Positions 1-36,737 of a DNA stretch of 36,737 nt are shown here, piece by piece; position 1 is the stretch's first letter; every line of letters starts with the position of its first letter. The DNA lies in contig JAKLEQ010000009.1 of NCBI GenBank assembly GCA_022711635.1, positions 1-36,737 on the forward strand, given 5' to 3'. Under the pieces are notes generated by a model. That model was not told the origin of the DNA. It did no database searches and saw nothing but the letters and a program-made list of their open reading frames with translations. This stretch comes from Methanoregula sp. (GTDB lineage Archaea > Halobacteriota > Methanomicrobia > Methanomicrobiales > Methanospirillaceae). Position numbers and translations under genes: made by a program.

Positions 1-340
1 CGTCCTGCGGGATGAGGTCGCCGGACGTGACCGTCCGGGGACCTTCCGCGCTCAGGGTGAACGTCACCGTGCAGCCGGGGCACCCCGCCCCGCCACAGGA
101 ACAGTTCTCCCGCGCGACATAGGTGTCAAGGTCGGTCCTGATCGGGATGAGTCCCAGCCGGTGGGCCAGCATCTCATCGAAAAGGGCGCTCGTGTTGTCG
201 TAGATGCGGACATCCTCGATGGCAAGTGTCGGCACATCGGAGATCATCGCCCTGCGCATTGCATTTGCAAATGCCGGGCTTGCGCCGGAGAGCGTGAAGC
301 GGGTGGCAGTTTCGTCCAGACTTGCGAACTGGATCTCCAT
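1..340 (-). CDS. rpoD: RNA polymerase subunit D (Rpo3), N-terminal part, cut by window edge
   Basis: Reading leftwards from the ATG at 340, 113 codons are visible before the window ends, so the C-terminal half is missing. Subunit D is the archaeal counterpart of eukaryotic Rpb3 and bacterial alpha, and dimerises with subunit L to nucleate RNA polymerase assembly. The visible part has the family pattern: an N-terminal strand region, the A-N-A-M-R-R segment (residues 25-30) of the dimerisation helix, H-R-L-G-L-I-P-I (60-67), and a Cys cluster C80-x-C82-x4-C87-x2-C90 matching the zinc-loop position of yeast Rpb3. The start overlaps the uS11 stop by one base (TGATG), which implies translational coupling. 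Whether the domain-3 Fe-S cysteines are present cannot be seen. Identification is secure. Confidence 0.95.
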   Translation of the reverse strand, partial: MEIQFASLDETATRFTLSGASPAFANAMRRAMISDVPTLAIEDVRIYDNTSALFDEMLAHRLGLIPIRTDLDTYVARENCSCGGAGCPGCTVTFTLSAEGPRTVTSGDLIPQD

Positions 341-735
341 CAGACTCTCCTTCCCCGCCGGCCTCCCTTCGCACGGCACGAGTCATGCGGGATGGGCGTG
401 ACGTCTTCAATCCTTCCGATGCGCATGCCTGCACGGGCAAGCGCCCGGATAGCTGCCTGTGCGCCGGGCCCAGGGCTCCTCTGTTTTCCCTGTCCCGGTG
501 CACGTACCTTGACATGGACACCGATGATGCCCTTCTCCTTTGCGGCCGCGGCAACGTTGGATGCCATCTGCATCGCCGCGTAGGGCGAGCTCTCGTTCCG
601 GTCCTGCTTGACCACCATGCCGCCCGAGCTCTTGGTGACCGTCTCGGCACCGGAAAGATCGGTGATGGTTATGATAGTGTTGTTGAACGAGGCGAAGATA
701 TGAGCGATACCCCACTTCTCCTTCTCTGAGGCCAT
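340..735 (-). CDS. rps11: 30S ribosomal protein S11 (uS11)
   Basis: 131 residues, usual length for archaeal uS11, a platform protein of the small subunit near the decoding centre and the Shine-Dalgarno helix. The sequence begins [13 protein letters not shown] and carries the family hallmarks [10 protein letters not shown] (about 17-26), the glycine- and proline-rich P-G-P-G-A-Q loop, and the basic C-terminal G-G-R-R-G-R-R-V tail that binds rRNA. It lies between rps4 (one-base gap) and rpoD (one-base overlap), the normal archaeal gene order. No anomaly was seen. Confidence 0.98.
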
Positions 736-736
736 C

Positions 737-1288
737 TTATCTCACTCCCGCAGCCTTGGTGATCCGGGCACGCTCTGCGTGCGCATCCGCAACAAACGGG
801 GATTTCCCGTAGTACGCGATCTGGGTCTCTTCCTGCCGGTTGACACGGTAGCCGGGGATGCTCACGCGGCGGCCGCCGATTGCGACATGCCCGTGGGTGA
901 TGAGCTGCCGTGCCTGTTTCGGCGACCGGGCGAGCCCCTTGCGGTACACGAGCGTCTGGAGCCGGCGTTCGAGCTGGGCCTGGACTTTGAGGGAGAGGAT
1001 GTTGTCGATGCCTGCATCGGGACCGAGCAGTCCTAAACGCTGCATGGAGGTGATGAGCTCCCCGCGCTTTGCTTCGACAAGGTTGCTGTCGGTACCGCTC
1101 GATGAGAGAGCGAGCAGCTCGCGGGCCCCTTTCCGGTATTTCCGGAGGATGCTCTGCGCCTTCCAGATCTCGCGCTTGTTCCGGAGACCGTACTCGATGA
1201 CGAGACGGGTCTCTTCCTCGATACGGGTCTTCTCGAACGGCCGCTTGGGGGTCTGGTATGCCTTATGGTTCTTTCCCGGGTATCCCAT
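737..1288 (-). CDS. rps4: 30S ribosomal protein S4 (uS4)
   Basis: 183 residues from the chosen ATG at 1288. This start gives the typical archaeal N-terminus [12 protein letters not shown]; a longer reading from 1300 would add only four codons and overlap rps13. uS4 is a primary 16S rRNA binder that starts 30S body assembly. An S4 RNA-binding domain occupies roughly residues 100-165 (region with R-R-L-Q-T-L-V-Y and [10 protein letters not shown]). It sits between rps13 (four-base gap) and rps11 (one-base gap) and is surely co-transcribed with them. Confidence 0.97.
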
Positions 1289-1292
1289 GGAC

Positions 1293-1751
1293 TCACGCAC
1301 CTGTTGCCTTCTTCTTGCTCACACCGACCGTCGTACCGGTCCTTCCCGTGGACTTGGTGCGCTGGCCGCGGACTTTCTGCCCGGTCTCGTGGCGGATGCC
1401 CTTATAGCAGCGGATCTTCCGCATCATGTTGACGTCGTCGTCCTTTGCGAGGGCGACATCGGCGCCGAACAGGTGCTTCGATTCACCGGTATACACGTCC
1501 CTGGGCCGGTTCGCCATCCAGGTCGGGATCTTGCCGCCATACTGGTCGACTGCCGTCCGGAGCCGGTTGACATCTTCCTCGGGAAGTCTCCCGAGCTGGG
1601 CATATTCGTTCACCTGTGCCATGCGGGCAATCACGGTCGACGTGTGCCTGCCTACACCCTTGATGCCGGTCAGGGCGACACGGACGGATTTCGTGCCGTC
1701 AAGATCGGTGGTGCCAATCCGTACGAAATACTTGATCTCTTCTTCTGCCAT
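1293..1751 (-). CDS. rps13: 30S ribosomal protein S13 (uS13)
   Basis: 152 residues, normal for the archaeal form, which is longer than bacterial S13. uS13 sits in the 30S head and contacts P-site tRNA and the 50S subunit. Visible hallmarks are [11 protein letters not shown] near the N-terminus, the helix-two-turn-helix segment I-K-G-V-G-R-H-T-S, and the basic C-terminal tail with G-Q-R-T-K-S-T-G-R. It is the first protein gene of the minus-strand operon and lies 32 bases downstream of tRNA-Ser, so tRNA processing from a shared transcript is likely. Confidence 0.98.
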
Positions 1752-1783
1752 CCAATCCCCTCGGTTCGTGAAATCCCCTGGAG

Positions 1784-1868
1784 CGCTGAGGGAGGGATTT
1801 GAACCCTCGAGTCCTTTTGGGACACAGGTTTAGCAAACCTGCGCCATACCAGGCTTGGCTACCTCAAC
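1784..1868 (-). tRNA. tRNA-Ser (anticodon GCT)
   Basis: An 85-base cloverleaf reads on the minus strand. The acceptor stem pairs 1868-1862 with 1791-1785 (seven pairs, one G-U). The anticodon stem is C-A-G-G-T / A-C-C-T-G around a loop with anticodon GCT, reading AGC/AGU serine codons. A long variable arm with GTCC/GGAC pairing is characteristic of tRNA-Ser. The T stem is GAGGG/CCCTC with loop TTCAAAT. The discriminator is G (complement of base 1784), as usual for Ser. CCA is not encoded. No intron is seen. It leads the rps13 operon. Confidence 0.96.
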
Positions 1869-1926
1869 AGAGAATCTCGCGTCTTTCGACACTCGCGACG
1901 TAACACTACGCCGCTCCATGAATGGT

Positions 1927-1939
1927 GCTTTATACTATG
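1927..1939 (-). promoter_or_regulatory. Candidate TATA box of the tRNA-Ser/rps13 operon
   Basis: On the minus strand the stretch reads CATAGTATAAAGC, a good archaeal TATA-like core about 65 bases upstream of the tRNA 5' end. A second AT-rich element, GTTATAAC, lies further upstream near 1950-1957. The distance would leave a roughly 35-40 base leader before the tRNA. This is inferred from sequence only. Confidence 0.45.
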
Positions 1940-2033
1940 GTCAGGGAGGGGTTATAACTGTTTGCCTCTCCCTCTGATCCAAATCCACCGATCTTTCCCC
2001 ACGAATCCACCTGCTCTTGAGTTCCTGCCGGCA

Positions 2034-4082
2034 TCATGGGCCGCCAAACCGGTAATACCCCCTCCTGACCTGGATCTCGAACCGTGCGCCCTTTCCATAC
2101 GAACCGGTCTCCCGGATCGTCATGCCCGTGATCGAGAGGATCTCCCGTGCAAGCGAGAGGGGGAGCCCTTTATCCGTATAGTGATGCCCGAAGATCTTCT
2201 CTTTCTCATCGTCAGGGATGCCGATACCGTTGTCTTCGTACAGGATGATGAGGTCCGGGCCCTCCTGGCGACAGGAACAACGGATCTCGGTGACCGTTTT
2301 CCCGTGGACAAGACTGTTTTCCGAAAGGGTGGACAGTACCTTTTCCAGCAGGGGATCGGCGAAGACCTCCAGGGACCCGAGGGCAATCGTCCGGGTCACG
2401 TTCGACATATCGAGGTGGGAAATTGCGTACAAAAAGACGTTGTTCACGTTCTGCCATTTCGGGGGCTGGATTCCCAGGTCCTGGAAGTGGTTGATGTACG
2501 CGAGCTGGTTCTGGATCCTGCCGGCAGCGTCCTGCTGCTTCTTGATGTAGTCCTTCAGTTTCCCTTCTGCAAGATGTAAGGAGAGTTCGATATACCCCTG
2601 GAGGGTAAAGAGCTGGTTGGTGAGATCGGTGCGTGCGGACCGGCTCAGAACGTTCAGTTTCCTCGTTGCCAGCTGGAGTGCACTCTCTGCACGCTTGCGG
2701 TCTGTGATATCGGTAATCATCACAAACGAGCCGGAGAAGACGGAATCGGTAAAGACCGGTGTTGCCGAAACCACCCCGTTGAACACCGAACCGTCCTTCC
2801 GGATAAACGTCCTCTCGTATGTTTCGCTGATGCCTTCCCGCCGGTTCCGGTTCCTCTCCTGTTGATCGGCAATCTCTTCGACGGATACCAGCGTGGTCAT
2901 CGGACGGCCGATGAGATCCTGAACAGAGCTCCCGTACATCTTTGCCAGCCGTTCATTGGCGTACGTCAGCCGGAAATCCGCATCGACAACGCAGATTCCC
3001 TCCTGGGCAGTCTCGACGATCCGGCGGAACTTCGCTTCTGCCTCGTAGATCTGTTGCTGGGACTCCGCGATGACGGTATCCAGCCGGTTGAACTCATCAT
3101 TGCCGGGCATCGGGGGGAGCAGCTCTCCCTCCGAAAGCCTGCTCCGGTCCGGTACCCGGCTGATGAGGACAGAGAGCCGGGCAAGGACGAGTTTGTCGAT
3201 GATCAGGATCACGAGGCCGGCAAAAAGCGCCATCATGATGGTGATGGTGATGAAATAACTCCTGATGAGCGTGAGTGCGTTCCTGTACGTGTCCCGGGAC
3301 TGCCGGATCCCCAGGGAAAAGACCGGATCACCGGCAGGATCATCGAGTGTTGATACCGCAGTCAGGGATTCGGGATCCGTCCGGTTCAGCACGATGGAGG
3401 CGGGATTCAGTGGCCTCGGGGCGAAAATCCCTGGTGAACCGTCGGGAAGAGGGCTTTGCGCGGGGAAGAAAACCGATTCGCCACTCAGTCTTGCAACTTT
3501 TTCCCGTTCAGCTTCGTCAACCTTCCTCGCCATCACGAGATACCCGGGACTGGGGCCCGTTTGGTCACTGGTCAGGATCGGTGCGGATACGACGAGGACA
3601 GGCCCGGACGGTGTGTTCAGGACCCCGGATACGATCCCGTTGTTCTTCGGGAAATCGTAGGGGGGCGTTGTGGGAGGCAACACTCCAAGGAAATCTTCGG
3701 GAACCGGTACTTCCTGACCGGTACGGGTGTCATAGGCTTTTGCAAAGAGAACGTTCCCGTCAGGACTGATGATCACCCAGTAATCCAGGTTCAGGGTCTC
3801 GAAGGTGCCTGCACCGAGATTGCTTTGGAGAAATTCATCGTTAAAGTCCTGCGCGAATACATAGGTGTCGTCCCACCACGCCCAGTCCCCGACCGTCCCT
3901 TCCATCCCGGCAAGCTCGTTATCGAACGAATACACCACCCGCAGCGCATCCTTCTCGGCCTGCTGCTCCTCCAGGTCCAGGACCGTGCTGGTATAAAAGG
4001 TGAAGGAGATGGCGAGGATCAGGACGAAGGCAATAATGAATGTTATGCCGACGATCACCAGGGTCTTTTCACGAAGATTCAT
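2034..4082 (-). CDS. Membrane sensor kinase-like protein: CHASE4, PAS, ATPase, with Thr at the phospho-His position
   Basis: 682 residues. TM1 at about 8-30 and TM2 at about 276-298 enclose an extracytoplasmic region (31-275) resembling CHASE4, with the segment V-G-D-W-A-W-W-D-D-T-Y (64-74). A linker leads to a PAS domain (about 345-465, ending D-I-T-D-R-K). The dimerisation helix (about 475-525) contains R484-T485-D486-L-T-N-Q-L, where related methanogen kinases usually carry R-H-D-x-x-N-Q, so the phosphoacceptor His appears to be Thr. The ATPase part is intact-looking: N box with E588-N589 and H593 (587-594), G1 box D617-N-G-I-G-I-P, and a G2-like G-L-P-L-S-L-A at 639-645. A GGGAGA site precedes the ATG. 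No response regulator is adjacent. It may signal without autophosphorylation, or be a degenerate kinase. Confidence 0.88.
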   Translation of the reverse strand: MNLREKTLVIVGITFIIAFVLILAISFTFYTSTVLDLEEQQAEKDALRVVYSFDNELAGMEGTVGDWAWWDDTYVFAQDFNDEFLQSNLGAGTFETLNLDYWVIISPDGNVLFAKAYDTRTGQEVPVPEDFLGVLPPTTPPYDFPKNNGIVSGVLNTPSGPVLVVSAPILTSDQTGPSPGYLVMARKVDEAEREKVARLSGESVFFPAQSPLPDGSPGIFAPRPLNPASIVLNRTDPESLTAVSTLDDPAGDPVFSLGIRQSRDTYRNALTLIRSYFITITIMMALFAGLVILIIDKLVLARLSVLISRVPDRSRLSEGELLPPMPGNDEFNRLDTVIAESQQQIYEAEAKFRRIVETAQEGICVVDADFRLTYANERLAKMYGSSVQDLIGRPMTTLVSVEEIADQQERNRNRREGISETYERTFIRKDGSVFNGVVSATPVFTDSVFSGSFVMITDITDRKRAESALQLATRKLNVLSRSARTDLTNQLFTLQGYIELSLHLAEGKLKDYIKKQQDAAGRIQNQLAYINHFQDLGIQPPKWQNVNNVFLYAISHLDMSNVTRTIALGSLEVFADPLLEKVLSTLSENSLVHGKTVTEIRCSCRQEGPDLIILYEDNGIGIPDDEKEKIFGHHYTDKGLPLSLAREILSITGMTIRETGSYGKGARFEIQVRRGYYRFGGP

Positions 4083-4199
4083 CGTTCTCCCGCATGGACT
4101 TTCCAGTACCTGTACCAGTTTTTACGTCAGGGATCGTTATGAGGATTCTTAACTGCTTGGCAGAGAGACCCGGGCATGCTGCGTTCATTGCAATCTCTT

Positions 4200-4205
4200 A
4201 AAAAA
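4200..4205 (-). terminator. T-tract downstream of deoxyhypusine synthase
   Basis: On the minus strand, six consecutive T follow the dys stop by about 52 bases. Archaeal termination commonly uses such T-runs without a strong hairpin. The location between dys and the next downstream gene fits a terminator. Confidence 0.45.
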
Positions 4206-4256
4206 TCTGGTGGAGAGAGAAAACCTCACGGAGAGGAAAGATCCGTCCGGGGGAGC

Positions 4257-5258
4257 TCAGTCGACACCCTGGCGGTACACGACCTTCTTCCTGCCCCGGC
4301 GCTTCTTCACCCGTTCGGCGTTGCCGCCGATGAGGGCTGACAGGACGATGGGGAGCGCTATCGTGGCATCCACATGCACCTGCACGTTCCGGCTCTCCGC
4401 CGATTCCTTGCCCCAGCTGATCGCCTCGTCGAACGTGCACCCCGAGAGCCCGCCCCAGTGGGGCGCATCGGTCGTGTACTGGATCGCGTAATCGTGCCCG
4501 CCAAGGTCTTTCTCGTGGATCGAACCGATGACCTGCGTCTGCTGGATGAAGTTCTTGGGGACACCTCCCCCGACGTAGATGACCCCGGTCTTTTTCGCTT
4601 CTTCTACCATGCAGGTAATCTCGTCGGCGTCTGCGATCTGGTCGATATCGACGTCATAGCCCCGCCGCCGGGCGATCAGGAGGCCGATCCCGATCGAAGA
4701 ATCCGCGAGTGCGGGGATGAAGATCGGGATCCCCTCCTTTGCACATACCGAGGTCAGGGACTCGTACTCCGGCCGCTCTTTCGCGAGGTGCCCGCCGTAC
4801 CGCGCGATAAACTCCCGCGAGGAGCCGCGGAAGGGGGCGATCGTTTCCCCCCACGCGGCAATCCCCCGGTCGACGGTCCGGAAGTCCTCTTCGAAGGCAA
4901 AGACATCATAGATCCTGTCGATACCCTGCCGGTAGAGTTCGCAGTCGTCAGCATTGTGGTGGCCAAGATAATGGCAGATGCCGGCATGCTCGCAGATATC
5001 ATGAAAGATATTGGCGCCGGTCGATACGATGACGTCGATGTAGTGGCGTTTTGCCATCTCCACAAGACACTGCCGCATCCCGGCCGGGATCATGGCGCCG
5101 GAGAGACCAAAAAAGATGGTGCACTCCGGATCCGCAAGCATGCTGCGCCAGACCCCGACCGATTCTCCCAGTTTACGGCCCTGGAAACCGGTCTTTGCCA
5201 TGCCGGCGAGCAGGTCCGCCACATTCCCCGTGGGGCAGACCGGGCAGGTCTTCTTCAT
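4257..5258 (-). CDS. dys: Deoxyhypusine synthase
   Basis: 333 residues from the ATG at 5258. The enzyme moves the aminobutyl group of spermidine to a lysine of initiation factor aIF5A, using NAD, as the first step of hypusine formation. Matching features are T-G-F-Q-G-R-K-L-G (23-31), S-G-A-M-I-P-A-G (53-60), S-T-G-A-N (79-83), H-N-A-D (101-104), the glycine-rich Y-V-G-G-G-V-P-K-N (228-236), and S-W-G-K284, which aligns with the Schiff-base lysine of the human enzyme. The C-terminus has a basic K-K-R-R-G-R-K-K stretch. The start is uncertain: in-frame ATGs also occur at 5276, 5285 and 5321. The chosen one has GGAAG seven bases upstream and fits family length. aIF5A itself is not in the window. 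Related DHS-like homospermidine synthases are a less likely alternative. Confidence 0.92.
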   Translation of the reverse strand: MKKTCPVCPTGNVADLLAGMAKTGFQGRKLGESVGVWRSMLADPECTIFFGLSGAMIPAGMRQCLVEMAKRHYIDVIVSTGANIFHDICEHAGICHYLGHHNADDCELYRQGIDRIYDVFAFEEDFRTVDRGIAAWGETIAPFRGSSREFIARYGGHLAKERPEYESLTSVCAKEGIPIFIPALADSSIGIGLLIARRRGYDVDIDQIADADEITCMVEEAKKTGVIYVGGGVPKNFIQQTQVIGSIHEKDLGGHDYAIQYTTDAPHWGGLSGCTFDEAISWGKESAESRNVQVHVDATIALPIVLSALIGGNAERVKKRRGRKKVVYRQGVD

Positions 5259-5373
5259 CGTTTTTCTTCCGGCCATAATGCTCATGTGTTGCGGCCGGAT
5301 CCTATTAAGGATTCTCTCCATTCCCGAGGGAGCCGGCGCTGGCGGGGAGCCGGAAAAAAGGCGTGGAAAAATG

Positions 5374-6150
5374 TTACAGGTTTTTCAAAAGCGCCCTGCG
5401 GGTGACGATGCCGACCGGTTTTCCCTTGTCGGTGACCGGGATCGCACTGATGTTCTTCTTCCGCATGAGATCGATAACTTCGGCAACCGGGCGGGTGCGA
5501 TCGATGGTGAGCACCGGGGCGCTCATGATGTCTTTTACCAGCAGGTTCCGGATCCGGTGATCCTGGTGTTTCTCTTCGACCGCCTTCCGGAACTGCCGCA
5601 TCGCTATGGCCACATCGGTCTCGGTTACAATCCCCAGGATCTTCTCGTTCTCGGTTACGATGAACCGGCTGATGGTGTCATCCAGCATGCGGCGGCGGAG
5701 ATGAACGACCCGTTCATCCGACTCGATGGTAGAGAATTTTTCCATGATATCGGCGAGGCTGCCTGCCGGCATGACTTTTTTAAACAGGTCGATTGCACCG
5801 ACCTGCCCGATCAGCTTGTGGTCGGCATCATACACGATGACCAGCTTGTACCGCTGCAGCAGGGGGATCAGCACGTTGATGCTCTGGTCGGGGTAAACGC
5901 TCGTGAAATCCCCGTCGACCACGCTCGATACGTGGAGAGCGCTGGGTGCAAGACCGGCATCGTGCCGTTTTCCCAGCTTCTCCGCGATAGCCTCGCGGGA
6001 GACCGTCCCGGCAACGCCGCCATTCTGGGTTGCAATGAGGGGATCGATGCCCTCCTCGAGCATCTTGTCGAGCGCTTCTGTCAGTTTTGCGGATTTTGCT
6101 ATTGTTACGGGTTTTGCCATGACTTCCTGAACAAACACATCTTTTGTCAT
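5374..6150 (-). CDS. CBS-domain protein (four CBS motifs), gene 5 of the CBS operon
   Basis: 258 residues made of four CBS-like units at roughly 5-60, 75-127, 133-186 and 203-258. CBS pairs (Bateman modules) bind adenine nucleotides or S-adenosylmethionine and act as energy or metabolite sensors. Typical pieces are V-M-A-K-P-V-T-I, I-V-T-E-T-D-V and D-I-M-S-A-P-V-L-T-I with I-P-V-T-D-K-G-K-P-V-G-I-V-T. The first two units are more divergent. No enzyme, DNA-binding or membrane domain is visible. The start overlaps the previous stop as ATGA, so it is translationally coupled to the upstream CBS gene. It is the last gene of the operon. The ligand and partner cannot be named. Confidence 0.9.
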   Translation of the reverse strand: MTKDVFVQEVMAKPVTIAKSAKLTEALDKMLEEGIDPLIATQNGGVAGTVSREAIAEKLGKRHDAGLAPSALHVSSVVDGDFTSVYPDQSINVLIPLLQRYKLVIVYDADHKLIGQVGAIDLFKKVMPAGSLADIMEKFSTIESDERVVHLRRRMLDDTISRFIVTENEKILGIVTETDVAIAMRQFRKAVEEKHQDHRIRNLLVKDIMSAPVLTIDRTRPVAEVIDLMRKKNISAIPVTDKGKPVGIVTRRALLKNL

Positions 6151-6986
6151 TTCGCCACTTCCCTGATGATATCATCACGCCTGATAATGCCAACAATATC
6201 CGTGCCGTCGAGAACTACCAGGCTGTTGACGCGGTGCGCATTCATGGACGATACTGCCCGAAAGACCGGGGTGTCCGGCGGCGTCGTATGGACCGGTGAT
6301 GTCATAATGTCCTCCGCGGTTATTGGGGGGACTCTCAGGGTCCCCTCTCCGGTTGTCCCGCACCGGATCCTGCGGTGCCGGATACCAGCATCCTTCTGCC
6401 CACTCCGTGCGATGCGTTCCACGCTGTCGAAAAACGCGAGGTTGGTCTCGGTGATAATTCCTGCAAGCGTCCCGTCGCTGTTGACGACCACCACCTTGTC
6501 ATTGCGCTCGCTCATGATATCGATGACATGGTCGAGCGAATGGAGCCGGCTCACTTCCAGGACATCCTCCATCAGGTCGGAGACCGGGAGGACAAGGTTC
6601 TGGAAGGATGCCGACCGCATGATATCGGATTTGGTAACAATGCCCGCAACTTCATCCCCCTCAACGACGGGCACTCCGCTGATCGAATGTTCCAGGAAGA
6701 TCAATGCAACTTCCCGGATGCTTGATGAGGGGGCGACAGTCACCGGGTCGGGGACCGCGATAATCCGGATCGGGATACTGTCGATCGGGCGCCGCCGCCA
6801 TGCCGGTTCGCTCTGGCGCAGACGGTACCCGAGATCCTTTTTCGTAACAATGCCGGTGAGCGCTTCATCGTCAATGACGGGGAGGCGCGAGATACGGTAG
6901 CGGACCATGAGTTTCCGTGCATGTGCGACGGTTTCGTCCGGGGCGATCACCCGTACCGGCGCGGACATCACATCTGCTGCCTTCAT
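6147..6986 (-). CDS. CBS-domain protein (four CBS motifs), gene 4 of the CBS operon
   Basis: 279 residues from the ATG at 6986, with four CBS units at about 1-55, 69-127, 134-189 and 223-278. Clear CBS signatures include R-L-P-V-I-D-D with G-I-V-T-K-K-D-L, G-V-P-V-V-E-G-D with G-I-V-T-K-S-D, and D-I-M-T-S-P-V-H-T. A longer reading from a GTG at 6995 would create an ATGA-like overlap with the upstream gene. The ATG was preferred because GGGGGTGA lies just upstream at correct spacing. Between the third and fourth units is an arginine-rich linker (about 193-222) with no recognised motif. No effector domain is seen, so a regulatory role by binding nucleotides or a partner is inferred from family only. 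Confidence 0.9.
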   Translation of the reverse strand: MKAADVMSAPVRVIAPDETVAHARKLMVRYRISRLPVIDDEALTGIVTKKDLGYRLRQSEPAWRRRPIDSIPIRIIAVPDPVTVAPSSSIREVALIFLEHSISGVPVVEGDEVAGIVTKSDIMRSASFQNLVLPVSDLMEDVLEVSRLHSLDHVIDIMSERNDKVVVVNSDGTLAGIITETNLAFFDSVERIARSGQKDAGIRHRRIRCGTTGEGTLRVPPITAEDIMTSPVHTTPPDTPVFRAVSSMNAHRVNSLVVLDGTDIVGIIRRDDIIREVAK

Positions 6987-6991
6987 CACAC

Positions 6992-7933
6992 TCACCCCCG
7001 GGCAAACGCCCGGACGAGGTCGAATTCGGTGACAAGCCCGATAAGGCCCTTGTCCTCGATCACGGGGAGCGCCCCGATGTTGCGGTCGAGCATCTCCCGT
7101 GCGGCCATGGCGATGCTCCGGTCCGGGCTCGTTGTGAACAGGTCACCGGCGATGAGGTTGCGGACGGGAAGCCCCGTCACCTCCGAGATATCCCCCGTGG
7201 AGATCCGGGCAAAGACCTCCTTGCCGCCGAGGTACCGCATGATATCCGTTGCCGTGATGATTCCGAAGAGGACATCGTCGGAAACGACCGGGAGCCGCCG
7301 GAACCTGTACCGGGTCATGTCCCTTGTTACCTCCGCAATCGGACGTTCCGGATTGGTCACCCGAAGCGACGTCGTCATGACGTCCTCGACGGCAAGCCTG
7401 CTCTTCTCGGACGCCAGCACCCGCAGGACGTCGCGCTCGGTCACGATCCCCTTCAGGATGCCCCCGGCACCGGTGATGGGGAGCCCCCCGGTCTTCTTTT
7501 CGATGATCAGCGCGATCGCATCCGCTATAGTGGCGCTGTCGGGAAGGGACAGGAGGTCCCGTGTCATGATCTCCCGGACACTCTCGTTGACCGCGGAAAG
7601 AAGGTTCCCGCCATGCTTGACCTTGACCAGCCGGTACTTGTCGCCGCCGCCCATGAAATTGATGATGTCCCCGGAGGTGATGATCCCCCGCAGGTTCTTC
7701 GTCCCGGAGTCCGTGATCGGGAGCCGCCGGAAGTTGCATCCCGTCATCGTTCCGACAGCTTTTAGGATCGTGGTTGTCTGGGGGATCGAGACGACATCCC
7801 TGCTTGCAAACGCCATGATCTCCCCTTCCTGCGGGGGGATTCGGGACTGGAACTCGATGGGCCCGCGGTCGAACTTCCCCTGCATTTTGAGGAGCTTATC
7901 CCCCTGTTTGACGCCGCGTTCATGACGGTTCAT
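6992..7933 (-). CDS. CBS-domain protein (four CBS motifs), gene 3 of the CBS operon
   Basis: 313 residues. The start at 7933 is set by GGAGGGA at 7941-7947, nine bases upstream; an ATG at 7963 lacks such a site. A basic N-terminal extension (1-35) precedes four CBS units at about 36-95, 118-174, 182-236 and 257-311. Typical strings are R-R-L-P-I-T-D, G-I-V-T-E-R-D-V-L, R-R-L-P-V-V-S-D and A-L-P-V-I-E-D with G-L-V-T-E-F-D-L. The segment M-G-G-G-D-K-Y-R-L-V-K-V-K between units 1 and 2 recurs in a shorter form (L-G-G-K-E-V) between units 3 and 4, which suggests internal duplication of a whole Bateman module. No catalytic domain is visible. Confidence 0.9.
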   Translation of the reverse strand: MNRHERGVKQGDKLLKMQGKFDRGPIEFQSRIPPQEGEIMAFASRDVVSIPQTTTILKAVGTMTGCNFRRLPITDSGTKNLRGIITSGDIINFMGGGDKYRLVKVKHGGNLLSAVNESVREIMTRDLLSLPDSATIADAIALIIEKKTGGLPITGAGGILKGIVTERDVLRVLASEKSRLAVEDVMTTSLRVTNPERPIAEVTRDMTRYRFRRLPVVSDDVLFGIITATDIMRYLGGKEVFARISTGDISEVTGLPVRNLIAGDLFTTSPDRSIAMAAREMLDRNIGALPVIEDKGLIGLVTEFDLVRAFARG

Positions 7934-7940
7934 GAATATC

Positions 7941-7947
7941 TCCCTCC
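7941..7947 (-). promoter_or_regulatory. Ribosome binding site deciding the start of CBS gene 3
   Basis: Reads GGAGGGA on the minus strand, nine bases before the ATG at 7933. It argues against the longer reading that begins at 7963. Confidence 0.8.
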
Positions 7948-7997
7948 AAAAACGTCCTGCCATCGTTGCTGACAGTCATTCCATGCTCCCATGCGAT

Positions 7998-8765
7998 TCA
8001 GCCCTCCGGACCCTGCTGAGGCAGTCCTGCCAGCGCATCGTGCCGCCCGAGGATCCCGACAATCCTTCCGCCATCCATGACCGGGAGCCGGCTGATGTCA
8101 TGGTCGATCAGGAGCTGTGCTGCAGTGTTGACCGGTTCGTCAGGGCGGGTGGTAACGACCGTAGCCTCCATCAGGTCGGATACCGGCGTTGAAACGGCGT
8201 TTAACAGCGCAGTCCGTACCCCGCCGCGGGCGATCAGGTCGCGGCGCGATATTATCCCGACAAGCTTCTTTTTCCGCATGACGGGGAATGCAGTATACCC
8301 GTGCTCGAGCATCAGGGCATGGATGCGCGGGACGGGATCGTCTGCCTGTGCTACGACAACGTTCCGGGTCATATAATCCTCCACCAACCCCCGGAGCTTG
8401 TTGCAGGATAGAATTACGGGGAAGATATCGGAGAGGAGGACCCCCCCGGTAATGCGTCGTTCCTCGTCGATGACGGCCGCGCTGTCCGTCCCGGCATCCC
8501 GCATCGCCAAGGCTATGCCCTCGACAGGATCCTCGCGCCCTGCCTCTGCTGCGTCCTTGACAAATCCTTCGACCGTGACATCCGATTTCGTTGCGGTCAG
8601 GCGGAGAGCGTCGGTAATATCGATGTACCCGATCAGCCGCCCCCGGTCGTCCGTGATATACGCTTCACGGTACCGGTCATCCCGGAGAACCTGGCGGGCC
8701 TTTGTCAACCGGTCATTGAAACGCAGCACAGGGATCTCGACGAGGAAATCCTGTGCCCGTCTCAT
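7998..8765 (-). CDS. CBS-domain protein (four CBS motifs), gene 2 of the CBS operon
   Basis: 255 residues from the ATG at 8765, preceded by GGAGGAGGAGA and overlapping the previous stop as ATGA. Four CBS units lie at about 1-58, 65-120, 126-180 and 195-250. The first lacks the usual M-x-x-x-P-V opening and starts D-F-L-V-E-I-P-V-L. Units 3 and 4 are canonical: D-Y-M-T-R-N-V-V-V with F-P-V-M, G-I-I-S-R-R-D-L, and D-L-M-E-A-T-V-V-T-T with R-L-P-V-M-D-G-G-R-I-V-G-I-L. A 64-base gap separates it from the next gene. Role: probable nucleotide-binding regulatory protein, with the ligand unknown. Confidence 0.9.
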   Translation of the reverse strand: MRRAQDFLVEIPVLRFNDRLTKARQVLRDDRYREAYITDDRGRLIGYIDITDALRLTATKSDVTVEGFVKDAAEAGREDPVEGIALAMRDAGTDSAAVIDEERRITGGVLLSDIFPVILSCNKLRGLVEDYMTRNVVVAQADDPVPRIHALMLEHGYTAFPVMRKKKLVGIISRRDLIARGGVRTALLNAVSTPVSDLMEATVVTTRPDEPVNTAAQLLIDHDISRLPVMDGGRIVGILGRHDALAGLPQQGPEG

Positions 8766-9328
8766 GTGATGTTCTCCTCCTCCCTGCAATGCGGGCAGAG
8801 CATCTGGTTGTCGACACGCTTTACGTCATCAGACATGACGCTGCACCGGCTGCATAACCCCGGCTCGACGGCATCTTCGCGGTTGATCTCGATTAAGTCT
8901 GCCATCAGTTCGTTGACCTCGTTGGACACGGTAAGAAGGTCCCGCACCGTTACGATCCCGATGACTTTCTTCTTCTGATCAACGACCGGGAGCCTCCGTA
9001 CCCGGTGCTTCACCATCATATGGGCAGCGTCACCCACAGTCTTCTCAGCCCCCACCGTAATGAGCGGGGTGCTCATGATCTCGTTCACATGGACCGTACT
9101 TGGCCTGAGATCCTTTGCCACCACTTTGCAGTTGATATCCTGCTCGGTAACGATCCCGATGGGAAGGTTCCGCTGGAGCACGATGCAGCTCCCGACATCG
9201 TCGTGGCACATGACGGCAGCAGCCTTGTCGACCGTTGCGCCGGTGCCGATCGTCGTCGGGTTTGGCCGCATCACCTCCTTCAAGGGTACACGGGTCTCGA
9301 AGCTCATCCGGTTGTCGTTCTTTTTCAT
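8762..9328 (-). CDS. CBS pair with C-terminal zinc ribbon, gene 1 of the CBS operon
   Basis: 188 residues. One Bateman module (CBS units at about 15-73 and 80-134) is followed by a short helix and a Cys cluster C159-x2-C162 ... C178-x2-C181 that should fold as a zinc ribbon. The CBS strings are canonical: V-M-R-P-N-P-T-T-I, G-I-V-T-E-Q-D-I, R-R-L-P-V-V-D and G-I-V-T-V-R-D-L-L. It is the only operon member with an additional domain, so it may dock the others on nucleic acid or a protein partner (inference). It is the first gene, with a very strong ribosome binding site at 9331-9340, and its stop overlaps the next ATG (ATGA). Confidence 0.92.
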   Translation of the reverse strand: MKKNDNRMSFETRVPLKEVMRPNPTTIGTGATVDKAAAVMCHDDVGSCIVLQRNLPIGIVTEQDINCKVVAKDLRPSTVHVNEIMSTPLITVGAEKTVGDAAHMMVKHRVRRLPVVDQKKKVIGIVTVRDLLTVSNEVNELMADLIEINREDAVEPGLCSRCSVMSDDVKRVDNQMLCPHCREEENIT

Positions 9329-9330
9329 GA

Positions 9331-9340
9331 GATCACCTCC
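9331..9340 (-). promoter_or_regulatory. Strong Shine-Dalgarno site heading the CBS operon
   Basis: Reads GGAGGTGATC on the minus strand, two bases upstream of the ATG at 9328. It is an unusually long perfect complement to the conserved 16S rRNA 3' end (GATCACCTCC) and predicts strong translation initiation of the first CBS gene. Confidence 0.8.
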
Positions 9341-9457
9341 CTGTGTCGGTCTGATGTTTACGATCTAGCATACTCACCAACTGTGATAAAAGGATTTGGG
9401 CAGCGTCACTGCTTTGCGAGGCAGATGCCCGACAGGAAACGGTATGCACCCGCGAGA

Positions 9458-9494
9458 GCCGGCTGTTCCGGAAGAAACCTAATAAACAGCCGGC
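9458..9494. repeat. Perfect 10-bp inverted repeat upstream of oapA
   Basis: GCCGGCTGTT at 9458-9467 is the exact reverse complement of AACAGCCGGC at 9485-9494, separated by 17 bases that include the AT-rich CCTAATAA. It lies in the 240-base divergent gap between the CBS operon (minus) and oapA (plus). It may be an operator over the oapA promoter or an RNA hairpin. Confidence 0.6.
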
Positions 9495-9568
9495 CGCATA
9501 CATACCTGTGAGATTACGGGCGAAATCCTGCAGGAAGGGTGGCAGGATCCCCGGGGTGATGAACGCAA

Positions 9569-10222
9569 ATGAAGATATTTTATCAGACGTTTGGCCGGGC
9601 CAGGAAGAGATTCTCCAGCCTCCTAAACCGCTTTTTCAGGAAGAAACGGACGCGGATCGGCATCTACGGCCCACCGAATGCAGGGAAGACCACGCTTGCC
9701 AACAGGATCGCCCGTGACTGGACCGGCGATGCCGTGGGCCCGGTGAGCGAGATCCCCCATGAGACCCGGCGCGCCCGCAAGAAGGAAGACATCATCATCT
9801 CGGGGGCGAACGGGGCGACGGTCACGATTGACATCGTCGATACGCCCGGCGTAACGACCAAGATAGATTACCACGAGTTCCTCGAGTTCGGTCTCGAGAA
9901 AGACGAAGCGATCATCCGCGCCCGCGAGGCAACCGAGGGCGTTGCCGAGGCGATGCACTGGCTCCGCGAGGATATCGACGGCGTCATCTACATGCTGGAC
10001 GCTACGATCGACCCCTTCGAGCAGGTCAACATCATGATGGTCGGGATTATCGAGAGCAGGAAACTCCCGGTCATCATCGTCGCCAACAAGATCGACCTCC
10101 CCGATGCTGCACCCGCTCGGATCCGGAGCGCATTCCCCCAGCACCCTGTCGTCGCCATCTCCGGCCTTGAGGGAAAGAACACGGAAGAGCTGTACGAGAT
10201 GATGATCGAGCGGTTCGGCTGA
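9569..10222 (+). CDS. oapA: Era-like GTPase, OapA family
   Basis: 217 residues. A basic N-terminal segment rich in Arg/Lys (10-28) precedes a TRAFAC-class GTPase fold with all main motifs: G1 G34-P-P-N-A-G-K-T41, a G2 region around T66, G3 D91-T-P-G94, G4 N173-K-I-D176, and a G5-like S-G-L (198-200). A helical insert (100-135) lies between G3 and G4. The protein matches the archaeal Era-like GTPases called origin-associated protein A in Haloferax, where the gene neighbours the main replication origin. Its molecular role is not firmly established. OapC follows after 16 bases, supporting joint function. The OapB (DUF2073) gene often found in the same cluster is absent here. The basic N-terminus may bind RNA or membrane (inference). 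Confidence 0.88.
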   Translation: MKIFYQTFGRARKRFSSLLNRFFRKKRTRIGIYGPPNAGKTTLANRIARDWTGDAVGPVSEIPHETRRARKKEDIIISGANGATVTIDIVDTPGVTTKIDYHEFLEFGLEKDEAIIRAREATEGVAEAMHWLREDIDGVIYMLDATIDPFEQVNIMMVGIIESRKLPVIIVANKIDLPDAAPARIRSAFPQHPVVAISGLEGKNTEELYEMMIERFG

Positions 10223-10238
10223 GGGGGGAGACCATACC

Positions 10239-10631
10239 ATGCCACACAAGTGTACCAGGTGCGGCCGTGAATATGAGGATGGATCGACGGAGATCCTCAG
10301 GGGCTGCGGGAGCTGCGGGGGAAAGAAGTTCCTGTACGTGCGGCAGGAAGAAATCCACCGGGACATGATCGAGGAGAAGTCAGCGGAAGAGATCGTCACC
10401 GGGAAAGAGGAAGAGATCCTCGAAGTGAAGACCGAACCTGACAAGGGGGTCGAGATGTACGACCGGGTCGAAACGATCCGGATCGTGGGTCCCGGCACCT
10501 ACGAGCTGAACCTCGAGAAGATGGCCGAGGGGGACGAGCGCATCATCTCGGTGGGAAAAGAGGGCGTCTACAATATCGACCTGCTCTCGTTCTCAAAGGA
10601 CGAGAAGAAGAAGAAGCGGAAGAAGAGATAA
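10239..10631 (+). CDS. oapC: Zinc-ribbon protein, OapC family (DUF2072)
   Basis: 130 residues. An N-terminal zinc ribbon has C5-x2-C8 and C23-x2-C26, followed by an acidic helix (about 36-75), a compact segment around Y-D-R-V-E-T-I-R-I-V-G-P-G-T-Y-E-L-N-L (83-101), and a very basic C-terminal tail K-K-K-K-R-K-K-R. This is the arrangement of the archaeal DUF2072/COG3364 family. GGGGGAGA lies about eight bases before the ATG. It is 16 bases after oapA, so the two form an operon. Only eight bases separate its stop from the convergent stop of the minus-strand gene that follows. The function is unknown; the basic tail and zinc ribbon suggest nucleic acid binding. Confidence 0.85.
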   Translation: MPHKCTRCGREYEDGSTEILRGCGSCGGKKFLYVRQEEIHRDMIEEKSAEEIVTGKEEEILEVKTEPDKGVEMYDRVETIRIVGPGTYELNLEKMAEGDERIISVGKEGVYNIDLLSFSKDEKKKKRKKR

Positions 10632-10639
10632 GATCCCCT

Positions 10640-11377
10640 TCACCGGGTGGCAAGATCGTTTTTTATCCCCTCGTACGGCGCGGGGATCCCGATTGCGGCA
10701 AAGAAGGTGTCGGCAACGATCAGGCTGTTGATGACTGCCCATTCCGCGCACCCGTGGCCGAGGCACCGGTCCGGGAAGAAGGGCCGGCCTTTTAAGGCCA
10801 GCGGATTTTCACGGAATGCGTGGGAGAGCATCGTTTCGAACCGTTCTGCTTCTGTTGTCTCATCACCGGAAGACCTCCTGCGTTTTGAGGTAACAACCCA
10901 CTCTTTCCGGTAGTGGAGCAGGAAGTTGCGGATTGCAACGAGCTTTCGTATGTTGGCAAATGCCGGGTCGGACTCCGGGAACGGGTGGCTGCCGGAGAGC
11001 GCCAGGATCCTCTGGTATTTCGTCAGCAGCGGTGCACGGTCAAAATTTTTCCCGTTGCGCCATTCCGCCTCGATGGTCTGGAACAGCGTGCGGGTTTTCC
11101 CCTCATCCGGGACATGCATGTCGTCGGTTGCGTCCGAGTAGAGCTCGTTGATCAGGGCCTCGAGGAATGATACCGCGGAGAGGACCGCGTGCAGGGCGAA
11201 CGCCTCGTGCATCAGGTTATCTTCCGGCCCAAGCTCCTTGGTCCGTGAATATTCTTTCTCGATGCTATAGGCAAGCCTGCAGAAGAGCGCAGCCGACTGG
11301 ATATAGCGGAGGGAGAGACAGTCCCGGAACCGGATCTCGCCCTCATCGCCAATCAACTCGATGGGGATCCTGCTCAT
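10640..11377 (-). CDS. HEPN-like all-helical protein with R-N-x3-H motif
   Basis: 245 residues from the ATG at 11377; a longer open frame to 11674 covers the divergent promoter and is not credible as coding. The protein is predicted mostly helical. Two features recall the HEPN superfamily: a helix S-A-V-S-F-L-E73-A-L-I-N-E-L-Y (67-80), and R150-N151-F-L-L-H155, matching the Rx4-6H signature of HEPN ribonucleases. The C-terminal part (195-245) has C205 and C210 and no recognised motif. HEPN proteins often act as RNases in toxin-antitoxin or antiviral systems, but many are non-toxic. No nucleotidyltransferase (MNT) partner is adjacent. The gene is divergent from marR. The superfamily call is from motif and helix pattern only. 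Confidence 0.55.
   Translation of the reverse strand: MSRIPIELIGDEGEIRFRDCLSLRYIQSAALFCRLAYSIEKEYSRTKELGPEDNLMHEAFALHAVLSAVSFLEALINELYSDATDDMHVPDEGKTRTLFQTIEAEWRNGKNFDRAPLLTKYQRILALSGSHPFPESDPAFANIRKLVAIRNFLLHYRKEWVVTSKRRRSSGDETTEAERFETMLSHAFRENPLALKGRPFFPDRCLGHGCAEWAVINSLIVADTFFAAIGIPAPYEGIKNDLATR
10659..10664 (+). terminator. T-tract after oapC
   Basis: Six T on the plus strand about 28 bases past the oapC stop, inside the 3' end of the convergent gene. It may terminate the oapAC transcript. Evidence is limited to the T-run. Confidence 0.35.
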
Positions 11378-11497
11378 CAGTACGAACCCGTTTCTTTCTC
11401 CTCCTGTAAAAACCAATGGGAAAAACCGCCATAGGGTATGCAGGGGCTGCACCTCTCCCGAATAGTTGCATTGACAACATTTATCCTCCTGCCCGGT

Positions 11498-11511
11498 AAC
11501 CTTTACAGGTT
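11498..11511 (+). promoter_or_regulatory. Candidate MarR operator at the marR start
   Basis: AACCT-TTAC-AGGTT is a perfect 5-4-5 inverted repeat ending two bases before the marR ATG. A TATA-like ACATTTATCC lies at about 11478-11487, so the repeat falls near the transcription start, suitable for autorepression. The AGGTT half may also serve as a weak ribosome binding site. Confidence 0.45.
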
Positions 11512-11513
11512 TT

Positions 11514-11990
11514 ATGATACTGCCACGCACGGGGGAGGTCCCGTCATTCAGCGCAGCCTTCTCGATCACCACCCGCGGCCACGCCATATTCCTCAACGAA
11601 CGGCTCCGGCCGCTCCGGCTGTCTGCCGGCCAGTTCCCGGTCCTGATGCTCCTCGCACAGGAGCAGAACATCACGCAGGAAACGCTCGTCCGGCACTACC
11701 GGCTCGATAAAGGAACAATAGCGCGGGCGGTAAGAAAACTCGAGGCTGCCGGCTACATCCGCAGGATTGTCGATCTCGGTAACCGCAGGGCCGTCCGGAT
11801 CTTTCTAACGGAATCGGGGGAAGCGGTTGTTCCCGTTCTCAAAGCGATCAACAGCCAGTGGGAGGACTCCGTCTGTGCGGGACTTGACGGGGAGGAACGC
11901 GGGACGCTGGAAGCCCTTATCCGGCGTGTTGCAGCGAACAGCCTTGCGATCATGGAGAGTTCGGACAGGTACAGCGGCGATGACGAATAA
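11514..11990 (+). CDS. MarR-family transcriptional regulator
   Basis: 158 residues with the MarR layout: N-terminal dimerisation helix, winged helix-turn-helix at about 37-102, and C-terminal dimerisation helices. Matching strings are L-S-A-G-Q-F-P-V-L-M-L-L (36-47), I-T-Q-E-T-L-V-R-H-Y-R-L-D-K-G-T-I-A-R-A-V-R (recognition region), and the wing D-L-G-N-R-R-A-V-R-I-F-L-T. MarR proteins usually repress adjacent efflux genes and release DNA on binding small aromatic compounds. The coding region overlaps the MATE transporter by 11 bases, so the two are co-transcribed and the regulator probably controls both. Confidence 0.93.
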   Translation: MILPRTGEVPSFSAAFSITTRGHAIFLNERLRPLRLSAGQFPVLMLLAQEQNITQETLVRHYRLDKGTIARAVRKLEAAGYIRRIVDLGNRRAVRIFLTESGEAVVPVLKAINSQWEDSVCAGLDGEERGTLEALIRRVAANSLAIMESSDRYSGDDE

Positions 11991-13383
11991 CACAGACGGA
12001 AAAAGCGGGGACGCCCGGTTCGAGAAAGAAGCGACAGAAGGTGTCTCTCTCTTAATGGGCGATCCCAAAAAGGCGATCGTGAAGCTCTCCGGCCCCATGA
12101 TCGTGGCGATGCTCCTGATGTCCACGTACAACCTTGTCAACGCCATCTGGGTTGCCGGGCTCGGTTCCGACGCCCTCGCCGCCGTCGGGTTTGTCACACC
12201 GCTCTTTATCATCTTCATGGGGCTTGGCAACGGGCTTGGCGCCGGGGCAGCCTCGGTCATTGCCCGGCGGATTGGCGCAAAGAACAAGGCAGGAGCGGAC
12301 AACGCGGCAGTCCATGCGATCCTGCTCGTCCTCGTGCTGTCAGCCGTTCTTACCCTGCCCCTGATCTCCCTCACGGGGCCCATCGTGACCCTGTTCGGCG
12401 CCGGGGAGACGGCCGGGCTCGCGACAGAATACGGGCAGGTTGTTTTCCTCGGGCTTGTGCTCATCCTCTTCACGAACATCGGGTACGCTATCCTTCGGGC
12501 GGAAGGGGACACGAAGCGGGCGATGTACGTCATGGGGGCTTCTGCGATCCTGAACATGGTCCTCGATCCGCTGCTCATCTATACCGCGGGGATGGGCATT
12601 GCCGGCGCCGCGTGGGGGATGCTCGTCTCCCTCGCAATGGTTTCCTCTGTCATGCTCTTCTGGTTCCTCGTGAAGAAAGACACCTATGTCGGGATCTCCT
12701 TTGCGGCATTCTCCTTTGACCGGAAGACCCTGCGGGACATCTTCGGGGTCGGTCTTCCGGCGAGCGTCGAGTTCCTCCTCATGTCGATCCTCTCCATCTT
12801 CATCAACGGCCTGCTCGTCACCGTTGCGGGGACGGATGCCGTCGCCGTGTATACTGCCGGGTGGCGGGTCGTCTTCTTTGCGATCATCCCCCTTGTCGCC
12901 ATCGGGACATCCGTCATCTCTGTCGCAGGAGCCGCATACGGGGCGCGGCAGTACGCAAAGATCCGTACGACGCATACGTTTGCCATCCTGCTCGGGATTG
13001 CGATCTCGCTCGCTACCAGCATTGTCACGTTCCTCTTCGCTCACCAGATCGCTGCGGTCTTTGCGTATTCGGAGGACAGTGCGCACCTCATGCCCGAGAT
13101 TGCGGCGTTCCTTGCCACGATGTGCTTCTTCTACCCGTTCATTCCGCCGGGCATCATGTCAGGGTCGATCTTCCAGGCAACGGGCCGGGGACTCACGTCC
13201 ATGGTCATCACGGTGCTCCGCAGCCTCGTCTTCATCGCCGTCTTTGCCTACCTGTTCGGGATCGTCTTCGGATTTGGCGAGCGGGGGATCTGGTGGGGGA
13301 TCGTCGCCGGCGATATCCTCGGGGGCCTCGTGGCGTTCCTCTGGGCACGGACCTACATCTCGCGGCTGATCGCAAACGGGTAA
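11980..13383 (+). CDS. MATE family multidrug/cation antiporter
   Basis: 467 residues from the ATG at 11980. A longer frame back to 11827 lies wholly inside marR and is rejected. The protein is highly hydrophobic, with about twelve membrane segments in two six-helix halves, as in MatE/NorM transporters that export cationic drugs with H+ or Na+. Typical strings are P-M-I-V-A-M-L-L-M-S-T-Y-N-L-V-N (TM1), G-L-G-A-G-A-A-S-V-I-A-R-R-I-G-A, and the second-half F-G-V-G-L-P-A-S-V-E-F-L-L. The cytoplasmic N-terminus (1-30) is charged. It overlaps marR by 11 bases, indicating a regulated efflux operon. The substrate is unknown. Confidence 0.93.
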   Translation: MTNNTDGKSGDARFEKEATEGVSLLMGDPKKAIVKLSGPMIVAMLLMSTYNLVNAIWVAGLGSDALAAVGFVTPLFIIFMGLGNGLGAGAASVIARRIGAKNKAGADNAAVHAILLVLVLSAVLTLPLISLTGPIVTLFGAGETAGLATEYGQVVFLGLVLILFTNIGYAILRAEGDTKRAMYVMGASAILNMVLDPLLIYTAGMGIAGAAWGMLVSLAMVSSVMLFWFLVKKDTYVGISFAAFSFDRKTLRDIFGVGLPASVEFLLMSILSIFINGLLVTVAGTDAVAVYTAGWRVVFFAIIPLVAIGTSVISVAGAAYGARQYAKIRTTHTFAILLGIAISLATSIVTFLFAHQIAAVFAYSEDSAHLMPEIAAFLATMCFFYPFIPPGIMSGSIFQATGRGLTSMVITVLRSLVFIAVFAYLFGIVFGFGERGIWWGIVAGDILGGLVAFLWARTYISRLIANG

Positions 13384-13480
13384 AGGAGTTCCTGACGAAC
13401 AATGCAGGGAGTGGCATCCGAAAATAACCAGGGAGCGTCGTTGCGGAAGATGTGCCATCATGCGATCTCCGTTGTGACTG

Positions 13481-13513
13481 CCGGTTCCCACATCCCGTAT
13501 CATGAGGAACCGG
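13481..13513. repeat. Perfect 8-bp inverted repeat between MATE and MFS genes
   Basis: CCGGTTCC (13481-13488) and GGAACCGG (13506-13513) are exact reverse complements, 17 bases apart, in the 173-base gap between the two efflux genes. It could be a terminator stem for the first gene or an operator for the second. A short T5 run follows at about 13530. Confidence 0.5.
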
Positions 13514-13556
13514 AATACCGAAAGCCCGGTTTTTCGCCGGATCCCGGGACCTGACG

Positions 13557-14801
13557 ATGGACGTCGCGTTGCAGGGGAGCCCCGGCGCCGGTCCCCGCCA
13601 GAGATACCTCGGCGACAGGGGCCTGATCGTCCTGATCGCGGTACTCTCCGCGTTCGTCCCGCTCTCGACCGACCTCTATCTCCCCGCACTCCCCGGGATG
13701 AGCGGGTATTTTCAGGTCGCGGCCGGAACGGCAAACTTAACGCTGATACTCTTCTTCATCTTCTTTGCCGCAGGGATACTCTTCTGGGGCCCGCTCTCCG
13801 ACCGGTATGGTCGAAGGCCCGTCCTGCTCACTGGTCTTTCCCTCTATACTGCCGCAAGTGCGGCATGCGCCCTCTCGGGCGACATCTGGTCCCTCATCTT
13901 CTTCCGGATCCTGCAGGCTGCCGGAGGCAGCGCCGCCTCCGCGGTCGCGACCGCGATGGTCAAGGATGTCTATGAAGGGCGGCGGCGGGAGTCGGTGCTC
14001 GCGATCGTCCAGTCCATGGTCGTGATCTCCCCCGCGGTCGCCCCGGTGATCGGTGCGTTCATGCTACCGTTCACGTCCTGGCGGGGGCTCTTCTGGGCGC
14101 TCGCCCTGATTGGTGCCGTCTCGCTGGCCGGTTCCTGCCTGCTGACCGAGACCCTCCCCTCGCGGTATACCGGCACGATCCTGCAGTCCTTCCGCCGCCT
14201 CGGGACGGTGCTGATAAATCCCGGCTTTGCCGCTCTCCTCATCGTCTTCTCGCTCGTATCGACGGCGTCGCTCGCATTCATTGCCGACTCCTCGTATATT
14301 TACGAAGACGGGTTCGGGCTCTCCGAGCAGTGGTTCAGCTTCTTTTTTGCTATCAATGCTGTCGCCATGATCCTCGGGCCCCTCCTCTACCTCCGTCTCT
14401 CCCGGTCCTTCGCCCGGGGCCCGGTCATCGCGTCCTGTTTCATCGCCATGATCGCGGGTGGTGCCCTGATCTGCCTCATCGGCAGCACCGGCCCGGTCTT
14501 CTTTGCACTCGCGCTCTTTCCGGCGACCCTGATGGGCAGCTGCGTCCGCACCCCCGGGGCATTCCTCATGCTCGAGCAGCAGAAGCAGGACACCGGTTCC
14601 GCATCAGCCCTCATCAACTGCACCAGCCTCGTGTTCGGCTGCGCCGGGATACTGGTTGCCACCCTCGATCCCGGCAACCTCATCCTTATCCTGGGGGCGA
14701 TCTATGTTTCCGTAGGAGCGGTATGTCTTGCCGGCTGGCGGCTCATCGGCAGGCTGAACATTATCAGGGATGTTCCGGATATGCCGCCTGCGGCCCGCTG
14801 A
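13557..14801 (+). CDS. MFS drug efflux transporter, Bcr/CflA-like
   Basis: 414 residues, about twelve membrane segments. Membership of the DHA1 drug:H+ antiporters, Bcr/CflA branch, is supported by S-T-D-L-Y-L-P-A-L-P at the end of TM1 (37-46), the MFS motif A G-P-L-S-D-R-Y-G-R-R (78-87), and the motif-C-like S-P-A-V-A-P-V-I-G in TM5. It would export hydrophobic or cationic compounds using the proton gradient. It follows the MATE gene on the same strand after 173 bases containing an inverted repeat, so it may be a separate transcription unit. The Bcr/CflA type is mostly bacterial, so past transfer into the lineage is possible but cannot be tested here. Confidence 0.9.
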   Translation: MDVALQGSPGAGPRQRYLGDRGLIVLIAVLSAFVPLSTDLYLPALPGMSGYFQVAAGTANLTLILFFIFFAAGILFWGPLSDRYGRRPVLLTGLSLYTAASAACALSGDIWSLIFFRILQAAGGSAASAVATAMVKDVYEGRRRESVLAIVQSMVVISPAVAPVIGAFMLPFTSWRGLFWALALIGAVSLAGSCLLTETLPSRYTGTILQSFRRLGTVLINPGFAALLIVFSLVSTASLAFIADSSYIYEDGFGLSEQWFSFFFAINAVAMILGPLLYLRLSRSFARGPVIASCFIAMIAGGALICLIGSTGPVFFALALFPATLMGSCVRTPGAFLMLEQQKQDTGSASALINCTSLVFGCAGILVATLDPGNLILILGAIYVSVGAVCLAGWRLIGRLNIIRDVPDMPPAAR

Positions 14802-14862
14802 TTCGGGAGGACAACGGTAATTCCACCCATATCCTTAATATCCCCTCAACCGAATACCTGTA

Positions 14863-14884
14863 AGCACTTTTTAAGCGAAGTGCT
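14863..14884 (+). terminator. Inverted repeat after the MFS gene
   Basis: AGCACTT (14863-14869) and AAGTGCT (14878-14884) form a perfect 7-bp stem with an 8-base loop TTTAAGCG, 62 bases after the MFS stop and ahead of rps15. It may terminate the MFS transcript; the central TTTTTAA could alternatively be a TATA element for rps15. A tandem GTGCAC-TC-GTGCAC follows at 14903-14916. Confidence 0.4.
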
Positions 14885-14988
14885 GACAGAAGTAAGTCCG
14901 ACGTGCACTCGTGCACTGCCATAAAAAGGCTCGGGATTACCGGGAGTCAGCAACCATTGCGGCTCTTTTTGGACTTACCCATGTTACA

Positions 14989-14994
14989 GGAGGT
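14989..14994 (+). promoter_or_regulatory. Ribosome binding site of rps15
   Basis: GGAGGT lies six bases before the ATG at 15001 and fixes the start against the longer frame that opens at 14911. Confidence 0.85.
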
Positions 14995-15000
14995 ACCAGA

Positions 15001-15462
15001 ATGGCAAGAATGCATGCCCGAAGAAGGGGCAAGTCAGGCTCCGTCCGGCCTCACCGGAAAGAGGCGCCCGCATGGTCCAACACGGACGTAAAGGCGGTCG
15101 AGAAGGTCATCGTCGACCTGCGGAAGGAAGGCGTGAGCAGCGCACGGATCGGCCTGATCCTGCGTGACCGGTACGGCGTGCCGGACATCAAGGCACTGAC
15201 CGGCGGAAAGCGGATCGGGGACATCCTCCGCGACAACAAGATCCAGTCGGAGATCCCCGAAGACCTGCGCGACCTGATGAAGAAGGCGCTCGGTCTGCGC
15301 AAGCACCTCTCAGAGAACGAGAAGGACCTGCACAACAAGCGGCAGCTCCAGCTGATGGAGTCCAAGATCCGCCGGCTCGTGCGGTACTACGCAAAGAGCC
15401 GCCGGCTGCCCGAAGGGTGGACCTACAAGCCGGAGAACACGGAGATCCTGCTGTCCCGTTAA
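15001..15462 (+). CDS. rps15: 30S ribosomal protein S15 (uS15)
   Basis: 153 residues, the length of archaeal/eukaryotic uS15, which is longer than bacterial S15. It binds 16S rRNA in the platform. Hallmarks are the start M-A-R-M-H-A-R-R-R-G-K-S-G-S, P-x-W, G-L-I-L-R-D-R-Y-G-V-P, the helix L-R-K-H-L-S-E-N-E-K-D, and L-M-E-S-K-I-R-R-L-V-R-Y-Y. The next gene starts 15 bases downstream. The order rps15 - DHH nuclease - pcc1 - rps3ae is a conserved euryarchaeal block. Confidence 0.98.
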   Translation: MARMHARRRGKSGSVRPHRKEAPAWSNTDVKAVEKVIVDLRKEGVSSARIGLILRDRYGVPDIKALTGGKRIGDILRDNKIQSEIPEDLRDLMKKALGLRKHLSENEKDLHNKRQLQLMESKIRRLVRYYAKSRRLPEGWTYKPENTEILLSR

Positions 15463-15477
15463 CCGGATATCCTGCCC

Positions 15478-16695
15478 ATGTCCATTCACGCCGCTGCTGA
15501 ACTCGTTGCCGAACGAATCCGACGGTCGGAGTACGTAGAGGTTGTCGCCCACAACGATGCCGATGGTATCGCGGGGGGCGCGATCCTCGCCCACGCCATG
15601 GCGCGTGCGGGGCTCCGGTTCCGGCTGAGGATACGGCGCGAGATCGCGGCAAGCGACCTTGCCGGTGACCATGAGTACCTGCTCTGCGACCTCGGCGCCG
15701 GGATGGAGAACCTCCCGAAGGAGACGATGGTCGTCGATCACCACGAGGCCCGGTTCACCGGTGACTACCATGTCAACCCGCGGCTTGCGGGGATCGATGG
15801 TGACCGCGAACTCTCCGGTGCGGGAGCCGCGTATCTCGTTGCAGGCAAGCTCGGGGACAACCGCGACCTTGCGGGGCTCGCACTCCTCGGTATGATCGGC
15901 GACCGGCAGCAACTAGCCGGCACGAACCTTGCGATCTTCAATGACGGGGCTGGAAACGGCATCATCCTGCCGTCGCGGGGGATCCTCCTCCCAGGAAGAG
16001 ATCTCCCGGAACGGCTGCTGACGGCAATTTCCCCGCTTATTGACGGGGTCAGCGGGGATGCTGCGGCGGTAAGCGCCCTTGCCGGAAAAAGCGGGGGAAC
16101 GGGAACGATGGACATAAAACCTGTCCTCTCGCTCTGTGTCCTTTCGGCCCTGCGGTCCCATGCCGCGGGCTGCGTCGAAGCGATCTACGGCGACACGTAT
16201 GCGCTCCAGCGCGAAGTGATCGCCGATGCCCATTCCCTTGCTGCGGTCATCGATGCCTGCGGCAAGACCGGGCACGGGGACCTCGGCGCAGCGATCTGCC
16301 TGCGGCACTCCGGCGACCTCGCGGCCGCATGGGAGATGACCCGGCAGCACCGCCTCGATGTCATCGCGGCATTCCATTCGGCGGCAACGCAGGAGGCGCC
16401 CGACAGGGTTTATGAGGTGGAGAGGAGCGACGTTGCGAGCGATGTCGCGGACGCGCTCTCCTGCAGGATCACGGCGCAGGCCCCGCTTGCGGTGATCGCA
16501 AAGGACGGGGGCGTCTGCCGGGTCTCCGCACGTTCGCCCGACGGCTCTGCGCAGGACCTCGGTGCAGCACTCCGTTCCCTTGCGCAGGCATGCGGGGGGT
16601 CCGGCGGCGGGCACAGGAGCCGCGCCGGTGCAACGATCCCGTGCGCGAATATCGGGGCGTTCCGAAAAGGTTTTTCCGAGGCGACGGCAGCATGA
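15478..16695 (+). CDS. DHH/DHHA1 phosphoesterase, archaeal RecJ-like (GAN-type) nuclease
   Basis: 405 residues. DHH motifs are visible: H25-N-D27-A-D29-G (motif I), D71 in Y-L-L-C-D-L-G-A-G-M (motif II), D87-H-H in V-V-D-H-H-E-A (motif III), a later A-L-L-G-M-I-G-D-R, and the C-terminal DHHA1 loop G-G-G-H-R-S-R-A-G (376-384). These residues bind Mn/Mg for single-strand-directed exonuclease activity. Archaeal members resemble RecJ and some associate with GINS in the replisome (GAN). It overlaps pcc1 by four bases, or one base if pcc1 starts at the second ATG. Operon position with ribosomal and KEOPS genes is usual. Which archaeal RecJ paralogue this is cannot be decided here. Confidence 0.88.
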   Translation: MSIHAAAELVAERIRRSEYVEVVAHNDADGIAGGAILAHAMARAGLRFRLRIRREIAASDLAGDHEYLLCDLGAGMENLPKETMVVDHHEARFTGDYHVNPRLAGIDGDRELSGAGAAYLVAGKLGDNRDLAGLALLGMIGDRQQLAGTNLAIFNDGAGNGIILPSRGILLPGRDLPERLLTAISPLIDGVSGDAAAVSALAGKSGGTGTMDIKPVLSLCVLSALRSHAAGCVEAIYGDTYALQREVIADAHSLAAVIDACGKTGHGDLGAAICLRHSGDLAAAWEMTRQHRLDVIAAFHSAATQEAPDRVYEVERSDVASDVADALSCRITAQAPLAVIAKDGGVCRVSARSPDGSAQDLGAALRSLAQACGGSGGGHRSRAGATIPCANIGAFRKGFSEATAA

Positions 16696-16982
16696 TGCAG
16701 ATCGACGGGGTTATCGCCACAACGCACCGGAACCCGTCCTGCATTGCCGGGGCGATCCGGGTCGACAACCTCTCCGCGATGGAGACCTCGGCGACAGCGA
16801 CGGCGGTTGTCACAACGGTAACGGGGACAAAGCTCCGTTCGGTCATCGCGTCGGTGGACGATTACCTCATGAACCTCGCCATTGCGGACGAAGCATGCAG
16901 GTACGGGGATCGGCAGGGACAGGCGGACAATGACAGGCAGCAGGATATGCGGACAGAGGGAACACGACAAAAGGTGAGATAA
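16692..16982 (+). CDS. pcc1: KEOPS complex subunit Pcc1
   Basis: 96 residues. KEOPS makes the threonylcarbamoyl modification (t6A) at position 37 of ANN-decoding tRNAs, and Pcc1 is its dimerisation subunit. The core I-R-V-D-N-L-S-A-M-E-T-S ... V-T-G-T-K-L-R-S-V-I-A-S-V-D-D-Y-L-M-N-L-A-I-A (22-65) matches the small Pcc1 alpha/beta fold. The last 25 residues are polar and charged, longer than many homologues. Two adjacent ATGs (16692, 16695) are possible; both overlap the preceding stop. The stop TAA shares its last base with the rps3ae ATG. Confidence 0.85.
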   Translation: MMQIDGVIATTHRNPSCIAGAIRVDNLSAMETSATATAVVTTVTGTKLRSVIASVDDYLMNLAIADEACRYGDRQGQADNDRQQDMRTEGTRQKVR

Positions 16983-17608
16983 TGGCAAAGAAACAGGTTG
17001 GAAGAAGAGTTGAAGGCTGGAAAGCCAAGAGCTGGTTCAAGGTGCACACTCCCGAGAACCTCGGGAAGACGTACATCGGCGATACCATCGCAAACGACGC
17101 CGAGAGCGTTGTCGGCAGGATCATGCAGGCAACGCTCGGCGAGATCACGAACGACTACGCAAAGCAGCACATCAAGATGCGGTTCCGCGTGGCGACTGTC
17201 ACCGGCGACGCCGCCTATACCGAGTTCGTCGGGCACGAAGTGACCCGGGACTACCTGCGTTCGCTCATCAAGCGCCGCAGCACCCGGATTGACTGCCTCG
17301 TCCCGATCGTGACAAAGGAAGGCAAGAAAGTCCGGCTGACCATCAGCTGCTACACGCTCGCCCGTGCAAACGTCTCCCAGATCCACGCGATCCGGAACGC
17401 AATCACGGCGAACGTGAAGGCACAGGCGCAGGCATGGGACCTCAACACGCTGGTCAACGGGATTGTCGGGGGAGAGATCTCCCGCGATGTCTTCAAGGTC
17501 GTAAAGACACTCTACCCGATCCGCCGGATCGAGATCATCAAGTCAAAGGTCGGGACGGGCGCATCCGCCCCCGCCCCTGCCCCCGAGACGGCAGCGGCAC
17601 CGGCATAA
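16982..17608 (+). CDS. rps3ae: 30S ribosomal protein S3Ae (eS1)
   Basis: 208 residues, normal for archaeal eS1, located near the mRNA exit of the small subunit. Typical strings are W-K-A-K-S-W-F-K-V-H-T-P-E-N-L-G (about 13-28), I-G-D-T-I, H-I-K-M-R-F-R-V, D-Y-L-R-S-L-I-K-R-R-S-T-R-I-D and L-Y-P-I-R-R-I-E-I-I-K-S-K-V. The C-terminus ends in an Ala/Pro-rich tail with no known motif. The start overlaps the pcc1 stop by one base. Confidence 0.97.
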   Translation: MAKKQVGRRVEGWKAKSWFKVHTPENLGKTYIGDTIANDAESVVGRIMQATLGEITNDYAKQHIKMRFRVATVTGDAAYTEFVGHEVTRDYLRSLIKRRSTRIDCLVPIVTKEGKKVRLTISCYTLARANVSQIHAIRNAITANVKAQAQAWDLNTLVNGIVGGEISRDVFKVVKTLYPIRRIEIIKSKVGTGASAPAPAPETAAAPA

Positions 17609-17621
17609 CCCGTCAGATCAC

Positions 17622-17629
17622 TTTTTTTT
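17622..17629 (+). terminator. T8 tract after rps3ae
   Basis: Eight T on the plus strand 14 bases past the rps3ae stop, followed by a second T7 run at 17656-17662. This fits archaeal T-tract termination at the end of the rps15-rps3ae operon. Confidence 0.6.
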
Positions 17630-17706
17630 CTTCAAGGCCCGGCAGAGGGTCGCGGTTTTTTTAGAACCGTTCAGCATAAGAGCTCGTACTCGCAAACCTG
17701 TACCTG

Positions 17707-18942
17707 ATGACCCCGCACAAGATCCTCTTCCTCGTGCTCGACGGCATTGCCGACCGTCCCTGTCCCGAGCTTGCCGGAAAAACCCCCCTGCAGGCCGCAA
17801 AGAAGCCGAACCTGGACGCGATTGCCCGCGAGGGGATCTGCGGGATCATGGATACCATCTCCCCGGGGATCCGTCCGGGGTCCGACACCGCACACCTCGC
17901 CCTCCTCGGGTACGACCCGCACACGTACTACACTGGGCGCGGACCGCTCGAATGCGAGGGGACCGGTATTCACATGGAACCCGGCATGATCGGCTTCCGA
18001 TGCAATTATGCGACCGTTGCAAAGGACGGGAAGGTCATTGACCGGCGGGCAGGCAGGATCCACGATACGGCGGATCTCTCCGCCGCTATCCAGAACGGGG
18101 TCGACCTCTCGCGGTACGGCGTCTCGTTCGTCTTCCGGTCCGGCGCCGGTCACCGTGCCTCCCTCGCGCTGAAGGGAGAAGGGCTCGGTCACTGTGTCTC
18201 GTCGAACGATCCCAAGAAGGAGGGGGTCGCTCCGCTTACGATCGTTTGGCAAAAAGACGCGCCGGTCCACCGGAAGACCGCGGAAGTCTGCAACGAGTTC
18301 GTCCGCCAGTCGGCGGCGATCCTCTTCGACCACCCGGTGAACCGGAAGCGGCTTTCTGAGGGAAAGAACCCGGCAAACATGGTCCTCATGCGGGGTGCCG
18401 GCGAGATGGGGGACTACGAACCGTTCGACCGGCGGTATGGCATCTCCGGAAGCGTCATCTCCGCTGCAAGTCTCATCGGCGGGATCGGCACCGCGGTCGG
18501 GCTCCGTAGGGTCCACGTCCCCGGCATCACCGGTTCGCAGGACTCCAACCTTGCAGGGAAGATCGCGGCAGCGCTCGACGAACTCTCGGGTAAGGACTTC
18601 GTGCTCGTCAACATCAAGGGGGCGGATGAGTCCGGCCATGACGGGCTCGCCCTCCAGAAGACTGCGTTCATCGAAAAGGTTGATAGCGCTATCGCCCCCA
18701 TCCGTAGTAGGGATGATTGCATTATCGTACTCTGCGCCGACCACTCCACGCCTTGTGCGGTAAAAGATCACAGCGCAGACCCGGTCCCCGTCGTTATTTG
18801 GGGGGAGGGGGTCCGCACCGACAGTGTTTCGCGGTTCGATGAGATCTCCTGTGCGGGAGGCGGGCTCTGCCGGATCACGGGGGCGTCCCTGCTCCCCATC
18901 GCGCTCGACCTCATCAACCGGTCGAAGAAGTACGGGGCGTAA
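17707..18942 (+). CDS. apgM: 2,3-bisphosphoglycerate-independent phosphoglycerate mutase, archaeal type
   Basis: 411 residues, the usual length of the archaeal ApgM family (alkaline phosphatase superfamily). It interconverts 3- and 2-phosphoglycerate in glycolysis/gluconeogenesis. Visible features are the metal-binding start L-V-L-D12-G-I-A-D-R-P, the nucleophile region P-G-S59-D-T-A-H, L-G-Y-D-P, Y-Y-T-G-R-G-P-L-E, N-I-K-G-A-D-E-S-G-H-D-G with metal-binding Asp/His, and L-C-A-D-H-S-T-P-C. No clear ribosome binding site precedes the ATG; GCATAAGAG about 27-30 bases upstream may be a TATA box giving a nearly leaderless transcript. A beta-helix gene follows after 12 bases. Confidence 0.95.
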   Translation: MTPHKILFLVLDGIADRPCPELAGKTPLQAAKKPNLDAIAREGICGIMDTISPGIRPGSDTAHLALLGYDPHTYYTGRGPLECEGTGIHMEPGMIGFRCNYATVAKDGKVIDRRAGRIHDTADLSAAIQNGVDLSRYGVSFVFRSGAGHRASLALKGEGLGHCVSSNDPKKEGVAPLTIVWQKDAPVHRKTAEVCNEFVRQSAAILFDHPVNRKRLSEGKNPANMVLMRGAGEMGDYEPFDRRYGISGSVISAASLIGGIGTAVGLRRVHVPGITGSQDSNLAGKIAAALDELSGKDFVLVNIKGADESGHDGLALQKTAFIEKVDSAIAPIRSRDDCIIVLCADHSTPCAVKDHSADPVPVVIWGEGVRTDSVSRFDEISCAGGGLCRITGASLLPIALDLINRSKKYGA

Positions 18943-18954
18943 CGGGGGGAATCC

Positions 18955-19821
18955 TTGGCAGCTGCAAAAACAAAACAACCGAAACGACGCGTCGATGACT
19001 GGCACCGCCACTGCCTCCTCCCGGACGGGACCGACCTGCAGGAGCACTCCATCAAGACCGACCGGAATATCGTTATCGGCGAGTTCTGCAGCATCGACTA
19101 CGGGCTCCGCGGGGCGGACGTCATCGTCGGTGATTCGACGAAGATCCGCGAGTACATCTGGGCCGAGGGGGATGCCCGGGTCGGGAACTGGTGCGAGATC
19201 GGCAGCGATGTCATCGCAAAACAGGACGCGTACATCGGCGAAGGGGCAAAGATTAAGGGCCGGCTCAAGGTGACCGGCACCCTCGATATCGGCGAACGCG
19301 TCGAGATCCGCGAGGGCTTCGAGGCGACCGGTGCCATCGAGGTCAGGAACCCGATGCCGGTCATCATGTTCCTCCTCATCTACTTCATGACACTCCTGCA
19401 TATCCAGCGGGAAGAGGATATCGACAGGATCCTCGACGATCTCTTCTCGGAAGATGAGCGTGACTTTTCCATGCCGCTCATGATCCCGTCTCGGTCGAAG
19501 CTGAACATGAAGGTCTTCTCGGTCCCTTCCACCATGCGGATCGGGAAAAACTGCCGGCTCCACGGCAACATCCGGGCAGGGTCCATCGAGGTCCAGACGG
19601 GCACGGTCGTCTTCGGGAGCCTCCGGGCGAAGAAGGGGATCACGGTCGCCGGCGGGACGACCATCCACGGGAACGTGGAGAGTGCCGACGAGGTCGTCGT
19701 CAGCAAAGGCGCCCATATCCTTGGGAACGTGATCGCAAAGTCCCTCCGGATGCACGATGAGGCGAAGATCGACGGGACCATCGAGGCGCCCCACGGCCTC
19801 CGGATCGAGCACGACGCATGA
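18955..19821 (+). CDS. Beta-helix (bactofilin-like) protein with a central hydrophobic segment
   Basis: 288 residues from a TTG start preceded by GGGGGGAA; no better ATG exists. Two blocks of short repeated strands, at about 36-132 and 185-285, show the six-residue periodicity of a beta-helix (for example V-G-N-W-C-E-I-G-S-D-V-I and G-T-V-V-F-G-S-L-R-A-K-K-G-I), like bactofilins or hexapeptide-repeat transferases. They are split by a hydrophobic stretch P-M-P-V-I-M-F-L-L-I-Y-F-M-T-L-L-H-I (133-150) and an acidic helix (151-172). The hydrophobic part may anchor or oligomerise the protein. It overlaps the methyltransferase-like gene by ATGA, so the two are coupled. Function is unknown; cytoskeletal or envelope scaffold is one option, acyltransferase another. 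Confidence 0.75.
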   Translation: MAAAKTKQPKRRVDDWHRHCLLPDGTDLQEHSIKTDRNIVIGEFCSIDYGLRGADVIVGDSTKIREYIWAEGDARVGNWCEIGSDVIAKQDAYIGEGAKIKGRLKVTGTLDIGERVEIREGFEATGAIEVRNPMPVIMFLLIYFMTLLHIQREEDIDRILDDLFSEDERDFSMPLMIPSRSKLNMKVFSVPSTMRIGKNCRLHGNIRAGSIEVQTGTVVFGSLRAKKGITVAGGTTIHGNVESADEVVVSKGAHILGNVIAKSLRMHDEAKIDGTIEAPHGLRIEHDA

Positions 19822-20651
19822 GAGCTGCAGGAATCCTCGGGGTCGATGCGGTCAGGTTCCTTGAACCGTCCTATGCCGATCTCACCCTGCCGGTGACCAA
19901 CGATATCCTTGCGGGCCTTCCCGCAGACGAGGGCCGGCTCCTGATCGACGAACACGATGAGCCGATCGCCCTCGCGTTGCACGGGGATGGTGCCTGGACC
20001 GTCGGGACCTTCATCTGCCGGAGGCCGTCCGTTGCCGCCATCGAGCACTTCGAAGAAGTGCCCGGCGAGATCTACCAGGAAGACAGGGCGGTATGGATCG
20101 CGGCAGTCCGGGAATACTTCAGCAACGATATCCTCTCCGGGGTTACGCCATCGGTCGACGACCTGAACCGGGACCGGCCTGCAATCATCGAAGACGTCAT
20201 CGCCCGGACGTGGGGTCGGGAACAGGGCGGGGTCTGCCTCGATTTCTGTTGCGGGTCCGGCGCAGGCTCAGCCGTCCTCCGCCGCCTCGGGTACACGCCG
20301 CTTTCCTGCGACAACGACCCGGCTCTCCTCTCCCGGGGGCTCCATGCCGGCCGGCTCCTCCCCCACGAGACGGTCTGCATCGACGCGACCCGGGCTTCGG
20401 ACTACCTCGATCCCGTCCCCCGGGCGATCGCCGTCATGATGGGGGAGATCAACCTGCATACGCAGGAACTCTGGCAGCAGCTGGTGTCGCAGGTCTTCGC
20501 GCTCGCCGATGATGTCATCATCACAGTCGGGACAGAGCCGGAGGCCGATAAAATCCGGAGATGGGGAGAGGATCTGGGACGGTCGGTTGCCATATCAGAG
20601 AACCCGAAGGACCCGATCTATGACCGGTGGGTCTGCGTGAGCGGGAGATAG
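19818..20651 (+). CDS. Methyltransferase-like Rossmann protein, archaeal, function unknown
   Basis: 277 residues. The C-terminal half holds an S-adenosylmethionine-type motif I, L141-D-F-C-C-G-S-G-A-G-S151, followed by a second strand ending in S-C-D165-N-D that would bind ribose hydroxyls. C-terminal strands D-D-V-I-I-T-V-G-T-E-P-E and the final W-V-C-V-S-G look like late strands of the fold. The N-terminal 130 residues are a separate alpha/beta region with no motif recognised. The motif IV catalytic sequence of DNA/RNA methylases (N-P-P-Y type) is not seen. It overlaps the beta-helix gene by four bases. Substrate unknown. Confidence 0.7.
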   Translation: MRAAGILGVDAVRFLEPSYADLTLPVTNDILAGLPADEGRLLIDEHDEPIALALHGDGAWTVGTFICRRPSVAAIEHFEEVPGEIYQEDRAVWIAAVREYFSNDILSGVTPSVDDLNRDRPAIIEDVIARTWGREQGGVCLDFCCGSGAGSAVLRRLGYTPLSCDNDPALLSRGLHAGRLLPHETVCIDATRASDYLDPVPRAIAVMMGEINLHTQELWQQLVSQVFALADDVIITVGTEPEADKIRRWGEDLGRSVAISENPKDPIYDRWVCVSGR

Positions 20652-20662
20652 GGGAAATTCAA

Positions 20663-20679
20663 TTTTTTCTTTTCTTTTT
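20663..20679 (+). terminator. T-rich terminator after the methyltransferase-like gene
   Basis: T6-C-T4-C-T5 begins 11 bases past the stop on the plus strand, a typical archaeal T-rich terminator for the apgM operon. The rest of the 250-base gap to the helicase stop holds CAGAC/GTCTG and a CCGGCC-rich stretch, with no gene seen. Confidence 0.6.
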
Positions 20680-20901
20680 CTGTCAAATGAATTTCATCAC
20701 AGGGTTCCATCGGTTGCATCGATGATGGGCTCAGACGCCTGATATCTCAGAGTCTGGACCCATGCGACCCCCGCCGGCCCCCCCGGCCGGGCCCGGAACC
20801 TGAATTACCGCCGTAAAAATGGAATCCGATGATAATTGTTCGACCTGATAAACCGTGCGAAGGGGGGATTGCCGGCCAGCCTGTACCCCTCCGGACCCCC
20901 T

Positions 20902-23043
20902 TCACCGTCTCCTTCTCCGGCCCTGGTCCCCGTGGGGCGGGTGGCCGCCATGCGATCCACGGTCCTCCGACCCCCGCGGCACTTTTGGCTGCCACCCATG
21001 GGCCGGCCGCTTCTTCTCCGCTTCCGGCACCCCCGCCTCCTCCCCGCACTCCAGCTCCGCAATGATCTGCAGGGGGTCGTCCATCCGTTCCGAGAGTTCC
21101 ATGACACGGAGGAGCCGCTCGATCCCGATGAAGTGCTCGGCCATCACCTTTGCGAGCGGGGTCATCTCGATCGTCCCCTTCTCCGTCCGCCGGACGAGCC
21201 GGTGGGAGACGAGTTCGGGGAGGACAGGTTCCATGCTCCCGACCATCATCGCGTTGATCCGGTCGAGGTCCCGCTCGTTGCCGTCGCAGACGACCGCGTT
21301 CGCCACGTATTCCTCGCTGCTCGCTTCAAGATCGTGCTCGGGGGCGACCTCCTCCATCTCCCCCTTGAGGAGCCCGAGCGCCACCTGCTCTTCGGTCAGC
21401 GGGCTCTCGCGGGAGTAACTGCCGCCCGGTTCCGCAAGGATGACGACTTTTCCCAGGTCGTGGAAGTCCGGGCGGCCGGCACGCCCGCCCATCTGGGAGA
21501 ACTCCTGCACCGAGAGCCACTTGTTGCCCATGGCGAGCGAATCGAAGATCACCTGCGAGGCGGGGAAGTCGACGCCCGCCCCGAGCGCTGCGGTGGTGAC
21601 GACCGCCATCATCTTTCCCGCGGAAAATTTCGCCTCAACGTCCCGGCGCTCCTGCGCCGTGAGCCCGGCATGGTAGGCCGCCGCCCGCATGCCGAGCGCC
21701 TCGGCAATCGTGTGGCAGCGGGCCCGGGAGTTGGTGAAGATGATGCTCTGCCCACGGAAGCCTTTCGAGGAGGTCTTCTTGTATTCGTCAGTTGCGAGCT
21801 GCTTGATCGTCGGGATCTTCTGCTTGCGCTCCACAAAGAGGAGGTAGCGTTCGAGCCCGACCGGGCGGTCGTCATACCGGACCAGCGTGCAGTTCAGTTT
21901 TTTTGCAAGCGTCTTCGGGAACCCGATGGTTGCCGAGAGGTAGAGGAACTGGGCCTGCGGGGCGAGAAACTTGATCCGGGCAATCATCCCGTCGAGCCGG
22001 TGCCCCCGGTCCGGGTCCTCCAGCATCTGCACCTCGTCGATGACCACCGTGCCTACCCCCTTGATCCGCTGCCCGCACCGGATCAGGTGGTCGACCCCCT
22101 CGTACGTGCCGACGATTATGGGGGACTGGGGGTCCCGGTCCCCGGCAGACCGGGTCTCGGGCAGGTTGATCCGGCTCACCCCGGTGAGAAGCCCGGTCTT
22201 TGCGATCTTCCCGTACCGGGTGGAGAACCGCTCGTACTTCTGGTTCGCAAGCGCGACGAGCGGGACCAGAAAGAGCATCCGGCCCCTCCCTTCGCGGTAG
22301 TTCGTAAGCCCCGCCATCTCCCCGATGAAGGTCTTGCCGCTGGCGGTTGCGGCAACAACGAGCAGGTCCTTTCCCGAAAGGAGCCCTGCGTCGACCGCGA
22401 GCTGCTGGACCGGCATGAGAGAATCCACCCCGGAGGCTTTCACGAACTCCTGCGGCACAGGCAGCTCCGCAAGCTTCTGCGTCGCGAGCACCGGGTGCGG
22501 ATCGAGCTTGTCGAAGAGGGTGCGGGAGAACGAGAGTGTGTCCGGCTGCAGGGTCGCGAGGACCTTATCGAGGTTCCGGTGCTTCTCCAGGAGCACTTCG
22601 AGGTGAGCGAGCGCGTCCCGCCCGAGCCGGCCGGCCTGCGTCGCCTCCCGGCGCAGCTCGCGGCGGGCGCAGTCCATGCAGATCCGCTCGCCCTTCGCAA
22701 ACTCCGCCGAGTTCGCTTCCGTAAGGGGCGTGAAACGCTCGTCGAGGAGGCACATCCGGCAGGCGTCCACCGGCCCTGCCGTGATCTGGAAACTTTTCAG
22801 GAAGGATTCGAACGCCGGGTCCGGCTTCGTCAGCCGCACATCGCCCTGCCGGAGCTGGACGATGAGGTCCTTCGAGGGCGTATGCTTGTATTCCTTCTTC
22901 CCGCCCCAGCGGAGCCGGTACCGTACCGGGCGGAGCCCTTTTGCCGTGTCCGTCAGTTCGGTGATGCCGGCCCCGCGGACATGCTTCCCATCGTAAAAGA
23001 GGATCCGGTAGCTGCCCTTGACCGGCTGGACAATGATCATCAT
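20902..23043 (-). CDS. Archaea-specific superfamily 2 helicase (COG1202) with N-terminal Cys4 cluster
   Basis: 713 residues from the ATG at 23043, which overlaps the upstream stop; ATG 23040 is equally possible. The N-terminal region (1-180) resembles DUF5814 and holds C95-x2-C98 and C122-x2-C125, a likely zinc site. Helicase motifs follow: Walker A A-A-T-A-S-G-K-T (231-238), T-Y-E-G-V-D (313-318), D336-E-V-Q, S370-A-T, T-N-S-R (437-440), and Q517-M-G-G-R-A-G-R-P. The box is DEVQ rather than DEAD/DEAH. A winged-helix-like segment lies near 600-660. The last 45 residues are Gly/Arg/His-rich low complexity. It is co-transcribed with two winged-helix genes. Substrate and pathway are unknown; repair or RNA work are both possible. 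Confidence 0.9.
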   Translation of the reverse strand: MMIIVQPVKGSYRILFYDGKHVRGAGITELTDTAKGLRPVRYRLRWGGKKEYKHTPSKDLIVQLRQGDVRLTKPDPAFESFLKSFQITAGPVDACRMCLLDERFTPLTEANSAEFAKGERICMDCARRELRREATQAGRLGRDALAHLEVLLEKHRNLDKVLATLQPDTLSFSRTLFDKLDPHPVLATQKLAELPVPQEFVKASGVDSLMPVQQLAVDAGLLSGKDLLVVAATASGKTFIGEMAGLTNYREGRGRMLFLVPLVALANQKYERFSTRYGKIAKTGLLTGVSRINLPETRSAGDRDPQSPIIVGTYEGVDHLIRCGQRIKGVGTVVIDEVQMLEDPDRGHRLDGMIARIKFLAPQAQFLYLSATIGFPKTLAKKLNCTLVRYDDRPVGLERYLLFVERKQKIPTIKQLATDEYKKTSSKGFRGQSIIFTNSRARCHTIAEALGMRAAAYHAGLTAQERRDVEAKFSAGKMMAVVTTAALGAGVDFPASQVIFDSLAMGNKWLSVQEFSQMGGRAGRPDFHDLGKVVILAEPGGSYSRESPLTEEQVALGLLKGEMEEVAPEHDLEASSEEYVANAVVCDGNERDLDRINAMMVGSMEPVLPELVSHRLVRRTEKGTIEMTPLAKVMAEHFIGIERLLRVMELSERMDDPLQIIAELECGEEAGVPEAEKKRPAHGWQPKVPRGSEDRGSHGGHPPHGDQGRRRRR

Positions 23044-23849
23044 GGCGCGATCAGGTCGTGGATCGTGTACCCGATCCCCGCGCCCTCCAGCCTCTTGAGG
23101 AAGTCGGTGAACTCCTCGTCCACAATGACGATCACGCATTCGAGCCCGTGGAACGCAGCCTCGATGACGCCCTCCCGCGCCCCGTAGAACATATCGGGCT
23201 TCCTCCCGGCTGTCCGCAGGGCAATGAACGCCTCGAGGCCGACAGCCGCGACGACATCAGATCCTTTAAGAACTTCGGCAAGCCGTTTCTGGTTGACCCG
23301 GCGCGAGCCGCCCTGCTGGATTCGGGGGACCTTGCAGACCCGGATGCCGCCCTCGTGGTGATCGATGATCCCGTTGAGCCGGGCGACGCCGACGTCCTCG
23401 TCCTTTTTCGCATCGGCGACGACCGTCCCCATGGCTGCCTGTGGCTTCTTCCCGGCGTAGAGCCAGCCGCCCTTCATATATACGCCGACCTCGTCGCCGG
23501 TTTTTACGTCCTCGGCCGCGATCGCCGCCCAGACCGCCACCTGCTGGATGATATCGCGCCGGATGTGGCGGGCGTAAGCCTCGAGCGCCTCGGCGTTGGT
23601 GACAATCCACTCTACCCCGGTCCGGGTCACCTCGTAGTTGCCCCGTCCGCTTGCGGCAACCAGCCCTTCATCGGTAAGCTCGCGGATGTACTCGGAGATC
23701 GCCTGCGGGGTCACCCCGAGCTTCGCCGCGATCTCCTGCTGCCGGACCGCCGGCTGGTGTTCGGCGACCTCCACGAGGATCTGGAGCCGGGTGACTTCCC
23801 GTTTGCTGCGCAGGATCGTGTACAGGGGGTCCTTATCGCCCTGCGTCAA
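23040..23849 (-). CDS. Winged-helix protein, COG1497-type predicted regulator
   Basis: 269 residues. The start is a TTG at 23849 inside the 3' end of the preceding gene, since no ATG or GTG sits at a suitable place. An N-terminal winged helix (about 15-78) has R-L-Q-I-L-V-E-V-A-E-H-Q-P, then V-R-Q-Q-E-I-A-A-K-L-G-V-T-P-Q-A-I-S-E-Y (recognition region). The C-terminal part has V-K-T-G-D-E-V-G-V-Y-M (115-125) and ends in two small-domain segments around D-V-V-A-A-V-G-L-E-A and V-I-V-I-V-D-E-E-F-T-D-F, which may bind a ligand. It overlaps the helicase gene. Family assignment to archaeal COG1497 is from memory of its architecture. Confidence 0.78.
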   Translation of the reverse strand: MTQGDKDPLYTILRSKREVTRLQILVEVAEHQPAVRQQEIAAKLGVTPQAISEYIRELTDEGLVAASGRGNYEVTRTGVEWIVTNAEALEAYARHIRRDIIQQVAVWAAIAAEDVKTGDEVGVYMKGGWLYAGKKPQAAMGTVVADAKKDEDVGVARLNGIIDHHEGGIRVCKVPRIQQGGSRRVNQKRLAEVLKGSDVVAAVGLEAFIALRTAGRKPDMFYGAREGVIEAAFHGLECVIVIVDEEFTDFLKRLEGAGIGYTIHDLIAP

Positions 23850-24345
23850 TCCGCACCAGCCCCTGCCCTTTCACGTCGAGGTGGGGGATCCGCTTCGCAA
23901 GCCCCTTGATGAAGACCGGGGAGACCCCGAACTTCCGGGAGAGGTCGTTGATCGAACCGCTGCCATTTCCGAGCTCGCTCTCGATCTGGTCGACGAGGTT
24001 CCGGAGGCTTTCGTCCTTGGAGAGCGAGAGGTAGAGGATATCCGAGAGGTCCTGCAGGTTGCACTGGAAGTTTGCCCGGAACTTGTTGTAGGTCGCCCGG
24101 TACTCCCGCGTCGGCTTCTCCCCCCGCTTGGGCATCCGCCACTGCTCCTCCACGAGGTTTCCCTTTTTTAAGACCTGGATGCAGGTGTTCACGTCGGCGG
24201 GGCTGACCTGGGAGCCGATCTCGTCCTCGGTCATCCACGACTTGCTCAGCAGCTCATAGACCTTTTTAAAAGAGGGATCGTTGAATGTCATGAGGAGTGG
24301 AACGAGTTCCACCGGATCGTTGACTATCCTGATATGTCCCGGCAC
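23833..24345 (-). CDS. Small helix-turn-helix protein, first gene of the helicase operon
   Basis: 170 residues from a GTG at 24345. The N-terminal half looks like a winged helix: D-P-S-F-K-K-V-Y-E-L-L-S-K-S-W-M-T-E-D-E-I-G (recognition-like region with S-P-A-D-V-N-T-C-I-Q-V-L-K-K-G-N-L-V). The second half contains a helical segment and another possible HTH, I-N-D-L-S-R-K-F-G-V-S-P-V-F-I-K-G-L-A-K-R (132-152). It overlaps the COG1497-type gene by 17 bases and is divergent from hypF across 46 bases. It probably regulates transcription, perhaps of this operon. Target unknown. An ATG start 17 codons later is possible. Confidence 0.7.
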   Translation of the reverse strand: MPGHIRIVNDPVELVPLLMTFNDPSFKKVYELLSKSWMTEDEIGSQVSPADVNTCIQVLKKGNLVEEQWRMPKRGEKPTREYRATYNKFRANFQCNLQDLSDILYLSLSKDESLRNLVDQIESELGNGSGSINDLSRKFGVSPVFIKGLAKRIPHLDVKGQGLVRIDAGR

Positions 24346-24356
24346 GGCAATAACCC

Positions 24357-24370
24357 TATACTTATATCGC
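24357..24370 (+). promoter_or_regulatory. Shared divergent TATA region of hypF and the helicase operon
   Basis: CTTATATCG at 24361-24369 has its core about 27 bases before the hypF GTG at 24392, the distance expected for a leaderless transcript. The same bases read on the minus strand as CGATATAAG and lie about 20-24 bases from the GTG of the divergent winged-helix gene. No Shine-Dalgarno site precedes hypF. Confidence 0.5.
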
Positions 24371-24391
24371 CGCGAAATTCAATAAGGTTTT

Positions 24392-26635
24392 GTGAAGAAT
24401 ACCCAGAAACAGGGCACGATCCGGGTCCGCGGAATCGTCCAGGGGGTGGGGTTCCGGCCGTTCGTGTTCGCAAAGGCGCAGGGGCTGGCCATCGACGGGA
24501 CGGTCAGGAACCTCGGGAGCGAGGTCCTCATCCACGCGAGGGGCGCCCGGTTCGACGAGTTCGTCGCTGCACTCCGGCAGGGTCCCCCGCTGGCAAGGAT
24601 CGACTCCGTTGCTGTCACGGATCTCGAGGGGCCGGTCCAGCCGGGTTTTTCCATCCTGGAGAGCGGCGAGGGAGCGCTCTCCGGCATGATCCCCCCGGAT
24701 GTCGCAACCTGCGACGCCTGCATCGCCGACATCTTCCGGAGGGGGGGCAGATACGAACGGTACTGGGCAACCTCCTGCGTAAACTGCGGCCCCCGGTACA
24801 GCATCATCGCCTCCCTCCCCTATGACCGGGAACGAACCTCCATGGCTTCGTTTCCCGTCTGCGCTTCCTGCGCCGCGGAATACGGGGACCCTGGCTGCCG
24901 CCGTCACCATGCCCAGACCATCGCCTGTTCAGCCTGCGGGCCGGATCTCGCCCTCCTCGATGCACGGGGGAGGACCATCGAATGCGACGACCCGATCCGT
25001 ACAACCGCGGAGCTCCTCGATGCGGGCCGGATCGTCGGTATTCGCGGCATGGGCGGGTTCCATATCGCCTGCATCGAGGAGTCGGCCCGGGAACTGAAAC
25101 GCCGTCTCGGCCGGGTCGAGCAGCCGTTCGCCGTCATGGTCCGCCCGGATGCCATCGACCGGATCGCGTGCGTATCGGACGAGGACCGGGAGCTCCTCAG
25201 TGGCCCGGTACGCCCTATTGCTGTCCTGGAAAAGCACGATCCTACCTCCCACCCGGACATCAGCAACCTCCACACCATCGGCTGCATGCTCCCCTACACC
25301 GGGCTCCATCACCTGCTCTTTTCGTTTCTTTCCCACCCCCTGCTGATCATGACGAGCGCCAACATGCCCGGCTACCCGATGATCACGGATATCGATGTTG
25401 CGATGGCGAAACTCTCCGGTGACGCGGATTTTTTCTTAACCCATAACCGGACCATCGTCAACCGGTGCGACGATTCCGTCGTCCGGGACGGGTACATCAT
25501 ACGGCTCTCGCGGGGGATCGCGCCGAAACGGACCGCGATCGACCTCGGGCCCCGCACGATCCTCGGCGTCGGGCCGGAGCTGAATGCGAACGCGACCCTG
25601 TACCGGGACGGCTTCGCCGTCACCTCCCCGCATGTCGGCAATGTCCGGAATCCCCCGACGCTGGACTACCTGAAGGAGACGGTCGCCCGCCTCCAGCGGC
25701 TCCTTGGCGCCCGTATCGATGTCGTCGCCCACGACCTCCACCCGCAGTTCCTCTCAACCCGGTTCGCGCAGGAACTTTCCGAAGGCGGCGCTGTCGGGCG
25801 GATCCCCGTCCAGCACCACCGGGCCCATATCGCGGCGACGACGACTGAACCCTGCATCGGGATCGCTATCGACGGGGTCGGGTACGGGGACGACGGGTCG
25901 GTCTGGGGCGGGGAGATCTTCTGCGGGCAGGTGCCGGACCTTGTCCGGGTGGCACACCTCGAGCCGGTCGCGATGCCGGGCGGCGACCTTGCGACCCGGT
26001 TCCCCGAGCGGATGCTCTACGGGATCCTGCCGGACGAAGAGATCCTCGCGCTCCTCGCCACCCGCAACTGGTCCGATGTGGAACTCGGGGTGCTGAAAAA
26101 ACAGGTCGCTACCGGCTTCAACGTCGCGACGACCAGCAGCACCGGGCGGGCACTCGATGCCGCTGCAGCCCTTCTCGGGATCTGCCGGGAGCGTACCTAC
26201 GACGGGGAGCCCGCCATGAAGCTCGAGTCCGAAGCGGCGTATGGGACGCCGGAGGAATGGGACCTGCGGATCGCGGAGAGCGGCAGCTGCAATGTGCTCT
26301 CAACAAGGGCACTCATGGAGGCGGCATTCGCCCGTCTCGAGGACGCCCCCGCTGGCGACCGTCAGGCGATCCGTGACATCGCCTCCTCGTTCCAGCACAA
26401 CATCTCCCGCGGGATTGCCCGGCTCGGGATTCTGGCGGCGCAGAAGAGCGGGATCCGGACCGTCGCCCTCAGCGGCGGTGTTGCATACAACCGCCAGATC
26501 CGGGAGACGATCCGGTCGGAGATTGCCGGCGCCGGGCTCGACTGCATCCTCAACCGGGACTACCCCCTCGGGGACGGGTGCGTCTCATTCGGGCAGTGCG
26601 TCTATGCCGGTTCGGTCCTCGCCGCACAGCGGTAA
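24392..26635 (+). CDS. hypF: Carbamoyltransferase HypF, [NiFe]-hydrogenase maturation
   Basis: 747 residues from a GTG start; normal length. HypF converts carbamoyl phosphate to carbamoyl-AMP and passes the carbamoyl group to HypE for the CN ligands of the NiFe site. Domains in order: acylphosphatase (about 8-95, V-Q-G-V-G-F-R22-P with N40), two zinc-finger pairs C107-x2-C110/C129-x2-C132 and C157-x2-C160/C179-x2-C182, a YrdC-like domain (about 200-380), and a Kae1-like carbamoyltransferase domain with the metal-binding H475-H-R-A-H479 and a C-terminal L-S-G-G-V-A-Y-N-R. No other hyp or hydrogenase genes are in the window. Upstream bases suggest a leaderless transcript. Confidence 0.97.
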   Translation: MKNTQKQGTIRVRGIVQGVGFRPFVFAKAQGLAIDGTVRNLGSEVLIHARGARFDEFVAALRQGPPLARIDSVAVTDLEGPVQPGFSILESGEGALSGMIPPDVATCDACIADIFRRGGRYERYWATSCVNCGPRYSIIASLPYDRERTSMASFPVCASCAAEYGDPGCRRHHAQTIACSACGPDLALLDARGRTIECDDPIRTTAELLDAGRIVGIRGMGGFHIACIEESARELKRRLGRVEQPFAVMVRPDAIDRIACVSDEDRELLSGPVRPIAVLEKHDPTSHPDISNLHTIGCMLPYTGLHHLLFSFLSHPLLIMTSANMPGYPMITDIDVAMAKLSGDADFFLTHNRTIVNRCDDSVVRDGYIIRLSRGIAPKRTAIDLGPRTILGVGPELNANATLYRDGFAVTSPHVGNVRNPPTLDYLKETVARLQRLLGARIDVVAHDLHPQFLSTRFAQELSEGGAVGRIPVQHHRAHIAATTTEPCIGIAIDGVGYGDDGSVWGGEIFCGQVPDLVRVAHLEPVAMPGGDLATRFPERMLYGILPDEEILALLATRNWSDVELGVLKKQVATGFNVATTSSTGRALDAAAALLGICRERTYDGEPAMKLESEAAYGTPEEWDLRIAESGSCNVLSTRALMEAAFARLEDAPAGDRQAIRDIASSFQHNISRGIARLGILAAQKSGIRTVALSGGVAYNRQIRETIRSEIAGAGLDCILNRDYPLGDGCVSFGQCVYAGSVLAAQR

Positions 26636-26701
26636 GGGTTGACGGTTAAGCAGCGGCGAAGGAGAAGTTTATCTCGCCGGGAGCCCAAGGTGGAAAGGAG
26701 G

Positions 26702-27106
26702 ATGAGTTCGAAAGAGGACGCAAAGCGGGAGAAGATCGAGACACTGGAGAAAGAACTCGCCGACCTTCGGCAGGGTCTTACCATCGTGCAGGACTACTAC
26801 CACGACCTCGAGAGTACGGGGAAGGCCCAGGATGCGGAGGAGGACGTCGACCGGGCGATCCTCAAGCCCCTGATGGCCGAAGACGCCGAATTCGAGGGGA
26901 TCTGGAAATTCCATGACGAGATGCTCATCCGCGACCCTGCCTCGAAGGTCTCCTGCCTCAGGATGTACGACACCTTCGTCGCCTACTGCCGGAAGAAAGG
27001 ACGGGTACATGCGGACCGTTCGTCCTTCGATTTTATTCTTGCGCAGATGGGCCTGCAGCGGGAGATACCCGGCGATCTCTGGAAAGGATACCGGCTCCGG
27101 GGATGA
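26702..27106 (+). CDS. Small coiled-coil protein with a helical C-terminal domain, unknown function
   Basis: 134 residues from the ATG at 26702, preceded by GGTGGAAAGGAGG; a TTG at 26639 would place the start inside the promoter-like GTTTATCT. Residues 3-40 form a predicted coiled coil rich in Glu/Lys (K-R-E-K-I-E-T-L-E-K-E-L-A-D-L). The C-terminal part, around L-R-M-Y-D-T-F-V-A-Y-C-R-K-K-G ... F-D-F-I-L-A-Q-M-G-L, resembles the winged-helix domain found at the end of viral or plasmid D5-type primases, though as a stand-alone unit. It lies between hypF and the radical SAM gene, with its own TATA-like element. The function is not recognised. Confidence 0.65.
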   Translation: MSSKEDAKREKIETLEKELADLRQGLTIVQDYYHDLESTGKAQDAEEDVDRAILKPLMAEDAEFEGIWKFHDEMLIRDPASKVSCLRMYDTFVAYCRKKGRVHADRSSFDFILAQMGLQREIPGDLWKGYRLRG

Positions 27107-27179
27107 CCGGACTTCTTCGGTTCCGGACACGACAGCCCTTCTTTAAAGCCTCTCCCCGTTGATCTCCCCGGCGTTTCCC

Positions 27180-28175
27180 ATGACCCATATCCGGATTACC
27201 CGCGATTCGAACATCCCCCTCTTAGGCTCGCTCTATTTCGGGATCATCGACCGGGGCACGAGCCTCCTGCAGGTGCGCCCCTCGTGCGGCTGTAACCTGA
27301 GCTGCCCGTTCTGCTCGGTCGATGCCGGCCCGGCTTCAAGGACACGGGCGACGAGTTACGAGGTGGAACGGGAGTATCTCGTGGAGTATGTCCGCGAGGT
27401 GGCGCAGTTCAAGGGCGCCGGCGTCGAGTGCCACATCGACTCACCCGGCGAACCGATGTTGTATTCCGAAATTGCGGCACTCGTCCGCGACATATGGAAA
27501 ATCCCTGAAGTGAGCATCGTCTCGATGCAGACCAACGGGACACTCCTTTCTGCATCTTCCATTGCCGATCTCGAATCCGCCGGCCTCGACCGTATCAACC
27601 TCTCCCTCCATGCCCTCGACCCGGAAGGTGCCCGCACCCTCGCCGGCACGGAGAGCTTTGACATCGCCCGGGTCATGGATGCGGCCCGGGCGGTCGCAGA
27701 GAGCCGGATGGATCTCCTGATCGCGCCGGTCTACCTCCCGGGGATCAACGATGCCGAGATCCCCCGCATCATCCGGTTTGCGCAGGAGATCGGCGCCGGG
27801 AAACGCTATCCCCCGCTCGGGATCCAGAAGTTCGAGCGGTACCGGTACGGGAGATCGCCCCGGGGCATAAAAGTGCAGAGCTGGTGGCAGTTCTACAACA
27901 AGAGCCTCAGGCCGTGGGGGAAGGAGGCCGGCATCCGGCTCGCCCTGACACCGCAGGACTTTTTAACGGAGCGCCGGCCGCGAATCCCGGACAGTTTCAG
28001 GACCGGGGAGAGAGTGACGGTTACGATCCGGGCACCCGGCTGGCTGAAGGATGAGATGCTGGGGGTTGCGCGGGACCGGGTCGTCTCGGTGCCGGGATGC
28101 GGGAAGGAGCAGGGCAACGTACGGGTGAAGATCGTCTCCGCAAAAGACGGAATTTATGTCGGGATCCCGATCTAA
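27180..28175 (+). CDS. Radical SAM protein with C-terminal TRAM-like domain (COG2100)
   Basis: 331 residues from the ATG at 27180; a TTG seven codons earlier is unlikely. The radical SAM cluster motif is C38-N-L-S-C42-P-F-C45, preceded by C36. A partial TIM barrel follows with S-P-G-E-P-M-L (SAM contact), M-Q-T-N-G-T-L and N-L-S-L-H-A-L. The last 60 residues, starting V-T-V-T-I-R-A-P-G-W-L-K-D-E-M-L and ending G-N-V-R-V-K-I-V ... G-I-Y-V-G-I-P-I, look like a TRAM-type RNA-binding barrel, suggesting a nucleic-acid substrate. This matches the archaeal COG2100 proteins, whose function is not established. No second iron-sulphur motif is visible. It stands apart from its neighbours by short gaps. 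Confidence 0.82.
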   Translation: MTHIRITRDSNIPLLGSLYFGIIDRGTSLLQVRPSCGCNLSCPFCSVDAGPASRTRATSYEVEREYLVEYVREVAQFKGAGVECHIDSPGEPMLYSEIAALVRDIWKIPEVSIVSMQTNGTLLSASSIADLESAGLDRINLSLHALDPEGARTLAGTESFDIARVMDAARAVAESRMDLLIAPVYLPGINDAEIPRIIRFAQEIGAGKRYPPLGIQKFERYRYGRSPRGIKVQSWWQFYNKSLRPWGKEAGIRLALTPQDFLTERRPRIPDSFRTGERVTVTIRAPGWLKDEMLGVARDRVVSVPGCGKEQGNVRVKIVSAKDGIYVGIPI

Positions 28176-28203
28176 TCTCTGCAATATTTAAATGAATGGC
28201 TTC

Positions 28204-28216
28204 GTTGCCTAGCAAC
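28204..28216 (+). promoter_or_regulatory. Palindrome near the transcription start of the zinc-ribbon membrane gene
   Basis: GTTGC-CTA-GCAAC is a perfect 5-3-5 inverted repeat. It lies just downstream of AATATTTAAATG (28184-28195), a TATA-like element, where an operator could block the start site. A second repeat ACACG-AAAAGA-CGTGT sits just before the start codon. Confidence 0.4.
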
Positions 28217-28257
28217 CCGTCACCGTTTAATAACGACACGAAAAGACGTGTTGAGCA

Positions 28258-28794
28258 ATGTCTGCCAGCGCAGATCCGATCGGGAGGACCTGCCCGTTCT
28301 GCGGATCGACCGTGACCGCCGAGGACTATTTCTGCCGCGCATGCCATAAGCGCTTCGAGCTGCGGGGTGCGGAGACCGACCCGACAAAGCTTGCGGCACT
28401 CCCGGAGGGTTCCGTCCTCAGCCTCCGGAACCCGGTGCTCGCCGCTCTCCTCTCTGCCTGCGGCATCGGGCTCGGGCAGTTCTATAACGGGGACCTGCTG
28501 AAAGGGCTGGCATTCTGTATCCTGTGGCTCGGTGCCGGGATGTTCCCGTCCGTAATGGCGAACCCCGCAGTCCCGGCGTTCTGGATCATGGCTGCAGTAT
28601 GGGGTGTGACCATCGTCGATGCCCCGCTTAGTGCCTGGCGGATCAACCGGCTGGCAAAAGAGTTCTCCGGAGGAAGCCTGCTTTTTTTTGTCGAACTCGC
28701 TCTCATGACAGGTCTCGCGATATGGTACCTGATTGGCGGGGATGCATTGTCATGGGTAGCGATCGTCAGCCCGCCCGCCCGTTTCTTCCTATGA
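28258..28794 (+). CDS. Zinc-ribbon membrane protein with about four helices
   Basis: 178 residues. An N-terminal zinc ribbon has C12-x2-C15 and C26-x2-C29, facing the cytoplasm. Then come about four hydrophobic segments: roughly 58-75, 82-100, 104-125 and 142-170. The first pair around G-I-G-L-G-Q-F-Y-N-G resembles the TM2 domain loop, where G-x-G-x-F/Y-Y-x-G is typical. The combination of zinc ribbon and TM2-like pair is common in archaea and bacteria, with no fixed role. It is a single gene with its own promoter-like region, followed by a 106-base gap to the histidine kinase. Confidence 0.75.
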   Translation: MSASADPIGRTCPFCGSTVTAEDYFCRACHKRFELRGAETDPTKLAALPEGSVLSLRNPVLAALLSACGIGLGQFYNGDLLKGLAFCILWLGAGMFPSVMANPAVPAFWIMAAVWGVTIVDAPLSAWRINRLAKEFSGGSLLFFVELALMTGLAIWYLIGGDALSWVAIVSPPARFFL

Positions 28795-28900
28795 CGCCCG
28801 GGGCCCGGCACCCTGTCCTTAGGATCGGTTCTCCCCGGGGATCATCGTATCGCCCGGACAAAGACGGAACCCTAATGCCTCCTGCGGGGAACTGATCTGT

Positions 28901-30961
28901 ATGTTCAGCCGCCTGGTCAGCCGCCTTTCTGATAAAACCACGATGATCCTGCTGCTCATGATCCTCGTCTTTGCCGGCTTAAGTATTATCTATACCTCGA
29001 ATATCACGACGGTTGCTCTCCACGACCAGACGCGGGAGGAACTGGGCGATATCGCAGCGACGATTGCCCTTGATGTCGACGGCGATGCTGTTGCCGCGAT
29101 CCGGCCCGGGGAGGAACAATCCCCGGCCTATGCCTCCCTCTCGGAAAACCTCCTCCGGTACAAGAAAGTCCTGCCCGAGATCGAGTCCATCTATATCATG
29201 CGCAGGGAGGGATCCAATGCGGTCTTTATCGTGGATCCGGACACCGGCAATGGAAAACGGACGGCCCGCATCGGCGAGATATACCCCTCCCCCTCCGGGG
29301 AGATGATGGCAGGGTTTACGGCAACATCGGTGGAGAAGGAGTTCGTCACCGACAGCTGGGGGACGACGCTCTCCGGCTACAGCCCGGTGCGGGATCGCAA
29401 CGGCACGGCGGTCGGCCTTATCGGCGTGGATATCAACCAGGAACTGGCCCTCACCCGGCAGAACATGATCTCGTGGACATCCTACATGATCATCTTCCTT
29501 GCCATCCTGATGGCGGTCTTCGGTGTTGTCGGCGTCGAGCAGATCCGGTCCCGGATGTTCCAGGACTTAACCGACCGGGAGAAACGGTTCCGCACGCTCT
29601 TCGAGTCCACCTATGATGCCATCCTGATTGTCCGTAGCGGGGTATTCACGGACTGCAACCGCGGAGCCCTCCGGCTTTTCCATTGCAGTAAGGAGGAGAT
29701 TGTCGGAAAAACGCCGTCAGACTTCTCGCCCCCGGCACAGCCGGACGGGAAAGACTCGAAGACGGCGATTGCGGAGTCGCTGGCACAAGCCCTGGGAGGG
29801 GAGTCGGCACTCTTCACCTGGAAATACCGGACACTGGACGGGATCGAGTTCGATGCAGAAGTGAGTTTCACCCGGATCGAGCTCGATGGAGAGATGGCCG
29901 TCCAGGCGATCATCCGGGACATCACCGAGCGCAAGCGGGCGGAGGATGCGCTCCGCCAGAGCGAGCAGAAGTACCGGATCCTCTCCGAGAGCTCGCCCGA
30001 CGCGATCTTCATCGTCGACGGCACGCACCGGATCCTGTACGCGAACATGCTCGCCTCCACGCTGCTCGGCGAAGGTCTGCGGGACGTGATCGGGGCGACC
30101 AAAGACAAGCCTGCGCAGAATCCGAATCAACAGGAACGGCCGGACCTTATTAAGAATGTCCTTGCGAACGGTCAGATCGTGAAGCGGGAGGATAAGCTGA
30201 CAAGCCGCAACGGCAAGGCTATCTGGCTGGACTCCACCTTCATGCCCCTGTACGAAGAAGGCGGGGGGGCATATGCAGTGCTCGGGGTCGCCCACGACAT
30301 CACCGACCGGAAGACTATGGAGACGCAGATCGAGTCCTCGCTCCGCGAGAAAGAGTATCTCTTAAAAGAGATCCACCACCGGGTCAAGAACAACCTGCAG
30401 GTCATCTCGAGCCTCCTCTCCATGCAGGCGCGGAAAACCGACGACCCGAAGGTCAAGGACACACTGACCGACAGCCAGAACCGGGTCAAGTCGATCGCGC
30501 TCGTGCACGAGAAGCTCTACCAGAGCAAGAGCCTCGACCGGATCGAGTACGGCGACTACCTGACCAAGATCGTGACGTACCTCCTGGAATCCTTCAACGT
30601 CAACCCGGCACAGGTCAGCTGGAAGGCGAACGCAAAGGATGTCTATGTCAGCATCGACCAGGCGGTGCCCTGCAGCCTGATCATCAACGAGATGATAACG
30701 AACTCCCTCAAGTATGCCTTTCCGCAGGGACGGAAAGGGGAGATCACCATCTCGTTTACCCTCGAAGATCACAATTACATTCTCGATTACCGGGACAACG
30801 GTGTCGGTGTCCCCCCTGGTGCGAACCTGGAGCGGGCAGGGTCGCTGGGCATGCAGCTGATCAACGGCCTCACCCGGCAGCTGGACGGGAAGCTCTCTAT
30901 CGAAACCGCAGCAGGCGTACACTATACGATTATATTCCCGCAGAAACAGAAAGGTGAATGA
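28901..30961 (+). CDS. Membrane sensor histidine kinase, dCache-like - PAS - PAS - HisKA_2
   Basis: 686 residues. TM1 (about 14-33) and TM2 (about 192-213) enclose an extracytoplasmic sensor (34-190) with the Cache-like ending V-R-D-R-N-G-T-A-V-G-L-I-G-V-D-I. Two PAS domains follow (about 225-345 and 355-470). The kinase core is HisKA_2 type: E-I-H-H493-R-V-K-N-N-L-Q-V-I-S-S-L-L with the phosphoacceptor His, then an ATPase with N box N596-E-M-I-T-N-S-L-K-Y-A and G1 D632-N-G-V-G-V. It overlaps the next gene's ribosome binding site; that gene codes a response regulator, so they form a cognate pair. The signal ligand is not predictable. Confidence 0.93.
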   Translation: MFSRLVSRLSDKTTMILLLMILVFAGLSIIYTSNITTVALHDQTREELGDIAATIALDVDGDAVAAIRPGEEQSPAYASLSENLLRYKKVLPEIESIYIMRREGSNAVFIVDPDTGNGKRTARIGEIYPSPSGEMMAGFTATSVEKEFVTDSWGTTLSGYSPVRDRNGTAVGLIGVDINQELALTRQNMISWTSYMIIFLAILMAVFGVVGVEQIRSRMFQDLTDREKRFRTLFESTYDAILIVRSGVFTDCNRGALRLFHCSKEEIVGKTPSDFSPPAQPDGKDSKTAIAESLAQALGGESALFTWKYRTLDGIEFDAEVSFTRIELDGEMAVQAIIRDITERKRAEDALRQSEQKYRILSESSPDAIFIVDGTHRILYANMLASTLLGEGLRDVIGATKDKPAQNPNQQERPDLIKNVLANGQIVKREDKLTSRNGKAIWLDSTFMPLYEEGGGAYAVLGVAHDITDRKTMETQIESSLREKEYLLKEIHHRVKNNLQVISSLLSMQARKTDDPKVKDTLTDSQNRVKSIALVHEKLYQSKSLDRIEYGDYLTKIVTYLLESFNVNPAQVSWKANAKDVYVSIDQAVPCSLIINEMITNSLKYAFPQGRKGEITISFTLEDHNYILDYRDNGVGVPPGANLERAGSLGMQLINGLTRQLDGKLSIETAAGVHYTIIFPQKQKGE

Positions 30962-30965
30962 TCGC

Positions 30966-32093
30966 ATGACAAAAGCGCGTATCCTCGTTGTTGAAGACGA
31001 ATTTATCACCGGTGCGGATATCCAGGCCAAACTGCAGGACATGGGATATGACGTGCCAATCGTTGCTGACACTGGCGAATATGCCGTGCAGGCAGCCGGT
31101 GAACAGATGCCGGACCTGGTGCTGATGGACATCCATCTCAAGGGGGCGATGACCGGCATCGAGGCCGCAGAGATCATCCACACCAAATACTCCCTTCCTG
31201 TGATCTTCCTGACCGGCCAGTCGGACGAGGCGACGGTCGAGAAGGCGAAGGTCTCGGCACCCTTCGGGTATCTGATCAAGCCGGTTGACGACCGGGCGCT
31301 CCGGATCACCATCAACATGGCCCTCTACAAGCACCAGATGGACGAGAGCATGAAGAAGCAGGAGCAGACGATTGTTGCCCTGCTGAACGCGACCACGGAC
31401 GCCCTCTTCATCATCGACCGGGACGGGAATATCCTTGCCCTGAACGAGACGCTTGCAAAGCGTGCGGGGAAGCGGATCACCGACCTCGTGAAGACCTCGT
31501 TCTTCGAACTGATCCCCGCAGGTGCGATCTCGACGAAACTGGCCGAGGAGATCCGGGCAGGTATGGGCGGGAAAGCCAACCGGTTCGAGGAAGAGGCAAA
31601 CGGCCGGTGGTTCGACAACAACATCTACCCGATCTCCGACAGCACCGGCACCGTTATGATGATCGCGATCTTCTCCAACGACATCACCGCGCGCAAGCGT
31701 GTCGAGATGGAGGTCCTCGAGGCCAACAAGAGCCTCCAGAAGGAGCGGGAGAACCTCCTCGTCATGTCGTCGGCGATCGACACCATGGACGATATCGTCG
31801 TCATCACCGATGCCATGGGCAACATCGAGTACGTCAATTCCGCGTTCACCAAGAAGATCGGGTATACCTCTCACGAGATGCTCCGGAAGCATATCGGGGA
31901 ACTGCAGAACCCCGGCGACCCGTACGCGATCGACAAGAACGCCTTCTTCGCGCGCAAGACCGATGCGTGGGCCGGCAACATCACCCTCAAGAACAAGTAC
32001 GGGCTGAAGATCAAGGCGTCGCTCCGGAGCACGCCGGTCATGAAGGACAACCGGCTGATCTGCCGGACCTTCGTCCTGCGCGAACAGTTGTAA
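30966..32093 (+). CDS. Response regulator REC-PAS-PAS without a DNA-binding domain
   Basis: 375 residues from the ATG at 30966, nine bases after GGTG; a GTG start at 30954 is possible but overlaps that site. The receiver domain (1-122) has the acidic pair E10-D11, phosphoacceptor D55, T83 and K105-P. Two PAS domains follow (about 133-245 and 265-372), the first ending N-D-I-T-A-R-K. No HTH, enzymatic or kinase output is present, so output is probably through protein contacts or the PAS domains acting as further sensors. It lies four bases after the partner kinase. Such proteins are frequent in methanogens with unclear output. Confidence 0.92.
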   Translation: MTKARILVVEDEFITGADIQAKLQDMGYDVPIVADTGEYAVQAAGEQMPDLVLMDIHLKGAMTGIEAAEIIHTKYSLPVIFLTGQSDEATVEKAKVSAPFGYLIKPVDDRALRITINMALYKHQMDESMKKQEQTIVALLNATTDALFIIDRDGNILALNETLAKRAGKRITDLVKTSFFELIPAGAISTKLAEEIRAGMGGKANRFEEEANGRWFDNNIYPISDSTGTVMMIAIFSNDITARKRVEMEVLEANKSLQKERENLLVMSSAIDTMDDIVVITDAMGNIEYVNSAFTKKIGYTSHEMLRKHIGELQNPGDPYAIDKNAFFARKTDAWAGNITLKNKYGLKIKASLRSTPVMKDNRLICRTFVLREQL

Positions 32094-32187
32094 GCGGGCG
32101 TAAGCGAGCGAACCCCCGCTCCGTCATTCATTTTTCCGGCCAGTTGCCATTACTTGGGGATACGACCGGAACCGTTCCCGGTACCTG

Positions 32188-32237
32188 AAAAAAGAGGAGG
32201 CGATCGTAACCCGCGGGGGAATGCAACATTCCGCGGG
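32188..32237 (-). terminator. Hairpin and T6 terminator of the envelope operon
   Basis: Between convergent stops at 32093 and 32255. Bases 32231-32237 (CCGCGGG) pair with CCCGCGG at 32210-32216, and CATTC with GAATG inside, giving a near-perfect stem with a small bulge and loop. Reading on the minus strand, T6 at 32193-32188 follows the stem by about 16 bases. This resembles an intrinsic terminator for the minus-strand operon. Confidence 0.5.
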
Positions 32238-32254
32238 ACACTCCCCCGCACCTC

Positions 32255-32965
32255 TTACCCGGTTCCCTGCCCGGCGTGCTTCTTCTCGTTCAAGCCGTCG
32301 CTGACGATCTTCCCGTCCTTGAGCCGGACGATCCGGTGAAAATATTCCTTGTGCCAGTCCTCGTGCGAGACCATGATGATGGTCTGCTTCATCTCCTCGT
32401 TGATCTCCCGGAAGAGATCGAGCACCATCCGGGAGTTCTCCGAGTCGAGGTTGGCGCACGGCTCATCGGCAAAGAGGATGTCCGGCTTGTTCACCATCGC
32501 CCGGGCGATGGAGACCCGCTGCTGCTGGCCGCCGGAGAGTTCCCGGGGGAGGTGGTCTTTGCGGTCGCACAGGCCGATCTTCTGCAGGATGGAGAAACTG
32601 TCCTTTGTCACCTGCTCTTCCGTCCGGTCTTTCCGGAGCATCGCGGGCAGCGAGACGTTCTCCAGCACGGTAAGGTCGGGGACGAGTGCGTAGTCCTGGA
32701 AGACGTAGCCGAGCTTGTAGAGCCGGAACATCGTCTTCTCGTAGTCGGTCAGGGTCGAGACATCGAGGCCGTCGATGAGGATCCGGCCGGAGGTGGGCTG
32801 GTCGAGGAGCCCCAGCAGGTGCAGGAGCGTGGTCTTGCCACTCCCGCTTGCTCCCATAATGCCGAGGAACTCCCCCTTCTCGATCGTAAGATCCAGTCCG
32901 TCGAGGGCCTTCACCTCAACGGCTCCCATGCGGTAGGTCCTCCGCAGACCGGTAATCTCGATCAT
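32255..32965 (-). CDS. ABC transporter ATPase, LolD/MacB type
   Basis: 236 residues. Walker A is G38-A-S-G-S-G-K-T-T46, Q loop Q90, signature L143-S-G-G-Q-Q-Q-R150, Walker B I-L-F-A-D-E-P (163-169) and switch H201. The order and the pattern around it place it with the MacB/LolD/FtsE ATPases that power FtsX-like permeases in mechanotransmission rather than classic transport. The D-loop reads P-C-A-N-L-D where T-G-N-L-D is usual. It starts one base after the permease stop, so the two are coupled. The C-terminal tail is short and basic. Confidence 0.95.
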   Translation of the reverse strand: MIEITGLRRTYRMGAVEVKALDGLDLTIEKGEFLGIMGASGSGKTTLLHLLGLLDQPTSGRILIDGLDVSTLTDYEKTMFRLYKLGYVFQDYALVPDLTVLENVSLPAMLRKDRTEEQVTKDSFSILQKIGLCDRKDHLPRELSGGQQQRVSIARAMVNKPDILFADEPCANLDSENSRMVLDLFREINEEMKQTIIMVSHEDWHKEYFHRIVRLKDGKIVSDGLNEKKHAGQGTG

Positions 32966-32966
32966 A

Positions 32967-34181
32967 TCAGGCCCTCATTGCAGACTGGATGTCCTCGCGG
33001 GAGACCTGGTATGCGGGGACATACCCGGCGACGACTGACGCCATGAACAGGATCAGGGAGTTCGTAAGATAGTCAAGGGGGGTCAGATACAGGGTCGCCG
33101 ACCACTCGGGTGTCACGATGGGATTGACGGAAAGGTAGACCCCGATCAGCGCGGTGATGATGATCCCGAAGAAAATACCAAGGAGCGACATGATGACGAC
33201 CTGCAGGCCGTACGTGTGCATGATGACCTCCTTATCCACCCCGATCGCTTTCAGGATCCCGATCTGCCGGCGGCTGTTGAGGGTCTTGATGGTGATGACG
33301 ATGAAGAGCACGACCGTGGTGATGATGATCCCGACGAGAAGGGAGACCATGTTGATGATGGCGAAGCTCTGCATGACGCTCCCCATTGCCTTCTTGAGGA
33401 GGTCGCCGGTCGTCTGCACATATTCGGTGACGCCGTACTGCTGGAGCGTGTCCTTGATATACTTCTCGTCATAGCCGGGCTTCGCTTTGACCGTGATATA
33501 CTCGGCGTAATCGAGGGGCTTTCCTTCCACCAGCTCCATGTCGGACCAGGTCACAAAGACGTTGTTGTCCGTGGAGCTCCAGCCGGTGGAGTAAATCCCC
33601 TTCACCCGGTAGTCTTTGGTGTACCCGTTGCCGTACTCGATGGTGATCGCGTCCCCGACGCGGACCCCGCCGAGCGAGGCCTGGAACTCGTCCTCCTGCT
33701 TGATGGTTGCGTCTCCTGCAACCGGCTTTCCGATGATGACCTCCCCGGTGTCGTCCTCGCCAAGGTAGCTGCCGGTGACCATCTTCGAGTACAGGGGAGA
33801 GACGTATTTCTCGTCACCGGGCTTGATCGCCTTCACGGAGACCCCGAGGACCCGCTGGCGGTACTTGAGGGTCGCCCCCTTGGAGAAGTGGGGCGTTGCC
33901 CGCGCGACGCCGGGCATGCTGTTGATGCGGTCGAGCGTTGCGTCGAGGTCCGTCACGTACTGTTCGCCGGACTTGGGGGCGACGAGAACGTTGCCGACCT
34001 CGTAGTCCACGATCTGGGTGATGATCCCTTCCCCGATCCCGTTGAAGAGGCCGGGCAGGAAGACCATGTTCGTGAAACACATCGCAATGATGATGACGGT
34101 TAAGACCACGCTCGACCTGCTCCCCCGCTGGAGCGACCGCAGGGCAAGCAGGAACGCAACGCCTAACTCTTTCTTTCCCAT
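32967..34181 (-). CDS. FtsX/MacB-type ABC permease
   Basis: 404 residues. TM1 (about 25-48) is followed by a large extracytoplasmic MacB-like domain (50-270), then three C-terminal membrane segments: about 275-300, 325-350 and 370-395. The cytoplasmic loop R-R-Q-I-G-I-L-K-A-I-G-V after TM2 is the FtsX-family coupling motif that contacts the ATPase. The gene overlaps the preceding COG1361-like gene by 19 bases and precedes the ATPase by one base. With the secreted partner protein, this suggests a machine handling envelope proteins, lipids or small peptides in an archaeal single-membrane cell. Its substrate is not determined. Confidence 0.93.
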   Translation of the reverse strand: MGKKELGVAFLLALRSLQRGSRSSVVLTVIIIAMCFTNMVFLPGLFNGIGEGIITQIVDYEVGNVLVAPKSGEQYVTDLDATLDRINSMPGVARATPHFSKGATLKYRQRVLGVSVKAIKPGDEKYVSPLYSKMVTGSYLGEDDTGEVIIGKPVAGDATIKQEDEFQASLGGVRVGDAITIEYGNGYTKDYRVKGIYSTGWSSTDNNVFVTWSDMELVEGKPLDYAEYITVKAKPGYDEKYIKDTLQQYGVTEYVQTTGDLLKKAMGSVMQSFAIINMVSLLVGIIITTVVLFIVITIKTLNSRRQIGILKAIGVDKEVIMHTYGLQVVIMSLLGIFFGIIITALIGVYLSVNPIVTPEWSATLYLTPLDYLTNSLILFMASVVAGYVPAYQVSREDIQSAMRA

Positions 34182-35464
34182 GGGAATGTACCCTCGCTGT
34201 TTTTCCGGGGGAGGTACCAGTACCGGTACCCGGCGAACCCGACAATCGCGAGGATGACGAGGAGGAGGAGGATCGTTCCGGTAGTGTCCGTCGGCGGCAC
34301 CCGTAGGTTCATCTGCCGGGTCATCGCATGTTCGCCCATGTCGTCGGTGTAGTGGATCGTGAGGTTGTAGGGATGGTTGCCTGCTTCCGCCCCTTCGAGG
34401 AGGAAGATGACAGGGGCATCGTTGCCCGGCTTGATCTTGCCGATGAAGGCCTCTTTTACCCCTTCTGCCGGCAGGTCGATCGTTGCCGAGACCTGTTTTG
34501 CCTCACCGGTGCCGGTGTTCTCGATCCGGATCGTGAGGTCGAAGGGTGTCCCTTCGGTCAGCCGGGCTGGGCTTGTGTCGACCGTAACGAAGCCGAGTTC
34601 CGCTTTGCCCTTCACGTAGACCTCGACAACCTCGTCCTGGTGCTTGATGCTCCCGTCCGGGAGCTGGTAGTCAAAGCCGAGGTTGATCTTCTGCAGGCCG
34701 GTCGGGGCAGTACGGTCGGTCAGGAAATCGATCGTGACGTTCTTCGATCCCCCGCCCTCGATATCGTGCAGGGTGAGCGTATTGGACCCCGCAACCCCCA
34801 TCGAACTCGAGCTGGTGTTGACCGCCACCACAACCTGCCCGGCACGGAGGATACCCTCGTTCGTTATCTTCAGGGAAACCGAGAAGTCGTCCCCGGGATT
34901 GACGGTCTCGGGAAGACTCTTCCCAACGACGAGAGTCGGGGCGCGGAGGACCTGGTTCTGTGCGTTCACGTTGACGAGCACCGGGTAGCGGACGCTCTTG
35001 CCGCCATTGATGTCCACCCAGACCTCCGGGAAGTAGATCCCTTCTTTTGCCGGGGCCTGGATCGCAAACGTCACGGTCGATGCCTGCCCGGGGCCGAGCG
35101 ACCCGAACCTGCGGTACGATTCCGAGAGGCTCGTAACCCCGTTCTCTTCGAGGACGATCGCGTCGATCTGGACCGGGATATCGGTATTCCGGATGGTCTC
35201 GATGCCGCCACCGGTCGTGCTCCCGGTCGATTCCTGGACCGTTGCCGTTGTTGCGGTGCTGCGGATGATGACGGAGATTGTCCCGTAATCGCCGGGCGCA
35301 AGGACGGCCGGCGTGACCGTGTAGCTCTCGACAAAGACCGTCGGCTCGTCCTCTGCGGCCGCAACCGGTGCAGCGAGGACGAAAAGCCCGAGCAGGATAC
35401 CTGCCATGATGCTTGTCCAGATGGTTCTTCTGTTTTCTTTCCTTGTATGGTAAGTGACGTTCAT
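34163..35464 (-). CDS. Secreted, membrane-anchored CARDB-like protein (COG1361)
   Basis: 433 residues. A signal peptide spans about 12-37 (hydrophobic I-M-A-G-I-L-L-G-L-F-V-L-A-A, cleavage near A-A-A-E). The body is built of immunoglobulin-like beta domains (CARDB/NEW3 type): repeated L-x-P-G and I-x-N-T/E-G-x-x-x-A patterns, such as L-K-I-T-N-E-G-I-L-R-A-G and I-R-I-E-N-T-G-T-G-E-A. A C-terminal TM (about 403-421) is followed by a short basic tail, so the domains face outside. ATGA overlap with the upstream gene and 19-base overlap with the permease tie it to the ABC system, probably as its extracytoplasmic partner. Confidence 0.85.
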   Translation of the reverse strand: MNVTYHTRKENRRTIWTSIMAGILLGLFVLAAPVAAAEDEPTVFVESYTVTPAVLAPGDYGTISVIIRSTATTATVQESTGSTTGGGIETIRNTDIPVQIDAIVLEENGVTSLSESYRRFGSLGPGQASTVTFAIQAPAKEGIYFPEVWVDINGGKSVRYPVLVNVNAQNQVLRAPTLVVGKSLPETVNPGDDFSVSLKITNEGILRAGQVVVAVNTSSSSMGVAGSNTLTLHDIEGGGSKNVTIDFLTDRTAPTGLQKINLGFDYQLPDGSIKHQDEVVEVYVKGKAELGFVTVDTSPARLTEGTPFDLTIRIENTGTGEAKQVSATIDLPAEGVKEAFIGKIKPGNDAPVIFLLEGAEAGNHPYNLTIHYTDDMGEHAMTRQMNLRVPPTDTTGTILLLLVILAIVGFAGYRYWYLPRKNSEGTFPWERKS

Positions 35465-36309
35465 ACTGCTATCAGCGTGATGGAACCAAGACCCTGGTCC
35501 AGGGTGATCTCATTGACTTCCCTCGATGCGGAAAATCCCGGCATGACATAGGTATGATCGGACTCGATAAATCCGGGCCCGGTGATATCTCCGATACCCT
35601 GATCCACCCGGATCCTCGTATTACTCCCCCGCGGGATAGAGAGGGTGAGGTCGCCGACACCGTTTGCGATCGCGGCATCGAACCGTCCGCCCTGGTAACC
35701 GCCAAGATCGATGACGGTGTCTCCGGCACCGGTATCGACGGAAAGGGTTTCGAGGTTGAGCGTGCCAAGCATGAGGGTGTTCTCTCCTGCCCCGAGGTTC
35801 ACAGCGAGGCGGATCGGGATCTTCCCGTTCAGGCTGACCTCCCAGGTGTCGGCGTGGTGGTTTATCAACGACTCCTTCTTACGGTGTTCTCCCCTGTCGG
35901 TCAGGGTTGCGGATATCCGGGAATTGTTCGTCTCCAGAACGAGATCCGGCTGCCATGCGGGGTCCTGCGGGAAGTATGTCACCTCCATGAGTGCGGAGTC
36001 TGGCGCATTTCCCGTGAGCGTGAGATCCCCGGCCCCCAGCAGGATCGTCACGTCCCCAGCCTTCGCTCCATCCAGCGGGATCGTCGTCGTGCTGGGGGTG
36101 AGGTTGGTGCTGGGCCGCAGGAGCGTGACGCCATGATCGGCCGAGCGGGGGAATCCCTCGGTGAGCGCAAGGATGCCGCACCCGATGGCAAACGATACGA
36201 TTGTGATTGCGATCAGCCAGAGGACGACCCGGGTCATGTTGAGACGGGAAAGATACCCGCTCAGGGTCTCAACGGAGAAGACCCGCTGTTCCTTTCCACC
36301 GTCAGTCAT
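35461..36309 (-). CDS. Membrane-anchored beta-repeat protein, LiaF/toast-rack-like
   Basis: 282 residues from the ATG at 36309, six bases after GGAGAG; longer frames upstream belong to the preceding gene. One membrane segment lies at about 27-49. The outer part is a run of short strands with repeated L-G-A-G-D/E, I-A-N-G-V-G-D-L and Q-G-I-G-D-I motifs, the pattern of DUF4097/LiaF-like beta solenoids found in bacterial envelope-stress proteins. N-glycosylation sequons are present (for example N-N-S near 147). ATGA overlaps join it to both the DUF1700-like gene upstream and the CARDB-like gene downstream. Role: likely envelope sensing or scaffold, inferred from fold and context. Confidence 0.78.
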   Translation of the reverse strand: MTDGGKEQRVFSVETLSGYLSRLNMTRVVLWLIAITIVSFAIGCGILALTEGFPRSADHGVTLLRPSTNLTPSTTTIPLDGAKAGDVTILLGAGDLTLTGNAPDSALMEVTYFPQDPAWQPDLVLETNNSRISATLTDRGEHRKKESLINHHADTWEVSLNGKIPIRLAVNLGAGENTLMLGTLNLETLSVDTGAGDTVIDLGGYQGGRFDAAIANGVGDLTLSIPRGSNTRIRVDQGIGDITGPGFIESDHTYVMPGFSASREVNEITLDQGLGSITLIAV

Positions 36310-36737
36310 GGTATACTCTCCGTACCGGTGATAATGCTGATGTTCCACCGGAGGTATCGCAGGGCGATACGGTAGAAGAACCGTGCAAGGTAGAAGTCCC
36401 CGATGACGAGCAGGAGCCCGAGCGTCGTGATCCCGATGGAGAGGAACACGACGGAGAACGGCGACTGCCAGACCGCAACGGCGGTAATCCCCGTAACCTG
36501 GAGGAGCGCAAGTACGAATGCAACCGGCCCGAAGATCGCACATACAACCCCGACAAGCGCGATGACGAACAGGATTACGACGAGAAGGATGAACGGGAAT
36601 ACGACAAAGACCAGGTTGAAGAGGCCGAGACCGAGCGTTGCGACGACCGCATGCAGGAGGTTTTTGCAGCTCTTAACATCTTCCGCTTTTTTGACGAGAT
36701 GGGTTGCCCGGATCTCCCGTGCAAGATCCTCGGGGGA
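36306..36737 (-). CDS. DUF1700-like membrane protein, C-terminal 143 residues; start outside window
   Basis: The open frame enters at the right edge (36737) and ends at 36306, so the N-terminus is missing. Visible: a charged amphipathic stretch S-P-E-D-L-A-R-E-I-R-A, then three or four hydrophobic segments (about residues 28-50, 52-74, 88-111 and the following short one) and a basic end R-Y-L-R-W-N-I-S. This matches the HAAS/DUF1700 type, often paired with PadR regulators and toast-rack proteins in bacteria. A PadR gene could lie beyond the edge. Its stop overlaps the next start as ATGA. Confidence 0.7.
   Translation of the reverse strand, partial: SPEDLAREIRATHLVKKAEDVKSCKNLLHAVVATLGLGLFNLVFVVFPFILLVVILFVIALVGVVCAIFGPVAFVLALLQVTGITAVAVWQSPFSVVFLSIGITTLGLLLVIGDFYLARFFYRIALRYLRWNISIITGTESIP

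Follow-up and report, generated by a model that had tools for sequence, protein, structure and literature searches.

A putative PadR-HAAS-toast-rack switch adjoins a CARDB-FtsX/MacB-LolD-like ABC block in operons of the Methanomicrobiales

In 20 of 20 operon loci from the archaeal order Methanomicrobiales, genes for a PadR regulator, a HAAS (DUF1700) membrane protein and a toast-rack protein precede, always in this order, genes for a CARDB protein, an FtsX/MacB permease and a LolD-like ATPase. The window, by which we mean the whole stretch of 36,737 nucleotides analysed (contig C179:1-36737), carries the last five of these genes. Judging from gene order, domains, folds, a palindrome and its location, and an order-wide core with exchangeable regulators, we put the chances at about even that this is a self-regulated envelope-stress operon, in which a palindrome-bound PadR and HAAS/toast-rack sensing would control an induced ABC machine.

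The window's operon comprises five minus-strand open reading frames running from 36737 to 32255, in agreement with the initial annotation. The first (36306..36737) encodes the C-terminal 143 residues of a HAAS/DUF1700-family membrane protein, 60-68% identical to the orthologues in loci L019, L020 and L021; the contig end cuts this gene, and approximately 54 N-terminal residues lie beyond it. The second (35461..36309; Pfam Toast_rack_N, 2.4e-17) encodes a toast-rack protein with one N-terminal transmembrane (TM) helix followed by a β-solenoid. The third (34163..35464; Pfam CARDB, 1.3e-14) encodes a CARDB protein in which the TM and charge pattern and a structural model indicate a signal peptide, three Ig-like domains, a C-terminal TM helix and a short basic tail. 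An FtsX/MacB-type permease of the type VII ABC class (32967..34181; Pfam FtsX, 9.7e-15, and MacB_PCD, 1.7e-14) and a LolD-like ABC ATPase (32255..32965; Pfam ABC_tran, 2.4e-34) complete the set. Each of these Pfam matches exceeds its cut-off. Every junction overlaps or abuts, with ATGA overlaps at HAAS/toast rack and toast rack/CARDB, a 19-nt overlap at CARDB/permease and a 1-nt gap at permease/ATPase. The domain matches and gene order bear out the view that envelope-stress-type upstream genes and a MacB/Lol-type machine share one archaeal operon.

The relatives show the same architecture, which excludes the possibility that the pairing is confined to this genome. The PadR-HAAS overlap is 14 nt in all 20 operon loci, and the CARDB-permease overlap is 19, 4 or 1 nt. 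Two of the 20 are truncated (in one the sequence stops ahead of the ATPase gene, in the other within it), and L128 shows two overlapping matches from one toast-rack frame. Conservation of this order together with its junction overlaps is more than chance, and the overlapping or abutting genes and the six-gene order confirm that the operon is real. The sequence does not contradict joint transcription of the upstream genes, as they are packed in every locus and the one conserved palindrome lies before padR. Counting against a one-operon model is the toast rack-CARDB gap, which reaches about 420 nt in L144 and L151 and about 64-98 nt in seven other operon loci, and could hold a second promoter. 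A scan of the operon for sigma-70 promoters and terminators, which is not informative for archaea, returned zero of each. The locus sets overlap (L127 is L020, L139 is L021 and L152 is L024), so these samples are not independent; nor is the 199-genome sample used below independent of the 61-genome sample.

The PadR regulator anticipated upstream of the window's genes is present in six of six uncut relatives and in all 20 operon loci, where it is a standalone minimal gene adjoining HAAS (PF03551, 9.8e-23, above the curated cut-off). This 108-residue form accompanies HAAS in 56 of 59 loci; the PadR match is absent in L182 and L185, which start at a contig edge, and in L167, which does not. L185, from Methanofollis, is counted among the loci even though the contig start cuts its HAAS gene. 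The window's HAAS fragment (36737-36306) gave nothing convincing in Pfam or NCBIfam when its 143 C-terminal residues were searched, since the contig stops short of the HAAS domain itself. Complete orthologues in L019, L020, L021 and L024 match PF22564 HAAS (5.7e-11 to 8.1e-13), and L140 also reaches the curated cut-off. The GxP motif of HAAS helix 3 reads GSP, GDP or GNP in seven of eight full-length alignment rows and GEA in L021; the window's copy begins at the SP of this motif. In locus L022, HAAS and toast rack form a single fused gene that has a padR and a palindrome of its own and no pump-block match nearby; this fusion ties the two proteins functionally.

Upstream of padR lies what we propose, from its sequence and placement, as a newly identified candidate operator. 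A 19-bp palindrome, TAYCTTG-N5-YAAGRTA, is located 85-138 nt before padR in all 20 operon loci. Among 199 genomes of the order there are 25 exact copies, compared with three matches for a control with the reversed pattern, and 20 of the 25 lie 389-500 nt upstream of a HAAS gene, a distance that leaves room for padR. The remaining five exact sites lie away from HAAS and include L186 (genome G046) and L190 (genome G025, contig 12); the L190 site falls within the first part of an unrelated small open reading frame and looks like chance. Outside the 20 operons, the half-site TACCTTGYA precedes padR in 26 of 36 loci against 0.1 expected, with 3 of 39 non-operon loci excluded because they had no PadR match or less than 200 nt of upstream sequence. 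The motif ATGT-N-ACAT, which we take to be the PadR-type site consensus, was also tried and rejected: it shows no excess at spacers 4-11, and its count at spacers 12 and 13 (4 of 20 versus 1.2-1.3 expected) equals the shuffle maximum. Neither padR nor the palindrome gave a match in the window's own genome; the completeness of this genome is 77% and its contig stops at the operon, so we treat the absence as missing data rather than support, and would place the window's padR and operator beyond the contig end.

The toast-rack protein had been labelled LiaF/toast-rack-like, and the second half of that label stands. Its model (pLDDT 81.5) matches PDB 4qrk with a TM score of 0.91 over the target and an rmsd of 2.1, and this solenoid fold together with the Toast_rack_N match places it in the Toastrack family. 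The LiaF half is not borne out, as both LiaF C-terminal models score below their cut-offs (PF09922, 14.8 of 29; NF040535, 13.5 of 57). N-glycosylation sequons were considered as a topology marker, and seven toast-rack sequences hold 20 against 13.2 expected (p 0.034). However, the outer domains of CARDB (0.74-fold) and of the permease (0.16-fold) hold no excess of sequons, which disqualifies them as a marker here. As to topology, the flanking charges are ambiguous, and the fused L022 form argues for a cytoplasmic location.

The CARDB protein, previously described as secreted, combines its signal peptide with a C-terminal TM helix and is instead predicted to be membrane-anchored, lying outside with a cytoplasmic tail. 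Across 14 orthologues its membrane-proximal domain (residues 301-360) is the most conserved part (0.82-0.87 versus 0.30-0.75 elsewhere), as expected of a permease-docking part, and the protein is likely the permease's outer partner. A fold search with its model turned up no more than generic Ig-like folds at low TM scores, and its profile matched no solved chain. By hydropathy, the permease has one TM segment, a large outer domain and further TM segments; its nearest solved chains are LolF (2.5e-8), LolE and then MacB. The FtsX and MacB_PCD domains with an ABC ATPase place the pair among type VII ABC systems, and the ATPase sequence, read directly, contains what we take to be the Walker A motif, LSGGQ signature, Walker B motif and H-loop. 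Neither protein reaches the cut-off of a named equivalog: the ATPase scores 228.8 bits against LolD TIGR02211 (cut-off 307.75), the permease 60.9 of 362.45 against LolCE, and the two 35.0 (permease) and 193.1 (ATPase) of 966 against MacB NF007826. The FtsX equivalog cut-off is likewise not reached by the operon proteins, and the MacA family is absent from their matches.

In the circuit that we infer, covering repression, HAAS-PadR contact, signal, subunit numbers, transport direction and substrate, PadR would bind the promoter-proximal 19-bp palindrome and keep all six genes repressed. HAAS, itself membrane-bound and assisted by the toast rack as sensor or docking platform, would detect membrane disturbance, whereupon the HAAS domain would release or reconfigure PadR. 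The induced machine would comprise a pair of permeases, a pair of ATPases and, on the outer side, the anchored CARDB protein with its three domains; powered by cytoplasmic ATP, it would move its outer domains and extract an amphiphilic or surface-anchored substrate or pass it towards the S-layer. Once the stress is over, PadR would close the operon again. Surface-protein release, as first suggested, is one among several possible outputs.

The pump block extends well beyond these operons. The CARDB-permease-ATPase core occurs at 64 loci in 61 genomes of the order; two of these loci lost parts at contig ends. HAAS and toast rack adjoin it at seven loci and are not seen at 57, a few of which (such as L112, L121 and L124) end soon upstream. 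By gene neighbourhood the switch is a portable cassette, since the pump block is order-wide, mostly without the switch, and in many cases has a divergent TetR in its place. Regulators of the PadR and TetR types typically respond to ligands, and a drug or toxin efflux operon would accommodate both: PadR, or a neighbouring TetR, would bind a toxic amphiphile as LmrR-type PadRs do, the MacB/LolF-like pump would expel it, and HAAS and toast rack would be accessory. A divergent TetR does lie beside the same pump block in 13 of 64 loci, including L019, which has the cassette as well (L110, with a TetR match downstream only, is labelled "none"), and 5 of the 20 operons hold both TetR and PadR. We nevertheless consider efflux somewhat unlikely, given the near-constant pairing of the minimal PadR with HAAS and the rank of LolF and LolE ahead of MacB.

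Phylogeny bears on whether the operon merely carries two independent functions on one transcript. In that reading, chance recombination would have brought a phage-shock-like pair for membrane maintenance next to a housekeeping Lol-like exporter, and descent would have preserved the arrangement. The PadR-HAAS pairs of all 20 operons fall in one clade (99), so a single joining could suffice. The tree is mostly bacterial, which suggests transfer from bacteria to archaea; it is also unrooted, and no direction is claimed. In the permease tree, by contrast, which took 62 of the 64 loci (two cut at contig ends were omitted), the cassette is found in three separate parts, and four cassette-label changes are needed, at least three of them forced by starred branches. 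Pump and switch are therefore not strictly co-inherited, and this scatter, with gene overlaps conserved in the Methanoregula-like and the Methanospirillum group alike, makes independent functions unlikely. It is more improbable still that the toast rack serves the ABC machine as a structural component, with HAAS-PadR only setting dosage. HAAS and CARDB do flank the toast-rack gene in each of the 20 operons, and bacterial toast-rack-ABC operons without HAAS are known (PMC11237479), but most pump loci have no adjoining toast rack, and L022 has the fused cassette without a pump. We regard it as very improbable that the window's copy arose as a chimera during assembly: HAAS occurs in only one of eight sampled genomes of the genus (the window's own), the CARDB N-terminal part and ATPase resemble the genus while the CARDB C-terminal part and permease resemble Methanoregula-like G025, and the operon sits at a contig end, elsewhere than the TetR-type copy of congeners G004 and G005, yet the remaining contig sequence that was compared (12.3 to about 32.1 kb) best matches G004, and the operon's frames are intact with the usual junctions. 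Even with a chimeric copy here, the operon is real in 20 loci.

The proposed envelope-stress operon has published bacterial counterparts. PMC11237479 describes the HAAS-PadR dyad and its pairing with Toastrack, bacterial fusions of HAAS with FtsX/MacB domains, and Toastrack operons that include an ABC ATPase and permease, so the initial claim of novelty holds for this exact combination and not for those parts. In Listeria, the lltR-DUF1700-DUF4097 operon rises 100-150-fold when LltR, the PadR protein that it encodes, is disabled (PMC6624303). The bacterial dyad, including Listeria lltR-lmo0600-lmo0601, shares the PadR, HAAS/DUF1700, toast-rack order and is a proposed stress switch (PMC11237479 and PMC6624303); here, in the Methanomicrobiales, a CARDB-FtsX/MacB-LolD block comes after the cassette and a conserved palindrome lies before padR. 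The bacterial systems in PMC11237479 that likewise couple a MacB-type permease, or an ABC transporter, to HAAS or toast rack either fuse HAAS to the permease or use a GntR regulator and a DUF2884 lipoprotein, whereas here HAAS and toast rack have genes of their own, accompanied by PadR and a CARDB partner. LolCDE/LolDF, MacAB and FtsEX belong to the same ATPase and permease families, with one TM segment before a large outer domain; among the operon proteins there is no MacA or LolA, and an anchored three-Ig CARDB protein is present instead. A search of the open-licence literature returned no report of the palindrome operator or of the archaeal operon.

To our knowledge, little is known of archaeal envelope-stress signalling. 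We tentatively propose that a bacterial-type switch (PadR, HAAS, toast rack and operator) may have been plugged into an archaeal Lol/MacB-like machine, replacing TetR or acting in series with it, to give a circuit that senses damage, frees the repressor and drives the exporter through a DNA site readable across bacteria and archaea. If so, the HAAS-PadR switch, so far a gene-neighbourhood prediction, would gain a candidate operator together with a local target and an evident output. Surface-damage sensing in an archaeon would become testable, and the derepressing signal would point to the substrate of the order-wide CARDB-FtsX/MacB-LolD machine.

The right end of contig C179, one of 189 contigs in a 1.86-Mb genome that is 77% complete, carries five minus-strand genes (36737 to 32255) packed head-to-tail. 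As the initial annotation recognized, their junctions overlap or abut (in order: ATGA, ATGA, a 19-nt overlap, and a 1-nt gap). The first, truncated where the contig stops, encodes a HAAS/DUF1700-type membrane protein; toast-rack, CARDB, FtsX/MacB permease, and ABC ATPase genes follow in that order. Pfam confirms the last four; the HAAS fragment was identified via its orthologs, which are 193–197 residues at full length and carry the PF22564 HAAS domain within about the first 60. The window gene has no Pfam match of its own because the missing portion is this N-terminal region.

An upstream PadR gene, which the initial annotation suggested seeking, is present in relatives: padR lies directly ahead of the HAAS gene in all six with intact upstream DNA (L019, L020, L021, L024, L025, and L026). 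Scanning a HAAS alignment against 84,980 species genomes, with two short peptide patterns that distant relatives can escape, yielded 59 loci. The order PadR, HAAS, toast rack, CARDB, permease, ATPase is shared by 20/20 Methanoregula-like and Methanospirillum-like loci of Methanomicrobiales (one interrupted before the ATPase, one within it), so the pairing extends beyond the window’s genome. In all 20, padR runs 14 nt into the HAAS gene, and the majority of the remaining junctions overlap or abut. Two loci, L144 and L151, have an additional stretch of about 420 nt separating toast rack and CARDB, where L026 (6786–7091) encodes a 101-residue protein with a weak, below-cut-off DUF202 match. The remaining 39 loci come from Bacillota, Actinomycetota, Atribacterota, Undinarchaeales, Thermoplasmata, and others, plus one truncated Methanofollis contig. 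None has a same-strand CARDB–permease–ATPase block 3′ of HAAS. Three (L146, L179, and L181) have a same-strand ABC ATPase match within 5 kb, with no permease or CARDB match beside it. In L181, from Paenibacillus, the ATPase follows a PadR–HAAS pair at 854 nt, perhaps another HAAS–ABC coupling.

A 19-bp inverted repeat, TAYCTTG-N5-YAAGRTA, precedes padR in 20/20 of these operons, 85–138 nt from the start codon; the L026 locus carries it with one mismatch. Across 199 genomes of the order, the exact palindrome occurs at 25 sites in 23 genomes, compared with three matches for a reversed-pattern control; by site and gene lists, 20 of the 25 lie 389–500 nt upstream of a HAAS gene, a spacing that leaves room for padR. 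HAAS was found in 31 of the 199 genomes, 23 of them in the window’s family. Twenty of these 23 carry the exact site, the others being the window’s own (cut), G036 (one mismatch), and G116, whose HAAS is part of a longer and probably fused reading frame. The eight HAAS genomes of other families all lack the exact site. Because the palindrome is nearly single-copy per genome, it points to local PadR self-control in Methanomicrobiales. Outside the 20 operons, the half-site TACCTTGYA lies upstream of padR in 26 of 36 loci having padR and 200 nt of upstream DNA, against 0.1 expected from doublet-based resampling (maximum 2), so the PadR that partners HAAS seems to recognize the same half-site in bacteria and archaea alike. 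PadR–HAAS pairs from other families of the order (L068, L069, and L070) lack toast-rack or pump matches; L068 and L069 have a degenerate palindrome ahead of padR, and L070 carries a pair of PadR genes, with a 406-residue protein whose N-terminus resembles HAAS encoded after the second.

The pump block (CARDB, permease, and ATPase) is more widespread than the PadR–HAAS–toast-rack cassette. Among all 64 full-length CARDB matches in 61 relatives (E up to 3.8e-51), a permease follows in 63 and an ATPase in 62, the exceptions being contig ends. Seven of the 64 have HAAS and toast-rack genes ahead of CARDB; for a few of the remaining 57, the upstream sequence ends after a short distance. Thirteen have an adjacent divergent TetR, among them L019, which carries the cassette as well, and five of the 20 cassette operons retain the TetR. 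By eye, a TTACC...GGTAA-like repeat, which may be a TetR operator, occurs near tetR with and without the cassette (L071–L075, L019, L129, L130, L132, and others). On a permease tree of 62 loci, the cassette label requires four changes, at least three forced by well-supported branches and all confined to one 19-row clade, while in a PadR–HAAS tree of 56 loci the 20 operon pairs form a single clade (99). The most economical interpretation is a single joining event in Methanomicrobiales, then loss or exchange; the cassette is portable and placed on an older pump machine. L022 has a cassette without a pump, its HAAS fused to the toast rack. The window’s genome has a second, diverged CARDB–permease–ATPase block (L018, contig 16, 6–2587; 40% CARDB and 45% permease identity), with no HAAS or toast-rack match on its short contig.

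The window copy is a mosaic, probably formed by recombination. By DNA identity in 200-column blocks, CARDB-N after the signal peptide (61–80%) and the ATPase (80–91%) are nearest to the TetR-type congener L072, and CARDB-C and the permease to Methanoregula-like L020 (76–86%). HAAS or toast rack occurs in one of eight sampled genomes of the genus, the window’s own, and the tested part of the remaining contig (12.3 to about 32.1 kb) best matches congener G004. An assembly chimera, concerning this copy alone, is a possible alternative to recombination. Convergent to the operon, 28901–32093 holds two genes, which from sequence we take to be PAS sensor-kinase-like and receiver-PAS-like; the block is conserved in G004, where the homologous pump operon is on a different contig.

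The toast-rack model (pLDDT 81.5, 18 sequences) matches 4qrk with a TM score of 0.91 by target length. Flank charges leave its side of the membrane ambiguous, and a sequon test failed in its controls. The L022 fusion, which places the toast rack after the HAAS membrane region and a basic stretch with no further transmembrane segment, argues for a cytoplasmic location, as proposed in PMC11237479. CARDB, initially annotated as secreted, is instead predicted to be membrane-anchored: its three Ig-like domains lie between a signal peptide and a C-terminal transmembrane helix, with 2–5 basic residues after the helix. Among proteins of solved structure, the permease's closest sequence matches are LolF, LolE, and MacB, but it scores far below every equivalog cut-off.

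The components and two of the pairings are already published for bacteria, which narrows the earlier claim of novelty to the archaeal six-gene operon, the exchange of cassette and TetR on a core that spans the order, and the conserved putative operator, for none of which a search of open-licence full texts found a report. We infer a relay in which PadR would repress the operon by binding the palindrome, membrane disturbance would act through HAAS and toast rack to relieve repression, and the ABC machine would then work with CARDB as its outer partner to move an amphiphilic or surface-anchored substrate. The same HAAS-to-PadR relay is proposed for bacteria in PMC11237479. In Listeria, according to PMC6624303, disabling the PadR protein LltR raises its own lltR-DUF1700-DUF4097 operon 100–150-fold and mildly induces liaIH and a putative ABC transporter.
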